From a virus: 43,022 bases of DNA. The translations under genes and the position numbers were made by a program. Under the pieces are notes generated by a model that had not been told where the DNA came from, ran no database searches, and worked only from the letters and a program-made list of their open reading frames with translations. Positions 1 to 43,022 of this stretch are shown here, piece by piece (the stretch's first letter is position 1; every line of letters starts with the position of its first letter). The DNA lies in the IMG/VR virus record IMGVR_UViG_3300032282_005958, positions 1 to 43,022 of that record. One strand, 5' to 3'.

Positions 1-8
1 AACTCAAA

Positions 9-22
9 TTGACAACTGTCAA
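9..22. promoter_or_regulatory. Perfect palindrome made of two opposed -35-like boxes
   Basis: The 14 bases read TTGACA, AC, TGTCAA, so a consensus -35 hexamer occurs on each strand back to back, 6 bases before the terL ATG. On the plus strand a matching -10 would fall inside the terL start (about 31-37) and no good hexamer is visible there. The element may be an operator, a minus-strand promoter leading out of the window, or an overlapping pair of promoters. Its function is inferred only. Confidence 0.4.
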
Positions 23-28
23 GTATTT

Positions 29-1762
29 ATGCAGATTGGTTTCTTGCCTATTGAAAAATATGGAAAGTCCTGGCCCGACGGAGCCAACGACCTCGACATT
101 GAATTGCTGGCCTTCAAGGCGGGCTTAAGACCCGAAGATGGAGGTTTGGGCAAAGCACAACATTTTAAAAATGTTGTTAATTTACTTTGGCCTTACCACA
201 AGACCAAAAACAAAAATGGTTTTCATTGGCATCCATGGGCCGACTGGATGATTGAAAGAGCATGCGAGGAAAATTATTTAGCTATATCCGGCCCGAAGTC
301 TTCGGCCAAAACTTCCACAATGGCAATGTGGGGTTTGGTTAATTGGTTGTGTGCCCCGCACGAAACATTGGTATTGGTAACCACAACCAGTGTGCGCGAA
401 GCCAGAAAACGATTGTGGGGTTCGATTCGCGAACGATATATGCAAGTTCCGGGGCTTCCCGGAAAATTGGTAGATTCGATGGGTAAGATTGTTTTGGATG
501 CCGCGGAATCCGGCGAAGCATCAGATCGGTCTTCCATTACCCTGGTTCCTTCAAGCCCAGACAAAGAAAAAGAGGCGACCGCAAAACTTATTGGTTTAAA
601 AAATAAAAGAGTATTTCTTATTATTGACGAAGCTACCGATGTCACAAATTCAGTCTTTGAAGCCATTAATAACTTGAATGCGAACCCACAATTTCAATGT
701 GTTGCCTTGGGAAATTTTAATTCACAATACGATCCGTTTGGGGTGTTTTCCACCCCTAAAGACGGCTGGAATTCAATCACTGTTGACGCTTCAGAGTGGG
801 AAACCAAAACCGGTAAATGCATTCATTTGGACGGATTAAAAACCCCAAATATTGAACACAACGACAAGTGGCCTTTTTTGCTTACAGCTAAACAAGTCAA
901 ATATGCCATTGAGAACGAGGGTGAAAATTCTCTTTCTTTTTGGCGGTTTATCAGAAGTTTTCCGGCTCCAGTAGGGGCGGAGGAAGGAATTTATTCCGAA
1001 GCCGACTTTAGAAAATACGATGTGACCAAAGAACCCCGATGGTCAAATACCCCTATGTATTTGGCCGGGTTTGACCCCGCATTCACCAACGGAGGAGACC
1101 GTTCGGTTTTGGCTGTTTTGAAATACGGGCAAAGCGAAGAGGCGGGGCCAGCGGTGGCTTTACATAAGTTTTATTATTTGCGTGAAGATGTGACTAAACC
1201 CGAACCGCGGAACTTTCAAATTGCCAGAGAAGTCATGCGAATTTGCCGTGAATCAAATATCCCGCCCGAGAGGTTGGCAATCGATGCTACTGGAGCCGGA
1301 GATCCGTTTTGCGATATTTTGGCAGAACTTTGGTCTCCAAGGTTTTTGCGAATCAAGTTTGGGGAAAGGGCTTCTAGTTTGCCCGTGAGCATAACCAATC
1401 CGATTAAAGGCTCGGATAAATACACCAATCGGGTTACGGAGTTGTGGTTTTCTGGGGTGGAATATATGCGGGCCGGTCAGCTTAAAGGAATAGCCCCAGA
1501 CTTGGCCAAAGAAATGACAGGTCGAAAATATTCCACGACTGCCGGAGGAAAGGTAACTGTCGAGCAGAAAAGGGATTATAAATTGCGTTTAGGGCGGTCG
1601 CCTGACTTGGCTGACGCTTTTTTTCTTGGCTTGGATCTAGCTCGCCAAAGAATGGGAATTAGCGCCGGGTCAATGGTGGGTGGGAAATTAAGAACCAGCT
1701 GGCTAGAACAAGTTAAGAAACTTGATCAAGTTGTGCCAGATTCCGCCTTTATCACCCACTAA
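29..1762 (+). CDS. terL: Terminase large subunit (packaging ATPase and nuclease)
   Basis: This is the motor that drives DNA into the prohead through the portal and cuts it into genome units. The 577-residue length is normal for the family. A variant Walker A, GPKSSAKT, lies at residues 88-95 and a Walker B, FLIIDEA, at 196-202. The C-terminal RNase H-like nuclease shows spaced acidic residues: D349 in GFDPAF, D419 in AIDATGAGD, and D526/D529 in SPDLADA. It is directly upstream of the portal gene, the usual order. No Shine-Dalgarno sequence precedes the ATG; a palindrome of two -35-like boxes ends 6 bases upstream. A TTG at 44 is an alternative start if the plus-strand box acts as a promoter. 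No small terminase gene is present in the window, so it should lie further upstream or be unrecognisable. Confidence 0.95.
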   Translation: MQIGFLPIEKYGKSWPDGANDLDIELLAFKAGLRPEDGGLGKAQHFKNVVNLLWPYHKTKNKNGFHWHPWADWMIERACEENYLAISGPKSSAKTSTMAMWGLVNWLCAPHETLVLVTTTSVREARKRLWGSIRERYMQVPGLPGKLVDSMGKIVLDAAESGEASDRSSITLVPSSPDKEKEATAKLIGLKNKRVFLIIDEATDVTNSVFEAINNLNANPQFQCVALGNFNSQYDPFGVFSTPKDGWNSITVDASEWETKTGKCIHLDGLKTPNIEHNDKWPFLLTAKQVKYAIENEGENSLSFWRFIRSFPAPVGAEEGIYSEADFRKYDVTKEPRWSNTPMYLAGFDPAFTNGGDRSVLAVLKYGQSEEAGPAVALHKFYYLREDVTKPEPRNFQIAREVMRICRESNIPPERLAIDATGAGDPFCDILAELWSPRFLRIKFGERASSLPVSITNPIKGSDKYTNRVTELWFSGVEYMRAGQLKGIAPDLAKEMTGRKYSTTAGGKVTVEQKRDYKLRLGRSPDLADAFFLGLDLARQRMGISAGSMVGGKLRTSWLEQVKKLDQVVPDSAFITH

Positions 1763-1769
1763 AAGTTGA

Positions 1770-1798
1770 TTGACATAGATACGGTCTACGCCCATACT
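1770..1798 (+). promoter_or_regulatory. Sigma70-like promoter for the portal gene
   Basis: TTGACA at 1770-1775 is a perfect -35, followed by a 17-base spacer and CATACT (1793-1798) as a 4/6 match to the -10. The predicted transcription start, about 7 bases on, falls only a few bases before the GTG at 1809, leaving no room for a Shine-Dalgarno sequence. The same layout recurs upstream of other genes in this window. Confidence 0.6.
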
Positions 1799-1808
1799 AG
1801 TCGAACTT

Positions 1809-4103
1809 GTGGACCACCAATACAATACTTCAAACGTACCAGACACAGATTTGTTAACGATCACTGAAAGCGGGAAAGCCCCTAAAACCCGGATCAGCGA
1901 TCATAAAGGGTTGTATAGTCTTTATAAGAATCTATACCTTGCTGACGAAGCTTCGGCCCGTGATCGTACTCGGATCATGGATATGTTTGATGGTGCCGCT
2001 CCGTACGATCCGGTTACGTTGCGTAGGTTGGGTCAAGCTTATCGGGCTAATTTAAATTTCGGAGAAGCTGGTGCCGATTTGGAAAAAGCTTTAACATCAT
2101 ACAATGATCTCGTTACTTCCGTTGATCGTTTAATTACCGTTAAAACTCGTTTTGGCGACGACAGTCAAAAAGAAGAATATGCTTCAATTATTGCCGAAGA
2201 ATTTCACCGTTTAATAACAAAAGATTGGCCAAGTTTTTATTTTAAACAACAATTGTTGTCGTATTATTTTGTTTCTCAGGGACTGGGGATTGCCTTTTTT
2301 GAGGATGAACGGAATTGGCAATGGAATGTTTGTCCCATAGGCGATTTTTTTATTCCCCGCGGAACTTCAGCCACGGAAGATAAGGTTGAAATTGCGTGTG
2401 TACGGCGCATTTATCTGACCCATGAATTGTTTCGATATATTGAAAATCCAAAAATTGCCGCACAAGCCGGTTGGAACGTGGACGAAGTAAGACAAGCAAT
2501 ACGCGATGCGACCACAACCTTCCCTCAGGATGGTTTTAATTGGGAAGAATTGCAAAGACAAATTAAAGATAATGATTTGTATTTTGCCCACGTTCGCAGT
2601 CGTGAAGTGCACGTCGTCCATTATTATGTGCGAGAATTCGATGGATCTTATTCTCATGCTATAGGCCGTCGAGATGGAAAAGGAGATTTTCTTTTTAAGA
2701 AACCCAATCGTTTTAAAAGCGCTTCCGAAGCGTTTCATATTTTTACTTATGGCGTAGGGAATGGAATGTATCATTCGATTCGGGGTCTTGGATATAAGAT
2801 TTTCCCCCACATTCAGATGACTAACCGTTTGCGATGTGCCATGGCTGACGGAGCTATGCTGCAAACTTCAGTTCTTTTGCAACCGCAAAGCGCTGAAGAT
2901 GTTTCTCGGATGACGATGGCTTATTCCGGACCTTTGTCATTTCTTCCTCCCGGATTGAATGTTGTTCAAACCCAATTCCCCAATTTAGCCCAAAACGTTC
3001 AGCCTATTGTCAACGAAATGGCTATGGTTAGACAGAGCAACACTGGTTCTTACCGAACACAAATGAATGCTCCTACGGGCAATCCTCGCACCGCCACCGA
3101 AGTGGAAGCCCAGCTTGCCAACGAAGCCGTCCTTACAACCAACTCCATGAACTTGTTTTATGTACCGTGGGGAAGATTGTTGCGGGAGCAGTTTCGCAGA
3201 CTTCAGAGGGACACATGGATTCCCGGAGAAGTGGGAGCTTCCGAGGCTTTGGATTTTAAACGGAGAGTTGAGGAACGTGGAGTGCCTTGGGAAGCGGTTA
3301 AGTCGGTTTATTCTGTTGACGCAGTTAAAGCTGTTGGATTGGGATCTCCGGCGGCTCGCTTGGCAACCTTTAATGAGTTTATGAGTATGCTGCCCAGGTT
3401 TGATGAGCTTGGGCAGGTTAACGCTATTCGGGATAGAATTGCCGCCCGAGTGGGTTACGATCAAGTGGATAGGTATTTACCCAATCCCGCGGTCAAGAAT
3501 CGTATTCCTGCCGACGCTAAGATTGCGGAACTTGAAAATGGTGCCATGCAAGCTGGAAGACCAGTTACTGTTCTTCCCAGCGAGAATCATGCAATTCATT
3601 TGGCGGTTCATTTGCGCGAGTCTCAACCCATGGTTGAGGCGGTACAAAACGGACAAATTGAGAATAAGCAGGGCACATTACAATTTTTGTCTATGATGTT
3701 CCAACACGTGAACGATCATTTTATTAAGATTGCAGAAGATCAAACCAAGCAACAAGAAATTGGTCAGATTAAAATGGCCATGAATTTGATGCGCGAGGCG
3801 GTAATGAATCTTCAACGAGATGTGGAAGAAGACATGCGTAAGGCAAATGAAGAAGCCCAACAGGCCGCTTTAGAACAAGGACAAATTCCTTCGATTACTC
3901 CAGAGATGCAAATGAAAATGCAAGAGCATCAACTTGACATGCAGTTAAAACAAGAAAAAGCAGCTTTAGAAAATCAGTTTAAAGAGATGGAATTAAAACA
4001 GAAGTTGGCATTAGAGGATGCGCAAACTAAACAAAAATTATCTTTACAAGATGCGCAAGCAGCCGCTAATCTGCGTTCTGCAATGAATAAACCTCTTGCC
4101 TAA
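1809..4103 (+). CDS. Podovirus-type portal / head-tail connector protein
   Basis: Twelve copies of this protein would form the ring at one capsid vertex through which DNA is packaged and ejected. The 764-residue length, position straight after terL, and sequence style (for example the stretch TNRLRCAMADGAMLQ, followed by PTGNPRTATEVEAQLANEA near residues 420-440) fit the long head-to-tail connecting proteins of podoviruses. The last roughly 130 residues (from about 635) are rich in Q, K, E and M and look coiled-coil, ending in repeats of the type KQKLxLxDAQ; such C-termini often form the barrel in the capsid. The GTG start at 1809 is preceded by a promoter rather than a ribosome-binding site. 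A later ATG at 1977 would remove the first 56 residues, which look like normal protein, so GTG is preferred. Confidence 0.88.
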   Translation: MDHQYNTSNVPDTDLLTITESGKAPKTRISDHKGLYSLYKNLYLADEASARDRTRIMDMFDGAAPYDPVTLRRLGQAYRANLNFGEAGADLEKALTSYNDLVTSVDRLITVKTRFGDDSQKEEYASIIAEEFHRLITKDWPSFYFKQQLLSYYFVSQGLGIAFFEDERNWQWNVCPIGDFFIPRGTSATEDKVEIACVRRIYLTHELFRYIENPKIAAQAGWNVDEVRQAIRDATTTFPQDGFNWEELQRQIKDNDLYFAHVRSREVHVVHYYVREFDGSYSHAIGRRDGKGDFLFKKPNRFKSASEAFHIFTYGVGNGMYHSIRGLGYKIFPHIQMTNRLRCAMADGAMLQTSVLLQPQSAEDVSRMTMAYSGPLSFLPPGLNVVQTQFPNLAQNVQPIVNEMAMVRQSNTGSYRTQMNAPTGNPRTATEVEAQLANEAVLTTNSMNLFYVPWGRLLREQFRRLQRDTWIPGEVGASEALDFKRRVEERGVPWEAVKSVYSVDAVKAVGLGSPAARLATFNEFMSMLPRFDELGQVNAIRDRIAARVGYDQVDRYLPNPAVKNRIPADAKIAELENGAMQAGRPVTVLPSENHAIHLAVHLRESQPMVEAVQNGQIENKQGTLQFLSMMFQHVNDHFIKIAEDQTKQQEIGQIKMAMNLMREAVMNLQRDVEEDMRKANEEAQQAALEQGQIPSITPEMQMKMQEHQLDMQLKQEKAALENQFKEMELKQKLALEDAQTKQKLSLQDAQAAANLRSAMNKPLA

Positions 4104-4108
4104 GACGC

Positions 4109-4411
4109 ATGACATTAAACGACTGGAACAAACGACAAGATTTCAAGACCTCTTGGAAAACCTTTTATAAATCAGAGGTCGGTCAAGCATTAAAACAAGT
4201 TGTTATGACGTTGGGGACTCCCGTTCCCACAATGCCACCACAAGGTGTTGATTTTATTGATTGGAACGCAACTATCAATTCCCGAAGAGAAGGTTATTTT
4301 GAAGTGCTCCGTGTTTTAGATCTTTTGTCCGAAGAATCGTCAGAAACAACCGATCTTCCCGCACCATGGGAAAAATCACAAGAAGAAACCATAGAAACCA
4401 CCCAACCATAA
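4109..4411 (+). CDS. Hypothetical protein between portal and scaffold (100 aa)
   Basis: This is a small protein with no recognised family. The first half is basic and aromatic (NDWNKRQDFKTSWKTFYKS), the last quarter is acidic and rich in S, T and E, a tail that is probably disordered. It starts 5 bases after the portal stop and ends 12 bases before the scaffold start, so it is surely co-expressed with both. Genes in this slot in podoviruses are often small head-assembly factors, but nothing in the residues shows such a role. No Shine-Dalgarno sequence is visible before its ATG. Confidence 0.75.
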   Translation: MTLNDWNKRQDFKTSWKTFYKSEVGQALKQVVMTLGTPVPTMPPQGVDFIDWNATINSRREGYFEVLRVLDLLSEESSETTDLPAPWEKSQEETIETTQP

Positions 4412-4423
4412 GGAACACAAAAC

Positions 4424-5656
4424 ATGAGCGAAACCATTACAGCAACTCCCGAACCTTCTGCTAAAGGATCTACCGGAAGTGATAATTTAAGTTTGGCCGA
4501 CGCTTTGGATTTAGGTTTTGATGCCCTTGATAAATCTTCTTCATCAGAAACAGCAACCCCGGCCCCAACGCCGGTTTCTACAAATACTGCGGTTACTGCG
4601 CCAGTTGAGACTGTAAAGACTGTTGAGACTGTTAAAACCAATGCTGCGGCAGATACAAATCCGTTGGATATTTTAACCAAACGTTTGACCGGAAAAGAAG
4701 AGATTAAAAATGACACCGCGTCTGACGATATTGATATTAAAGCCCCTGAAAATTTGAAACCCGAAGCTCAGACTGCTTGGGCCAGATTGACAAAAGATTT
4801 GAGGGATGCCAGGGCCAAAGTCAAAGAATTAGAAACCAAAACAGCTCAAGCTCCCACCAATTCGGTCGAACAAATTGATTTGCAAAATCAGTTAAACACC
4901 CTTAAAAAAGAACGAGACGAATACGAATCTGAGCTCAAATTGTCTCGTCTTGAGTCGACAAAAGAATATAAACAAGCTGTTTCTGAACCGCTTCAAAGCA
5001 TTCAGCAAGAGGTTGCCGATATTGCTGATTTGTATAAATCAGATCCTCGCATGCTATATGCCGCCATGGTGGAACCCGATCCCGCCAAACGCCGGGCTAT
5101 GTTAAAAGAAGCTACTTCAGCCTTTGATCCAGTTGATTCTTTGGCCCTTCGATCAAAAGCAGAAGAACTTCAGAAAGTGTTTGCCCGCAGGGATTTGCTT
5201 ACAAAAGATGTACAAACTGTTTTGCAAATGCTCGAAAACGAAGAAAAACAGGAACGAGAGAATTTTTACAAGCAAACTCAGGCAGAAATTGAAACTGCTT
5301 ATAAAACTGAATGGGAAAACATGCAGAAAGAAAACCCTTTATTGCGCCCAATTGAGAACAATGAGGCTTGGAATAACACTATTAGCAAGATTCAACAACA
5401 AGCGCTTCAAATTGAAAATACGGAACTGGACCCTAAATCTAAGGCTAGATTGACATTTAGCGCGGCGGCAATGCCCGTTGTTATGAATGTTTTTCAAGAT
5501 TATGTTGCTAAGGCTCAAAATCGTATTTCTGAGCTTGAGACTTTGGCAAAAGAACTACGTTCTACACTACCTTCTTCTGGGGCTGAAAAAGGCGGCGGAG
5601 CTGAAGTTCCTAGCGACTTGGGCTTTTTGGAAGCTTTAGAGCGCGGGTTAAAATAA
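4424..5656 (+). CDS. Putative capsid scaffolding protein
   Basis: A scaffold guides assembly of the major capsid protein into a prohead and then leaves. Evidence is position (between portal and major capsid gene), size (410 residues) and composition: acidic overall, a low-complexity Thr/Pro/Ser-rich N-terminus (to about residue 80), a long charged helical or coiled-coil segment at about 113-190, further helices to about 380, and a short amphipathic helix with Lys at the extreme C-terminus. No protease motif is visible. AAGGAA at 4410-4415 sits at good distance from the ATG, so this is one of the minority of genes with a Shine-Dalgarno sequence. Scaffolds are poorly conserved, so the call rests on context. 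Confidence 0.75.
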   Translation: MSETITATPEPSAKGSTGSDNLSLADALDLGFDALDKSSSSETATPAPTPVSTNTAVTAPVETVKTVETVKTNAAADTNPLDILTKRLTGKEEIKNDTASDDIDIKAPENLKPEAQTAWARLTKDLRDARAKVKELETKTAQAPTNSVEQIDLQNQLNTLKKERDEYESELKLSRLESTKEYKQAVSEPLQSIQQEVADIADLYKSDPRMLYAAMVEPDPAKRRAMLKEATSAFDPVDSLALRSKAEELQKVFARRDLLTKDVQTVLQMLENEEKQERENFYKQTQAEIETAYKTEWENMQKENPLLRPIENNEAWNNTISKIQQQALQIENTELDPKSKARLTFSAAAMPVVMNVFQDYVAKAQNRISELETLAKELRSTLPSSGAEKGGGAEVPSDLGFLEALERGLK

Positions 5657-5670
5657 ATTTTTAAAAAGTA

Positions 5671-5698
5671 TTGACACGTTCTAACCGGTTGATACTTT
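5671..5698 (+). promoter_or_regulatory. Likely promoter of the major capsid operon
   Basis: TTGACA at 5671-5676 is a perfect -35, 14 bases after the scaffold stop. With a 16-base spacer the -10 would be TACTTT (5693-5698), a 3/6 match; GATACT at 5691 is closer to the CATACT seen elsewhere but is spaced only 14 bases. Transcription from here would give the capsid gene a leader of about 220 bases. A second TTGACA occurs at 5817-5822 without a convincing -10. Confidence 0.5.
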
Positions 5699-5705
5699 TA
5701 ATTAG

Positions 5706-5900
5706 TTCGGTGCAGGTATAAAGATTGAGACCCTTGCCGAACAAAACCTATAAAGATTGAAATGGTTTAGCAGAATTCGGGCATTAAAAGCTCTGGGATG
5801 CCGCCAGGGAAAAGTTTTGACAGTGGCGACAACGGATAACTCCGATAGGAGTTGGCGTTGAAACCATCAATCATAACCGACCCTTAGCGCGAGCTGGGGG
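5706..5900 (+). ncRNA. Structured 5' leader of the major capsid gene (four hairpins)
   Basis: The 270-base gap before the capsid gene has no coding capacity of note but clear pairing potential. Hairpin 1 (5706-5741) pairs TTCGGTG with TTGCCGAA (two wobbles), then a 2x2 internal loop and two GC pairs. Hairpin 2 (5744-5768) pairs AAACC with GGTTT. Both loops contain TATAAAGATTGA. Hairpin 3 (5830-5860) pairs CAACG/CGTTG, then AACTCC/GGAGTT with loop GATA. Hairpin 4 (5881-5900) has eight pairs (two G-T) closed by the GNRA-type loop GCGA, shortly before the ribosome-binding region. Between hairpins 2 and 3, GGCAT/ATGCC (5780-5802) and CTCTGG/CCAGGG (5791-5809) can form alternative stems. I recognise no known riboswitch or ribozyme. 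Roles could be mRNA stability, translational control of the capsid protein, or protein binding. Confidence 0.6.
5717..5760 (+). repeat. Two direct copies of TATAAAGATTGA, 32 bases apart
   Basis: Identical 12-mers lie at 5717-5728 and 5749-5760. Each sits in the loop of a predicted hairpin in the capsid leader. The 32-base period is also about three DNA helical turns, so a DNA operator reading is possible. The flanking stem sequences differ between the copies, which argues that the loop sequence itself is what is kept. Confidence 0.8.
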
Positions 5901-5926
5901 AAGGATGAAAGGAAATTGATACTACT

Positions 5927-7321
5927 ATGTCTACAACGTATAATATTCAGCAGCTTCTTGTAAAAGAAGCGGGTCGTATCGGACCGGAAATTTATCGCCG
6001 GACGATCGACACCTCTGCTTGGCTCAAATTGACCAAACAGGAACAATTCCCGGAGGAAATGGGCGATGTGATCAGTTCGGTCACTTTTGAACGTTTCTAC
6101 CCCTCCAGCGCACTTGCCTCTGCCGCTGATACCGCTGTTGGCTATGCAGTCAACGATATCAAGTCGGATGCAGGAACTAACTGGCGGACTCTCGGGTCCA
6201 ATCAGGTAACCCAAAATTACCAGGGTTTCAATCCCTATACCCAGGTGACCGACACGGCTGGCGCTAGTTTGCCCGTTGATTCGAGCTCCTCTGCCGGTAA
6301 CGTTCTGCCCGCGGCCCTTAACGGGGTGACGTTCGGTCAGAAACTCCGTCAGTACAGCCTGGAATGGGCTTCGGTTGATTCCCCTGACATCGCTCTCGAA
6401 GACTTGCGCTTCGCGGTGAAACGTCGGGAACAGCTGTCCAACATCATGGATGTCCTCACCGAGTCGACCTCCCTGATTTGGCAGGACCGTTATCGTAACT
6501 TGTATACTCGGAGCGTAGCTCTGGAAGGAAACCTCGTTTATCCTAGCACCACTGCTAACGGTATCGTTGCTTCCACCAGCTCCAGTTCTGGCGATGCGAG
6601 GGTTATTTATAACGCCGTGATTGGCGGAGTCGGCACTGCCGCCTCTGGTTTGATCACGACTGCTAACCTTCCTCAGAGCCAGCTGACTCAGGGAATCCTG
6701 AAGCGGTTGTACATGAAGCTTATCCGCGACGGCGCGGGAACTAACGCCATGGGCCGTGAGAACGGCGCTCCGGTGTTCATGTTGATCTGCGGTGCTGAAA
6801 CCAGCGAAAACATCATCCGCCTGAATGCTGACATCCGTCAGGATTACCGGTGGGCGAAGCCGAATGAATTGCTCACTCCTCTCGGCATTGAGCGTTCCTA
6901 CGGTGGTTTCTACCACTCAGTCGATCCGTATCCCCCGCGGTTCTCGGTGTACAACACCTCCCCGCAAAACCTGGTCCGCGTGTTCCCCTTCCGTAGGGAA
7001 ACCACGACCAAGGGTACGGCCTACAACATCAACCCGGCGTACGAGACTGCAACTTATGAGTTGAGCTACATCTTCCATCAGGATGTGTTCCGCTCGGTTG
7101 TTCCGTCTCCCATCAACGCAGCCAACAAGATGTCGTTCAACCCTCAGAACTACCGTGGTGAGTTCAAATGGGTTAACATTCTTGATCGGCAGACGAATCC
7201 TGACGGCAATGTTGGGTATTTTCGTGGCGTTGTGGCCAGTGGTGCGCGGCCCGTGTTCCCGCAGTATGGTTACTCCATCCTGCACACGCGTCCCTCCATC
7301 AGTCTTGATTACGTTAGCTAA
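5927..7321 (+). CDS. Major capsid protein (probable)
   Basis: This 464-residue protein is the likely main shell subunit. The call rests on its place after portal and scaffold, its length, and its expression signals: its own promoter, a long structured leader, and codon use clearly unlike its neighbours, with many C-ending codons (AAC, TTC, ATC, TAC) and higher GC, as expected of a very abundant product. Its N-terminus (about 5-25: IQQLLVKEAGRIGPEIYRR) is a helix, then a stretch of the type seen in HK97-like N4/T7-related shells that contains acidic and aromatic residues; the C-terminus is beta-rich. AAAGGA at 5908-5913 is 13 bases before the ATG, an unusually long spacing, perhaps adjusted by the leader fold. 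No protease or decoration domain is fused. I did not recognise a specific subfamily. Confidence 0.8.
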   Translation: MSTTYNIQQLLVKEAGRIGPEIYRRTIDTSAWLKLTKQEQFPEEMGDVISSVTFERFYPSSALASAADTAVGYAVNDIKSDAGTNWRTLGSNQVTQNYQGFNPYTQVTDTAGASLPVDSSSSAGNVLPAALNGVTFGQKLRQYSLEWASVDSPDIALEDLRFAVKRREQLSNIMDVLTESTSLIWQDRYRNLYTRSVALEGNLVYPSTTANGIVASTSSSSGDARVIYNAVIGGVGTAASGLITTANLPQSQLTQGILKRLYMKLIRDGAGTNAMGRENGAPVFMLICGAETSENIIRLNADIRQDYRWAKPNELLTPLGIERSYGGFYHSVDPYPPRFSVYNTSPQNLVRVFPFRRETTTKGTAYNINPAYETATYELSYIFHQDVFRSVVPSPINAANKMSFNPQNYRGEFKWVNILDRQTNPDGNVGYFRGVVASGARPVFPQYGYSILHTRPSISLDYVS

Positions 7322-7343
7322 TTGAAGAAAGGAGAACTCTAAC

Positions 7344-7643
7344 ATGAGCTTCCCTCTTCAAACGCGTAGTCAGGATAATGTCCTGGCAGCTCGAATTCGT
7401 GGTGCCGTGAATAATGGCCCCGAATGGGGCACATCAGGCAGCACCCTGGCAGCGATTGGTTCCTCTACTGGAGGAGCGTCTGGCGATACAGTCTCGACTA
7501 TCAGTCCGATTGTGCTCACCAACGCCGGTACACCTAGCGTCACGTCAACAGTCACTAACAGCGCTTATTCTGCTAATGACATTGCGACGATTGTCGGCAA
7601 GTTGAATACCGTCATCACGTTGCTACGTAACCTGAATGCTTAA
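7344..7643 (+). CDS. Small capsid-companion protein (99 aa)
   Basis: A 99-residue protein, rich in Ser, Thr, Gly and Ala, with a C-terminal helix (ANDIATIVGKLNTVITLLRNL). It follows the major capsid gene by 22 bases, shares its GC-rich codon use and has a strong ribosome-binding site (AAAGGAG, 7328-7334), then a strong terminator. Those traits fit an abundant virion protein such as a decoration or head-fibre subunit, but no family is recognised. The block GGAGAACTCTA before its start is repeated exactly before the gene at 8429. Confidence 0.75.
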   Translation: MSFPLQTRSQDNVLAARIRGAVNNGPEWGTSGSTLAAIGSSTGGASGDTVSTISPIVLTNAGTPSVTSTVTNSAYSANDIATIVGKLNTVITLLRNLNA

Positions 7644-7652
7644 ATAACTAAT

Positions 7653-7694
7653 TGATCCCCCGGGGTTTTATCCCCCGGGGGATCATACCTTTTT
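7653..7694 (+). terminator. Strong intrinsic terminator closing the head module
   Basis: TGATCCCCCGGGG (7653-7665) pairs perfectly with CCCCGGGGGATCA (7673-7685): 13 uninterrupted pairs, mostly GC, with a 7-base loop. Four bases later there is a run of five T (7690-7694). It lies 10 bases after the stop of the 99-residue gene and would separate the highly expressed capsid transcript from the next genes. Confidence 0.88.
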
Positions 7695-7710
7695 AAGAAA
7701 GACAAATCTT

Positions 7711-7959
7711 ATGGATAATATCTCTTTTCCCGTACCTAAAGGTTTTACACCTCCGAAAGGTGTGAAAGAAGGCGATTCGTTCGACTTCATGGCTAGCGGC
7801 TATTTCAAAGGACCCACCATGTATCTCTCGGCAGTTGAAGGCACAGCAGTTTCTCCCGGAAAAGAAGTCGAAAAAGAAACTGAAATCGAAATGCCCGAGG
7901 AAGAAATGGGAATGGTTCAAGCCGTTGAAAAAGGAATGTCGAAGAACGAAATGGCGTAA
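7711..7959 (+). CDS. Hypothetical acidic small protein (82 aa)
   Basis: This protein has a Pro/Lys-rich start, a central stretch with aromatic residues (DSFDFMASGYFKGPTMYLSA) that could form a small beta domain, and a strongly acidic, Met-rich C-terminal helix. It is the first gene after the terminator and has only a weak AAGAAAGA upstream. No family is recognised. The next gene starts 4 bases after its stop, in another frame. Confidence 0.65.
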   Translation: MDNISFPVPKGFTPPKGVKEGDSFDFMASGYFKGPTMYLSAVEGTAVSPGKEVEKETEIEMPEEEMGMVQAVEKGMSKNEMA

Positions 7960-7963
7960 AGCC

Positions 7964-8188
7964 GTGGATAAACTTATCCTGGCCGTAGTCAAGCAAGCCT
8001 GGAACGACCTCCAAGACCTTGAAGCCGGAAAACCAGGAGGCAGACCCAAGGCATGTTTTGAACGGGAATCCTTTGAACTTTGTTTTGAGATATTCTTGCC
8101 TTTGCTCAATGTAAAAGGCTATAGTGCAAGTAAGATGAAGTCACGAGTATTCCCAACCCTAGATAGGATATTTAGTCATGGAAAATGA
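7964..8188 (+). CDS. Hypothetical small protein, GTG start (74 aa)
   Basis: The reading frame open from upstream overlaps the previous gene, but only the part from the GTG at 7964 looks like natural protein: MDKLILAVVKQAWNDL, a Gly/Lys/Pro turn, then ERESFELCFEIFLPLL and a basic end. GTG lies 4 bases after the previous stop, a typical coupled arrangement. The last 11 bases overlap the next gene. Helical composition with basic residues would suit a nucleic-acid-binding or adaptor protein, but that is a guess. Confidence 0.6.
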   Translation: MDKLILAVVKQAWNDLQDLEAGKPGGRPKACFERESFELCFEIFLPLLNVKGYSASKMKSRVFPTLDRIFSHGK

Positions 8189-8393
8189 CCATCTAATTAC
8201 TCTTCTTGAGCGTACCGCCCGCATGGACGAGAAGCTTGACTCCTTGCTTGAGGACCGCGATAAACATGAGAATCGAATTGGTAAAGTAGAAAAGCATATT
8301 CACATGGGATATGGAGTCGTAGCCGTCATGACATTTATAATTTCTACTTTTGCTGAATTCTTTTGGTCAAAGATTTTTGGCAAGAACAGTTGA
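8178..8393 (+). CDS. XhlA-like small membrane protein (holin accessory candidate)
   Basis: The 71-residue protein has a charged helix with heptad spacing (about 5-42, MENDHLITLLERTARMDEKL then LLEDRDKHENRIGKVEKH) followed by one membrane segment at about 46-64 (VVAVMTFIISTFAEFFW) and a short basic end. This coiled-coil-plus-one-TM layout resembles the XhlA/hemolysin family found beside phage holins. It is separated from the main lysis cassette by two fibre genes, so it may instead be a structural or membrane-anchoring protein. It overlaps the preceding gene by 11 bases and a promoter-like element begins inside its last codons. Confidence 0.65.
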   Translation: MENDHLITLLERTARMDEKLDSLLEDRDKHENRIGKVEKHIHMGYGVVAVMTFIISTFAEFFWSKIFGKNS

Positions 8394-8417
8394 CAAACAA
8401 AAACAAGACTACACAAT
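8390..8417 (+). promoter_or_regulatory. Sigma70-like promoter before the 96-residue structural gene
   Basis: TTGACA (8390-8395), a 16-base spacer and CACAAT (8412-8417, 4/6 match) stand just before the gene at 8429. The -10 abuts a good Shine-Dalgarno sequence (AGGAG, 8418-8422), so a transcript started 7 bases on would lose that site. Either this promoter is not used, or both signals serve different transcripts. Confidence 0.45.
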
Positions 8418-8428
8418 AGGAGAACTCT

Positions 8429-8719
8429 ATGGCATTTTTTGATGAAAATCTTGCTCCCAGCGTAACTCAAGAAACCGACGCTTCTTTAGTTTCACTCGGC
8501 CAGCGTGGGTTTGTTTATGTGGGAGATACCACGGCTACAACAGGAAATTTTGCGGCTATTCAAATTTTAAATGATGCTGTTTTTTCTGCTTTATCGGCCT
8601 TGAATTCTACTGTTGGTGGTTTGGTTGGCGCAACTTTGACAGCCGGAACCATTATTTACGGCCCATTTACTTCTTTTACTTTGACGTCTGGAAAAGTTAT
8701 CGCATATAAGGCTGGTTAA
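8429..8719 (+). CDS. Small beta-rich virion protein (96 aa)
   Basis: The protein is all-beta in composition, with the pattern GFVYVGDT...GNFAAIQILNDAVFSALSAL...AGTIIYGPFTSFTLTSGKVIAYK. Proteins of this size and pattern are common in phage genomes near capsid and fibre genes and are usually annotated as hypothetical structural proteins. The strong ribosome-binding block shared with the capsid companion gene at 7344 points to high expression, so it may be a head decoration or fibre-base protein. It sits directly before the LamG-like fibre, 5 bases away. Confidence 0.65.
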   Translation: MAFFDENLAPSVTQETDASLVSLGQRGFVYVGDTTATTGNFAAIQILNDAVFSALSALNSTVGGLVGATLTAGTIIYGPFTSFTLTSGKVIAYKAG

Positions 8720-8724
8720 TTTAT

Positions 8725-11187
8725 ATGCCTAAGCTAGGTCTAGGCATTAATCTTACAAGTAATGTAAGCTCAACCCCAGTTTTTAGTACACTAAATTTAT
8801 ATCGAGATAGTTTTATTGCGTACCCAAATTCTGGGTATAGTTTTCTAAATAGACAATTTTTTTCTTCTGGATCAAGTTCAACTGTAACTTACGGAAGCGG
8901 GATATATAGACAGACGATTGGTTCTTCTGGTCGTCATGCGATTGGCTACTTTGATTGCAACGCAGAGCAATATCCAACTTACGACAATGGTGTTGGTTAT
9001 TCGATAGGAGCTGTTGTTTATGGAGGAATTTATGGACACGGTCTTTTTCGAAGAACTGGTAACCCCGGGAATCCAGGTTATCCTCCAAACTTTTTATTTA
9101 CTCCTTCCGGAACGCAGGATGCGAGTGGTTGGACAAGAATTCATCCGGTTTTAAGAACAATAATGGCTGATGAAGAACTTAAAGTAACTTTTAATCTTAG
9201 ACTTAATTCTTCTGGAACAGGATTAGTGTCTGTAAACGCCATACGTTTTGGTTTATTTGATAGTTCCACAAATACTGATCCCTTAACTTATGTAAATGCT
9301 GACAATCTGACTGTAAGTAATGCTATATATGGCGGCACTGGAACAGGTCCGGGGTATCGAGGGTATATGTCAGGAATTTCATCTGCTGCCAGTAATAATC
9401 ATAGAATACATACGAGAACTACAACTACAGATCCAAGATTAATCTCAACAACTTCGGCAGTATATACTGAAAACGTAGCTTCAGCTTTTTCTGGATTTAC
9501 CTCAGAAACGACTTATTTAATAACGTTAACAATAAAAAGATTACCCGGTAGTGTTTCAGCTCCTTCAGGAGCTCTTCTTTACACAAGTTCAATATCGGGA
9601 GGGTCTCTCTCGGGATCTGGAACCACGCTTTCTTGGACAGATAATTCTCCATCTACTTATTCGTTTGATACTTTATGCCTTTATGGAGGCTCTTTTTCTT
9701 GCGTTTCTTTTGACTTATCAAATGTAAACGTTTCTTTTAAAAATAAAATACCACGATTCAATAATTTTTTTAATCCATTGTATAGAATTGCCCCTGAATC
9801 TGTTATTGGTGTTACTGGAGGCAGTAATGTATCATATGTGGAAGATACCACATCAAATTCTAATAGAACCCTTCCATTAAATGGTACAGTACAAGCGATC
9901 GAAAACAGTTTAAATGGAAAACGTACTTTGAGATTTGATGGAACTTCTTCTCTTATTAGTCCCACCGTTTATCCTTTTAATTATAATTATCCATTTACAA
10001 TGATTGGAGTTTCAAAAGCTTCTGGAAGTAATGCTATTGTAGATACTTGCGCCAGATATTTTCTTTCTGCCTCAAATCAAACTGCTTATGACGTTGGATT
10101 ATCTTATGGGGCATACGGCAATCCAACGGCTAATTTTTCTGGTTTTATTGGAAAATCTTATACTGGAAGCTCAGATATTGAATCGTTTCCCATGGGGGAA
10201 AATGTCGCTGGTTTATCCGTGTTGGTAAGCGACGGGACCACGGTATCTCATTATTTAAACGGAGCCTTGATTGGTACTTTACCTACTTCTGCTTGGAGTT
10301 CAGCGACATTAAATTCTGGAAGATTTACACTTGGTTGTGAATATACTCCAAATATTACTACCAGTTCTTTCTTTAGCCGATGTGATATAGCTGAAGTTAT
10401 GTTTTATAATCGGGCTATTACAACAACGGAGCGCCAGCAAGTAGAAACTTATCTTGCAAATAAGTACGCAATTCAGCTCCCAAATATAAACAATATGTTC
10501 TTGCCACAGCTTTGGCTCAAAGCCGATGCTGGCGTAACTCTTGCTGGTTCTAATGTAACAACATGGGCAGACCAAAGCGGAAATAACAACAACGCCATTG
10601 CAGATACAGGAGAAGAGCCAACATTTGTTTCTTCCTTCTTAAACAATAAACCCGCCATTCGATTTAACGGCAATGGTAAGGTAATGGAGATTGCTGATTC
10701 CTATACCCTAGACTTTTTTAAGACTTCAGTATTTATTGTTCTAAAGTATCTTGGGCAAGGTACTGGAAATAACATTGTTTACATTAAGAATGCAAATGCA
10801 GGATCACCAGAAGACCCAGCAATGTATGGATTGGTGGCAACTTTATTCGGGGGTAATCTTTCATTTCCCTTAAATGTTAATAGTTGGGTAGATAACCCAA
10901 CTAACGTGGATATTAAAGATTCAATACCAAGAATATTCTCAATGACTTATGGTGGGTCAGATATTTTAATGTATGCCGATGGATTTGAAGTAGGCTCAGG
11001 CAGTATCGGAGGAAATATCTCCACAAGCACAGGGACGCTTCAAATCGGCGGATACAACAAGTCCTTTAGTGGGGCGGAATATTTTAACGGAGATGTGGCT
11101 GAAATCATTATGTATAATCGTGCTGTAACAAGCACAGAACGCCAGCAAGTTGAGGCGTATCTAAATACTAAATATGCGATTTATTAA
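8725..11187 (+). CDS. Tail fibre or appendage with two LamG-like lectin domains
   Basis: This 820-residue protein should bind a cell-surface sugar. The first 340 residues are Ser/Thr/Gly-rich beta sequence. Two copies of a concanavalin/LamG-like jelly-roll follow, at about 350-590 and 592-820. Each starts with a region of the form LRFDGTSS or IRFNGNGK and ends with the same signature, AEVMFYNRAITTTERQQVETYL and AEIIMYNRAVTSTERQQVEAYL, followed by KYAI. The gene is visibly AT-rich compared with the capsid gene. It has no Shine-Dalgarno sequence (TTTATATG start) and overlaps the spanin-like gene by 14 bases. A chain this size could be the receptor-binding fibre or a capsid-surface lectin. Confidence 0.85.
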   Translation: MPKLGLGINLTSNVSSTPVFSTLNLYRDSFIAYPNSGYSFLNRQFFSSGSSSTVTYGSGIYRQTIGSSGRHAIGYFDCNAEQYPTYDNGVGYSIGAVVYGGIYGHGLFRRTGNPGNPGYPPNFLFTPSGTQDASGWTRIHPVLRTIMADEELKVTFNLRLNSSGTGLVSVNAIRFGLFDSSTNTDPLTYVNADNLTVSNAIYGGTGTGPGYRGYMSGISSAASNNHRIHTRTTTTDPRLISTTSAVYTENVASAFSGFTSETTYLITLTIKRLPGSVSAPSGALLYTSSISGGSLSGSGTTLSWTDNSPSTYSFDTLCLYGGSFSCVSFDLSNVNVSFKNKIPRFNNFFNPLYRIAPESVIGVTGGSNVSYVEDTTSNSNRTLPLNGTVQAIENSLNGKRTLRFDGTSSLISPTVYPFNYNYPFTMIGVSKASGSNAIVDTCARYFLSASNQTAYDVGLSYGAYGNPTANFSGFIGKSYTGSSDIESFPMGENVAGLSVLVSDGTTVSHYLNGALIGTLPTSAWSSATLNSGRFTLGCEYTPNITTSSFFSRCDIAEVMFYNRAITTTERQQVETYLANKYAIQLPNINNMFLPQLWLKADAGVTLAGSNVTTWADQSGNNNNAIADTGEEPTFVSSFLNNKPAIRFNGNGKVMEIADSYTLDFFKTSVFIVLKYLGQGTGNNIVYIKNANAGSPEDPAMYGLVATLFGGNLSFPLNVNSWVDNPTNVDIKDSIPRIFSMTYGGSDILMYADGFEVGSGSIGGNISTSTGTLQIGGYNKSFSGAEYFNGDVAEIIMYNRAVTSTERQQVEAYLNTKYAIY

Positions 11188-11560
11188 CCCACTTTTGTTC
11201 TGCATTATTTTGTCATCTTGTGCCTCCACCCGCACGACATCTTCCGGTTCCCTAACCCTCGAAGCAACGACGCAATCAATCCTAAAGGCACAATCTATAG
11301 CCCGGTCAATCCCTGCCTGTAAACCAGTTGCCGACGAGTTAGACAATACTAAAGACCAGATCCTAAAGCTTCAGTCTCAAGTCGATAAGAACTTTAAAGA
11401 ACGTTCGGAGATGGCTGAGAGACTTGAGTATCTCGAGGCTAAGTACAGCAAAGCAGTTGGGATGCTGTGGAAATGGCGTTTGATCGGTATTGGCGGGATG
11501 CTCTTGCTGCCCGCATTTTTGGCCTTGCGCAATTTCTTTCCCTTTCTTAAACTATTTTAA
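11174..11560 (+). CDS. Putative unimolecular spanin (lipoprotein plus C-terminal TM)
   Basis: Spanins disrupt the outer membrane as the last step of lysis. The 128-residue protein has a short signal peptide ending in the lipobox LSSC (cleavage before Cys16, +2 Ala, which favours outer-membrane sorting), a helical, coiled-coil-like middle (about 54-93) and a single C-terminal membrane segment (about 101-119) with basic flanks. A lipid anchor in the outer membrane joined to an inner-membrane TM in one chain is the defining plan of u-spanins such as T1 gp11, although those are beta-rich in the middle. Neighbours support the call: a holin candidate starts at the next base and a CHAP endolysin follows. 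The ATG overlaps the end of the fibre gene. Confidence 0.72.
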   Translation: MRFINPLLFCIILSSCASTRTTSSGSLTLEATTQSILKAQSIARSIPACKPVADELDNTKDQILKLQSQVDKNFKERSEMAERLEYLEAKYSKAVGMLWKWRLIGIGGMLLLPAFLALRNFFPFLKLF

Positions 11561-11902
11561 GTGAAAAAGTGGCTCAAAGATAACCTTCAAGGTCTGGGGG
11601 CTTTAGTCTGTTCTATTGGACTATTCCTTGCTCTTGGCCCAATTCTACAAAACATTGACCCCGGGGCCGGAGTTGTGGATATGGGAGCCCTTCATGTTGT
11701 ATTGCTGGCCGGAGTTAAATTGTTTTTTGCCGTGTCATTAGCCTGGCTAATAATCACTATTGAATTTAAATTCTTGGACGATTACGTGGACAATGGATCT
11801 TTGTTGGACGATTGGCGCGAAATGTACCCCCAGCACAGATCCATCTTGCTTGTGACCATGTTTCTTGGCCTTGTTTTAGCTTTCGCATTTTTATGCAGGT
11901 AA
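11561..11902 (+). CDS. Holin candidate with three membrane segments
   Basis: The 113-residue protein has hydrophobic helices at about 12-29, 44-66 and 94-112, a charged linker (about 68-92) and a basic N-terminus (MKKWLKDN). This matches the class I holin plan; holins make the inner-membrane hole that frees endolysin. It begins with GTG right after the stop of the spanin-like gene and its stop overlaps the endolysin start. No named holin family was recognised, so the call is from topology and neighbours. Confidence 0.68.
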   Translation: MKKWLKDNLQGLGALVCSIGLFLALGPILQNIDPGAGVVDMGALHVVLLAGVKLFFAVSLAWLIITIEFKFLDDYVDNGSLLDDWREMYPQHRSILLVTMFLGLVLAFAFLCR

Positions 11903-12435
11903 TGTATGCGGCTGTTCTGGCGTCTTTACCTGTGCTTTGTTCCGGAGCCAGAGTTGCTCCGAGAGTCGTACAGACGCGAGCAGAAAGAGTGGAACGAGTT
12001 GTGGAAGTCGCTCGAGGAACCATTGGGTGGAAGGAAGAGCACGGAAACTCCGGGCCCTTGGTGGACAAAATCTTAAAAACTGTAGGTTTAGATGGCACTG
12101 GTTCTCCATGGTGCGCCGCTTGGGTGGTTTATGTGGGAGACGAAGCTTTTGGGGTCAAAAACAACCCCTACCCAAGATCAGCCTGGAGCCCTGATTTTGT
12201 TGTTAAACCCACCTGGAATCGCGGCCAGGGCCGGTTGCCGGCGTCCTCCGATGCTTTTGGGGTATACTTCGATAGCCTTAAAAGAGTCGCTCACACGGGG
12301 CTTATAGAGCGTTTAGAGGGCAGTATGGCCGTCACCATTGAAGGCAACACCAATGACAATGGAAGTAGAGAAGGAGATGGGGTCTATCGCAAGCGTCGGC
12401 CTCTTGTTACAATACTGGCCAGGAGGTGGCTATGA
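11893..12435 (+). CDS. CHAP-domain endolysin
   Basis: CHAP enzymes cut peptide bonds in peptidoglycan with a Cys-His pair. Counting from the ATG at 11893, the protein has 180 residues: Cys74 in SPWCAAWV is the nucleophile, His134 in VAHTGLI the base, and the third site residue is in TIEGNTN (E150/N152). GWKEEHGNSGP at 46-55 is the usual opening. Residues 4-18 (MYAAVLASLPVLCSG) form a short hydrophobic stretch that could be a weak signal or anchor. The ATG at 11902, overlapping the holin stop as TAATG, is an equally good start; an upstream extension to 11812 lies within the holin gene and is unlikely. A 4-base ATGA overlap joins it to the nuclease gene. Confidence 0.88.
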   Translation: MQVMYAAVLASLPVLCSGARVAPRVVQTRAERVERVVEVARGTIGWKEEHGNSGPLVDKILKTVGLDGTGSPWCAAWVVYVGDEAFGVKNNPYPRSAWSPDFVVKPTWNRGQGRLPASSDAFGVYFDSLKRVAHTGLIERLEGSMAVTIEGNTNDNGSREGDGVYRKRRPLVTILARRWL

Positions 12436-12833
12436 GTGTAAAGCTAGGAGCAATTGGAGTTCAAAAAGTTACGGCCAAGTTACTTGAACAAGGTTTCTTG
12501 GTCAGCATGCCTATTTACGATGACGGTTACGATTTGGTGACTGATTGGAAAGGAAAACTTTGCCGTGTACAGGTAAAATGCACCGCCGGCAATGAAGATT
12601 ATCGAAGAAGCAAGTTAAAGTTTTTTGCCATCAAAGGACCTGGCTTTGGGCACATGCGAAAACAAAATTACTCCAAAGCTGATTGCGATACTTTTATATT
12701 CTACCACACCGGATTGGACGCCATGTTTATTTTACCCAGGGAAAAGGTTCCCAAAACTCAATCTATTTACATTGAACCGAATAGTAAATGGCGGGATAAT
12801 TGGAATGTGCTTAAAGGGAATTTACACAAATGA
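12432..12833 (+). CDS. PD-(D/E)XK-type nuclease
   Basis: The 133-residue protein matches the small PD-(D/E)XK endonuclease families (PDDEXK_5-like) that include Holliday-junction-resolving and homing enzymes. The core is GAIGVQKVTAKLLEQGF, then YDDGYDLVTD with metal ligand D34, then VQVK with Q47 and catalytic K49, Gln replacing the usual Glu. The reading frame opens with GTG at 12426, but that GTG is part of a perfect AGGAGG (12421-12426) 5 bases before the ATG at 12432, so ATG is the start. It overlaps the endolysin stop (ATGA). Possible jobs are branch resolution before packaging or host DNA degradation; its place after a lysis cassette is unusual. Confidence 0.8.
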   Translation: MSVKLGAIGVQKVTAKLLEQGFLVSMPIYDDGYDLVTDWKGKLCRVQVKCTAGNEDYRRSKLKFFAIKGPGFGHMRKQNYSKADCDTFIFYHTGLDAMFILPREKVPKTQSIYIEPNSKWRDNWNVLKGNLHK

Positions 12834-13606
12834 GTATTTTAAGTTCTGACGATTTGGCTAGGACGAGAAATATTTTATACACCGATCCCGCCACTGTTTC
12901 AACAACTACGGGAACTGGAGAACGAGGCCCACAAGGTCCTCAGGGAGCTACTGGCCCACAAGGTCCTCAGGGAGCTACTGGCCCACAAGGTCCTCAGGGA
13001 GCTAATGCCGATCTTTTTGTATTGAAAGCTTCAAATGTAAACTTAGTTGCTGATGCCGTTACAAGCGGTGGAGCAAACTCTACGGCCCTTACTTACATGG
13101 ATGGGAGTTCTTTTTCTGTGCCCACAGGAAAAAATGTTATTATAAGGGACTGTTATATTCAACTTACTTCAGTAGTTACATTTGGAACTTGGCCGTCGCC
13201 TTTTCCTCCCGCCGCATGGTCCAATGCAACAACTTACTCGACTGGCAGTTACGTAACTAGAAACAATTTAATTTATGTTTCCTTACAAAATAGTAATATT
13301 GGAAAAGACCCCGCTACTGAACCTACTTGGTGGTTATTAGCAAGTTGGACAGCGTCTTCTTTGCGATGCTATTTGACTGGATCTAGGACTCAAGTAAGCC
13401 AGACTTTTACTCCGTCAAACGTATTGTTTTCCGTAACGGATGCTTTGGGATTTCTCTCAAACCCTTCCGGTGGAATTCGAAGATCTTTTGCCGGGGAAGG
13501 TATTATTTTTGGGGTTAACGTTGTGGGGAACAATGCCTCAAACTCTTATGGGTACACAACCCTTTCGGGTAACGCGTTTTTCCAATGTTTTATTTTCCCG
13601 CAATAG
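12830..13606 (+). CDS. Fibre protein with collagen-like repeat and possible chitin-binding domain
   Basis: The 258-residue protein has a helical start, then three perfect GPQGPQGAT repeats (residues 33-59, the last ending in GAN) that would form a triple-helical stalk. After a beta-rich segment, residues about 130-172 show the W/Y spacing of CBM5/12 carbohydrate-binding modules: AWSNATTYSTGSYVTRNNLIY followed by a second half ending in EPTWWLLA. The last 80 residues are beta-rich. It is likely a trimeric fibre with a sugar-binding tip. ATGA overlap couples it to the nuclease gene. The carbohydrate-module call is from motif spacing only. Confidence 0.72.
   Translation: MSILSSDDLARTRNILYTDPATVSTTTGTGERGPQGPQGATGPQGPQGATGPQGPQGANADLFVLKASNVNLVADAVTSGGANSTALTYMDGSSFSVPTGKNVIIRDCYIQLTSVVTFGTWPSPFPPAAWSNATTYSTGSYVTRNNLIYVSLQNSNIGKDPATEPTWWLLASWTASSLRCYLTGSRTQVSQTFTPSNVLFSVTDALGFLSNPSGGIRRSFAGEGIIFGVNVVGNNASNSYGYTTLSGNAFFQCFIFPQ
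12926..13006 (+). repeat. Three tandem 27-base units encoding a collagen-like stalk
   Basis: Units at 12926-12952, 12953-12979 and 12980-13006 are identical except for one base near the end of the last. Each encodes GPQGPQGAT. Near-identity at the DNA level, including third positions, shows recent expansion, so stalk length probably varies among relatives by slippage or recombination. Confidence 0.95.
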
Positions 13607-13613
13607 TCTTGTA

Positions 13614-13641
13614 TTGACTCTATAAAACCAGTTGCCATACT
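13614..13641 (+). promoter_or_regulatory. Sigma70-like promoter before the gene at 13649
   Basis: TTGACT (13614-13619), a 16-base spacer and CATACT (13636-13641) precede the ATG at 13649 by 7 bases. The -10 is identical to that upstream of the portal gene. The predicted transcription start coincides with the start codon, and no Shine-Dalgarno sequence exists, so the mRNA would be leaderless. Confidence 0.65.
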
Positions 13642-13648
13642 ACTTGCG

Positions 13649-14032
13649 ATGAGTTTTCCTAATCCTGACATTTACGCCCGGGATTGTGATTGTGGCACGG
13701 CTGGGCAAAACACGACCCCACCTCCTGCTAGTTTATTGACCCAAGCCGCTGATGCCGTCAGATCAATTAGTATTTCAACTTCTCTTAATTTTGGCAATAT
13801 AACATCAGGAGGATTTTCAGATCTTACTGTAATTCTTTCGGGTGCAGCGGTTAATGATACAGTATTTGCGACCTGTCTTGATATTGCCGGGCGAGGAGCC
13901 ACGGATGGGAAATTGATTTTTGAAGCTTTTGTTTCCGCCTCAAATACGGTTACCGTTAGGGCGCATAATCCGACTTCCGGATCGATTGACCCAGCCTCAT
14001 ATAATTTTAAAGTAACCATCATCAAAGGATAA
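13649..14032 (+). CDS. Small fibre-type structural protein (127 aa)
   Basis: The protein begins with a short Cys-containing segment (RDCDCGTAG, residues 11-19) and a Pro-rich linker, then a beta-sandwich-like domain with the pattern LTVILSGAAVNDTVFA and FVSASNTVTVRAHNPTSG, ending KVTIIKG. The same pattern forms the C-terminus of the next gene product (about residues 230-298), so the two share a module. Such modules are common in phage fibres and presumably form trimer caps or attachment knobs. The ATG at 13649 has a promoter 7 bases before it and no ribosome-binding site. Confidence 0.68.
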   Translation: MSFPNPDIYARDCDCGTAGQNTTPPPASLLTQAADAVRSISISTSLNFGNITSGGFSDLTVILSGAAVNDTVFATCLDIAGRGATDGKLIFEAFVSASNTVTVRAHNPTSGSIDPASYNFKVTIIKG

Positions 14033-14044
14033 TAGGAGAACAAA

Positions 14045-14950
14045 ATGAGTTGCGATTGTAACACACTGGTGATCGGAGAAGCCGGACCTCAAGGACCTCA
14101 AGGATTTAACGGGATAGATGGGGTTAACGGAACTAATGGTGTCAATGCTTTTACAACTTTAACCAATTCATTTACGCAACCGGCGGTTTATCCGGCAACT
14201 GGAAATTCTGTCACGCTTGCGGTGGCAGATACCTCTTGGATGGTTGTGGGGCAATATGTGTATATTCAATCAGCCGGAACTTATAAAGTTTTGGCTATTA
14301 ATTCTTCGATATCAGTTAACGTTTATCTTGCTTTAGCCGAAATCAGCGTTGGCTCTACCGTATCCGCCAATAGAAGAATTGGCCCGGGAGGGCCGGCAAA
14401 TACTTCACTTTCAAATGTAAATTCTTTGGACATTAATACGGCGTTTACCGCTCAAAGTGCCGCTTTGCGGGTTTATGGGTCCTCCACCCTAGCCTTACTT
14501 CAAGTAGACGCTAACCTTAACAAAGTAGGTATTAATACTACTCCCGTTGTTGGGGGCCCAACGTTTGCCCTTGGCGGATCTTTACAGGTCACCGGAGATT
14601 CCCAATTTGCCGGAGAAATTTTGGCGCCAAGATTTAAAACAGGGAACGGTGGGTTGTACGGGCAACTGTCAAATATTTTGTATAAATCCGAAACTATTGC
14701 AAATTCGACTTATGCCGGAAGTTCTGTGACTAAAAAAACTGTTACCGTAACCGGGGCTACACTAGGGAATATGGTTTTGATTGGCTATACCGCCGATCCA
14801 ACTAGTACGTTTGAAACTGACGTTATTGTTACCGGTGTGGTATCTTCAGCTGATACAGTCACAGTCTTTTTCAATAACACAAGCGCAACTCCTTTTACGG
14901 GAGCTATTAATCTTAGTGTGGCTGTTGTAAAATTTGAAGCTTCTGTTTAA
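14045..14950 (+). CDS. Fibre protein with collagen-like N-terminus (301 aa)
   Basis: An N-terminal Cys motif (SCDCN) is followed by a short Gly-X-Y stretch (residues about 14-34, GPQGPQGFNGIDGVNG), then a beta domain with TLAVADTSWMVVGQYVYIQ and ANRRIGPGGPAN, a pattern widely seen in phage fibre and neck-appendage proteins. Residues about 170-220 read like a fibre shaft with LQVTGDSQFAGEILAPRFKT. The final 70 residues repeat the domain of the preceding gene (KTVTVTGATLGNMVLIGYTA ... DTVTVFFNN). AGGAG at 14034-14038 is a good ribosome-binding site. The stop overlaps the next ATG (TAATG). Confidence 0.72.
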   Translation: MSCDCNTLVIGEAGPQGPQGFNGIDGVNGTNGVNAFTTLTNSFTQPAVYPATGNSVTLAVADTSWMVVGQYVYIQSAGTYKVLAINSSISVNVYLALAEISVGSTVSANRRIGPGGPANTSLSNVNSLDINTAFTAQSAALRVYGSSTLALLQVDANLNKVGINTTPVVGGPTFALGGSLQVTGDSQFAGEILAPRFKTGNGGLYGQLSNILYKSETIANSTYAGSSVTKKTVTVTGATLGNMVLIGYTADPTSTFETDVIVTGVVSSADTVTVFFNNTSATPFTGAINLSVAVVKFEASV

Positions 14951-16935
14951 TGATATCCGATCAAAACAGATTAACAGAAGGAATGGGTTCCTTTCTGGGG
15001 GGAGCCAATTCTGCCGTTGATCCCGCCCTGATTGCAGACAATCAGTATTTGTGGGCTGAGAATGTTGTTGCTCGGGATGGGTTTTTAGCTACCAGACCGG
15101 GATTTAAATTCGTTAAATTATTGCCTAATGGGGTAGTACAAGGGGCATGTTATTTTAAAAATCGTCTGCGCGATAGCCAGGATATCGTATCTTTGATCGA
15201 CGGAAAACTATATAATTTGTTTGCGGCAGATTCAACTCATGCCGTGGAGGATATTTCTCCGCCCAATGAACCCTCCTCACGGTATGTTTCCCAAAAAGCA
15301 TGTCTGGTTCAGGTTAATAATTTTCTTGTCAGTCAAGATGGATTGACTCCGGCCATGGTATATGACGGAGATAAAACTTATCGTTCCGAAAATAAAACAG
15401 ATCCTGTTGACGCAATTAATACTGTATCTGTTTCTTTAGTTGTCGGGGATACTACTTATAATATAGCTACTGAAGAGGTAACAAATATTCTAAGTGTTGG
15501 AACAGTTGTTGTATCCTCGTTTGTTGGGGCTTTGCCAGAAGGAACTGTGATTACGGCGATTGGGACCGCATCGGGAACTCCCTCTACTCAACAAATTACC
15601 CTCAGCAAAGCCCCAGTTATTTCTGTTACTACAGATCTTAAATTTTACAAATTCGGAATTATCGAACAAGACATTAGCATACCGATTGGTTCAATTATGT
15701 GTTACGGAAATGGAAGACTTTGGGTTGCAAATGGGAATGAATTATATGCAGGAGATCTTGTCGGTTCTTCCACCAATGCTGAAATTAAGTTTTCCGAGAC
15801 AATTTATTTGACTGGTGGCGGAGTTTTCATGTTCCCATCAAAAATAACCGGAATGCAATTTCTTCCAGGACCCGACACCACAACCGGTTTGGGGGATTTG
15901 TTGATTTTTACCCGGGATGAAATCCATGCCATACGCGCCTCTGTTTATGACCGCACCCAATGGCAAGCCACCCCCGGAATGCAACGGCAGATTTTTACAG
16001 GTCGAGGAGCGGTTAATTTTGAATCAATCATTCAAACAGATAAGGATTTATATTTTCGATCTTTTGAAGGAGTGCGATCGTTGGCACAAACATTACAATC
16101 CAGAGGCGTTGTAAGTTTTTCGGACAGCCTTGAAGCCACTCGTGTGATAGCGTATGATACCGAGCGGTGGCTTTCTTATGCCCCCGGAATTTTATTTGAT
16201 GGCAGATATTTGTTGGGCGGAGCTCCAAAAATACAAAAAACAACAGATAATAATGGAAATCGTACCGGTAGATTTAATTACGTTTTTTCCAAAATTGTAA
16301 GTAAAGATTTTAACGCAGGTTCTGTAGTCAATGCTCCGGTGGCTATTTATGATGGAGAATGGAATGGTTTGCAAATATGCAAACTAGTCGAAGGGTTATT
16401 TGGCCGGCAGCGCCGTTGTTTTGCCATTACCTGCGATTCGGACGGAAAAAATGCCTTGTATGAAATTACTTTGGATGATTATTCCGACAGTTTGAAACTC
16501 AGCCGATCCGCATCAGTTGCCGATACTCCTATTAAATGCTCCGTGGAAACCAAACGTTTTTCGTTTGGGACTCCTTTTGATGTTAAGTCATTAATGAGGG
16601 CTGATCTTGGATTCACCGATGTTTATAAAAACATAAACTGGACGCTAAAGTATAGTCCCGATTTTATAAATTTGTTTTATTCGGTTCAAACGGGAACGGT
16701 CAATAACTTGCAAGAAACTCCTGTTTTAACAACCCAATCTCCTCCAAATCTTGTCACTGGGTTTAAAACTTCTAGGACAGTTAAACCGGTATCCCTTAAA
16801 GTTGACGAAACAAATAGATTATCTAATTTTGGATATATGTTCCAGGGAAAAATTTATTGGGAGGGTAAGGCAAAACTTGTTTTATTTAGGCTTCACGCTT
16901 CACGTAAGGATATTAGCGATCTGGGGGAATGTTAA
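14950..16935 (+). CDS. Putative tail nozzle / tail stabilisation protein (661 aa)
   Basis: The N-terminus, MGSFLGGANSAVDPALIADN followed by a conserved-looking segment with ENVVARDGFLATRPGF, is the opening seen in podovirus tail tubular B or stabilisation proteins: a Gly-rich start then a parameter-input-like beta strand ending in RPGF. The rest is beta-rich, with repeated strand-turn units (about 60-500) as in a propeller and a last domain of unknown fold. It is the likely lower tail tube, placed next to the adaptor candidate at 21615 but separated by fibre genes. The exact family was not identified. It starts within the TAATG overlap and has no Shine-Dalgarno sequence. Confidence 0.65.
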   Translation: MISDQNRLTEGMGSFLGGANSAVDPALIADNQYLWAENVVARDGFLATRPGFKFVKLLPNGVVQGACYFKNRLRDSQDIVSLIDGKLYNLFAADSTHAVEDISPPNEPSSRYVSQKACLVQVNNFLVSQDGLTPAMVYDGDKTYRSENKTDPVDAINTVSVSLVVGDTTYNIATEEVTNILSVGTVVVSSFVGALPEGTVITAIGTASGTPSTQQITLSKAPVISVTTDLKFYKFGIIEQDISIPIGSIMCYGNGRLWVANGNELYAGDLVGSSTNAEIKFSETIYLTGGGVFMFPSKITGMQFLPGPDTTTGLGDLLIFTRDEIHAIRASVYDRTQWQATPGMQRQIFTGRGAVNFESIIQTDKDLYFRSFEGVRSLAQTLQSRGVVSFSDSLEATRVIAYDTERWLSYAPGILFDGRYLLGGAPKIQKTTDNNGNRTGRFNYVFSKIVSKDFNAGSVVNAPVAIYDGEWNGLQICKLVEGLFGRQRRCFAITCDSDGKNALYEITLDDYSDSLKLSRSASVADTPIKCSVETKRFSFGTPFDVKSLMRADLGFTDVYKNINWTLKYSPDFINLFYSVQTGTVNNLQETPVLTTQSPPNLVTGFKTSRTVKPVSLKVDETNRLSNFGYMFQGKIYWEGKAKLVLFRLHASRKDISDLGEC

Positions 16936-16938
16936 TTT

Positions 16939-19008
16939 ATGTCAGAATACCCCGTATCTTTCACTCAACCCTTGTTTTCTGATTACCCCAGAAAACTTCC
17001 TGATGCCGTGTCGTATATGGGATTAAACGGAACGGTGGATAAAATTGCAGATCCAGATCTTTATTTATACACAAATTCTTCTCCAAGCACAACTTTGACC
17101 GATAGAATTTGGGTTCAAAAAACTCCACCCTCAACATCTCCCACACCTTTACCCACGCCAGCTCCAGCTTCTTATTCGTCAAAATTAATTGCAATTACTC
17201 GATTTGGAGCAGCACAAAACAAGCCGGTCGCCTTTACAATGAACGGCGATTCAGACCCATCCTTTTCCGTTTCTTCCTGGTATTATGCTTCTGCTATTCC
17301 CACAGTTGTTATTTCAGGACCAGACGGCAGTGTTTATATTGCCGGGGTAAATTTAGCCGGGTCAATTGACGGATGTAAAATATATAAATTAAATTCTAAC
17401 GGAACAATTGATAATACTTTTAGCAGTTCTGTTTTTACTCATACACAAAATTTTGATGCAAATAGTCAGGGTTATATTTCCGGAATAGCGTTTGATTCCA
17501 CTAATAAACTTTATGTTTACGGTGTATTTAATTTTTACGGTTCAAATGCTGCAAAATCAATAGTTCGTTTAAATACAAATGGGAGTTATGATTCTGCTTT
17601 TAATTCTCAAACTGGAGTTGAATGGTCTGCTTCAGGTAACCCCAGCTTAGACGGATACATCAGTTACGTTAACGTTTTCCCAAACGGTCACGTTTATTTG
17701 GGGGGCCAAATAAGCAAATATAAAGGAGTTAATAATCCAAATTCAAACTATTCAACTTTTCTTTTTGGTCTTGTAGTTGATAATAACGCCAATTTTGTAT
17801 GTTGGTCCGATGAATCTATGACCACTCCGATAGTGGTATCTTCTACAGCCGGATATGCTTTTTATACTTTAAACGGTTATAGATATATCTACGACCCCAG
17901 CACACCAAGATTATATCCTGATAAATATTATGGGTATATTTATAGTATTGGTGGTACTAGTCTTGGTACATATGTTATAAATATGCCAGACAACGGTCTT
18001 TTAGCTTATGGTAATATTGCGGTAACTAGTTCTCAACAATTCTATCGCGGGTATACTTATCCGGAAGGAACTTTTAATCAACATGTTATAAGCGGCGGCG
18101 ACAAAAGATGGCCTCTTAAATTAATTGCACCAAACTCAATTTCTGGAAGCAAACAAATCTATTATAATTTAACTCCTCCTGTTTTTGATTCCACTTTTTC
18201 TGCTTTTAGTCCCACAGTCGACACATCAATAGATTATAGTCTTGGTCGCTTTCTTTTATCCGGTGCCCTCGACAAAAAATTAGCCGTAAAATCCCCCTCA
18301 GATCCTTCAATAAGCAGCATCGATTTGATTAGCAATATTATTTTAGGCCCAGATTTGAAATTGTATTATAATGATTATTATGAGTCAACTTCTCCTTCTT
18401 TAAAAACTGCATCATATTATAGCTCGGTTAGCACAAATTCAACACCGCGACCTGTTTCTCAAATGACTTTTCTGGGGACACCTGGAATACAAACACCACA
18501 ATACGTTGATGCTTATATTGGTTCTTCTTTTTCTTTGGCGGTGACAACTACTCCGGGCGCAACTTCTTATTCCGCTTCCAACCTTCCCGGAGGATTGACG
18601 ATCAACGGGTCTACAGGAGTAATCTCAGGAACGCCGTTGTTAATTGGCGTGTATAATGTTACTTTAAGCGCTACAAATTCTTACGGAACTGGAACAAAAG
18701 GTTTGATTATAAATGTTACCGGCGGTCTCCCTACCAATATTTCCTATACAAAAGCTTTACGAAGTTTACGGGGTTCGGGTACTTGGCGTGAATTTTCCCC
18801 TATTTTCAGGGGAGATATTGTTTTAGTTCCTTCCGGAACTCAAATTTTATTTCCTTGGGGAGAATCGGATAAGCTTTATGACATGTCTCCTTGGGGAGAA
18901 CCTGCCTTTACCGTCCCCACTCTTCCTTCTCCTCCTTCTGGTTTTAAGTATAAATATTATATTGGTGCCAGAATTTCAACCCCAAGCACTCAATTTATTG
19001 GATCATGA
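16939..19008 (+). CDS. Large fibre: adaptor halves around a beta-propeller and Ig domain
   Basis: The 689-residue protein starts with about 65 residues (to DRIWVQKT) and ends with about 95 residues (GTWREF, RGDIVLVPSG, FPWGES, FKYKYYIGA) that together match the 141-residue protein at 21193. Between them lie a Pro/Ser linker (68-80), delta-60-type repeats of the form SIVRLNTNGSYDSAFN (about 85-340) that build beta-propellers, a beta region, and a He_PIG-type Ig domain (about 515-595; GGLTINGSTGVISGTP). This is most simply an adaptor protein into which a large receptor-binding unit was inserted. TTTATG start without Shine-Dalgarno sequence; 4-base overlap with the next gene. Confidence 0.75.
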   Translation: MSEYPVSFTQPLFSDYPRKLPDAVSYMGLNGTVDKIADPDLYLYTNSSPSTTLTDRIWVQKTPPSTSPTPLPTPAPASYSSKLIAITRFGAAQNKPVAFTMNGDSDPSFSVSSWYYASAIPTVVISGPDGSVYIAGVNLAGSIDGCKIYKLNSNGTIDNTFSSSVFTHTQNFDANSQGYISGIAFDSTNKLYVYGVFNFYGSNAAKSIVRLNTNGSYDSAFNSQTGVEWSASGNPSLDGYISYVNVFPNGHVYLGGQISKYKGVNNPNSNYSTFLFGLVVDNNANFVCWSDESMTTPIVVSSTAGYAFYTLNGYRYIYDPSTPRLYPDKYYGYIYSIGGTSLGTYVINMPDNGLLAYGNIAVTSSQQFYRGYTYPEGTFNQHVISGGDKRWPLKLIAPNSISGSKQIYYNLTPPVFDSTFSAFSPTVDTSIDYSLGRFLLSGALDKKLAVKSPSDPSISSIDLISNIILGPDLKLYYNDYYESTSPSLKTASYYSSVSTNSTPRPVSQMTFLGTPGIQTPQYVDAYIGSSFSLAVTTTPGATSYSASNLPGGLTINGSTGVISGTPLLIGVYNVTLSATNSYGTGTKGLIINVTGGLPTNISYTKALRSLRGSGTWREFSPIFRGDIVLVPSGTQILFPWGESDKLYDMSPWGEPAFTVPTLPSPPSGFKYKYYIGARISTPSTQFIGS

Positions 19009-21146
19009 CAATTTTTTACAGATCAGGAACTGTCGGGGTTCCGTTCACTTTTCAAATTCCCACGCAGGGAGCTTCTGTATTTTTAACGGAAGATTTGCCT
19101 TTGGGTTTTACTTGCAGTTCTACCGGCCTTATCACAGGAACCCCCGTGCTGACCGACCAAAGATCCATTACATTATTGATCAGCAATGGGATAACTTGTA
19201 GTGCGGCCAGCCTTAGCTTAACCGTTGTCGGCCCTTCTTCCCCTCTTATATCCAGCCCGACTTCCGCAAACGGTATTGTTAACTTTGCCTTTACCTATCA
19301 AATTTTAGCCGCGGCAACCCCTTCGATCACTAGTTATGGGGCCTCCAGTCTTCCCGCCGGGTTAAGCGTAAACACAACCACGGGTTTGATTTCAGGAACA
19401 CCCACTTCTGCCACCGCTTCCACAACTGTGGTGATAAGCGCCACTAATCCCGGGGGAACAACTTATCAGAACGTTAATTTTGTTATTTTAGCCATGCCGC
19501 TTCCGGTTTATTCCGGCCCATCTTCTATTGTTTTAAACAGAGATATTTCTAATTCTTTTCAAGTGACAGCGTCAAATCCAACACCATATCAACCCACGTC
19601 TTATTCGGCCACAAATCTTCCCTCTGGCATGTCAATCAACCCGTCAACAGGATTGATTTCCGGATCACCCGCCACAGCGGGAACAATAACAAATTCATAT
19701 AATCTTTTTGCCACAAATGCAAGGATTTGCTATGTGACAGATTATAGAGCTAATCCATACGGAGAAGTACTTTCACTTTATCCAATTGGGTGTACATCCC
19801 GAATGGCTTATACAGTTCCAGTCTCAGGAAATGCTTTTCCAATTTCCGGACTCGGAAGCGGACCTTTTTATTGTGACTTACTCGGAAATGTTGCATCGGT
19901 TGGTTTATCGAACGATGGAACGCGAGTGTACGCTGATTATAGTTATTTTTTATTTGGTCCGGGATCTGTTCGTAATCAGCAAGCTACCCAAAAATATTTT
20001 ATGGGCGGAAGATTCTGTGGACCTTCCGATGGATATCAGGGATCACGCTCCAGTAACCCGTATACAAATTATTTTGGACCTAATTCGTACATATATAATT
20101 CAACTGAAAACACTTTAACTTTTTTTTCTTTTTATTTTCAAAATTTTTCATCCCGCCAAAATTTAAACGAACCTTATTATGATCAAATTTATAAACTCAC
20201 AGATGGATCTTATATTTTTGCGAGCCCAAGCAGGGGGGTCGGACTAAATAATTATACTTTGCAAAATGCAACCAAAAGTTCTATTTTAAAATGTACTTCT
20301 AATTTTTCTCAAGATTTAAATTGGACAACAAATTTTTTAAATTTTAGATCTTTTATTGTTGGGCAAAAATCAAATGGAAATTTGGTGGCGATAGCCGATC
20401 CAAATATAGTTTTTTTAAATTCAACAACTGGAGCCATTGCGTCCACAGGAATTTCTTCCCAAGCCGCACCCAATGATTTTTGTCCGGCATCAGATTCAAC
20501 AAATTACTCATATGGTTTTGGAATTATCGGTGGCGGGCTACAACCCGATGAAAAAATAATTGTGGCTTCTCCTAAAAAAATTATAAGAATTTCTTCTGAT
20601 GGATCCACCATTGACTCGACATTTTCTTCCAATAGTGATTTTACATTAACCGGAGCTTCGCCGGTAATTAAAAGAATTCATGTTTACAAAAATGGGAAAA
20701 TATTGGTTTGTGGAGATTTTCAAACTTTTAAGGGCACCACCGTTTCAGCCGGATTTATAAGGTTAAATAGTAATGGGACATTGGATACTTCTTTCAGCGC
20801 CAATCCTTTTGGGAACCCACAAACAGCTAGAGTGCAAGATTTTAAAGTTTTACCCGACGGAAAAATTATTATAATTCATTGGGATCGTGCGAACCAGTGG
20901 GAGGCTGGTTTGATATACCGGCTTAATGAAAATGGAACAAACGATGTTCAATTGGGGTCCATAAATAGTAGTGGGGCCGCCACATCCCATGGAAATTATT
21001 ATGTTAGCGTGGCAAGTCAATTCTTTGTTTTGCCTGGCCCAGAAAAAGAAGATGTTAGCGTAACTGCAACTACCGCTACGGTTACATTAACAAATGCCGG
21101 AGGAAGCACTTCAGTCCCAATCGATTTTTCGGTGGTGGCTTATTAA
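19005..21146 (+). CDS. Large fibre: three Ig-like domains then beta-propeller
   Basis: The 713-residue protein begins with three He_PIG Ig-like domains (about 1-75, 79-162 and 166-240), each with the signature GLS/TxNxxTGLISGTP. A long beta region follows (about 245-500), then delta-60-type repeats (about 505-650; RLNSNGTLDTSF, FKVLPDGKIIII). It uses the same building blocks as the preceding protein in the opposite order. No signal peptide. An ATGA overlap couples it to that gene, so the two products are probably made together and may form one appendage. Related chains are probably not enzymes; no catalytic motif was seen. Confidence 0.72.
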   Translation: MTIFYRSGTVGVPFTFQIPTQGASVFLTEDLPLGFTCSSTGLITGTPVLTDQRSITLLISNGITCSAASLSLTVVGPSSPLISSPTSANGIVNFAFTYQILAAATPSITSYGASSLPAGLSVNTTTGLISGTPTSATASTTVVISATNPGGTTYQNVNFVILAMPLPVYSGPSSIVLNRDISNSFQVTASNPTPYQPTSYSATNLPSGMSINPSTGLISGSPATAGTITNSYNLFATNARICYVTDYRANPYGEVLSLYPIGCTSRMAYTVPVSGNAFPISGLGSGPFYCDLLGNVASVGLSNDGTRVYADYSYFLFGPGSVRNQQATQKYFMGGRFCGPSDGYQGSRSSNPYTNYFGPNSYIYNSTENTLTFFSFYFQNFSSRQNLNEPYYDQIYKLTDGSYIFASPSRGVGLNNYTLQNATKSSILKCTSNFSQDLNWTTNFLNFRSFIVGQKSNGNLVAIADPNIVFLNSTTGAIASTGISSQAAPNDFCPASDSTNYSYGFGIIGGGLQPDEKIIVASPKKIIRISSDGSTIDSTFSSNSDFTLTGASPVIKRIHVYKNGKILVCGDFQTFKGTTVSAGFIRLNSNGTLDTSFSANPFGNPQTARVQDFKVLPDGKIIIIHWDRANQWEAGLIYRLNENGTNDVQLGSINSSGAATSHGNYYVSVASQFFVLPGPEKEDVSVTATTATVTLTNAGGSTSVPIDFSVVAY

Positions 21147-21155
21147 TGCATTCCC

Positions 21156-21183
21156 TTGACACGCAAATTGAAGTGCTTAATCT
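21156..21183 (+). promoter_or_regulatory. Promoter-like element before the gene at 21193
   Basis: TTGACA (21156-21161) with a 16-base spacer to TAATCT (21178-21183, 3/6 match) and 9 bases to the ATG. The -35 is perfect but the -10 is weak. Its geometry matches the other sites where the start codon lies where transcription should begin. Confidence 0.45.
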
Positions 21184-21192
21184 AAATTAGCT

Positions 21193-21618
21193 ATGGCTGA
21201 TATTCCCCTTAGTTCCGGAGTGGTCCCAGCTGGCACTCCTTACCCCGGCAATTTTCAGGATTTTTTAGATGTAGCTTCTTCTTATTTAACAGTTGAGTAC
21301 CCGGACAATTTGCGTTCGGCAGTTGTTTCTTCCTCCACCCCAACGGGAAGTGATTTGGATAAAATCTGGTTTCGATTGTCTTCCACCGATGGAACGCCTA
21401 CCACGGTGAATTTGTACATTAACGGAGCCTGGACGGAGTTTACCCAATTTAATTTTGGTGACATGGTTTTAATCGCTGAAAGTTCCGTTATTGTAAATCC
21501 TTGGGGAACAGGAGGAACAGCGTACACACTTTCCGGACAAAAAGTTGTAACCCCGGCAACCCCTACCTCATTGCCCGCCGGGTTTAAATATAAAGTTTAC
21601 GTAGGAAATTACTCATGA
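21193..21618 (+). CDS. Fibre-adaptor protein (141 aa)
   Basis: The protein has an N-terminal helical or loop region (15-45), the segment DLDKIWFRLSSTDG at about 53-66, then beta strands NGAWTEF, GDMVLIAESS, NPWGTGG and the ending FKYKVYVGNYS. The same N- and C-terminal halves flank the propeller/Ig insert of the product at 16939. A compact version beside a long version suggests that the pair share a binding site on the tail, with this one as the cap or spacer. It overlaps the next gene by 4 bases (ATGA). No database family is claimed. Confidence 0.6.
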   Translation: MADIPLSSGVVPAGTPYPGNFQDFLDVASSYLTVEYPDNLRSAVVSSSTPTGSDLDKIWFRLSSTDGTPTTVNLYINGAWTEFTQFNFGDMVLIAESSVIVNPWGTGGTAYTLSGQKVVTPATPTSLPAGFKYKVYVGNYS

Positions 21619-22823
21619 TTCGACGTACTTACGGGTCTGTAAAAGCCCAATTGGCCAGAGTAACTCAAAACGGGATGTGCCCCGACGACGCCCAATTATT
21701 GGCTCGGGTCAATGAAGCCCAGGAACGGTTGCTTAACAAGGGTCTTTATGCCGGAACTTATGGGCGTTATTCCGTATGCGTTTACGGTGGTTGCATAACT
21801 TTACCCAGGGAGTTTGAGTCTATTCTTGGATATAATTTTTCCGGAGCTCCGGCTCAAGTTTATAATCAGTGGTATGAGTTTATGGCTAACGGACCAGGAA
21901 TTTCTCCCGCTGGGGATTGGCGTCATCTTGTAGACCGTGGTTATGTTCCTTGTTTTCGTTCTTTGAATTCCCAGCAATTTATTCGTATTTATACCGATCT
22001 TTCCGAAGATGTTGATACAACTATTCTTTTTAGAGGGTCTGACAGTTATAACAATAGAATTCAAACTGTAGAAGATGGCAGGTATATTGACGGAGAGCGT
22101 TTGGATTTAAGTGCCGGGCATGGAGACTCAAGTTGTTTGGTATCCGGATTTTCTGGAATTAATTCGGATGGGAATGGGGTGTACGCTTTTACCAGAACTT
22201 TGAATAACAAGCCGGTATTTGAAAATCTTCATGGTTGGCAAATACAAAATCCCGTTAACGCATGGCAAATTATAAACCCAGCCTCAACTGTTGTGGATAT
22301 TTCAGTATCTAATTCAGATAAACCTTGGCAGACTCTTTATTCTGTATGTTCAATTATTGAACTATCCGCCACTACTAAAAATGCTTTTCGATACATTGAT
22401 GCCATCAACAAATCCCCAACTAAAGGGTGGGTAAGGGTTTATGCGGTCGATCCGGATACAGGAGCGGAAAACTGTATTGCCATACTTGCGCCCGACGAGA
22501 CGTTGCCCCAGTATAGGCGATATGCAATCCCGGGGTTTGAAGAAAAGGAAGGGTCAACTGTCACTGTGCTGGCTAAACGCAAGTTTATTCCGGTCACGGG
22601 TGATGACGACGACCTCATTGTGACCAACCTTGGCGCCTTGAAAATGATGGCTATTGCAATTGAGAAGGAAGAAAACAACAATCTGGTTGAAGCCAAAGTC
22701 TATGAAGACAAGGCTGTTGACCTTCTCCGTGAAGAATTAAAAGAGGTGGAAGGGGCCAACATTGGCCGGCCTCAGGTTCAAATGCAGATGTTTGCAATGG
22801 GTGAAATTCCCAACATGGCTTAA
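21615..22823 (+). CDS. Putative tail adaptor (gp11/gp4-like) protein
   Basis: This 402-residue protein starts with helices (RTYGSVKAQLARVTQNG, then DDAQLLARVNEAQERLLNKG) and continues as beta sheet, then ends in a long helix (about 345-385) rich in E, K and N. Portal-adjacent adaptors such as T7 gp11 have a helical bundle of that kind. In this phage it precedes the internal proteins and follows the fibres, and with the nozzle-like 661-residue protein it probably completes the tail tube. No motif makes the assignment certain. ATGA overlap with the previous gene; no Shine-Dalgarno sequence. Confidence 0.58.
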   Translation: MIRRTYGSVKAQLARVTQNGMCPDDAQLLARVNEAQERLLNKGLYAGTYGRYSVCVYGGCITLPREFESILGYNFSGAPAQVYNQWYEFMANGPGISPAGDWRHLVDRGYVPCFRSLNSQQFIRIYTDLSEDVDTTILFRGSDSYNNRIQTVEDGRYIDGERLDLSAGHGDSSCLVSGFSGINSDGNGVYAFTRTLNNKPVFENLHGWQIQNPVNAWQIINPASTVVDISVSNSDKPWQTLYSVCSIIELSATTKNAFRYIDAINKSPTKGWVRVYAVDPDTGAENCIAILAPDETLPQYRRYAIPGFEEKEGSTVTVLAKRKFIPVTGDDDDLIVTNLGALKMMAIAIEKEENNNLVEAKVYEDKAVDLLREELKEVEGANIGRPQVQMQMFAMGEIPNMA

Positions 22824-22826
22824 TTT

Positions 22827-24437
22827 ATGGCGTTTGAATTCGGCATTTCTCCAGCTTCAAATATGGTCTCTGACTTTTTAACTCAAAGTTACCGGGCTAG
22901 TAATAATGATTTTAATCCTTCTTCTTATGGTCAACCCATGGGTGGTCCCACCATTTTAAACCCAGCCGGTACCCCAACAAATAAATTTAGTATTGGTTCT
23001 AATGGGAATTTGTACCAAAAATTAAGTTCCGGCGGTTATATAAACACAGATACAGGACAAAAGGTTGGCGGGATTTCCACTTCCCGAAAAGGTGGTGGAA
23101 TTTCTTATTCTTCCGGCCCCAATTTTGCAGCCATGCAGGGCGGTGGGATGGATGGAATGGGTGGTGGCGGAGGCGGTTCTAATGTCGATTTTTATCTTGG
23201 TCCGGCCCCCACACTTTCAAAATTATCTCTTCCGGAATTAGTTCTTCCAAATGCACCTACACTTCCCAATTTGGATTTAGGTAGTGTATTTAACAGTTTT
23301 CGATCAGTATTCAATACTCTTAATTCCGGCGTTAATCCTGAATTCGGAGTCGATTCTTTAAAATTGGCCAAAGATGCAAAAGATGTTGCGTCAAAATTAA
23401 ATTATTCTCCCGAGGAAATTAAATCTCTTATTTCTGCAATCAATCCTTCTACAGGGGAAATTATTTCTGACGTGGAAAAAATTTCCTCTCGACTAAATGA
23501 TCCCGCAAAAATATCGCAAGCTGCCGGACAGATCGCCGATTCTTTAAATGCAAAATACCAATCGGCATTTGCCAAAGCCATGCCCGGATATGAGGCCAAC
23601 ATGGCCAAGGCCAATAAACTTACAACTCAATATTTATCGGGAAATATTCCCCAGGATGTGGTTGATAGTGTTGTTCGCGGAGCAGCCTCCAAAGGATTTG
23701 CCACCGGATTGTTCGGTGGGGGTATTGGACGGAACATGGTGGCTCGCGATTTGGGTCTTACCAGTCTGCAACTTCAAGCAACCGGAGCCAACCTGCTGCA
23801 ACAAACTGCCTCAATTGCCAACTCAGTGTTGCAAGCAACCATGCCGGTTAGCGGTGAATCGTTTGCTTCCAGACTTATAACCGACCCCAATCAGATTTTT
23901 AGCACCGTTGCCAACATGAGGAGAGTTGATCCCAATACTATTTTCAATGCGGTTTATACTCCTAACCGGGAAGTGTATAACACTATGTCTCAAATGGCCC
24001 AACAATCCACCATGGCCAGAGCCAATTTTGAAGCATCCAAAATGGTGGCTCCAGCTTCAGTCTTTAGTGCTCTGACGACCCAGGCGCAGTATAATCAGCA
24101 GATCAACGCGCAAAATTTGCTTAATCAATGGGAAACCATGAAGACAATGGCCACACAAAACAATGCGATCCAGGGGCAACAGGCCATTTATAACAACCAA
24201 ATTGAGGCACAAAACGCCATCAACAAATGGCAGACCCAGGGATTGCCGGGACAATATGACGTGCAAAAAGGACAATACATCGGGTTTACCCCAGGAACAT
24301 ATTCAAGCACTCCTCCTCAAGCTCCCGGGTATAACCAGCAAAATGTTGCCGGCGGGCCGAACAATGTTTTTAACGAAACTCCGCAACAGCGTTTTTTTCG
24401 GCTTGAGGCAAACTACTTAAGGAATTACAGGGTATAA
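22827..24437 (+). CDS. Internal virion or tail-tip protein, Gly-rich N-terminus (536 aa)
   Basis: The first 125 residues are Gly/Ser/Asn-rich and disordered-looking, including GGGMDGMGGGGGGSN. Residues 140-400 are helical, with a glycine-rich hydrophobic stretch (GFATGLFGGGIGRNM) at about 290-305, and 400-500 are Gln/Asn/Ala-rich helices (YNQQINAQNLLNQWETMK). Placement before a 518-residue coiled-coil protein and a giant protein mirrors the T7 order of gp14, gp15 and gp16, which are ejected into the cell. By position it is the gp14-like one. No sequence motif proves it. Start ATG 22827 lies 3 bases after the previous stop. Confidence 0.55.
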   Translation: MAFEFGISPASNMVSDFLTQSYRASNNDFNPSSYGQPMGGPTILNPAGTPTNKFSIGSNGNLYQKLSSGGYINTDTGQKVGGISTSRKGGGISYSSGPNFAAMQGGGMDGMGGGGGGSNVDFYLGPAPTLSKLSLPELVLPNAPTLPNLDLGSVFNSFRSVFNTLNSGVNPEFGVDSLKLAKDAKDVASKLNYSPEEIKSLISAINPSTGEIISDVEKISSRLNDPAKISQAAGQIADSLNAKYQSAFAKAMPGYEANMAKANKLTTQYLSGNIPQDVVDSVVRGAASKGFATGLFGGGIGRNMVARDLGLTSLQLQATGANLLQQTASIANSVLQATMPVSGESFASRLITDPNQIFSTVANMRRVDPNTIFNAVYTPNREVYNTMSQMAQQSTMARANFEASKMVAPASVFSALTTQAQYNQQINAQNLLNQWETMKTMATQNNAIQGQQAIYNNQIEAQNAINKWQTQGLPGQYDVQKGQYIGFTPGTYSSTPPQAPGYNQQNVAGGPNNVFNETPQQRFFRLEANYLRNYRV

Positions 24438-24445
24438 ATTATTTT

Positions 24446-26002
24446 ATGAACGCCCCCAATTATATCGGAGAAGTTAGAGGGATTGTTGACGATCTTCGCA
24501 ACAATTATATCAAAAAACAACAACTTGCTCTTCAGGCACAAGAACAAAATAACAGGATGTTTTTGGGGTTGGCCAATCTCAGTCAGCAATCCGACCTGTC
24601 CCAAGCCAAGATTGATGCCGATCTTCAGCAGACAGAAACAAATAAAAATGTTCAATTGGCCCAGTTAAACTCACAAAGATATGCGGCTTCTGCGCAATCT
24701 GCGAAAGATTTGGCCCAATCTGATTTAAATGAACGCAAATTTCAATTTGATTTGTGGAAAGAAAACAACGCCCTGGAAAAAGAACAAAGGGAAAGAGAGC
24801 AGGAAATTGCTTCCGCCAGATTGTTGCAGGAGGGAGTTGTCGCTCTTAACAGCGACGATCCTACGAAGAAAATTGAATGGGCTAATAAAAGTGTAGCCTC
24901 AATTCTGAACGGCAAACAACAAGCGGATTTATGGACCAATGCTCTGACCATCGTCAACACCAAACGAAAACTGGAATCGGATATTACCAATTTAAAAACC
25001 CAGGAACCTGCTCTGGCTATCACCAGGGATCTTAATAAATTGGATGTTTCCTCCATGACTCCGGATCAATTCGCGGCTGAGCTGGAAGATTATAACAAAA
25101 GATTCCAGTCGTTGGGCAATACAGATCCCAAAATTAATGATTTGTATATGTCCACTTCTCAGGAAGTGGCCAAACGTCAGCATGATTTTCGGCAAAAAGA
25201 ATACGGTCAGGTCATGGATTCTTTTTTACGGAGTGGTAATTTGGCGCAACTGGATGCGCAGACCCAAAAAGAATTTGACCGAATTCACTCATTGTTCCCT
25301 GAAGGACCGGCCAGAAGTTCCAATGACTTTTCAATTCAGCTTCAACGTTTGATGTTTCAAAGTAATAACGAAAAAAGTCAAACTAATTTGGCGGATCTTA
25401 CTCAAGAAGCCAACGCAATTGAGGAGAATATTGTAGCCCAGAACCCGAGTTTGGCGGCTGTTAGGACCGATCCAAAAACTGGAGAAAAATATAAAGTGTT
25501 TCCTTATTCCGCCCCCAACCTTACGCCAGTTGTTGGATTTAACGGTACGATTGATCCGGACACCGGCTTGGTAAATAAACAGACGTTGCAAGCGTATGCC
25601 AAGTGGAAGGCCGAAGTAACTTCTCCTACCTTCCTTTTGGGTCAAGTTCCGTTTATCCGCGGGCTTAACATGGGAGCCCCCATGATTGAAAGTCCAGCTG
25701 GTAAAAAACAAATAGAAGAAGCCGCAGCAATTCCATTCAGATCATCCAACGTGTATAATCCTCAAGTCGTAGCTGCGCCCGGAACTGCTGTAATTCCCAC
25801 CGCTCCCGGTGCTCCCAAGGTTCAACTTTCGGAAGATACTGTTGCCAAAGTGGTTAACCTATACAATACCAACCCCGATGCGTTGATTGGAAACAAATCA
25901 GTCAAAGAGGTTGTAGCCAGAATGTTAGCCACCGGTATTTCTTTGCCCGGGCTTCGGCAAACTCCTGAATCCAACGTAGTTAATCAGGGACAAAAGCGTT
26001 GA
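24446..26002 (+). CDS. Internal virion protein, coiled-coil (518 aa)
   Basis: Helical and highly charged for the first 300 residues, with long Gln/Lys/Glu-rich segments (LQAQEQNNRMFLGLANLSQQ at about 30-50; ENNALEKEQREREQEIA at about 108-124), then a Pro-rich C-terminal part. It has no signal peptide or TM. Its slot between a 536-residue protein and the giant helicase protein suggests an ejected internal protein (T7 gp15-like by position). ATTTTATG start without ribosome-binding site; a loose -10-like TAAATT lies 5 bases before the ATG. No family recognised. Confidence 0.58.
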   Translation: MNAPNYIGEVRGIVDDLRNNYIKKQQLALQAQEQNNRMFLGLANLSQQSDLSQAKIDADLQQTETNKNVQLAQLNSQRYAASAQSAKDLAQSDLNERKFQFDLWKENNALEKEQREREQEIASARLLQEGVVALNSDDPTKKIEWANKSVASILNGKQQADLWTNALTIVNTKRKLESDITNLKTQEPALAITRDLNKLDVSSMTPDQFAAELEDYNKRFQSLGNTDPKINDLYMSTSQEVAKRQHDFRQKEYGQVMDSFLRSGNLAQLDAQTQKEFDRIHSLFPEGPARSSNDFSIQLQRLMFQSNNEKSQTNLADLTQEANAIEENIVAQNPSLAAVRTDPKTGEKYKVFPYSAPNLTPVVGFNGTIDPDTGLVNKQTLQAYAKWKAEVTSPTFLLGQVPFIRGLNMGAPMIESPAGKKQIEEAAAIPFRSSNVYNPQVVAAPGTAVIPTAPGAPKVQLSEDTVAKVVNLYNTNPDALIGNKSVKEVVARMLATGISLPGLRQTPESNVVNQGQKR

Positions 26003-26026
26003 CGTTGGGCAGGAATCTGCTTGAAT
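25999..26026 (+). promoter_or_regulatory. Promoter-like element before the giant gene
   Basis: TTGACG (25999-26004) overlaps the stop of the preceding gene; a 16-base spacer leads to TTGAAT (26021-26026, 4/6 match) and 10 bases more to the ATG at 26037. It has the same geometry as the portal promoter. A rich GGGCAGG at 26007-26013 lies too far from the ATG to serve as ribosome-binding site. Confidence 0.5.
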
Positions 26027-26036
26027 AGTTTGGTTT

Positions 26037-29000
26037 ATGGCAGATCCCCTTTCCCCGACAGGTATTGAATTTACGGGAGAGGACCAACAGGCTCTTGATA
26101 GTCTTTTTGCCTCCCCAACCGCCCAACCTCAAGATGAGCTTGGGTCGTTTTTAGACCAGCCCTCACCTACCCTTTCTCAGGCTGGCAATTTGATTCAGCT
26201 TCGGGATAACCCCAAAGCCGCTGACGTGTTACTTGGAACAGCAACTCGTTTTAAAGAAGGAAAACTTCCTTTTAATACTCAGTCTTGGCAGGACGCTCAA
26301 AAGAATGTTCAGGATTATATAACTTCCACATCGGAAGATACTCTAAAAGCCCAGCAGAATAATGATTGGATGGGCCTTACCAAAATTGCTTTGGGCGGGG
26401 TTGGTAAAGTTATCGGGTCTTATTTACAATCTGGTCTTGGAGTTACTAATGAAGATGCCAAAGCCATGCAGGAAAGTATGGCTGCCAGAAATTATATCGG
26501 AACAATTAAAGATCCAACGCAAGCCGCCAAGGCTTTAGAGCTTGGAAATCTTTACTCGGACGAACTGGCTTCCGGGCAATCAATTGCCCCCAAGGATCAA
26601 AAACCAGCCACAGAATTTGGACGTGGGCCGTGGAATACACCCAAGATCGGCATGAATCTCGCCAGGGCACAGGAGTATTACCAGGATTTACAAAGCGATA
26701 AAAATAAAAAACTGGGGACGGCGGGACTTCGTAATTTTGCCATTCAATCCGGGGATGCTTTTGTTCCGTTTGTTTCCATTGGGGACATTATTGTCGATGA
26801 GAATGACCCGGATCAGGTTGCCCGCCGTGCGGCCTTGACCAATGGGATTAACGACACAATCCAGAAAGATTATCTCCCGTCGACGTTGGCGGGCCTGACC
26901 ACCGGATCATTGGGTCAATTTATGGCTGTTGGTGCCGGAGCCACAAAACTTTTAGGACAAGCAACAGAAATTGCCGGGGTCACTATCAAGGTACCGACTA
27001 TGTTGTCCAAAGGATCCACGTACGCCGTGGTTGGAACGTCACAATCTTTGGATCAAGATCCACGTAACCTTAGTGTCGGACAGCGGTTGGCTTCCATTGC
27101 AAGTGAAGTTGGCGTTCTCGCCTTGTCAGAAGAAGCCGGAAACAAGCTGGAAGATGTTGTCGATAGATCGTTGGCAAATCACATGGTTGCCAAAGCTCTT
27201 GAAAGCAAATTACCCATGTTGGCCCCGGTAGTGCAGGGTACAGCCAAAGTAATCGGAACAACTTTGGGAGAATCTTCTTCCGATGTAATTGATGCCATTT
27301 CCCGCGGGCAGGACCCAATTGCTCAATTGCCACAAAGTCTTGCCGCTTCTGGGGGTATTGGTTTGGGAATGGTTTTGGTTGAGGGGTTAGCTGGACGGAG
27401 GGCCAAACTTAACCAGCAAGCCAACGATATGTTCTCGGACATTTTGAGACAAACAGTGACCGGAATTAAAACCGACCCCAAAATACCCGAGGAACAAAAA
27501 CAACAACAAATTTTAGAGTTGCGGCAGTCATTGAATAACTCCCAGGCCCAGGCTTTGTTTGATGCCATCAATGTCAGGGCTTCTGTGGATTCAGAGACTT
27601 CTCCCGAGACAGCAAGTGTGGCCGACGAAGCCATCAATAATTCAAAGCAAGGAGTTATTGAATCCATGCTTGCGGAGGCTGTCACCCAAGCTGAAAAACC
27701 AGTGGCCCAACCGCAAATCGGAATCCCACCGACCATAGAAACAAAAGCTCCGGAATCGGAGGAGGAATCGCTTGGGGCCCTTAATGAATTGGTCAACGTA
27801 TTTCAAAAGGGAGTTACTTCGGTTGACCTTTCCTCGACCCCCAACAACCAGGCCAAGATTGACTGGTTAGAAAAGCAAGGGCGTGTTTACGGCAAGCTTA
27901 CGGAAGACGGTTCCAAGTATCAGGTTCTTGGGGTCAAGGACAATGAAGGAAATTGGCTCGGCCAGGAAGATCCCGCCGAGATCATGCAGGATGAAAAGGA
28001 CGCCATCTTGCAGGAGATTGAAGCCAAGCCAGGGATCACTCAGGATCAAATTGATGAGATCACGGATCAACTGGACGCGGCAGTTTCGATGCCAGAAATT
28101 GAGGCCATTGCTTCGAAGCATCTAGGACCCAGCGAAATTCAGACTGCATTAGAGACCCGGCTCGCCCAGCAACAAGAACTTGTGGCTGAGGAAAGACCCG
28201 CCGAGTTTCGCGCCAAGAAAATTGCCGACCAGATTGCGGCTTTGCAGACAAAGATTCGGCAGTCTCCAATCGAGGAAACTCCAGCCCTTGAGGAACAACT
28301 TGCCAACCTACAGGCTATGGAAGCCCAGGCGCAGACAGAACGAGGTGTTCGTGGAGAACAAAGTGTTTCTAGTTTGATTGGACAATTTGAGCGCGAAACA
28401 AACTCCGCAATGAAAAGCGGGGCGCTTGCTCCCGAGTTGGAAGCCCGCCCTGAAGTTGTTTTGGCAATCAACAATCCGGAGAATGCGTCCTACCAAAAGT
28501 TTCAAAAGCTTGCCCCAGACCCTAGAGAAAATGACGTAAACGCTTTGGGTGATGTGTTCAATTTAAAAAACGCCGCAACGGTGGAGTTGTTGCAGAGTAT
28601 CGGAGCAATCGATGAAAACGGCCGAAATATATTAACCCCAGCCGAAACTTTGATGGCGTATGTCAAGCGCAAGAATGCTTACCTTCAGAGCAAATCGCTG
28701 TCCGGTTATCAGACGTACAATATTGCGGACGAAGTTTCGATGGGGTTAATCAATTCCTTTTTATATGAGTTGCGCCAAGGTAAAAGCAATCTTTCCTTAA
28801 GCACTATCTTCAACAGCCGTCTTCGGGATTTCATCCGTCAGGCTGTTCCCCGCATGCGAGCTGGTGTTGGAATTGGCGCGGCAGTCAGCATGGAAACTCC
28901 CGGACTTCGCACCCAGGCCGTGGATGCCGAGACACTGGCGGAAGAGCAGGGGATTAATCCAGCCGTTGCCGGAGCCATTAATGAAACCCTCGATCAGTTG

Positions 29001-32000
29001 GATGCCAGCGAAACTGATTTCCAGGCTCAAGGTCAAACCGAAATTCCTTCCGCGGCCCAGCGACAGGAAGCCCTGGCGGTTATCGCCGAAAACCTTAAAC
29101 AACCTTTTCGCAATTCTTTAGCCACCGACGCGGAGAAATTAGCGTTTGACGCTGTTGTCGGAGATACCAAAAACGTGGCTTCCGAAGCGGCCAAGATTGG
29201 AACGACAATCGACAATATCAACGCGCTTCAACCGGCGGTCAAAGCCAAGTTTATTCAAAACCTGGAGAACGATTACCGTAAGAATCAGCGCGAAGGAACA
29301 TTGCCGTCTCGTTCGATTGAGGAACCCGCTGGCGTGGTGCGCGAAGGAAGTCTGGCGGCCAATCAAATTAAACCCTACGTTGAACGTTTTCGTCAATTGC
29401 AGGGAGATAATTTCTTTGACGACTCAGAATTGATTGCCGCCAGAACTTTACTTGGTGAAGTGCAGTCATCCCGCTCTGCCGACTTGCTCAAGTCGTTCGA
29501 GAATTTTATTGAAAATGTAGCGGCCTCCAAACTTACGCCTGAGGCGATCACCGAACTTACCGAAGCCATCGACAGCAATTTACGCCAATCGACGGAAGAC
29601 GGAACCATTTCCCAGAAACAGGCGGACGATTACATCGCCACATTAAACAAACTTGCCGAGCCATATTTGGCTTCGGAAACCATGTCGGAAGGCGAAGCCA
29701 AGAATAAAATCGCGGCTGTTTTCCGGTCCAATCTGCTTCGTGTCAGCGACCAAATCCTGCGCGATAGCGGATTAACCATTAACGAGGAAGGCACATATGA
29801 ACAACCCAAACAACCACCAACCCCAAGACCTGAAGCCAAGACAACCGCTGATCGACGTGAGGAAGCTCGCGCAAAGCTCGCCGAAATCGAAGCCAAGCGC
29901 GCTTCCGCCGCAAAGCGAGTTCTTGAAAAAGCCGTTCCCACGGAGCGGAAAGAAGTGGAACGACCTGCTCAGCGTCCGCCAGCCGGAGTCGGGAGACCTG
30001 GAGTTGAACGCGCTCGTGGCGTCCCAGTCCCCAAGTCCTTCGTCGAGCCCCGTAACCAGCTAGCCAAACCTTTCAACGAAAAGATTCTTGCACCCGCTGG
30101 TCAACAGGTTCTTTCCAATCTGTCCAAAGAACAGACGCAGGATGTGGCCGCGGCTGTCACCACAATCGAGAACTCTAAGCACAAGGCATTCTACTTGGCG
30201 AACGGACCTGGAACTGGAAAGACGCGAGTGTTGCTTGGCACTGGAGCCTACTATCTCAACAAAGGATTTAAGGTTGTTTACATAACAGCTCCTGACGCCG
30301 TTACGCCGAACTGGGACTACGGGGATATTGGAGGATCCATCCAGAAGGATGCCGCGATTCTTGGCGTTCCGTTGGCGGTTCGTGGTGGGAAAGGTGAGAA
30401 CGGAAAGGGATTGCCAATTGAGTTTGTTCCGGGTCGGATGCTTGTTACCACGTACAATTCTGGATATCTCGAAAAACTTTTGCCGTTGATTGATGACAAG
30501 ACTGTTGTTCTTATGGACGAACAGCACTCTGGTCGAAACTTATCCAAAGCTATTCAAGGTGGAAAGACCCGGTCTTGGGCAATATTGATGGACGATATTG
30601 CCAACAAAGCTGGTCGCACATTGATGGCTTCAGGCACTCCGTTCGAAACTCCGGATCAATTGTTATCCCTTGGTCGACTTGGAATCTTTGACAATGAATC
30701 CCCCGACGCTCTGTTTACGCGGCTTGGTTTCCAAAAGTATTCCCTTCGTGGCGGAAAGAAATATTATTGGCAGTTGGCTGAAGGAGTGACCGAAGCGCAG
30801 ATGCAGGACAGGTTAGAAGCCTATCTTGATGGAATGGCCAAGAACGGGCTCATGCGTTCCCGATCCCTGCGACTCGATGGAGTCAATGTGGAGTTCCAGG
30901 ATGTTCCTTTGGACAGCAAGATTAAGCAACAACTTGAAGATATTAAAGCCATGTACGGCGGTTCACAAAATGTGGACATTGCATCACTCCGCAAAATGGC
31001 CGCTGCCCAAAAACGTGCGCTTGAGGAATACAAAGTTGAAGCCGCGGCCAAGCGGGCGATTGACGCCATCAAGCGTGGCAAGAAACCGGTTCTTTATGTT
31101 GGGTTTGTATCAGATGAAAATGCCAAGGGTGAGACAGTAAATCCCACTTCGGCTTTGCTTGAAGCCGCAATCGCCAAGCTTGATCCAACTCTCAAAGTGG
31201 CCCGAATGTACACAGGTTCAGAGCAAACCAAAGAACAGGCTATGGCCGCGTTCAACGAAGGGGACGCCGATATTCTTATAGCTACTAAAGAGATGGGCGG
31301 AACCGGCATTGAGTTGGACGACAAGTTTGGCGATGAACCCCGCGAGATGATTATTCTTTCTCCGCCGATCAGTGCAATCCAGGCGGTTCAGCTTATCTAC
31401 CGCGTTTGGCGTGTGGACAGCGCCAGCCGTCCCAACATTGTATTCCTTGAGTCACAGGCTGAGATTGACCAGAACACTATCGGTCGTATGCGGGCCAAGT
31501 TGCGTCTACTCGACGCAACCGTTGGTGCTGGCTTTGAAGGTCTTAGGGCTGAAGAAACCAAACCCTCTGGGGTTGCCAAGACCGGGGCTATTACAACTCC
31601 AGAAACAATTCGCGCAGCCGCAATGCTAACACCAGATGGAACTATTTATTCTGGATCTTGGCATCCGGCAGCTTACGAAGAATACATGAAGTATACCGGC
31701 GCCACCAGAGAGCAAGTGGTCGAAAAACTTAACAGCGGAGCAATTAAAGACGGGTTTGTAACATCGACGGGAAGATTTGTCACGAGAGAAGAAGCGGCAA
31801 TTATTGCTGAAAAAGCAAATCAATTCAAAGAGGGAAAAGAAGGAGATGTTGCTTACGCTGGAGGATTGAAAGGTATAGGGAACGCGCAAACCGAAAAAAC
31901 AAAAGCCAAAGAAACCAAATCAGCCGAAGTTGTCGCCCCGGTGAAATCAACAGTCGAAGCTACCGCCGAGCAACAAAAGTTTGTGGACACGGAACTAACT

Positions 32001-35000
32001 TCCGTTCTTGGAGCTAACTACAAAGACAATACGGTCACCTTCAAAGACGCCAAAGGGCAGCCTCGTACTTATAATGTTTTAGTATCTCCTACGGCAGAGC
32101 ATAGCGTCGCGGCTCAGGCTGGAATTGATAATGAATCTGACACAATTATTATCAACCCCGAAAAACTGGCTGTCGGTAAATCTCGGATATCAGCAAAAGA
32201 TTTTAAATCGTATTTAACCAAAGTTATGTTGGAGGAGACAATTCACGTTGAAACGTACCGGTATTTCCGTGAACTTGGACTTGATCCAGTGGAGGAATTA
32301 ACAGCCATCGGTGATGGTATGAGTCAAGCTACTCGGCTAGCTATAGCAAGGCTTTATTATTCTTCACTTGGTTCAGATATCACAGATCCCGTGGTTCAAG
32401 GAAAAATCAAGGCTATGGCTAATGATTCTTTCTTTACGGCTATGGAAGGAATTCGGCAACTGTCTCAGCTTAATCTTGTTGGAGGAATTACCGAGCAGGT
32501 AAGTTCCGTAAACGCAAACGATATTGCTAGGGCTACACAACGCCTTAAGGATCTTGTCGGTCAGGAACCCAAGTCTGTTCTCTCTAGACTCGGTGTGTGG
32601 TTTGACAGCATGGCTACCGTAGTCAAGCGTGGATTAGGTCTTGCCCCTCAAGCCACGGATCGCTTGGCAATGCGTCAAAGCATCGAAGATTCAATTTCTA
32701 ATCTTAGAAAGACTTCCAAGTATTTCATGGATGAATCAAAACCCGGACCCGTTCCGGCACCAGAACCTGGTCGCTCTCCAACGTCTCCCCGGCCAGCCAA
32801 TAAGTTTGACTCCTACGATCTTCGAATCTATCGAATGATTGAGAACCATCTCGAAGGCCGAACAGACGGAGTCTTTGGAGTCACCGAAGCTGACGACCTG
32901 TTCAAAACAGTTGATGTGAACGATTGGCTCGACGGCTTGGATGTTGCAGCTCGTCGCGGAATAATCACGAATCAAGAGCGCAATTTGTTCCGGGCCGCGA
33001 CTAAGTCCGTCATGGATGGTGGCCGGGCAAGCCTTCCAGGTATTGCCAACAAAGCCCTTGAGATTGCCGAAGGTATGGAAGAGTCGGGGGAGTCATTGCC
33101 GGTTGCAGCTTTTGTGGCCACGACTGAGCCAGTGAATTTGACTGAACCTTCCGAGTATGGAAGGTACAACGTAAAGATTGGGTTCTATCCGTCCTATCCT
33201 ACAACAGCTAAGACTTCAGCCGGAGCTGTGGCAAATACAGTTGCTAAGATGTTTGAAGACCGCAATGAAATTATTTTTGATGGTAAGACTTATACTTACA
33301 ATAATCGAGGTGCTTTGATTGCAGCTATCGGTAGGGCTGGATATGACAACTATGCTCGTCGGTTAACTCCAAGCGTAGAAGTTGTGACCGAGAAACCCAT
33401 TGTCAATTCGGTCTCTTTGGACGGAGGAACAGTTTCAATTCCAGTTCCACCACCTGAAGTTGCCCGCATCTTGTTGGCACCAGCCCCCGAGATTCGCGAA
33501 AGCCAGGCTGTAAAAAATATTGTAACTAAATTTGCGGATTCACTCCCAGAAGGAAAGACTAAGGATAAGTTACTCGATGCTTGGTATTATATGTCCGTCC
33601 CTCGCGAACAGCAGTTTGAGGATGCCCGTCAATACATCGGCACTTACGGATTTGATAATACACTCAATGCTTTCTTGGGAGGAAATATTAAATCTTCGCT
33701 TCCTTTGCAGGGTGCAATCGGATTTGAGTTGGCCAAGGGTCTAGGTGAAAAAGCCAAGACCGATAGGTTTGCTCGCGAACAGTTGGCCGAAGTAATGCTT
33801 CTGTTAAGCAAGAAGTACGGAACCGAACCAGGACGTACCGTTGATTTGTGGAACGCACTTGGCGAACTGTCCGCCAATCCAGAGGCCATGAAGATGTATG
33901 TCAGCAAACAAATTGACAGCGCAATCAAAGATCGTCTCGTGGCTTACAAGCCTGAAGAAAATGAAATTGCCTCCGGTTTGGTTGACGCAGGTCGTAGGGC
34001 GGCTGAAAAAATTACTACTAGCAAAAAGATGCAGAAGACTTTGGATCAACTCGGCAAGCTGGTCGACCTAAATAAAAAAGGTGGAACTGTTTCCCAGATT
34101 CAAGCTGTGCTTGCTGACTATCTTGCCAGTGAAGACGCCAACAAAGACGGCGCGGAATTCCTCGGAGCCGATCTTACGGCCGCACCCGAAGTTGGCGGAG
34201 GTGAGGCAGATGACATTCGCCTTGATCCCAAACAGACTCGAGCGCTTGGCCGTATTATTCTGGAGCTTATTCAGCGTTCCGAAAATCCCCGCGAGACTGC
34301 CGCTTCCGCCGATGAAATCAAACGGTTAGTAATGTTAGTTCCGGCCTTGCGTGACGCAAAGAACCAAGATAACGTTAGACGAAAGGTCGAACTTTATTTT
34401 GACGCTTCCCTCACATACGCACTCGAATCATACGGAGCTAAAGCGCTACGGGCAGCAAGGGCGAGAGAGGCTGGTGCGGAAGGTGGCGCGATTGGCGAAG
34501 TTGTCGCTCCCCCCGCCACACGAGGTGAAGCAATCCAACGAGCCGCGCAAGCAAAAGCAAAAGCGGCGCAAGAAGCACCGGTAATAATTCCGTCGGATGC
34601 TCTGTCTAAGTTGGCGGAGTTGGCTGAAGCCTCGGCAGATGCTCTCCAGAAACAAGCCGCTCGTCTCCAGCAAGAGCCCAAAGTAAAGGATGCCCTCGAA
34701 GAATTTGCAGCCCGTATCCGCAGATTGATTGCTCAGCGCACAAAGGAAATGGGCGGATTGCAGCCCGCGTTTGAGCCAGAGCCCAAGCCGACAGAAGCCG
34801 AAGTTTTGAAGGATCGGATCGCCAAGTATCCCGACGTTCAAGAGTTCATCGACAACGTTCGAGATTCGCTTCGTAACAACTATAAGGAAGAAGACCTGAT
34901 TGGGCTGGAGCCTTTCATTGAGGAAGCTTTTGGCCGACCCTTTGCCGTGTCCAGCTTAAAGCAAGCCGTCCGTTCGTTGGAATCTATTGGAGGCCCGCAG

Positions 35001-37628
35001 ACAAATATCCGTAGTCTTATCCGTTCCAGCCGTGGCGACATCATGGACTTTGAGAATAAGATGGGAGCCTTGCTTACCCAGAATACTAATCTTGACGAAG
35101 CCCAAAAGAAAGAGGTTCTTGATTTCCTTCGTGAAGGTATGTCAGAACTTATTTCTGATGAACGAAAAAAAGAACTGGAACGAATTAAGAAAAATTTTGA
35201 AAAGAAAAAAGAACGTAAGACCCGCAAGATGCGTTCGGCTCTAGATCGGTTGATTGAGGCCACCAATCTTGGTGTATTGACCGACAGCGAAGTGTTTATG
35301 CAGATGCGGTCGCAACTCGGGTTACCCGAGCTTACCGGAGCCGAACGAAACAAGCTTAACAAGATGATTGAAGATCTTCCATTGTACCCAGTGGGGATGA
35401 TCCGCAACAGAAAAATTTCTGAGATGTATCAGTATATCAAATTGGTCTCGCCCCAAGTTTGGGGAGAGTTGCTAGTCAACTACCAAACATCAAACTTGTT
35501 GGCCGGTATCGGAACGATTGGAATCAATGCCTGGTCGGCCACGGCAAGCAATGAATTGAATGCGGCCATTCTGGGAAGTGTTGGGTTTGTTCGAGGAATG
35601 ATTGGGGATAAAGCCAGATCTAAAGCTTACATTGAGGCGGCTAAAGCTTTGAACTCGGCTATTTTCATTGGGGAGAAACCAGCCCTTAAGGCGGCTGCTA
35701 ACATATTTTTTAAGGGCGATTACTCCTCGGTCCAGGATGCGCTGACTCAGGAACTTGGCGGAGTAAACATTTGGGAAGCTATTGTTTCCCAAGCCGAAGC
35801 TTATCGGGCAAAAAAACCAGGAGCCGTTAAGCCCGAACTTCCCGTCAATGTTCTCGGTCAAGAATACCGTATTCCGTTAGACTCCAAACTGATCAGTAGC
35901 AAGTATGGAGCTTTAGCTCCCTTTATTTTCTTCGGCCGATCCATGGCCGCGGGCGATGCGATTAACAAAATCTCTTCCAAGAAAATGTACGAGATTGCAG
36001 AAGCCACAAACATTGCTATTGAGAAAGGATTGAAGAGTCAGGAAGAGATCGAGCTAGAAGTTGCTCGGTTGTTAAACCAATCTCCCGAGGCTCGGGTAAG
36101 AGCGGAAGCAAAAGCAGCAGCTGAAGCTAAAGAATTTAACCTTACGCCGGATCAAGAATCCTTGCGGGTCGAGGAAATTTTGGAGCAAGGTCGGCCGGAT
36201 GAAGAAGAAGTTAAAAAGCTCGCTGAGAAAGCCAAGACTTTTGCGGCTCAATCAACTTATACAAATAACTTTGAAGGTTGGTTTGGGTTGATGGCAGACG
36301 GGCTTACCTCCATGTCGGCCAAAGCTTGGCCTCTGAGATTGTTTATTAAGTTCTTGAAAACCGGTTCTAGTTTGGCCAATGAAGTTTTAAACTTTATGCC
36401 GGTGACTTCGACTGTTCGCCTTTACCGCGGATCAGCGGCAATGCTTAAAGATACCAAGTACTATCGACCTCCGGCCGTGCCCGGAACTGTTGAGCACGAT
36501 TTGCTCGTGGGCAAGATGACTCTTGGTTACCTTCTTACCGCGGGATTACTTTATGCACTCAAAGAAGCCATGAGTGGCGAAGACGATCCGTATTTCATGA
36601 TTCACTTTAAAGGTCCAAATGACCCCGTTCAACGTGAAGCTTTTTTTGCTGCCGGTGGAAAGCTTCGCTCTATCCAAGTGGGACGATTCAAAGATGGATC
36701 ACCCCAGTTCTTCAGCTTTGAAGGTTTTCCTGTTGGTATTTCAGGTCCACTCATTTTGTCTTCGGCAATTGCAGAATCAGTGCGATACGACAAACGCTCC
36801 AAGTCAGAAGCTATCATTAACGGGGCGATTACTGGTGGAGCATTGGCGATGTATGGCATCATGGACATGGCAGCTCTTTCCGGTATTCGACAGATTATGT
36901 CACTCACATCGCCCGGACCTGGAACAAAAGATGCCAAGGGAATCATGACTAACTTGACTAAGACATTTGGCAATGTAGTCGGCGGTCTTATCCCAGGCTA
37001 TGCCACGTTGCGCGATATCGAGCAAGTATGGAACGGATTCACCGGAGCGCCTAGTGCCAGACCGTATCAAAACAATTTCCTATCCACTTTTGCTTTATCT
37101 GTTCCTTTTGCCTCTAAAGTTGGAAAACAAGATTTGGATTTTCTGGGAGGGAATGTCCGGACGCAACTTGCGAACACCATTCCCTTTGTCCGTCGTCTTA
37201 CCACCGTTGGCGTTGATGCCGTAAGTTACGACGAAGGTAAACGAACAGAACAAGCTGTTCATGACAAGTTAATCTCCATGTTTGCCGGCAATAGATTCTC
37301 GCTTGGCTGGGATGCCGGCCCCCTAACGGATTTTGCCATGCAGGAATTGATTGCCCAAAAACAAGCCAACAAGGAGCCTATTACTTATGACGACTTCTTT
37401 CAGCTTCGTCGGGAATTAACTAACGACGAGAAGTATGAGTGGATGCAACGGGCCGGCCCGATTATCCAGCAACAACTTGGAGCCATGATCCCTCAACTAG
37501 AACGAATGAGCCGGGCTGAGTTTATGGCTGTGGTTCCACAGATTGTGAACCCAATTAAGAAAGCAGTCCTCTACCAAGTCTTGCTTGAAAAAAATCAAGA
37601 AGGTATCTTGTTTCCAGAACGGAAGTAA
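26037..37628 (+). CDS. Giant virion protein with superfamily 2 helicase domain (3,863 aa)
   Basis: The protein takes up over a quarter of the window and is probably packed in the capsid and injected. Visible parts: hydrophobic helical stretches at about 285-305 and 390-450; an SNF2/strawberry-notch-like helicase at about 1350-1830 with Walker A GPGTGKT (1390-1396), DEQH box (1494-1497), ASGTP motif III, GGTGIELDD motif V and QLIYRVWR motif VI (from Q1785); a module with DGTIYSGSWHPAAYEEY and GFVTSTGRFV at about 1858-1920; a degenerate metalloprotease-like EETIH (2066-2070); a basic coiled coil at about 3041-3080; and several hydrophobic segments from 3150 to 3660. P1 DarB and similar giants combine such helicases with methylases against restriction; no methylase motif was seen here. 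The C-terminal hydrophobic region could form an ejection channel. An intact frame of 3,863 codons argues for strong selection. Confidence 0.85.
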   Translation: MADPLSPTGIEFTGEDQQALDSLFASPTAQPQDELGSFLDQPSPTLSQAGNLIQLRDNPKAADVLLGTATRFKEGKLPFNTQSWQDAQKNVQDYITSTSEDTLKAQQNNDWMGLTKIALGGVGKVIGSYLQSGLGVTNEDAKAMQESMAARNYIGTIKDPTQAAKALELGNLYSDELASGQSIAPKDQKPATEFGRGPWNTPKIGMNLARAQEYYQDLQSDKNKKLGTAGLRNFAIQSGDAFVPFVSIGDIIVDENDPDQVARRAALTNGINDTIQKDYLPSTLAGLTTGSLGQFMAVGAGATKLLGQATEIAGVTIKVPTMLSKGSTYAVVGTSQSLDQDPRNLSVGQRLASIASEVGVLALSEEAGNKLEDVVDRSLANHMVAKALESKLPMLAPVVQGTAKVIGTTLGESSSDVIDAISRGQDPIAQLPQSLAASGGIGLGMVLVEGLAGRRAKLNQQANDMFSDILRQTVTGIKTDPKIPEEQKQQQILELRQSLNNSQAQALFDAINVRASVDSETSPETASVADEAINNSKQGVIESMLAEAVTQAEKPVAQPQIGIPPTIETKAPESEEESLGALNELVNVFQKGVTSVDLSSTPNNQAKIDWLEKQGRVYGKLTEDGSKYQVLGVKDNEGNWLGQEDPAEIMQDEKDAILQEIEAKPGITQDQIDEITDQLDAAVSMPEIEAIASKHLGPSEIQTALETRLAQQQELVAEERPAEFRAKKIADQIAALQTKIRQSPIEETPALEEQLANLQAMEAQAQTERGVRGEQSVSSLIGQFERETNSAMKSGALAPELEARPEVVLAINNPENASYQKFQKLAPDPRENDVNALGDVFNLKNAATVELLQSIGAIDENGRNILTPAETLMAYVKRKNAYLQSKSLSGYQTYNIADEVSMGLINSFLYELRQGKSNLSLSTIFNSRLRDFIRQAVPRMRAGVGIGAAVSMETPGLRTQAVDAETLAEEQGINPAVAGAINETLDQLDASETDFQAQGQTEIPSAAQRQEALAVIAENLKQPFRNSLATDAEKLAFDAVVGDTKNVASEAAKIGTTIDNINALQPAVKAKFIQNLENDYRKNQREGTLPSRSIEEPAGVVREGSLAANQIKPYVERFRQLQGDNFFDDSELIAARTLLGEVQSSRSADLLKSFENFIENVAASKLTPEAITELTEAIDSNLRQSTEDGTISQKQADDYIATLNKLAEPYLASETMSEGEAKNKIAAVFRSNLLRVSDQILRDSGLTINEEGTYEQPKQPPTPRPEAKTTADRREEARAKLAEIEAKRASAAKRVLEKAVPTERKEVERPAQRPPAGVGRPGVERARGVPVPKSFVEPRNQLAKPFNEKILAPAGQQVLSNLSKEQTQDVAAAVTTIENSKHKAFYLANGPGTGKTRVLLGTGAYYLNKGFKVVYITAPDAVTPNWDYGDIGGSIQKDAAILGVPLAVRGGKGENGKGLPIEFVPGRMLVTTYNSGYLEKLLPLIDDKTVVLMDEQHSGRNLSKAIQGGKTRSWAILMDDIANKAGRTLMASGTPFETPDQLLSLGRLGIFDNESPDALFTRLGFQKYSLRGGKKYYWQLAEGVTEAQMQDRLEAYLDGMAKNGLMRSRSLRLDGVNVEFQDVPLDSKIKQQLEDIKAMYGGSQNVDIASLRKMAAAQKRALEEYKVEAAAKRAIDAIKRGKKPVLYVGFVSDENAKGETVNPTSALLEAAIAKLDPTLKVARMYTGSEQTKEQAMAAFNEGDADILIATKEMGGTGIELDDKFGDEPREMIILSPPISAIQAVQLIYRVWRVDSASRPNIVFLESQAEIDQNTIGRMRAKLRLLDATVGAGFEGLRAEETKPSGVAKTGAITTPETIRAAAMLTPDGTIYSGSWHPAAYEEYMKYTGATREQVVEKLNSGAIKDGFVTSTGRFVTREEAAIIAEKANQFKEGKEGDVAYAGGLKGIGNAQTEKTKAKETKSAEVVAPVKSTVEATAEQQKFVDTELTSVLGANYKDNTVTFKDAKGQPRTYNVLVSPTAEHSVAAQAGIDNESDTIIINPEKLAVGKSRISAKDFKSYLTKVMLEETIHVETYRYFRELGLDPVEELTAIGDGMSQATRLAIARLYYSSLGSDITDPVVQGKIKAMANDSFFTAMEGIRQLSQLNLVGGITEQVSSVNANDIARATQRLKDLVGQEPKSVLSRLGVWFDSMATVVKRGLGLAPQATDRLAMRQSIEDSISNLRKTSKYFMDESKPGPVPAPEPGRSPTSPRPANKFDSYDLRIYRMIENHLEGRTDGVFGVTEADDLFKTVDVNDWLDGLDVAARRGIITNQERNLFRAATKSVMDGGRASLPGIANKALEIAEGMEESGESLPVAAFVATTEPVNLTEPSEYGRYNVKIGFYPSYPTTAKTSAGAVANTVAKMFEDRNEIIFDGKTYTYNNRGALIAAIGRAGYDNYARRLTPSVEVVTEKPIVNSVSLDGGTVSIPVPPPEVARILLAPAPEIRESQAVKNIVTKFADSLPEGKTKDKLLDAWYYMSVPREQQFEDARQYIGTYGFDNTLNAFLGGNIKSSLPLQGAIGFELAKGLGEKAKTDRFAREQLAEVMLLLSKKYGTEPGRTVDLWNALGELSANPEAMKMYVSKQIDSAIKDRLVAYKPEENEIASGLVDAGRRAAEKITTSKKMQKTLDQLGKLVDLNKKGGTVSQIQAVLADYLASEDANKDGAEFLGADLTAAPEVGGGEADDIRLDPKQTRALGRIILELIQRSENPRETAASADEIKRLVMLVPALRDAKNQDNVRRKVELYFDASLTYALESYGAKALRAARAREAGAEGGAIGEVVAPPATRGEAIQRAAQAKAKAAQEAPVIIPSDALSKLAELAEASADALQKQAARLQQEPKVKDALEEFAARIRRLIAQRTKEMGGLQPAFEPEPKPTEAEVLKDRIAKYPDVQEFIDNVRDSLRNNYKEEDLIGLEPFIEEAFGRPFAVSSLKQAVRSLESIGGPQTNIRSLIRSSRGDIMDFENKMGALLTQNTNLDEAQKKEVLDFLREGMSELISDERKKELERIKKNFEKKKERKTRKMRSALDRLIEATNLGVLTDSEVFMQMRSQLGLPELTGAERNKLNKMIEDLPLYPVGMIRNRKISEMYQYIKLVSPQVWGELLVNYQTSNLLAGIGTIGINAWSATASNELNAAILGSVGFVRGMIGDKARSKAYIEAAKALNSAIFIGEKPALKAAANIFFKGDYSSVQDALTQELGGVNIWEAIVSQAEAYRAKKPGAVKPELPVNVLGQEYRIPLDSKLISSKYGALAPFIFFGRSMAAGDAINKISSKKMYEIAEATNIAIEKGLKSQEEIELEVARLLNQSPEARVRAEAKAAAEAKEFNLTPDQESLRVEEILEQGRPDEEEVKKLAEKAKTFAAQSTYTNNFEGWFGLMADGLTSMSAKAWPLRLFIKFLKTGSSLANEVLNFMPVTSTVRLYRGSAAMLKDTKYYRPPAVPGTVEHDLLVGKMTLGYLLTAGLLYALKEAMSGEDDPYFMIHFKGPNDPVQREAFFAAGGKLRSIQVGRFKDGSPQFFSFEGFPVGISGPLILSSAIAESVRYDKRSKSEAIINGAITGGALAMYGIMDMAALSGIRQIMSLTSPGPGTKDAKGIMTNLTKTFGNVVGGLIPGYATLRDIEQVWNGFTGAPSARPYQNNFLSTFALSVPFASKVGKQDLDFLGGNVRTQLANTIPFVRRLTTVGVDAVSYDEGKRTEQAVHDKLISMFAGNRFSLGWDAGPLTDFAMQELIAQKQANKEPITYDDFFQLRRELTNDEKYEWMQRAGPIIQQQLGAMIPQLERMSRAEFMAVVPQIVNPIKKAVLYQVLLEKNQEGILFPERK

Positions 37629-37641
37629 TTAAAATAAAGCC

Positions 37642-38226
37642 ATGCCTGACAATCCCACCAGACCCAATCTTTTGGTCGAGGGACTTGATTTAATCAAGGC
37701 TTTTGAGGAATTCAGGCCCAATGCCTATTATGACCGCGGCGGTGTTTTGACCATCGGATACGGCTCGACCAAATACGACAAGCCCGATCTGACGGAAACA
37801 TCTACCATTGATCAGGCCACCGCGGAAACCATGCTGCCACAATCCGTTGACCGCAACTACGGGCAGAAAGTGCTTGATGCCGTGAAAGTTCCGCTCAACG
37901 ATCAGCAATACAGCGCCCTTGCTAGCTTTGCTTATAATGTCGGACCGACAGCTTTTAACAAAAGCACCATGCTCAAAAAATTAAACCTGGGAGATTTCGA
38001 AGCCGCGGCCAATGAATTTGCAAAATGGAACAAAGTGAAGGGGCAGGAGGCCAAAGGATTAACCGATAGGCGGGCGGCGGAACGAGCCTTGTTTGAGGGG
38101 AACGTGGATGAATTGGGCCAACGGTTGGAGGAAAAAAGATTTGGTCCGGCCAAAAACTTGTTTGGTAAATGGAGGAATCAAGGAATCAAGGATTCGAAGG
38201 TTGCCGGTCAAACAGGAGCAAGATAA
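37642..38226 (+). CDS. GH24 (T4-type) lysozyme
   Basis: The 194-residue enzyme hydrolyses the glycan backbone of peptidoglycan. The GH24 signature lies at 19-41: Glu22 in KAFEEF, Asp31 in AYYDRGG and Thr37 in VLTIGYG form the E-D-T catalytic triad. NDQQYSALASFAYNVG (92-107) and LTDRRAAERALFEG (about 139-152) are the other conserved blocks. It has no signal peptide; the last 40 residues are a charged tail beyond the normal end. It lies 13 bases after the giant gene and away from the CHAP endolysin, which suggests a virion-associated entry lysozyme, though a second endolysin is possible. Confidence 0.9.
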   Translation: MPDNPTRPNLLVEGLDLIKAFEEFRPNAYYDRGGVLTIGYGSTKYDKPDLTETSTIDQATAETMLPQSVDRNYGQKVLDAVKVPLNDQQYSALASFAYNVGPTAFNKSTMLKKLNLGDFEAAANEFAKWNKVKGQEAKGLTDRRAAERALFEGNVDELGQRLEEKRFGPAKNLFGKWRNQGIKDSKVAGQTGAR

Positions 38227-38227
38227 T

Positions 38228-38494
38228 ATGCCACTAGGAAAACCAAGTAAAGCCGACATGCCCTGCAACCAACCGCGCAAGTCGTGGAGGCCAGGCAAGA
38301 AAAAGGTAGTTAAAGCCTGTTCTGGTGGACAGGAAAAGATCATTCATTTCGGGGATAGTTCCATGAAGGACTACACACAACACCACAGTCAAAAACGAAG
38401 AAAGAGTTATTGCGCCAGGTCGGGCGGGATCAAGGGAGGAGACGGAAAGTTATCGGCCAATTATTGGGCCAGAAAGGTTTTGTGGAGCTGTTAA
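38228..38494 (+). CDS. Small basic protein of a phage family with a YWARKVLW end (88 aa)
   Basis: Very basic and Cys/His-containing: VVKACSGGQEKIIHFGD (28-43), QKRRKSYCARSGGIKGG (55-71), then LSANYWARKVLWSC (75-88). Small phage proteins of the pattern IxFG...ARKSF.ARH...K.SA.YWA.K.LW are familiar from marine phage genomes, but their function is unknown. The frame is open further upstream, but the ATG at 38228 follows the lysozyme stop by one base and gives the protein its recognisable start. A DNA- or metal-binding role is conceivable from Cys, His and basic residues. Confidence 0.7.
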   Translation: MPLGKPSKADMPCNQPRKSWRPGKKKVVKACSGGQEKIIHFGDSSMKDYTQHHSQKRRKSYCARSGGIKGGDGKLSANYWARKVLWSC

Positions 38495-38694
38495 GTTTAT
38501 GGCCCGTTTTGTTTTTTGCGTTTGTTGTGATATCCCTAATTCTTTGGAAGCCAAGGGGTAAGACAGAAGTATGGACAGAGATGACCGCCGAAGAACGTTA
38601 TATGCTAGCCAAGAAAATTTTTACCCGAGATCCCTCAACGTTTAAAGACAAGGACTCGGATGGAATAGAAGACGAACTTGATAAAGACGCTTGA
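38482..38694 (+). CDS. Small membrane protein with a Ca-binding-like acidic tail (70 aa)
   Basis: From the GTG at 38482 the product has one membrane helix at about 6-24 (LWPVLFFAFVVISLILW), a basic patch, a helix with TAEERYMLAKKIF, and an acidic end, DKDSDGIEDELDKD, that has the D-x-D-x-D-G spacing of calcium-binding loops. The start overlaps the previous gene by 13 bases; no ATG gives this frame except one at 38410 inside that gene, so GTG is a best guess. With the lysozyme nearby it could act in lysis, but nothing proves that. The stop is right before a promoter. Confidence 0.55.
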   Translation: MELLSLWPVLFFAFVVISLILWKPRGKTEVWTEMTAEERYMLAKKIFTRDPSTFKDKDSDGIEDELDKDA

Positions 38695-38717
38695 CCGGTA
38701 ACCTACTGACCTATAAT
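38691..38717 (+). promoter_or_regulatory. Promoter with consensus -10 before the 51-residue gene
   Basis: TATAAT (38712-38717) is a perfect -10, with TTGACC (38691-38696) 15 bases upstream. The ATG at 38726 is 8 bases beyond the -10, where transcription should start, again giving a leaderless mRNA. The -35 overlaps the stop of the previous gene. Confidence 0.65.
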
Positions 38718-38725
38718 ATAGATCC

Positions 38726-38881
38726 ATGCCCCTAGGAAAAAATGTCTCTGCTAATATCAGCGAACTTTACGCTGATAACAAGAAAAAAGGTAAAGAACGT
38801 GGAGCCGGGGGAAAGCCTCGCAATCGCGCCCAAATCATTGCTATTGCGTTAAGTGCGGCTGGCAAATCGAAAAGTAAATAA
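38726..38881 (+). CDS. Small basic phage protein (51 aa)
   Basis: The sequence runs MPLGKNVSANISELYADN, then a Lys/Gly/Arg-rich stretch, then NRAQIIAIALSAAGKSKSK. The block (K/R)-x-Q-x-(I/A)AIAL-S-x-AGK-S-K is a hallmark of a class of very short phage and bacterial proteins (DUF6496-like) of unknown function. A strong promoter places the transcription start at this ATG. The MPLGK opening is shared with the 88-residue protein at 38228. One base separates its stop from the next ATG. Confidence 0.75.
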   Translation: MPLGKNVSANISELYADNKKKGKERGAGGKPRNRAQIIAIALSAAGKSKSK

Positions 38882-38882
38882 T

Positions 38883-39638
38883 ATGGCAATGGTAAACTGG
38901 CAAGGTCGTATGATTAATCCTTTGGAGGCTCAAAGGCTTAGTGCCCAAAAAGCTTCTCAGCAAGCTTATAAACAAAAATGGCAGGAAAATATAAATAAAC
39001 AACAAGCTGACATGGCCGCCAAAAAAACGGCGGATCAAAAAAGTTATTTTGAGCAGATGTCTTCCATGTTTAAACCAGCAACTCCTGAGCCAACTGCTGC
39101 TGTTGCACCCGAACCAAGACAAACTGGTTTGGGAAAGCAAACAAATTATGAAGAACCATCAAATGAAGATGTAGACGCTTCGGTGAAGTATAAAAAATAT
39201 TACGGACCATCACCGATTGGAAACTCAAATGTTCAAAACCCACAACCGCGTAGACAATTTCCTTGGAGCACACCACAGCCAAAACCTGAAAAAGATTGGG
39301 AAGCAATTGAAGATTTTAAAACAACAATAGGAATGCGGGGTGGAAAGTTTCAATCAATCAATATAAATAGAGCCTTGCAATATCCCGACATGATTGATCA
39401 GGCCTTCGGCGGTAGCTTAACGATAACTAATCTTACCCCTGAATTAAAATCGTCCCTGGAAGCACAAGGATTTACAGTTAATGTTCCGGATTATTTGGCT
39501 GGTAAAAATCTTGGGACGGTTAGATTTGGATCTGGATCTCAAGCTTTTCAATCTTACGATAAATTAAAATCTTTAGGATCAGAAATTCAGGTTCAACCAT
39601 TTACACACGCTAGTTTTGATAAAGTTTACAATAGGTAA
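38883..39638 (+). CDS. Hypothetical protein with shared C-terminal domain (251 aa)
   Basis: The N-terminal 60 residues are a Gln/Lys/Ala-rich helix (AQRLSAQKASQQAYKQKW), the next 90 are Pro-rich and disordered, and the last 100 form a compact domain with GGSLTITNLTPELKSSLEAQ, then VPDYLAGKNLGTVRFGSGS. The same domain closes the next protein. The ATG at 38883 follows the preceding stop by one base and is preferred over an upstream frame. Possible roles are virion assembly or tail attachment; no family is recognised. Confidence 0.7.
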   Translation: MAMVNWQGRMINPLEAQRLSAQKASQQAYKQKWQENINKQQADMAAKKTADQKSYFEQMSSMFKPATPEPTAAVAPEPRQTGLGKQTNYEEPSNEDVDASVKYKKYYGPSPIGNSNVQNPQPRRQFPWSTPQPKPEKDWEAIEDFKTTIGMRGGKFQSININRALQYPDMIDQAFGGSLTITNLTPELKSSLEAQGFTVNVPDYLAGKNLGTVRFGSGSQAFQSYDKLKSLGSEIQVQPFTHASFDKVYNR

Positions 39639-39643
39639 ATAAT

Positions 39644-40240
39644 ATGCCCGCATTAAACTCAAATACCGGGTTGGGTAAATCTATTATTAATCCAGTTGGT
39701 AGCCCTGATTGGAATTTAAGAAAGACATTGGGAGTTTTGAATAAACCAGGAGTTGACCAACGTACCTCTAAAACATTTGGTTCAACCAATCTGGCAAAAC
39801 CTGCTTCAGAAAATAAAGGATTAAGTTTACGTGGATTTCCAGATATAACAAATCCGTGGTGGGTACCAAAAGATCTCCCAAACGAAAATGCCTTTGAAGC
39901 AGAACAAATTTTAAATCAAAAACGTCCTTACGCGGATTTGCTCGGATATCAAAATTTGGCGGATCAAAATATTGAGATGGCGCTAAAAGAACCAGAAAAA
40001 GCAGATGCTTATTACGGGGGAAAATTAACGGTTACAGGTTTAACTCCAGAAAAAAAGGCAGCTTTAGAGAAAGAAGGATATAAAATTACTGTTCCTTCCT
40101 ACAGTTTGGATGGTAGTTTGGGACTTATTGATTTTGGAACAGGTTCAAAAGCAATGTCCCAGTTTAAAAATCTTAAACAAAAAGGTTATGGAGTAGAATT
40201 GGACAGGAGAGTTCTGATTGGTCCATCAAAAAGAATTTAA
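39644..40240 (+). CDS. Hypothetical protein, paralogue of its neighbour (198 aa)
   Basis: The C-terminal domain (about 124-188) with GGKLTVTGLTPEKKAALEKE, then ITVPSYSLDGSLGLIDFGTGS, aligns by eye with the end of the 251-residue protein before it, while the N-terminal halves differ. Tandem duplication followed by divergence is the simplest reading. The middle (about 60-80) holds ITNPWWVPKDLPNE, a Trp/Pro-rich piece. It starts 5 bases after the previous stop. Function unknown. Confidence 0.7.
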   Translation: MPALNSNTGLGKSIINPVGSPDWNLRKTLGVLNKPGVDQRTSKTFGSTNLAKPASENKGLSLRGFPDITNPWWVPKDLPNENAFEAEQILNQKRPYADLLGYQNLADQNIEMALKEPEKADAYYGGKLTVTGLTPEKKAALEKEGYKITVPSYSLDGSLGLIDFGTGSKAMSQFKNLKQKGYGVELDRRVLIGPSKRI

Positions 40241-40241
40241 T

Positions 40242-40667
40242 ATGCCGGCCAAAGCCTGTCCTCGCGAGACTCAAGACATTGCAGCTAACCTTGCCAACCG
40301 CAAGAAAGCAATTACCACGGCCATGTACGGACCGATGAATCCCAATGAACCCAATGAAGATTACTGGATCAAGCTTGGAAAAGAATTTGAAACCTCTCCC
40401 GAGGAGGCCAAAAAATCCAGGTGTGGAAATTGCGCCGCCTTCAACGTCACAACCCGAATCAAAAATTGCATTGCCCAGGGACTTGGAAGAGACCGGGGAG
40501 ATGAGTGGGCTACCATCGATGCCGGGGACCTTGGATACTGCGAAGCTTTTGATTTTAAGTGCGCGGCAAAACGCACCTGCAAAGCGTGGATTGTAGGCGG
40601 TCCATTGAACGATCAGAAAGAAGACCAGAAAAAAGGATTTGTTGAGGCTGTCGAAGAACAGGCATAG
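40242..40667 (+). CDS. Cys-rich phage protein, possible Fe-S or zinc binder (141 aa)
   Basis: The N-terminus from the ATG at 40242 is helical (ETQDIAANLANRKKAI). The core has RCGNCAAFN, NCIAQGLG, GYCEAFDFKCAAKRTCKAW: six Cys after the early Cys6. This pattern, ending in CAAxRTCxAW, recurs in many phage proteins that have been likened to high-potential iron-sulfur proteins; biochemical proof is lacking to my knowledge. The frame is open to 40218, but ATG 40242 lies one base after the previous stop. A redox or structural metal role is inferred. Confidence 0.72.
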   Translation: MPAKACPRETQDIAANLANRKKAITTAMYGPMNPNEPNEDYWIKLGKEFETSPEEAKKSRCGNCAAFNVTTRIKNCIAQGLGRDRGDEWATIDAGDLGYCEAFDFKCAAKRTCKAWIVGGPLNDQKEDQKKGFVEAVEEQA

Positions 40668-40670
40668 TTT

Positions 40671-42026
40671 ATGCCTGAATATTTCCCGGAAAATAATACA
40701 CCCCTTTGGTCGGATACTGAGGTTCGCAGTCTCCAGAAGATTTCAAGCAGTCTTGATAGCCTTTCAACTGGTGGGAGTGGTGGTATTATCGGGTCGTTTC
40801 CCACAGATGCTTTTGGTAGATTAAAAGTATCCAATCCATTCACGCTGTTTGATTCCAGTCATCGGTATCGAGATAACGGATTGTGGAGCACAGCAACAAG
40901 TGAAGTTGGCTCGGCCGCCACTTTTAATGCAACCCAAGGTCTTATTGAACTGACTATTCCCTCGACTGCCGGGGCTTATGTAATCCGAGAAACCAATAAA
41001 GTTTTTTCTTATCAGCCTGGCAAGTCATTGATGACGATGAATACCTTCGTCATGAACTCAGCCAAAACAAACTTACGCCAGCGGGTTGGTTACTTTAATG
41101 ATGAGAATGGAATGTTCCTCGAGCTTTATGGAAACGCGTTAACGTTTGTAGAAAGATCTTTATCCACGGGTACGGAGACGGCTGTACCTCAAGCTGACTG
41201 GAATGGAGACAAACTTGATGGTACCGGCCCTTCTGGCATCACGCTCGACATAACTAAAGCCCAAATCTTATGGATGGACATTGAGTGGTTGGGTCTTGGG
41301 ACGGTACGAATGGGGTTTGTGATCAACGGTCAACTTATTACATGTCATTCATTTCACCATGCAAACTTGGTCACAACCACCTACATAACTACCGCTAGCC
41401 TGCCGTTGAGATATGAGATTCAAAATGTAACTAGTGCTTCTATTCCATCTACATCAAGCACATTAAAACAAGTCTGTTCCACAGTTATTTCAGATGGAGG
41501 ATACCAGTTGAGCGGAGCGCAACAAGCTGTTGGGATTGAAGTTAAAACTCCAAGAGTTCTGGCTACGTCTGGAACTTTCTACCCCATCATATCTCTTCGT
41601 CTTAAGTCATTGCAGAATACTCCCGCTTCGGCAGTGGACCGAACAGAGGCTATTGTAATCTTGACTGCTGCCTCCATTATGCCAAACACCTCTCAGAGTA
41701 ATCCAAACCACAATTGGAGATTAGTTCAAAGCACAAGTACAACAGGCGGAGCCTGGGTAAGTGCGGGAGATGATTCCTCTGTTGAATATAATATAACGGG
41801 TGCATCAGTTAATCAAACAGCTGGAAGAATATTGGCCAGTGGATACGTAGCTTCATCGAATCAAGGAATATCCTCGGTTAATATCTTAAAAGAAGCTCTG
41901 TTCAAATCACAGCTTGAAAGAAATGGACTTACTGGAGTTGCATCTGAACTTACATTGGAAGTGGCGGCAAGTGTAAACAATGCTGAAGTATTAGGCTCTT
42001 TGGATTGGGAAGAGATAAGTCGTTAA
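40671..42026 (+). CDS. Virion structural protein with a GRLKVSNP module (451 aa)
   Basis: The signature DAFGRLKVSNPFTLFDSSHR (residues about 45-65), followed by IRETNKVFSYQPGKS and GYFNDENGMFLELYGN, belongs to a widespread family of uncharacterised phage virion proteins, probably fibres or head appendages. The C-terminal half is beta-rich. No catalytic motif is visible. It starts 3 bases after the previous stop, without Shine-Dalgarno sequence (TTTATG), and ends head-to-head with a minus-strand gene, overlapping by 4 bases. Confidence 0.72.
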   Translation: MPEYFPENNTPLWSDTEVRSLQKISSSLDSLSTGGSGGIIGSFPTDAFGRLKVSNPFTLFDSSHRYRDNGLWSTATSEVGSAATFNATQGLIELTIPSTAGAYVIRETNKVFSYQPGKSLMTMNTFVMNSAKTNLRQRVGYFNDENGMFLELYGNALTFVERSLSTGTETAVPQADWNGDKLDGTGPSGITLDITKAQILWMDIEWLGLGTVRMGFVINGQLITCHSFHHANLVTTTYITTASLPLRYEIQNVTSASIPSTSSTLKQVCSTVISDGGYQLSGAQQAVGIEVKTPRVLATSGTFYPIISLRLKSLQNTPASAVDRTEAIVILTAASIMPNTSQSNPNHNWRLVQSTSTTGGAWVSAGDDSSVEYNITGASVNQTAGRILASGYVASSNQGISSVNILKEALFKSQLERNGLTGVASELTLEVAASVNNAEVLGSLDWEEISR

Positions 42027-42265
42027 CTTGTTTTAACCATCGGGACTTTGCTCCACTCAATCTTGACGTGGAGCTCACCATCCTCGTACCACACGTCCAT
42101 GTCGGGGCGATAACCCTTTTTAAGATTATTGTTTAAGTCGTGAAAAGCCTTGCGGGTAATAACCAGCTCTTCCGATTTATTATCAACAGTGGCGGCTGCT
42201 AATAACACACGGAGAAACTGTTCGGACAATCCACCGAACGATGCTTCTGCGAGCTTCTTGGGCAC
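42023..42265 (-). CDS. Hypothetical protein on the minus strand (80 aa)
   Basis: Helical start (KLAEASFGGLSEQFLRVLLAAA), a basic middle (LVITRKAFHDLNNNLKKGY) and an acidic beta-like end (DMDVWYEDGELHVKIEW) look like a folded protein. The GTG start at 42265 has a TTGACT promoter-like element at the standard spacing but no Shine-Dalgarno sequence. It converges on the previous gene with a 4-base overlap of the stops. No family recognised. Early regulatory proteins of phages are often this size. Confidence 0.65.
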   Translation of the reverse strand: MPKKLAEASFGGLSEQFLRVLLAAATVDNKSEELVITRKAFHDLNNNLKKGYRPDMDVWYEDGELHVKIEWSKVPMVKTS

Positions 42266-42271
42266 AATTCA

Positions 42272-42299
42272 ATGTTGAGGGGATGGATTGCCAAGTCAA
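42272..42299 (-). promoter_or_regulatory. Minus-strand promoter-like element for the 80-residue gene
   Basis: On the minus strand TTGACT (42299 to 42294), a 16-base spacer and CAACAT (42277 to 42272, 3/6 match) precede the GTG by 6 bases. The -35 region TTGCCAAGTCAA is nearly palindromic and carries TTGCCA on the plus strand at 42288-42293, so divergent promoters may overlap here; that resembles the palindrome at 9-22. Confidence 0.45.
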
Positions 42300-42323
42300 T
42301 ATAGCTGGGACAATCTGAGGGAA

Positions 42324-42425
42324 ATGAAAAACACCAAACGGGATATTGTCTGGTTGGTGTGGATTGTGGTGCTTGCAATCGGAAAAACAATAATTATAAT
42401 GATCCATAGAAGGATCAAATCGTGA
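42324..42425 (+). CDS. Tiny membrane protein (33 aa)
   Basis: MKNTKRD, then a hydrophobic helix of about 17 residues (IVWLVWIVVLAIGKTIIIMI) and a basic end HRRIKS. It has an AGGG-type ribosome-binding site (42318-42321) and its TGA overlaps the GTG of the next gene. Too short to be sure, but the positive ends around a Trp/Ile/Val-rich core and coupling to the next frame favour a real gene. Membrane toxins, antiholins and anti-host proteins of phages can look like this. Confidence 0.5.
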   Translation: MKNTKRDIVWLVWIVVLAIGKTIIIMIHRRIKS

Positions 42426-42583
42426 TAAAAAATATTCCCGAGTCCCCGGAGTTGGCGATACTTCCAGAACAAGTCACGGATATTCTGCAATTTGCACGTG
42501 CTTGTTCTCTTGGCATCATCACCCCCGAGGAGCTCGGGAATAAGTTGGACGATTTTGAAACGTGGTTAGGTGAACATTTCTAA
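42422..42583 (+). CDS. Small acidic protein (53 aa)
   Basis: MIKNIPESPELAILPEQVTD, then a helix ILQFARACSLGIITPEELGN and an acidic end. The composition is that of a small helical protein with an oligomer-like or partner-binding surface. GTG at 42422 overlaps the previous TGA by 4 bases. It converges with the minus-strand gene whose stop lies 1 base further on. No family recognised. Confidence 0.5.
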   Translation: MIKNIPESPELAILPEQVTDILQFARACSLGIITPEELGNKLDDFETWLGEHF

Positions 42584-42584
42584 G

Positions 42585-42746
42585 TTATCGTCCGAGTAAT
42601 TTCTTCTCTATCGTCACGCAGGTTCTGTAATACGTGCCAAGGCAGATCGAGTAGACCGACCAAGTCACCACCATAAAACCTACGAGCTGGAAACAAAGCA
42701 GTATCATTCCCAGCACACATAGTCCTTTGCGTGGTTTCTTGATCAC
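42585..42746 (-). CDS. Tiny membrane protein on the minus strand (53 aa)
   Basis: Basic start MIKKPRKG, then one or two hydrophobic stretches (LCVLGMILLCFQLVGFMVV and a shorter one up to about residue 38), a short loop and the basic end EKKLLGR. GTG start overlaps the stop of the 71-residue gene (GTGA). It is the only well-formed reading in this stretch; a longer minus-strand frame across 42580-42831 looks like random sequence. Confidence 0.5.
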   Translation of the reverse strand: MIKKPRKGLCVLGMILLCFQLVGFMVVTWSVYSICLGTYYRTCVTIEKKLLGR

Positions 42747-42958
42747 CCTTGGACAGCAGCCAATCTGAGGGCCTCGTCTGCTCCGGCCTTGTAGACGTTC
42801 TGCAATACGTCGTCCAAGAACTGCGGGGCAAGCTCTAGTTTAAGGTTGTCCACCTTCTCATTGGCTGTGTCCACGGTTGCGTTAAATGAGATCTTGTGGA
42901 TGCTGTCCCCAGCACCCCAGAGGATCTCGCCTTGTACCTTCTTCTCGTTATTAGTCAT
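42743..42958 (-). CDS. Hypothetical protein (71 aa)
   Basis: MTNNEKKVQGEILWGAGDS, then KISFNATVDTANEKVDNLK and a helical end LAPQFLDDVLQNVYKAGADE. Plausible small alpha/beta fold. Its ATG overlaps the TGA of a gene that comes in from the window edge, and its own TGA overlaps the next GTG, so three minus-strand genes are chained. GAGG lies about 9 bases before the ATG. No family recognised. Confidence 0.65.
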   Translation of the reverse strand: MTNNEKKVQGEILWGAGDSIHKISFNATVDTANEKVDNLKLELAPQFLDDVLQNVYKAGADEALRLAAVQG

Positions 42959-43022
42959 TCTAATACCTCACTCCAGTATCGGCTATTCTTATAGCCTTGT
43001 AGTTTATCCCACCAGATGAACC
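42955..43022 (-). CDS. C-terminal end of a minus-strand gene (cut by the window)
   Basis: The last 22 codons, FIWWDKLQGYKNSRYWSEVLE, are aromatic-rich and coding-like, ending in TGA that overlaps the ATG of the next gene. The upstream part is outside the window. A perfect hairpin, GGCTAT-TCTT-ATAGCC at 42981-42996, lies inside this coding tail; it has no T-run and is not a clear terminator. Confidence 0.5.
   Translation of the reverse strand, partial: FIWWDKLQGYKNSRYWSEVLE

Follow-up and report, generated by a model that had tools for sequence, protein, structure and literature searches.

A leader RNA whose two hairpins share one loop sequence precedes the major capsid gene in a group of phages

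The window analyzed here (the whole stretch of 43,022 nucleotides, IMG/VR record IMGVR_UViG_3300032282_005958) carries, ahead of its predicted major capsid gene, two hairpins that differ in their stems and present the same loop sequence. This raises the question of what reads the repeated loop, and with what effect on a gene whose product is needed in large, well-timed amounts. To our knowledge, little is known about RNA-level control of the capsid gene in tailed dsDNA phages. The twin-loop finding is real and larger than the original prediction described: the hairpins are the first elements of a structured leader of approximately 220 nt, spanning from a promoter-like TTGACA hexamer to the capsid gene (Table 1), and such leaders recur across a large group of uncultured phages.

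Table 1. Features of the capsid leader and its surroundings (positions in the window).
Feature	Position	Strand	Basis
Promoter-like sequence (TTGACA 5671-5676, 16 nt, TACTTT 5693-5698)	5671-5698	+	sequence conservation
Hairpin P1 (5705-5712/5735-5742 plus 5714-5716/5732-5734)	5705-5742	+	covariation
Loop 1 on P1, UAUAAAGAUUGAGAC (12-mer 5717-5728)	5717-5731	+	loop counts
Hairpin P2 (5744-5748/5764-5768)	5744-5768	+	comparative
Loop 2 on P2, UAUAAAGAUUGAAAU (12-mer 5749-5760)	5749-5763	+	motif as in loop 1
H-type pseudoknot	5779-5809	+	S2 covariation
Pseudoknot S1, GGCAU/AUGCC	5780-5784/5798-5802	+	invariant in clades A and B
Pseudoknot A-rich strand, UAAAAG	5785-5790	+	sequence
Pseudoknot S2, CUCUGG/CCAGGG	5791-5796/5804-5809	+	covaries between lineages
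Helix P3, enclosing P4 and P5 (5814-5820 with 5871-5877, one mismatch)	5814-5877	+	RNAalifold
P4	5823-5834/5856-5867	+	double-sided changes in 7/12 pairs
P5	5838-5843/5848-5853	+	double-sided changes in 4/6 pairs
P6 with GCGA (GNRA) tetraloop	5881-5888/5893-5900	+	99.3% of cells paired
Presumed Shine-Dalgarno sequence AAAGGA (13 nt before AUG)	5908-5913	+	sequence
Predicted major capsid protein gene (464 aa)	5927-7321	+	predicted-structure match
Terminator-like hairpin (13 pairs) downstream of the 99-aa ORF next after the capsid gene	7653-7685	+	hairpin scan

The original prediction assigned the leader to a capsid gene, an assignment now backed by a fold match. The ORF had no sequence match in Pfam, PHROG or PDB; its AlphaFold model (mean pLDDT of 59, which is modest) matched N4 gp56-type HK97-fold capsid proteins (E-values of 1e-8 to 1e-10), which supports its identification as the major capsid protein. 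The upstream ORFs include a terminase, and the others may, judging from an N4-like gene order, encode a portal, a small protein and a scaffold-like protein, for which convincing sequence similarity was not found. Several relatives carry, downstream of the capsid gene, hairpins comparable to the terminator-like one of the window. In three of them (L156, L195 and L202) strong terminator-like hairpins lie less than 50 nt past the capsid stop codon, so that the capsid gene may be transcribed there as a unit of its own.

The 12-mer TATAAAGATTGA occurs in two exact copies, precisely where the original prediction had placed them and each inside the loop of its own stem, and within the window there is no other copy or complement of it with 0-1 mismatch. 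No exact repeat in the window leader is longer, and approximately 0.5% of shuffles reach this length, while leaders of relatives contain exact repeats of 14-15 nt (reached by 0-0.5% of shuffles). The shared loop is 15 nt long (UAUAAAGAUUGAGAY), not 12, each 12-mer being its 5' part. The differing stems were found as originally drawn, and both hairpins were recovered by unguided RNAalifold analysis of 19 related leaders. The window leader folds better than 200 of 200 shuffles (z -3.2); this thermodynamic fold of the single sequence contains P1 and lacks P2, so that P2 rests on comparative evidence.

Capsid-protein and pattern scans first gathered relatives whose contigs carry the entire leader in the same place; these form clade A, with approximately 25 distinct leaders. 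Clade B, gathered by a scan for two loops spaced 12-42 nt, has capsid proteins 52-56% identical to that of the window; L075, a lone intermediate from the capsid-protein scan, has a capsid protein 48% identical; and leader types D, E and C come from distant capsid relatives (36-49% identity). The capsid tree has the order (E,(D,(B,(A,L075)))), with L075 placed as sister to clade A (support 97/91). Leader types A-D match the capsid clades exactly, which is also expected from plain vertical inheritance. Among clade A members the DNA from promoter to pseudoknot is 91% identical, versus 69-79% for the flanking coding DNA. Of the 30 contigs in which the leader core was found, nine (L023, L024, L028, L029, L031, L035, L036, L040 and L048) end approximately 120 bases or less from it, probably because a near-invariant core common to co-occurring phages breaks assembly. 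Other structured-looking capsid leaders, with neither twin loops nor the A-type pseudoknot, were observed in L077, L079, L163, L182 and L194. Neither the leader nor the clade A, C and D capsid proteins had a match among cultured phages in 50,697 phage records. In 84,980 bacterial and archaeal genomes the core was matched exactly five times; these hits were considered as prophage or host copies and rejected, as from their sequence context they look like chance.

Stem covariation among relatives, named beforehand in the original prediction as what would support it, was found in the alignments of clades A, B and L075. Unguided RNAalifold of the 19 clade A leaders found P1, P2, S2, P3, P4, P5 and P6. 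When the pseudoknot is included in the structure, 95.8% of this alignment's cells pair, versus 40-46% with the strands slid, and there are 76 double-sided changes versus 26 in shuffles; when clade B and L075 are added, these values become 97.3% and 111 versus 39. Within clade A, P1 has double-sided changes in 4/11 pairs and P2 in 3/5 (98.9% of cells paired), while in the combined alignment all seven counted P1 pairs vary on both sides, and the closing pairs of P1 change from GG/CC in clade A to CC/GG in clade B. S2 is represented by at least 6 different sequence pairs in clades A, B, D and L075, all of them paired. P3 is invariant and gives no covariation, and S1 does not vary in clade A, in clade B or in the downstream clade D pseudoknot, so that it is uninformative there; clade D has a second, upstream pseudoknot of the same form in which S1 does covary. 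In clade E the pseudoknot is seemingly kept, with S1 as GAGC/GCUC (by eye). By comparison of sequences, the predicted fold of the leader is shown. Three positions of P4 (5823-5867) are unpaired in the window and fully paired in close relatives such as L011 and L014.

The loops themselves are nearly fixed among relatives rather than freely diverging, and variation of loop 1 is limited to positions 9 and 15 in the 25 clade A leaders. Both copies read UAUAAARAYUGARAY in clade A and UAYAAAAAYGGAAGN in clade B, so the sister lineages differ at positions 7, 10, 13 and 14, in both copies together; positions 10 and 14 are clade-fixed in both copies, and 7 and 13 nearly so. L075 has B-type loops despite its sister position to clade A, and on this tree the simplest history would be a parallel change of the two loops along the branch leading to A. 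A recent copying event is argued against by the difference between the stems around the two loops. The simplest cause of such a parallel change would be a single reader serving both loops. Two pairings within the RNA were tried and rejected: kissing of the loops through their UAUA palindrome, which is broken in L075 and some clade B copies, and pairing of the loops with the conserved AAATCATAAC, which yields four pairs only and involves a strand that RNAalifold places in P3.

The same arrangement recurs in clade C, the most frequent leader type, with an unrelated sequence. Its leaders contain a module of approximately 27 nt (GGUUGYUCURGCC-N-YAGUYCUA) twice, each copy on its own stem; in L198 this is an exact 27-nt repeat. 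The strands flanking the modules pair with -7.8 kcal/mol versus -3.3 for mismatched strands (0/5000 permutations). A module scan yielded 93 stretches. Of the 80 loci examined among them, 67 had a second copy (relaxed pattern), and in all 61 loci with enough sequence the modules lie upstream of a capsid homologue. The rule of two stems with one loop before the capsid gene holds, therefore, with two unrelated modules, and different stems, the same loop module and an N4-gp56-like capsid gene directly downstream were found together in clades A, B, C and in L075. A boxA-like TGCTCT in clade C, a partial match by eye, was rejected as a candidate, having no counterpart in clades A, B and D.

The remaining parts of the leader concern its transcription and its junction with the gene. 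TTGACA does not vary in the 19 clade A leaders, and a TTGAC hexamer lies ahead of most other leader types; the -10 element is weak in clade A, where a consensus scan missed it, and in clade B it is CATACT at 17 nt. The leader RNA presumably starts approximately 6-10 nt past the -10-like TACTTT. The spacer at 5677-5692 (CGTTCYANCCGGTTGA) is nearly invariant in clade A, which exceeds the needs of a sigma-70 promoter, and is possibly a regulator site. At the other end, P6, with a GCGA or GAGA tetraloop in 19/19 clade A leaders, stops just short of the ribosome-binding region. AAAGGA was found in every clade A leader examined, and its region is predicted to be partly to mostly unpaired there (P unpaired of 0.50-0.86); in most of clade B the region is partly paired, an upstream UUCUCCU being complementary to AGGAGAA. 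No evident Shine-Dalgarno sequence was found in the leaders of clades C and E. A sigma-70-like match at 5916-5944 (TTGATA-17-TATAAT, 11/12), overlapping the capsid start codon and absent in L002, is probably due to chance.

Taken together, the leader is most likely a cis-regulatory element specific to the major capsid gene, whose loops would bind one protein. The original prediction, which is supported in part, had left the reader as a protein or an antisense RNA and had considered translational or stability control likely; the parallel loop change and the clade C module favour a single partner, and the antisense option was not borne out. Because the leader is strictly tied to the capsid gene, a capsid-specific reader is more likely than a general transcription factor. 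In the proposed mechanism, transcription would start just past the TTGACA hexamer, and the nascent RNA would fold P1, P2 and the pseudoknot first and then P3-P6, up to the ribosome-binding region. The two different stems would present the identical 15-nt loop to one dimeric or oligomeric protein binding both, most likely the capsid protein or a head-assembly partner. Unassembled capsid protein, as it accumulates, would attach to the leader of its own mRNA and reduce translation, and capsid supply would be matched to assembly. A simple occlusion model fails to fit all clades, as the Shine-Dalgarno region is not predicted to be strongly occluded in clade A and the sequence is not evident in C and E.

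That the reader is the capsid protein itself, in autogenous control, is plausible, if short of probable. Repression of T4 gene 32 by its own product has been shown and serves as a precedent: the operator that gp32 binds is a pseudoknot in the leader of its own gene (PMC535899). Both cases have a pseudoknot in a phage mRNA leader, upstream of the start region of a gene for an abundant protein; the T4 operator differs in consisting of a pseudoknot of approximately 28 nt and an unstructured UUAAA-rich stretch, with no twin hairpins, before a different gene and with no sequence relation. Phage N4, which has the same capsid fold, counts against the autogenous reading, with a gap of approximately 10 nt before its capsid gene and no leader. 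A wider version, which we regard as clearly unlikely, is an evolving RNA-protein recognition code in a deep dsDNA phage group: a capsid or assembly protein would read the twin loops, lineages would rewrite both together as the protein changes, and the leader might gather capsid subunits on their own mRNA, coupling translation to head assembly.

The main rival, although somewhat unlikely, is regulated antitermination, in which the nascent leader would, through its twin loops, modify RNA polymerase to pass the terminators downstream of the capsid gene, like HK022 put or lambda nut. The put RNA acts on RNA polymerase, binding its beta' zinc-binding domain, to suppress termination. It is approximately 70 nt long and forms two stem-loops (PMC9378689). 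The leader resembles it in being a phage RNA with two stem-loops close behind a promoter-like hexamer, and terminator-like hairpins do lie downstream of the capsid gene. However, put serves two early operons of HK022 and works alone, with no protein partner, whereas the twin-loop leader is not found in more than one operon or at early promoters but in one copy per genome, always at the capsid gene; its 220 nt far exceed what put needs, and it adds a pseudoknot and identical loops on different stems. The strong hairpins less than 50 nt past the capsid gene in some relatives would be pointless under an always-on leader, although this leaves the regulated form unaffected.

An element of stability or ribosome standby, with a fold that shields the 5' end or positions the start region and loops that dock within the RNA, is likewise not very likely. 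The high predicted stability of the fold and the GNRA loop on P6 are consistent with it, and invariant unpaired stretches could serve as receptors; the pseudoknot is nevertheless an unlikely receptor, as it hardly differs between clades A and B, unlike the two loops. Generic protection, moreover, has no need of identical loops, and in clade C the twin rule persists although the module is a different one.

A host protein of the CsrA/RsmA type, reading both loops and regulating the capsid mRNA, is quite improbable. CsrA recognizes the core ANGGA in hairpin loops of its targets, and in its twin-site leaders, as here, two hairpins offer the same loop motif to a dimeric protein. In L075 and in 13 leaders of clade B a sequence fitting this core, AYGGA, occurs twice in the loops; in clade A, the window included, its place is taken by AUUGA (or ACUGA), and GGA is absent from both loops in 25/25 leaders. 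The conserved loop has 15 nt rather than being a short GGA loop and lies approximately 180 nt from the start codon, the clade C modules do not fit, and no CsrA gene was found in 11 phage records.

There is similarly little probability that the leader is a separate trans-acting RNA for packaging or assembly, like phi29 pRNA, which merely lies upstream of the capsid gene. It is bigger and more structured than most leaders and is associated with capsid genes in all clades, but between P6 and the start codon there is no terminator-like hairpin, and the Shine-Dalgarno sequence adjoins P6. Moreover, phi29 pRNA assembles into a ring through complementary loops, whereas those of the leader have one and the same sequence, and their possible means of kissing, the UAUA palindrome, is broken in loop 1 of L075 and part of clade B. 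An antisense RNA pairing with the loops, which are accessible, A/U-rich and repeated twice, is highly improbable, at least as a phage-encoded one, since no complement stands out in 16 phage records, where non-twin matches are few and similar in number to a reversed-pattern control.

The twin loops occur solely at the capsid gene, with no second pair in 16 phage records. In a covariance-model search, 14 records of A, B, D and L075 each had a single strong match, and none had more than one additional, weak match (E 0.03 and 0.5); one record of clade E and one of clade C had no match. The original prediction knew of no described element with this pattern. In line with this, Rfam 15 had no match for the window leader at E<=5, for the window at the gathering threshold or for leaders representing the other leader types, and the open literature searched, from which subscription journals are mostly missing, yielded no account of an element like it. 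The leader is a strong candidate for an undescribed control element. The phage RNAs GOLLD and ROOL exceed 600 nt and lie near tRNA islands (PMC12286853). They are likewise elaborate phage RNAs with pseudoknots, found by comparison and with function unassigned, while the leader is approximately 220 nt long, tied to the capsid gene and without an Rfam match.

The leader is a conserved, compact RNA that comes with a natural specificity experiment, namely variants in which both loops were switched together, and tethering tools may gain a new RNA-protein pair from it. The covariance model could be used to annotate a poorly classified phage group and to mark capsid genes that Pfam and PHROGs missed here. 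Elsewhere in the window, positions 26037-37628 are occupied by a single ORF of 3863 aa, located immediately ahead of an endolysin gene, with weak helicase-type matches (Pfam AAA_34 below the cut-off; PHROG helicases with E-values of 0.006-0.008).
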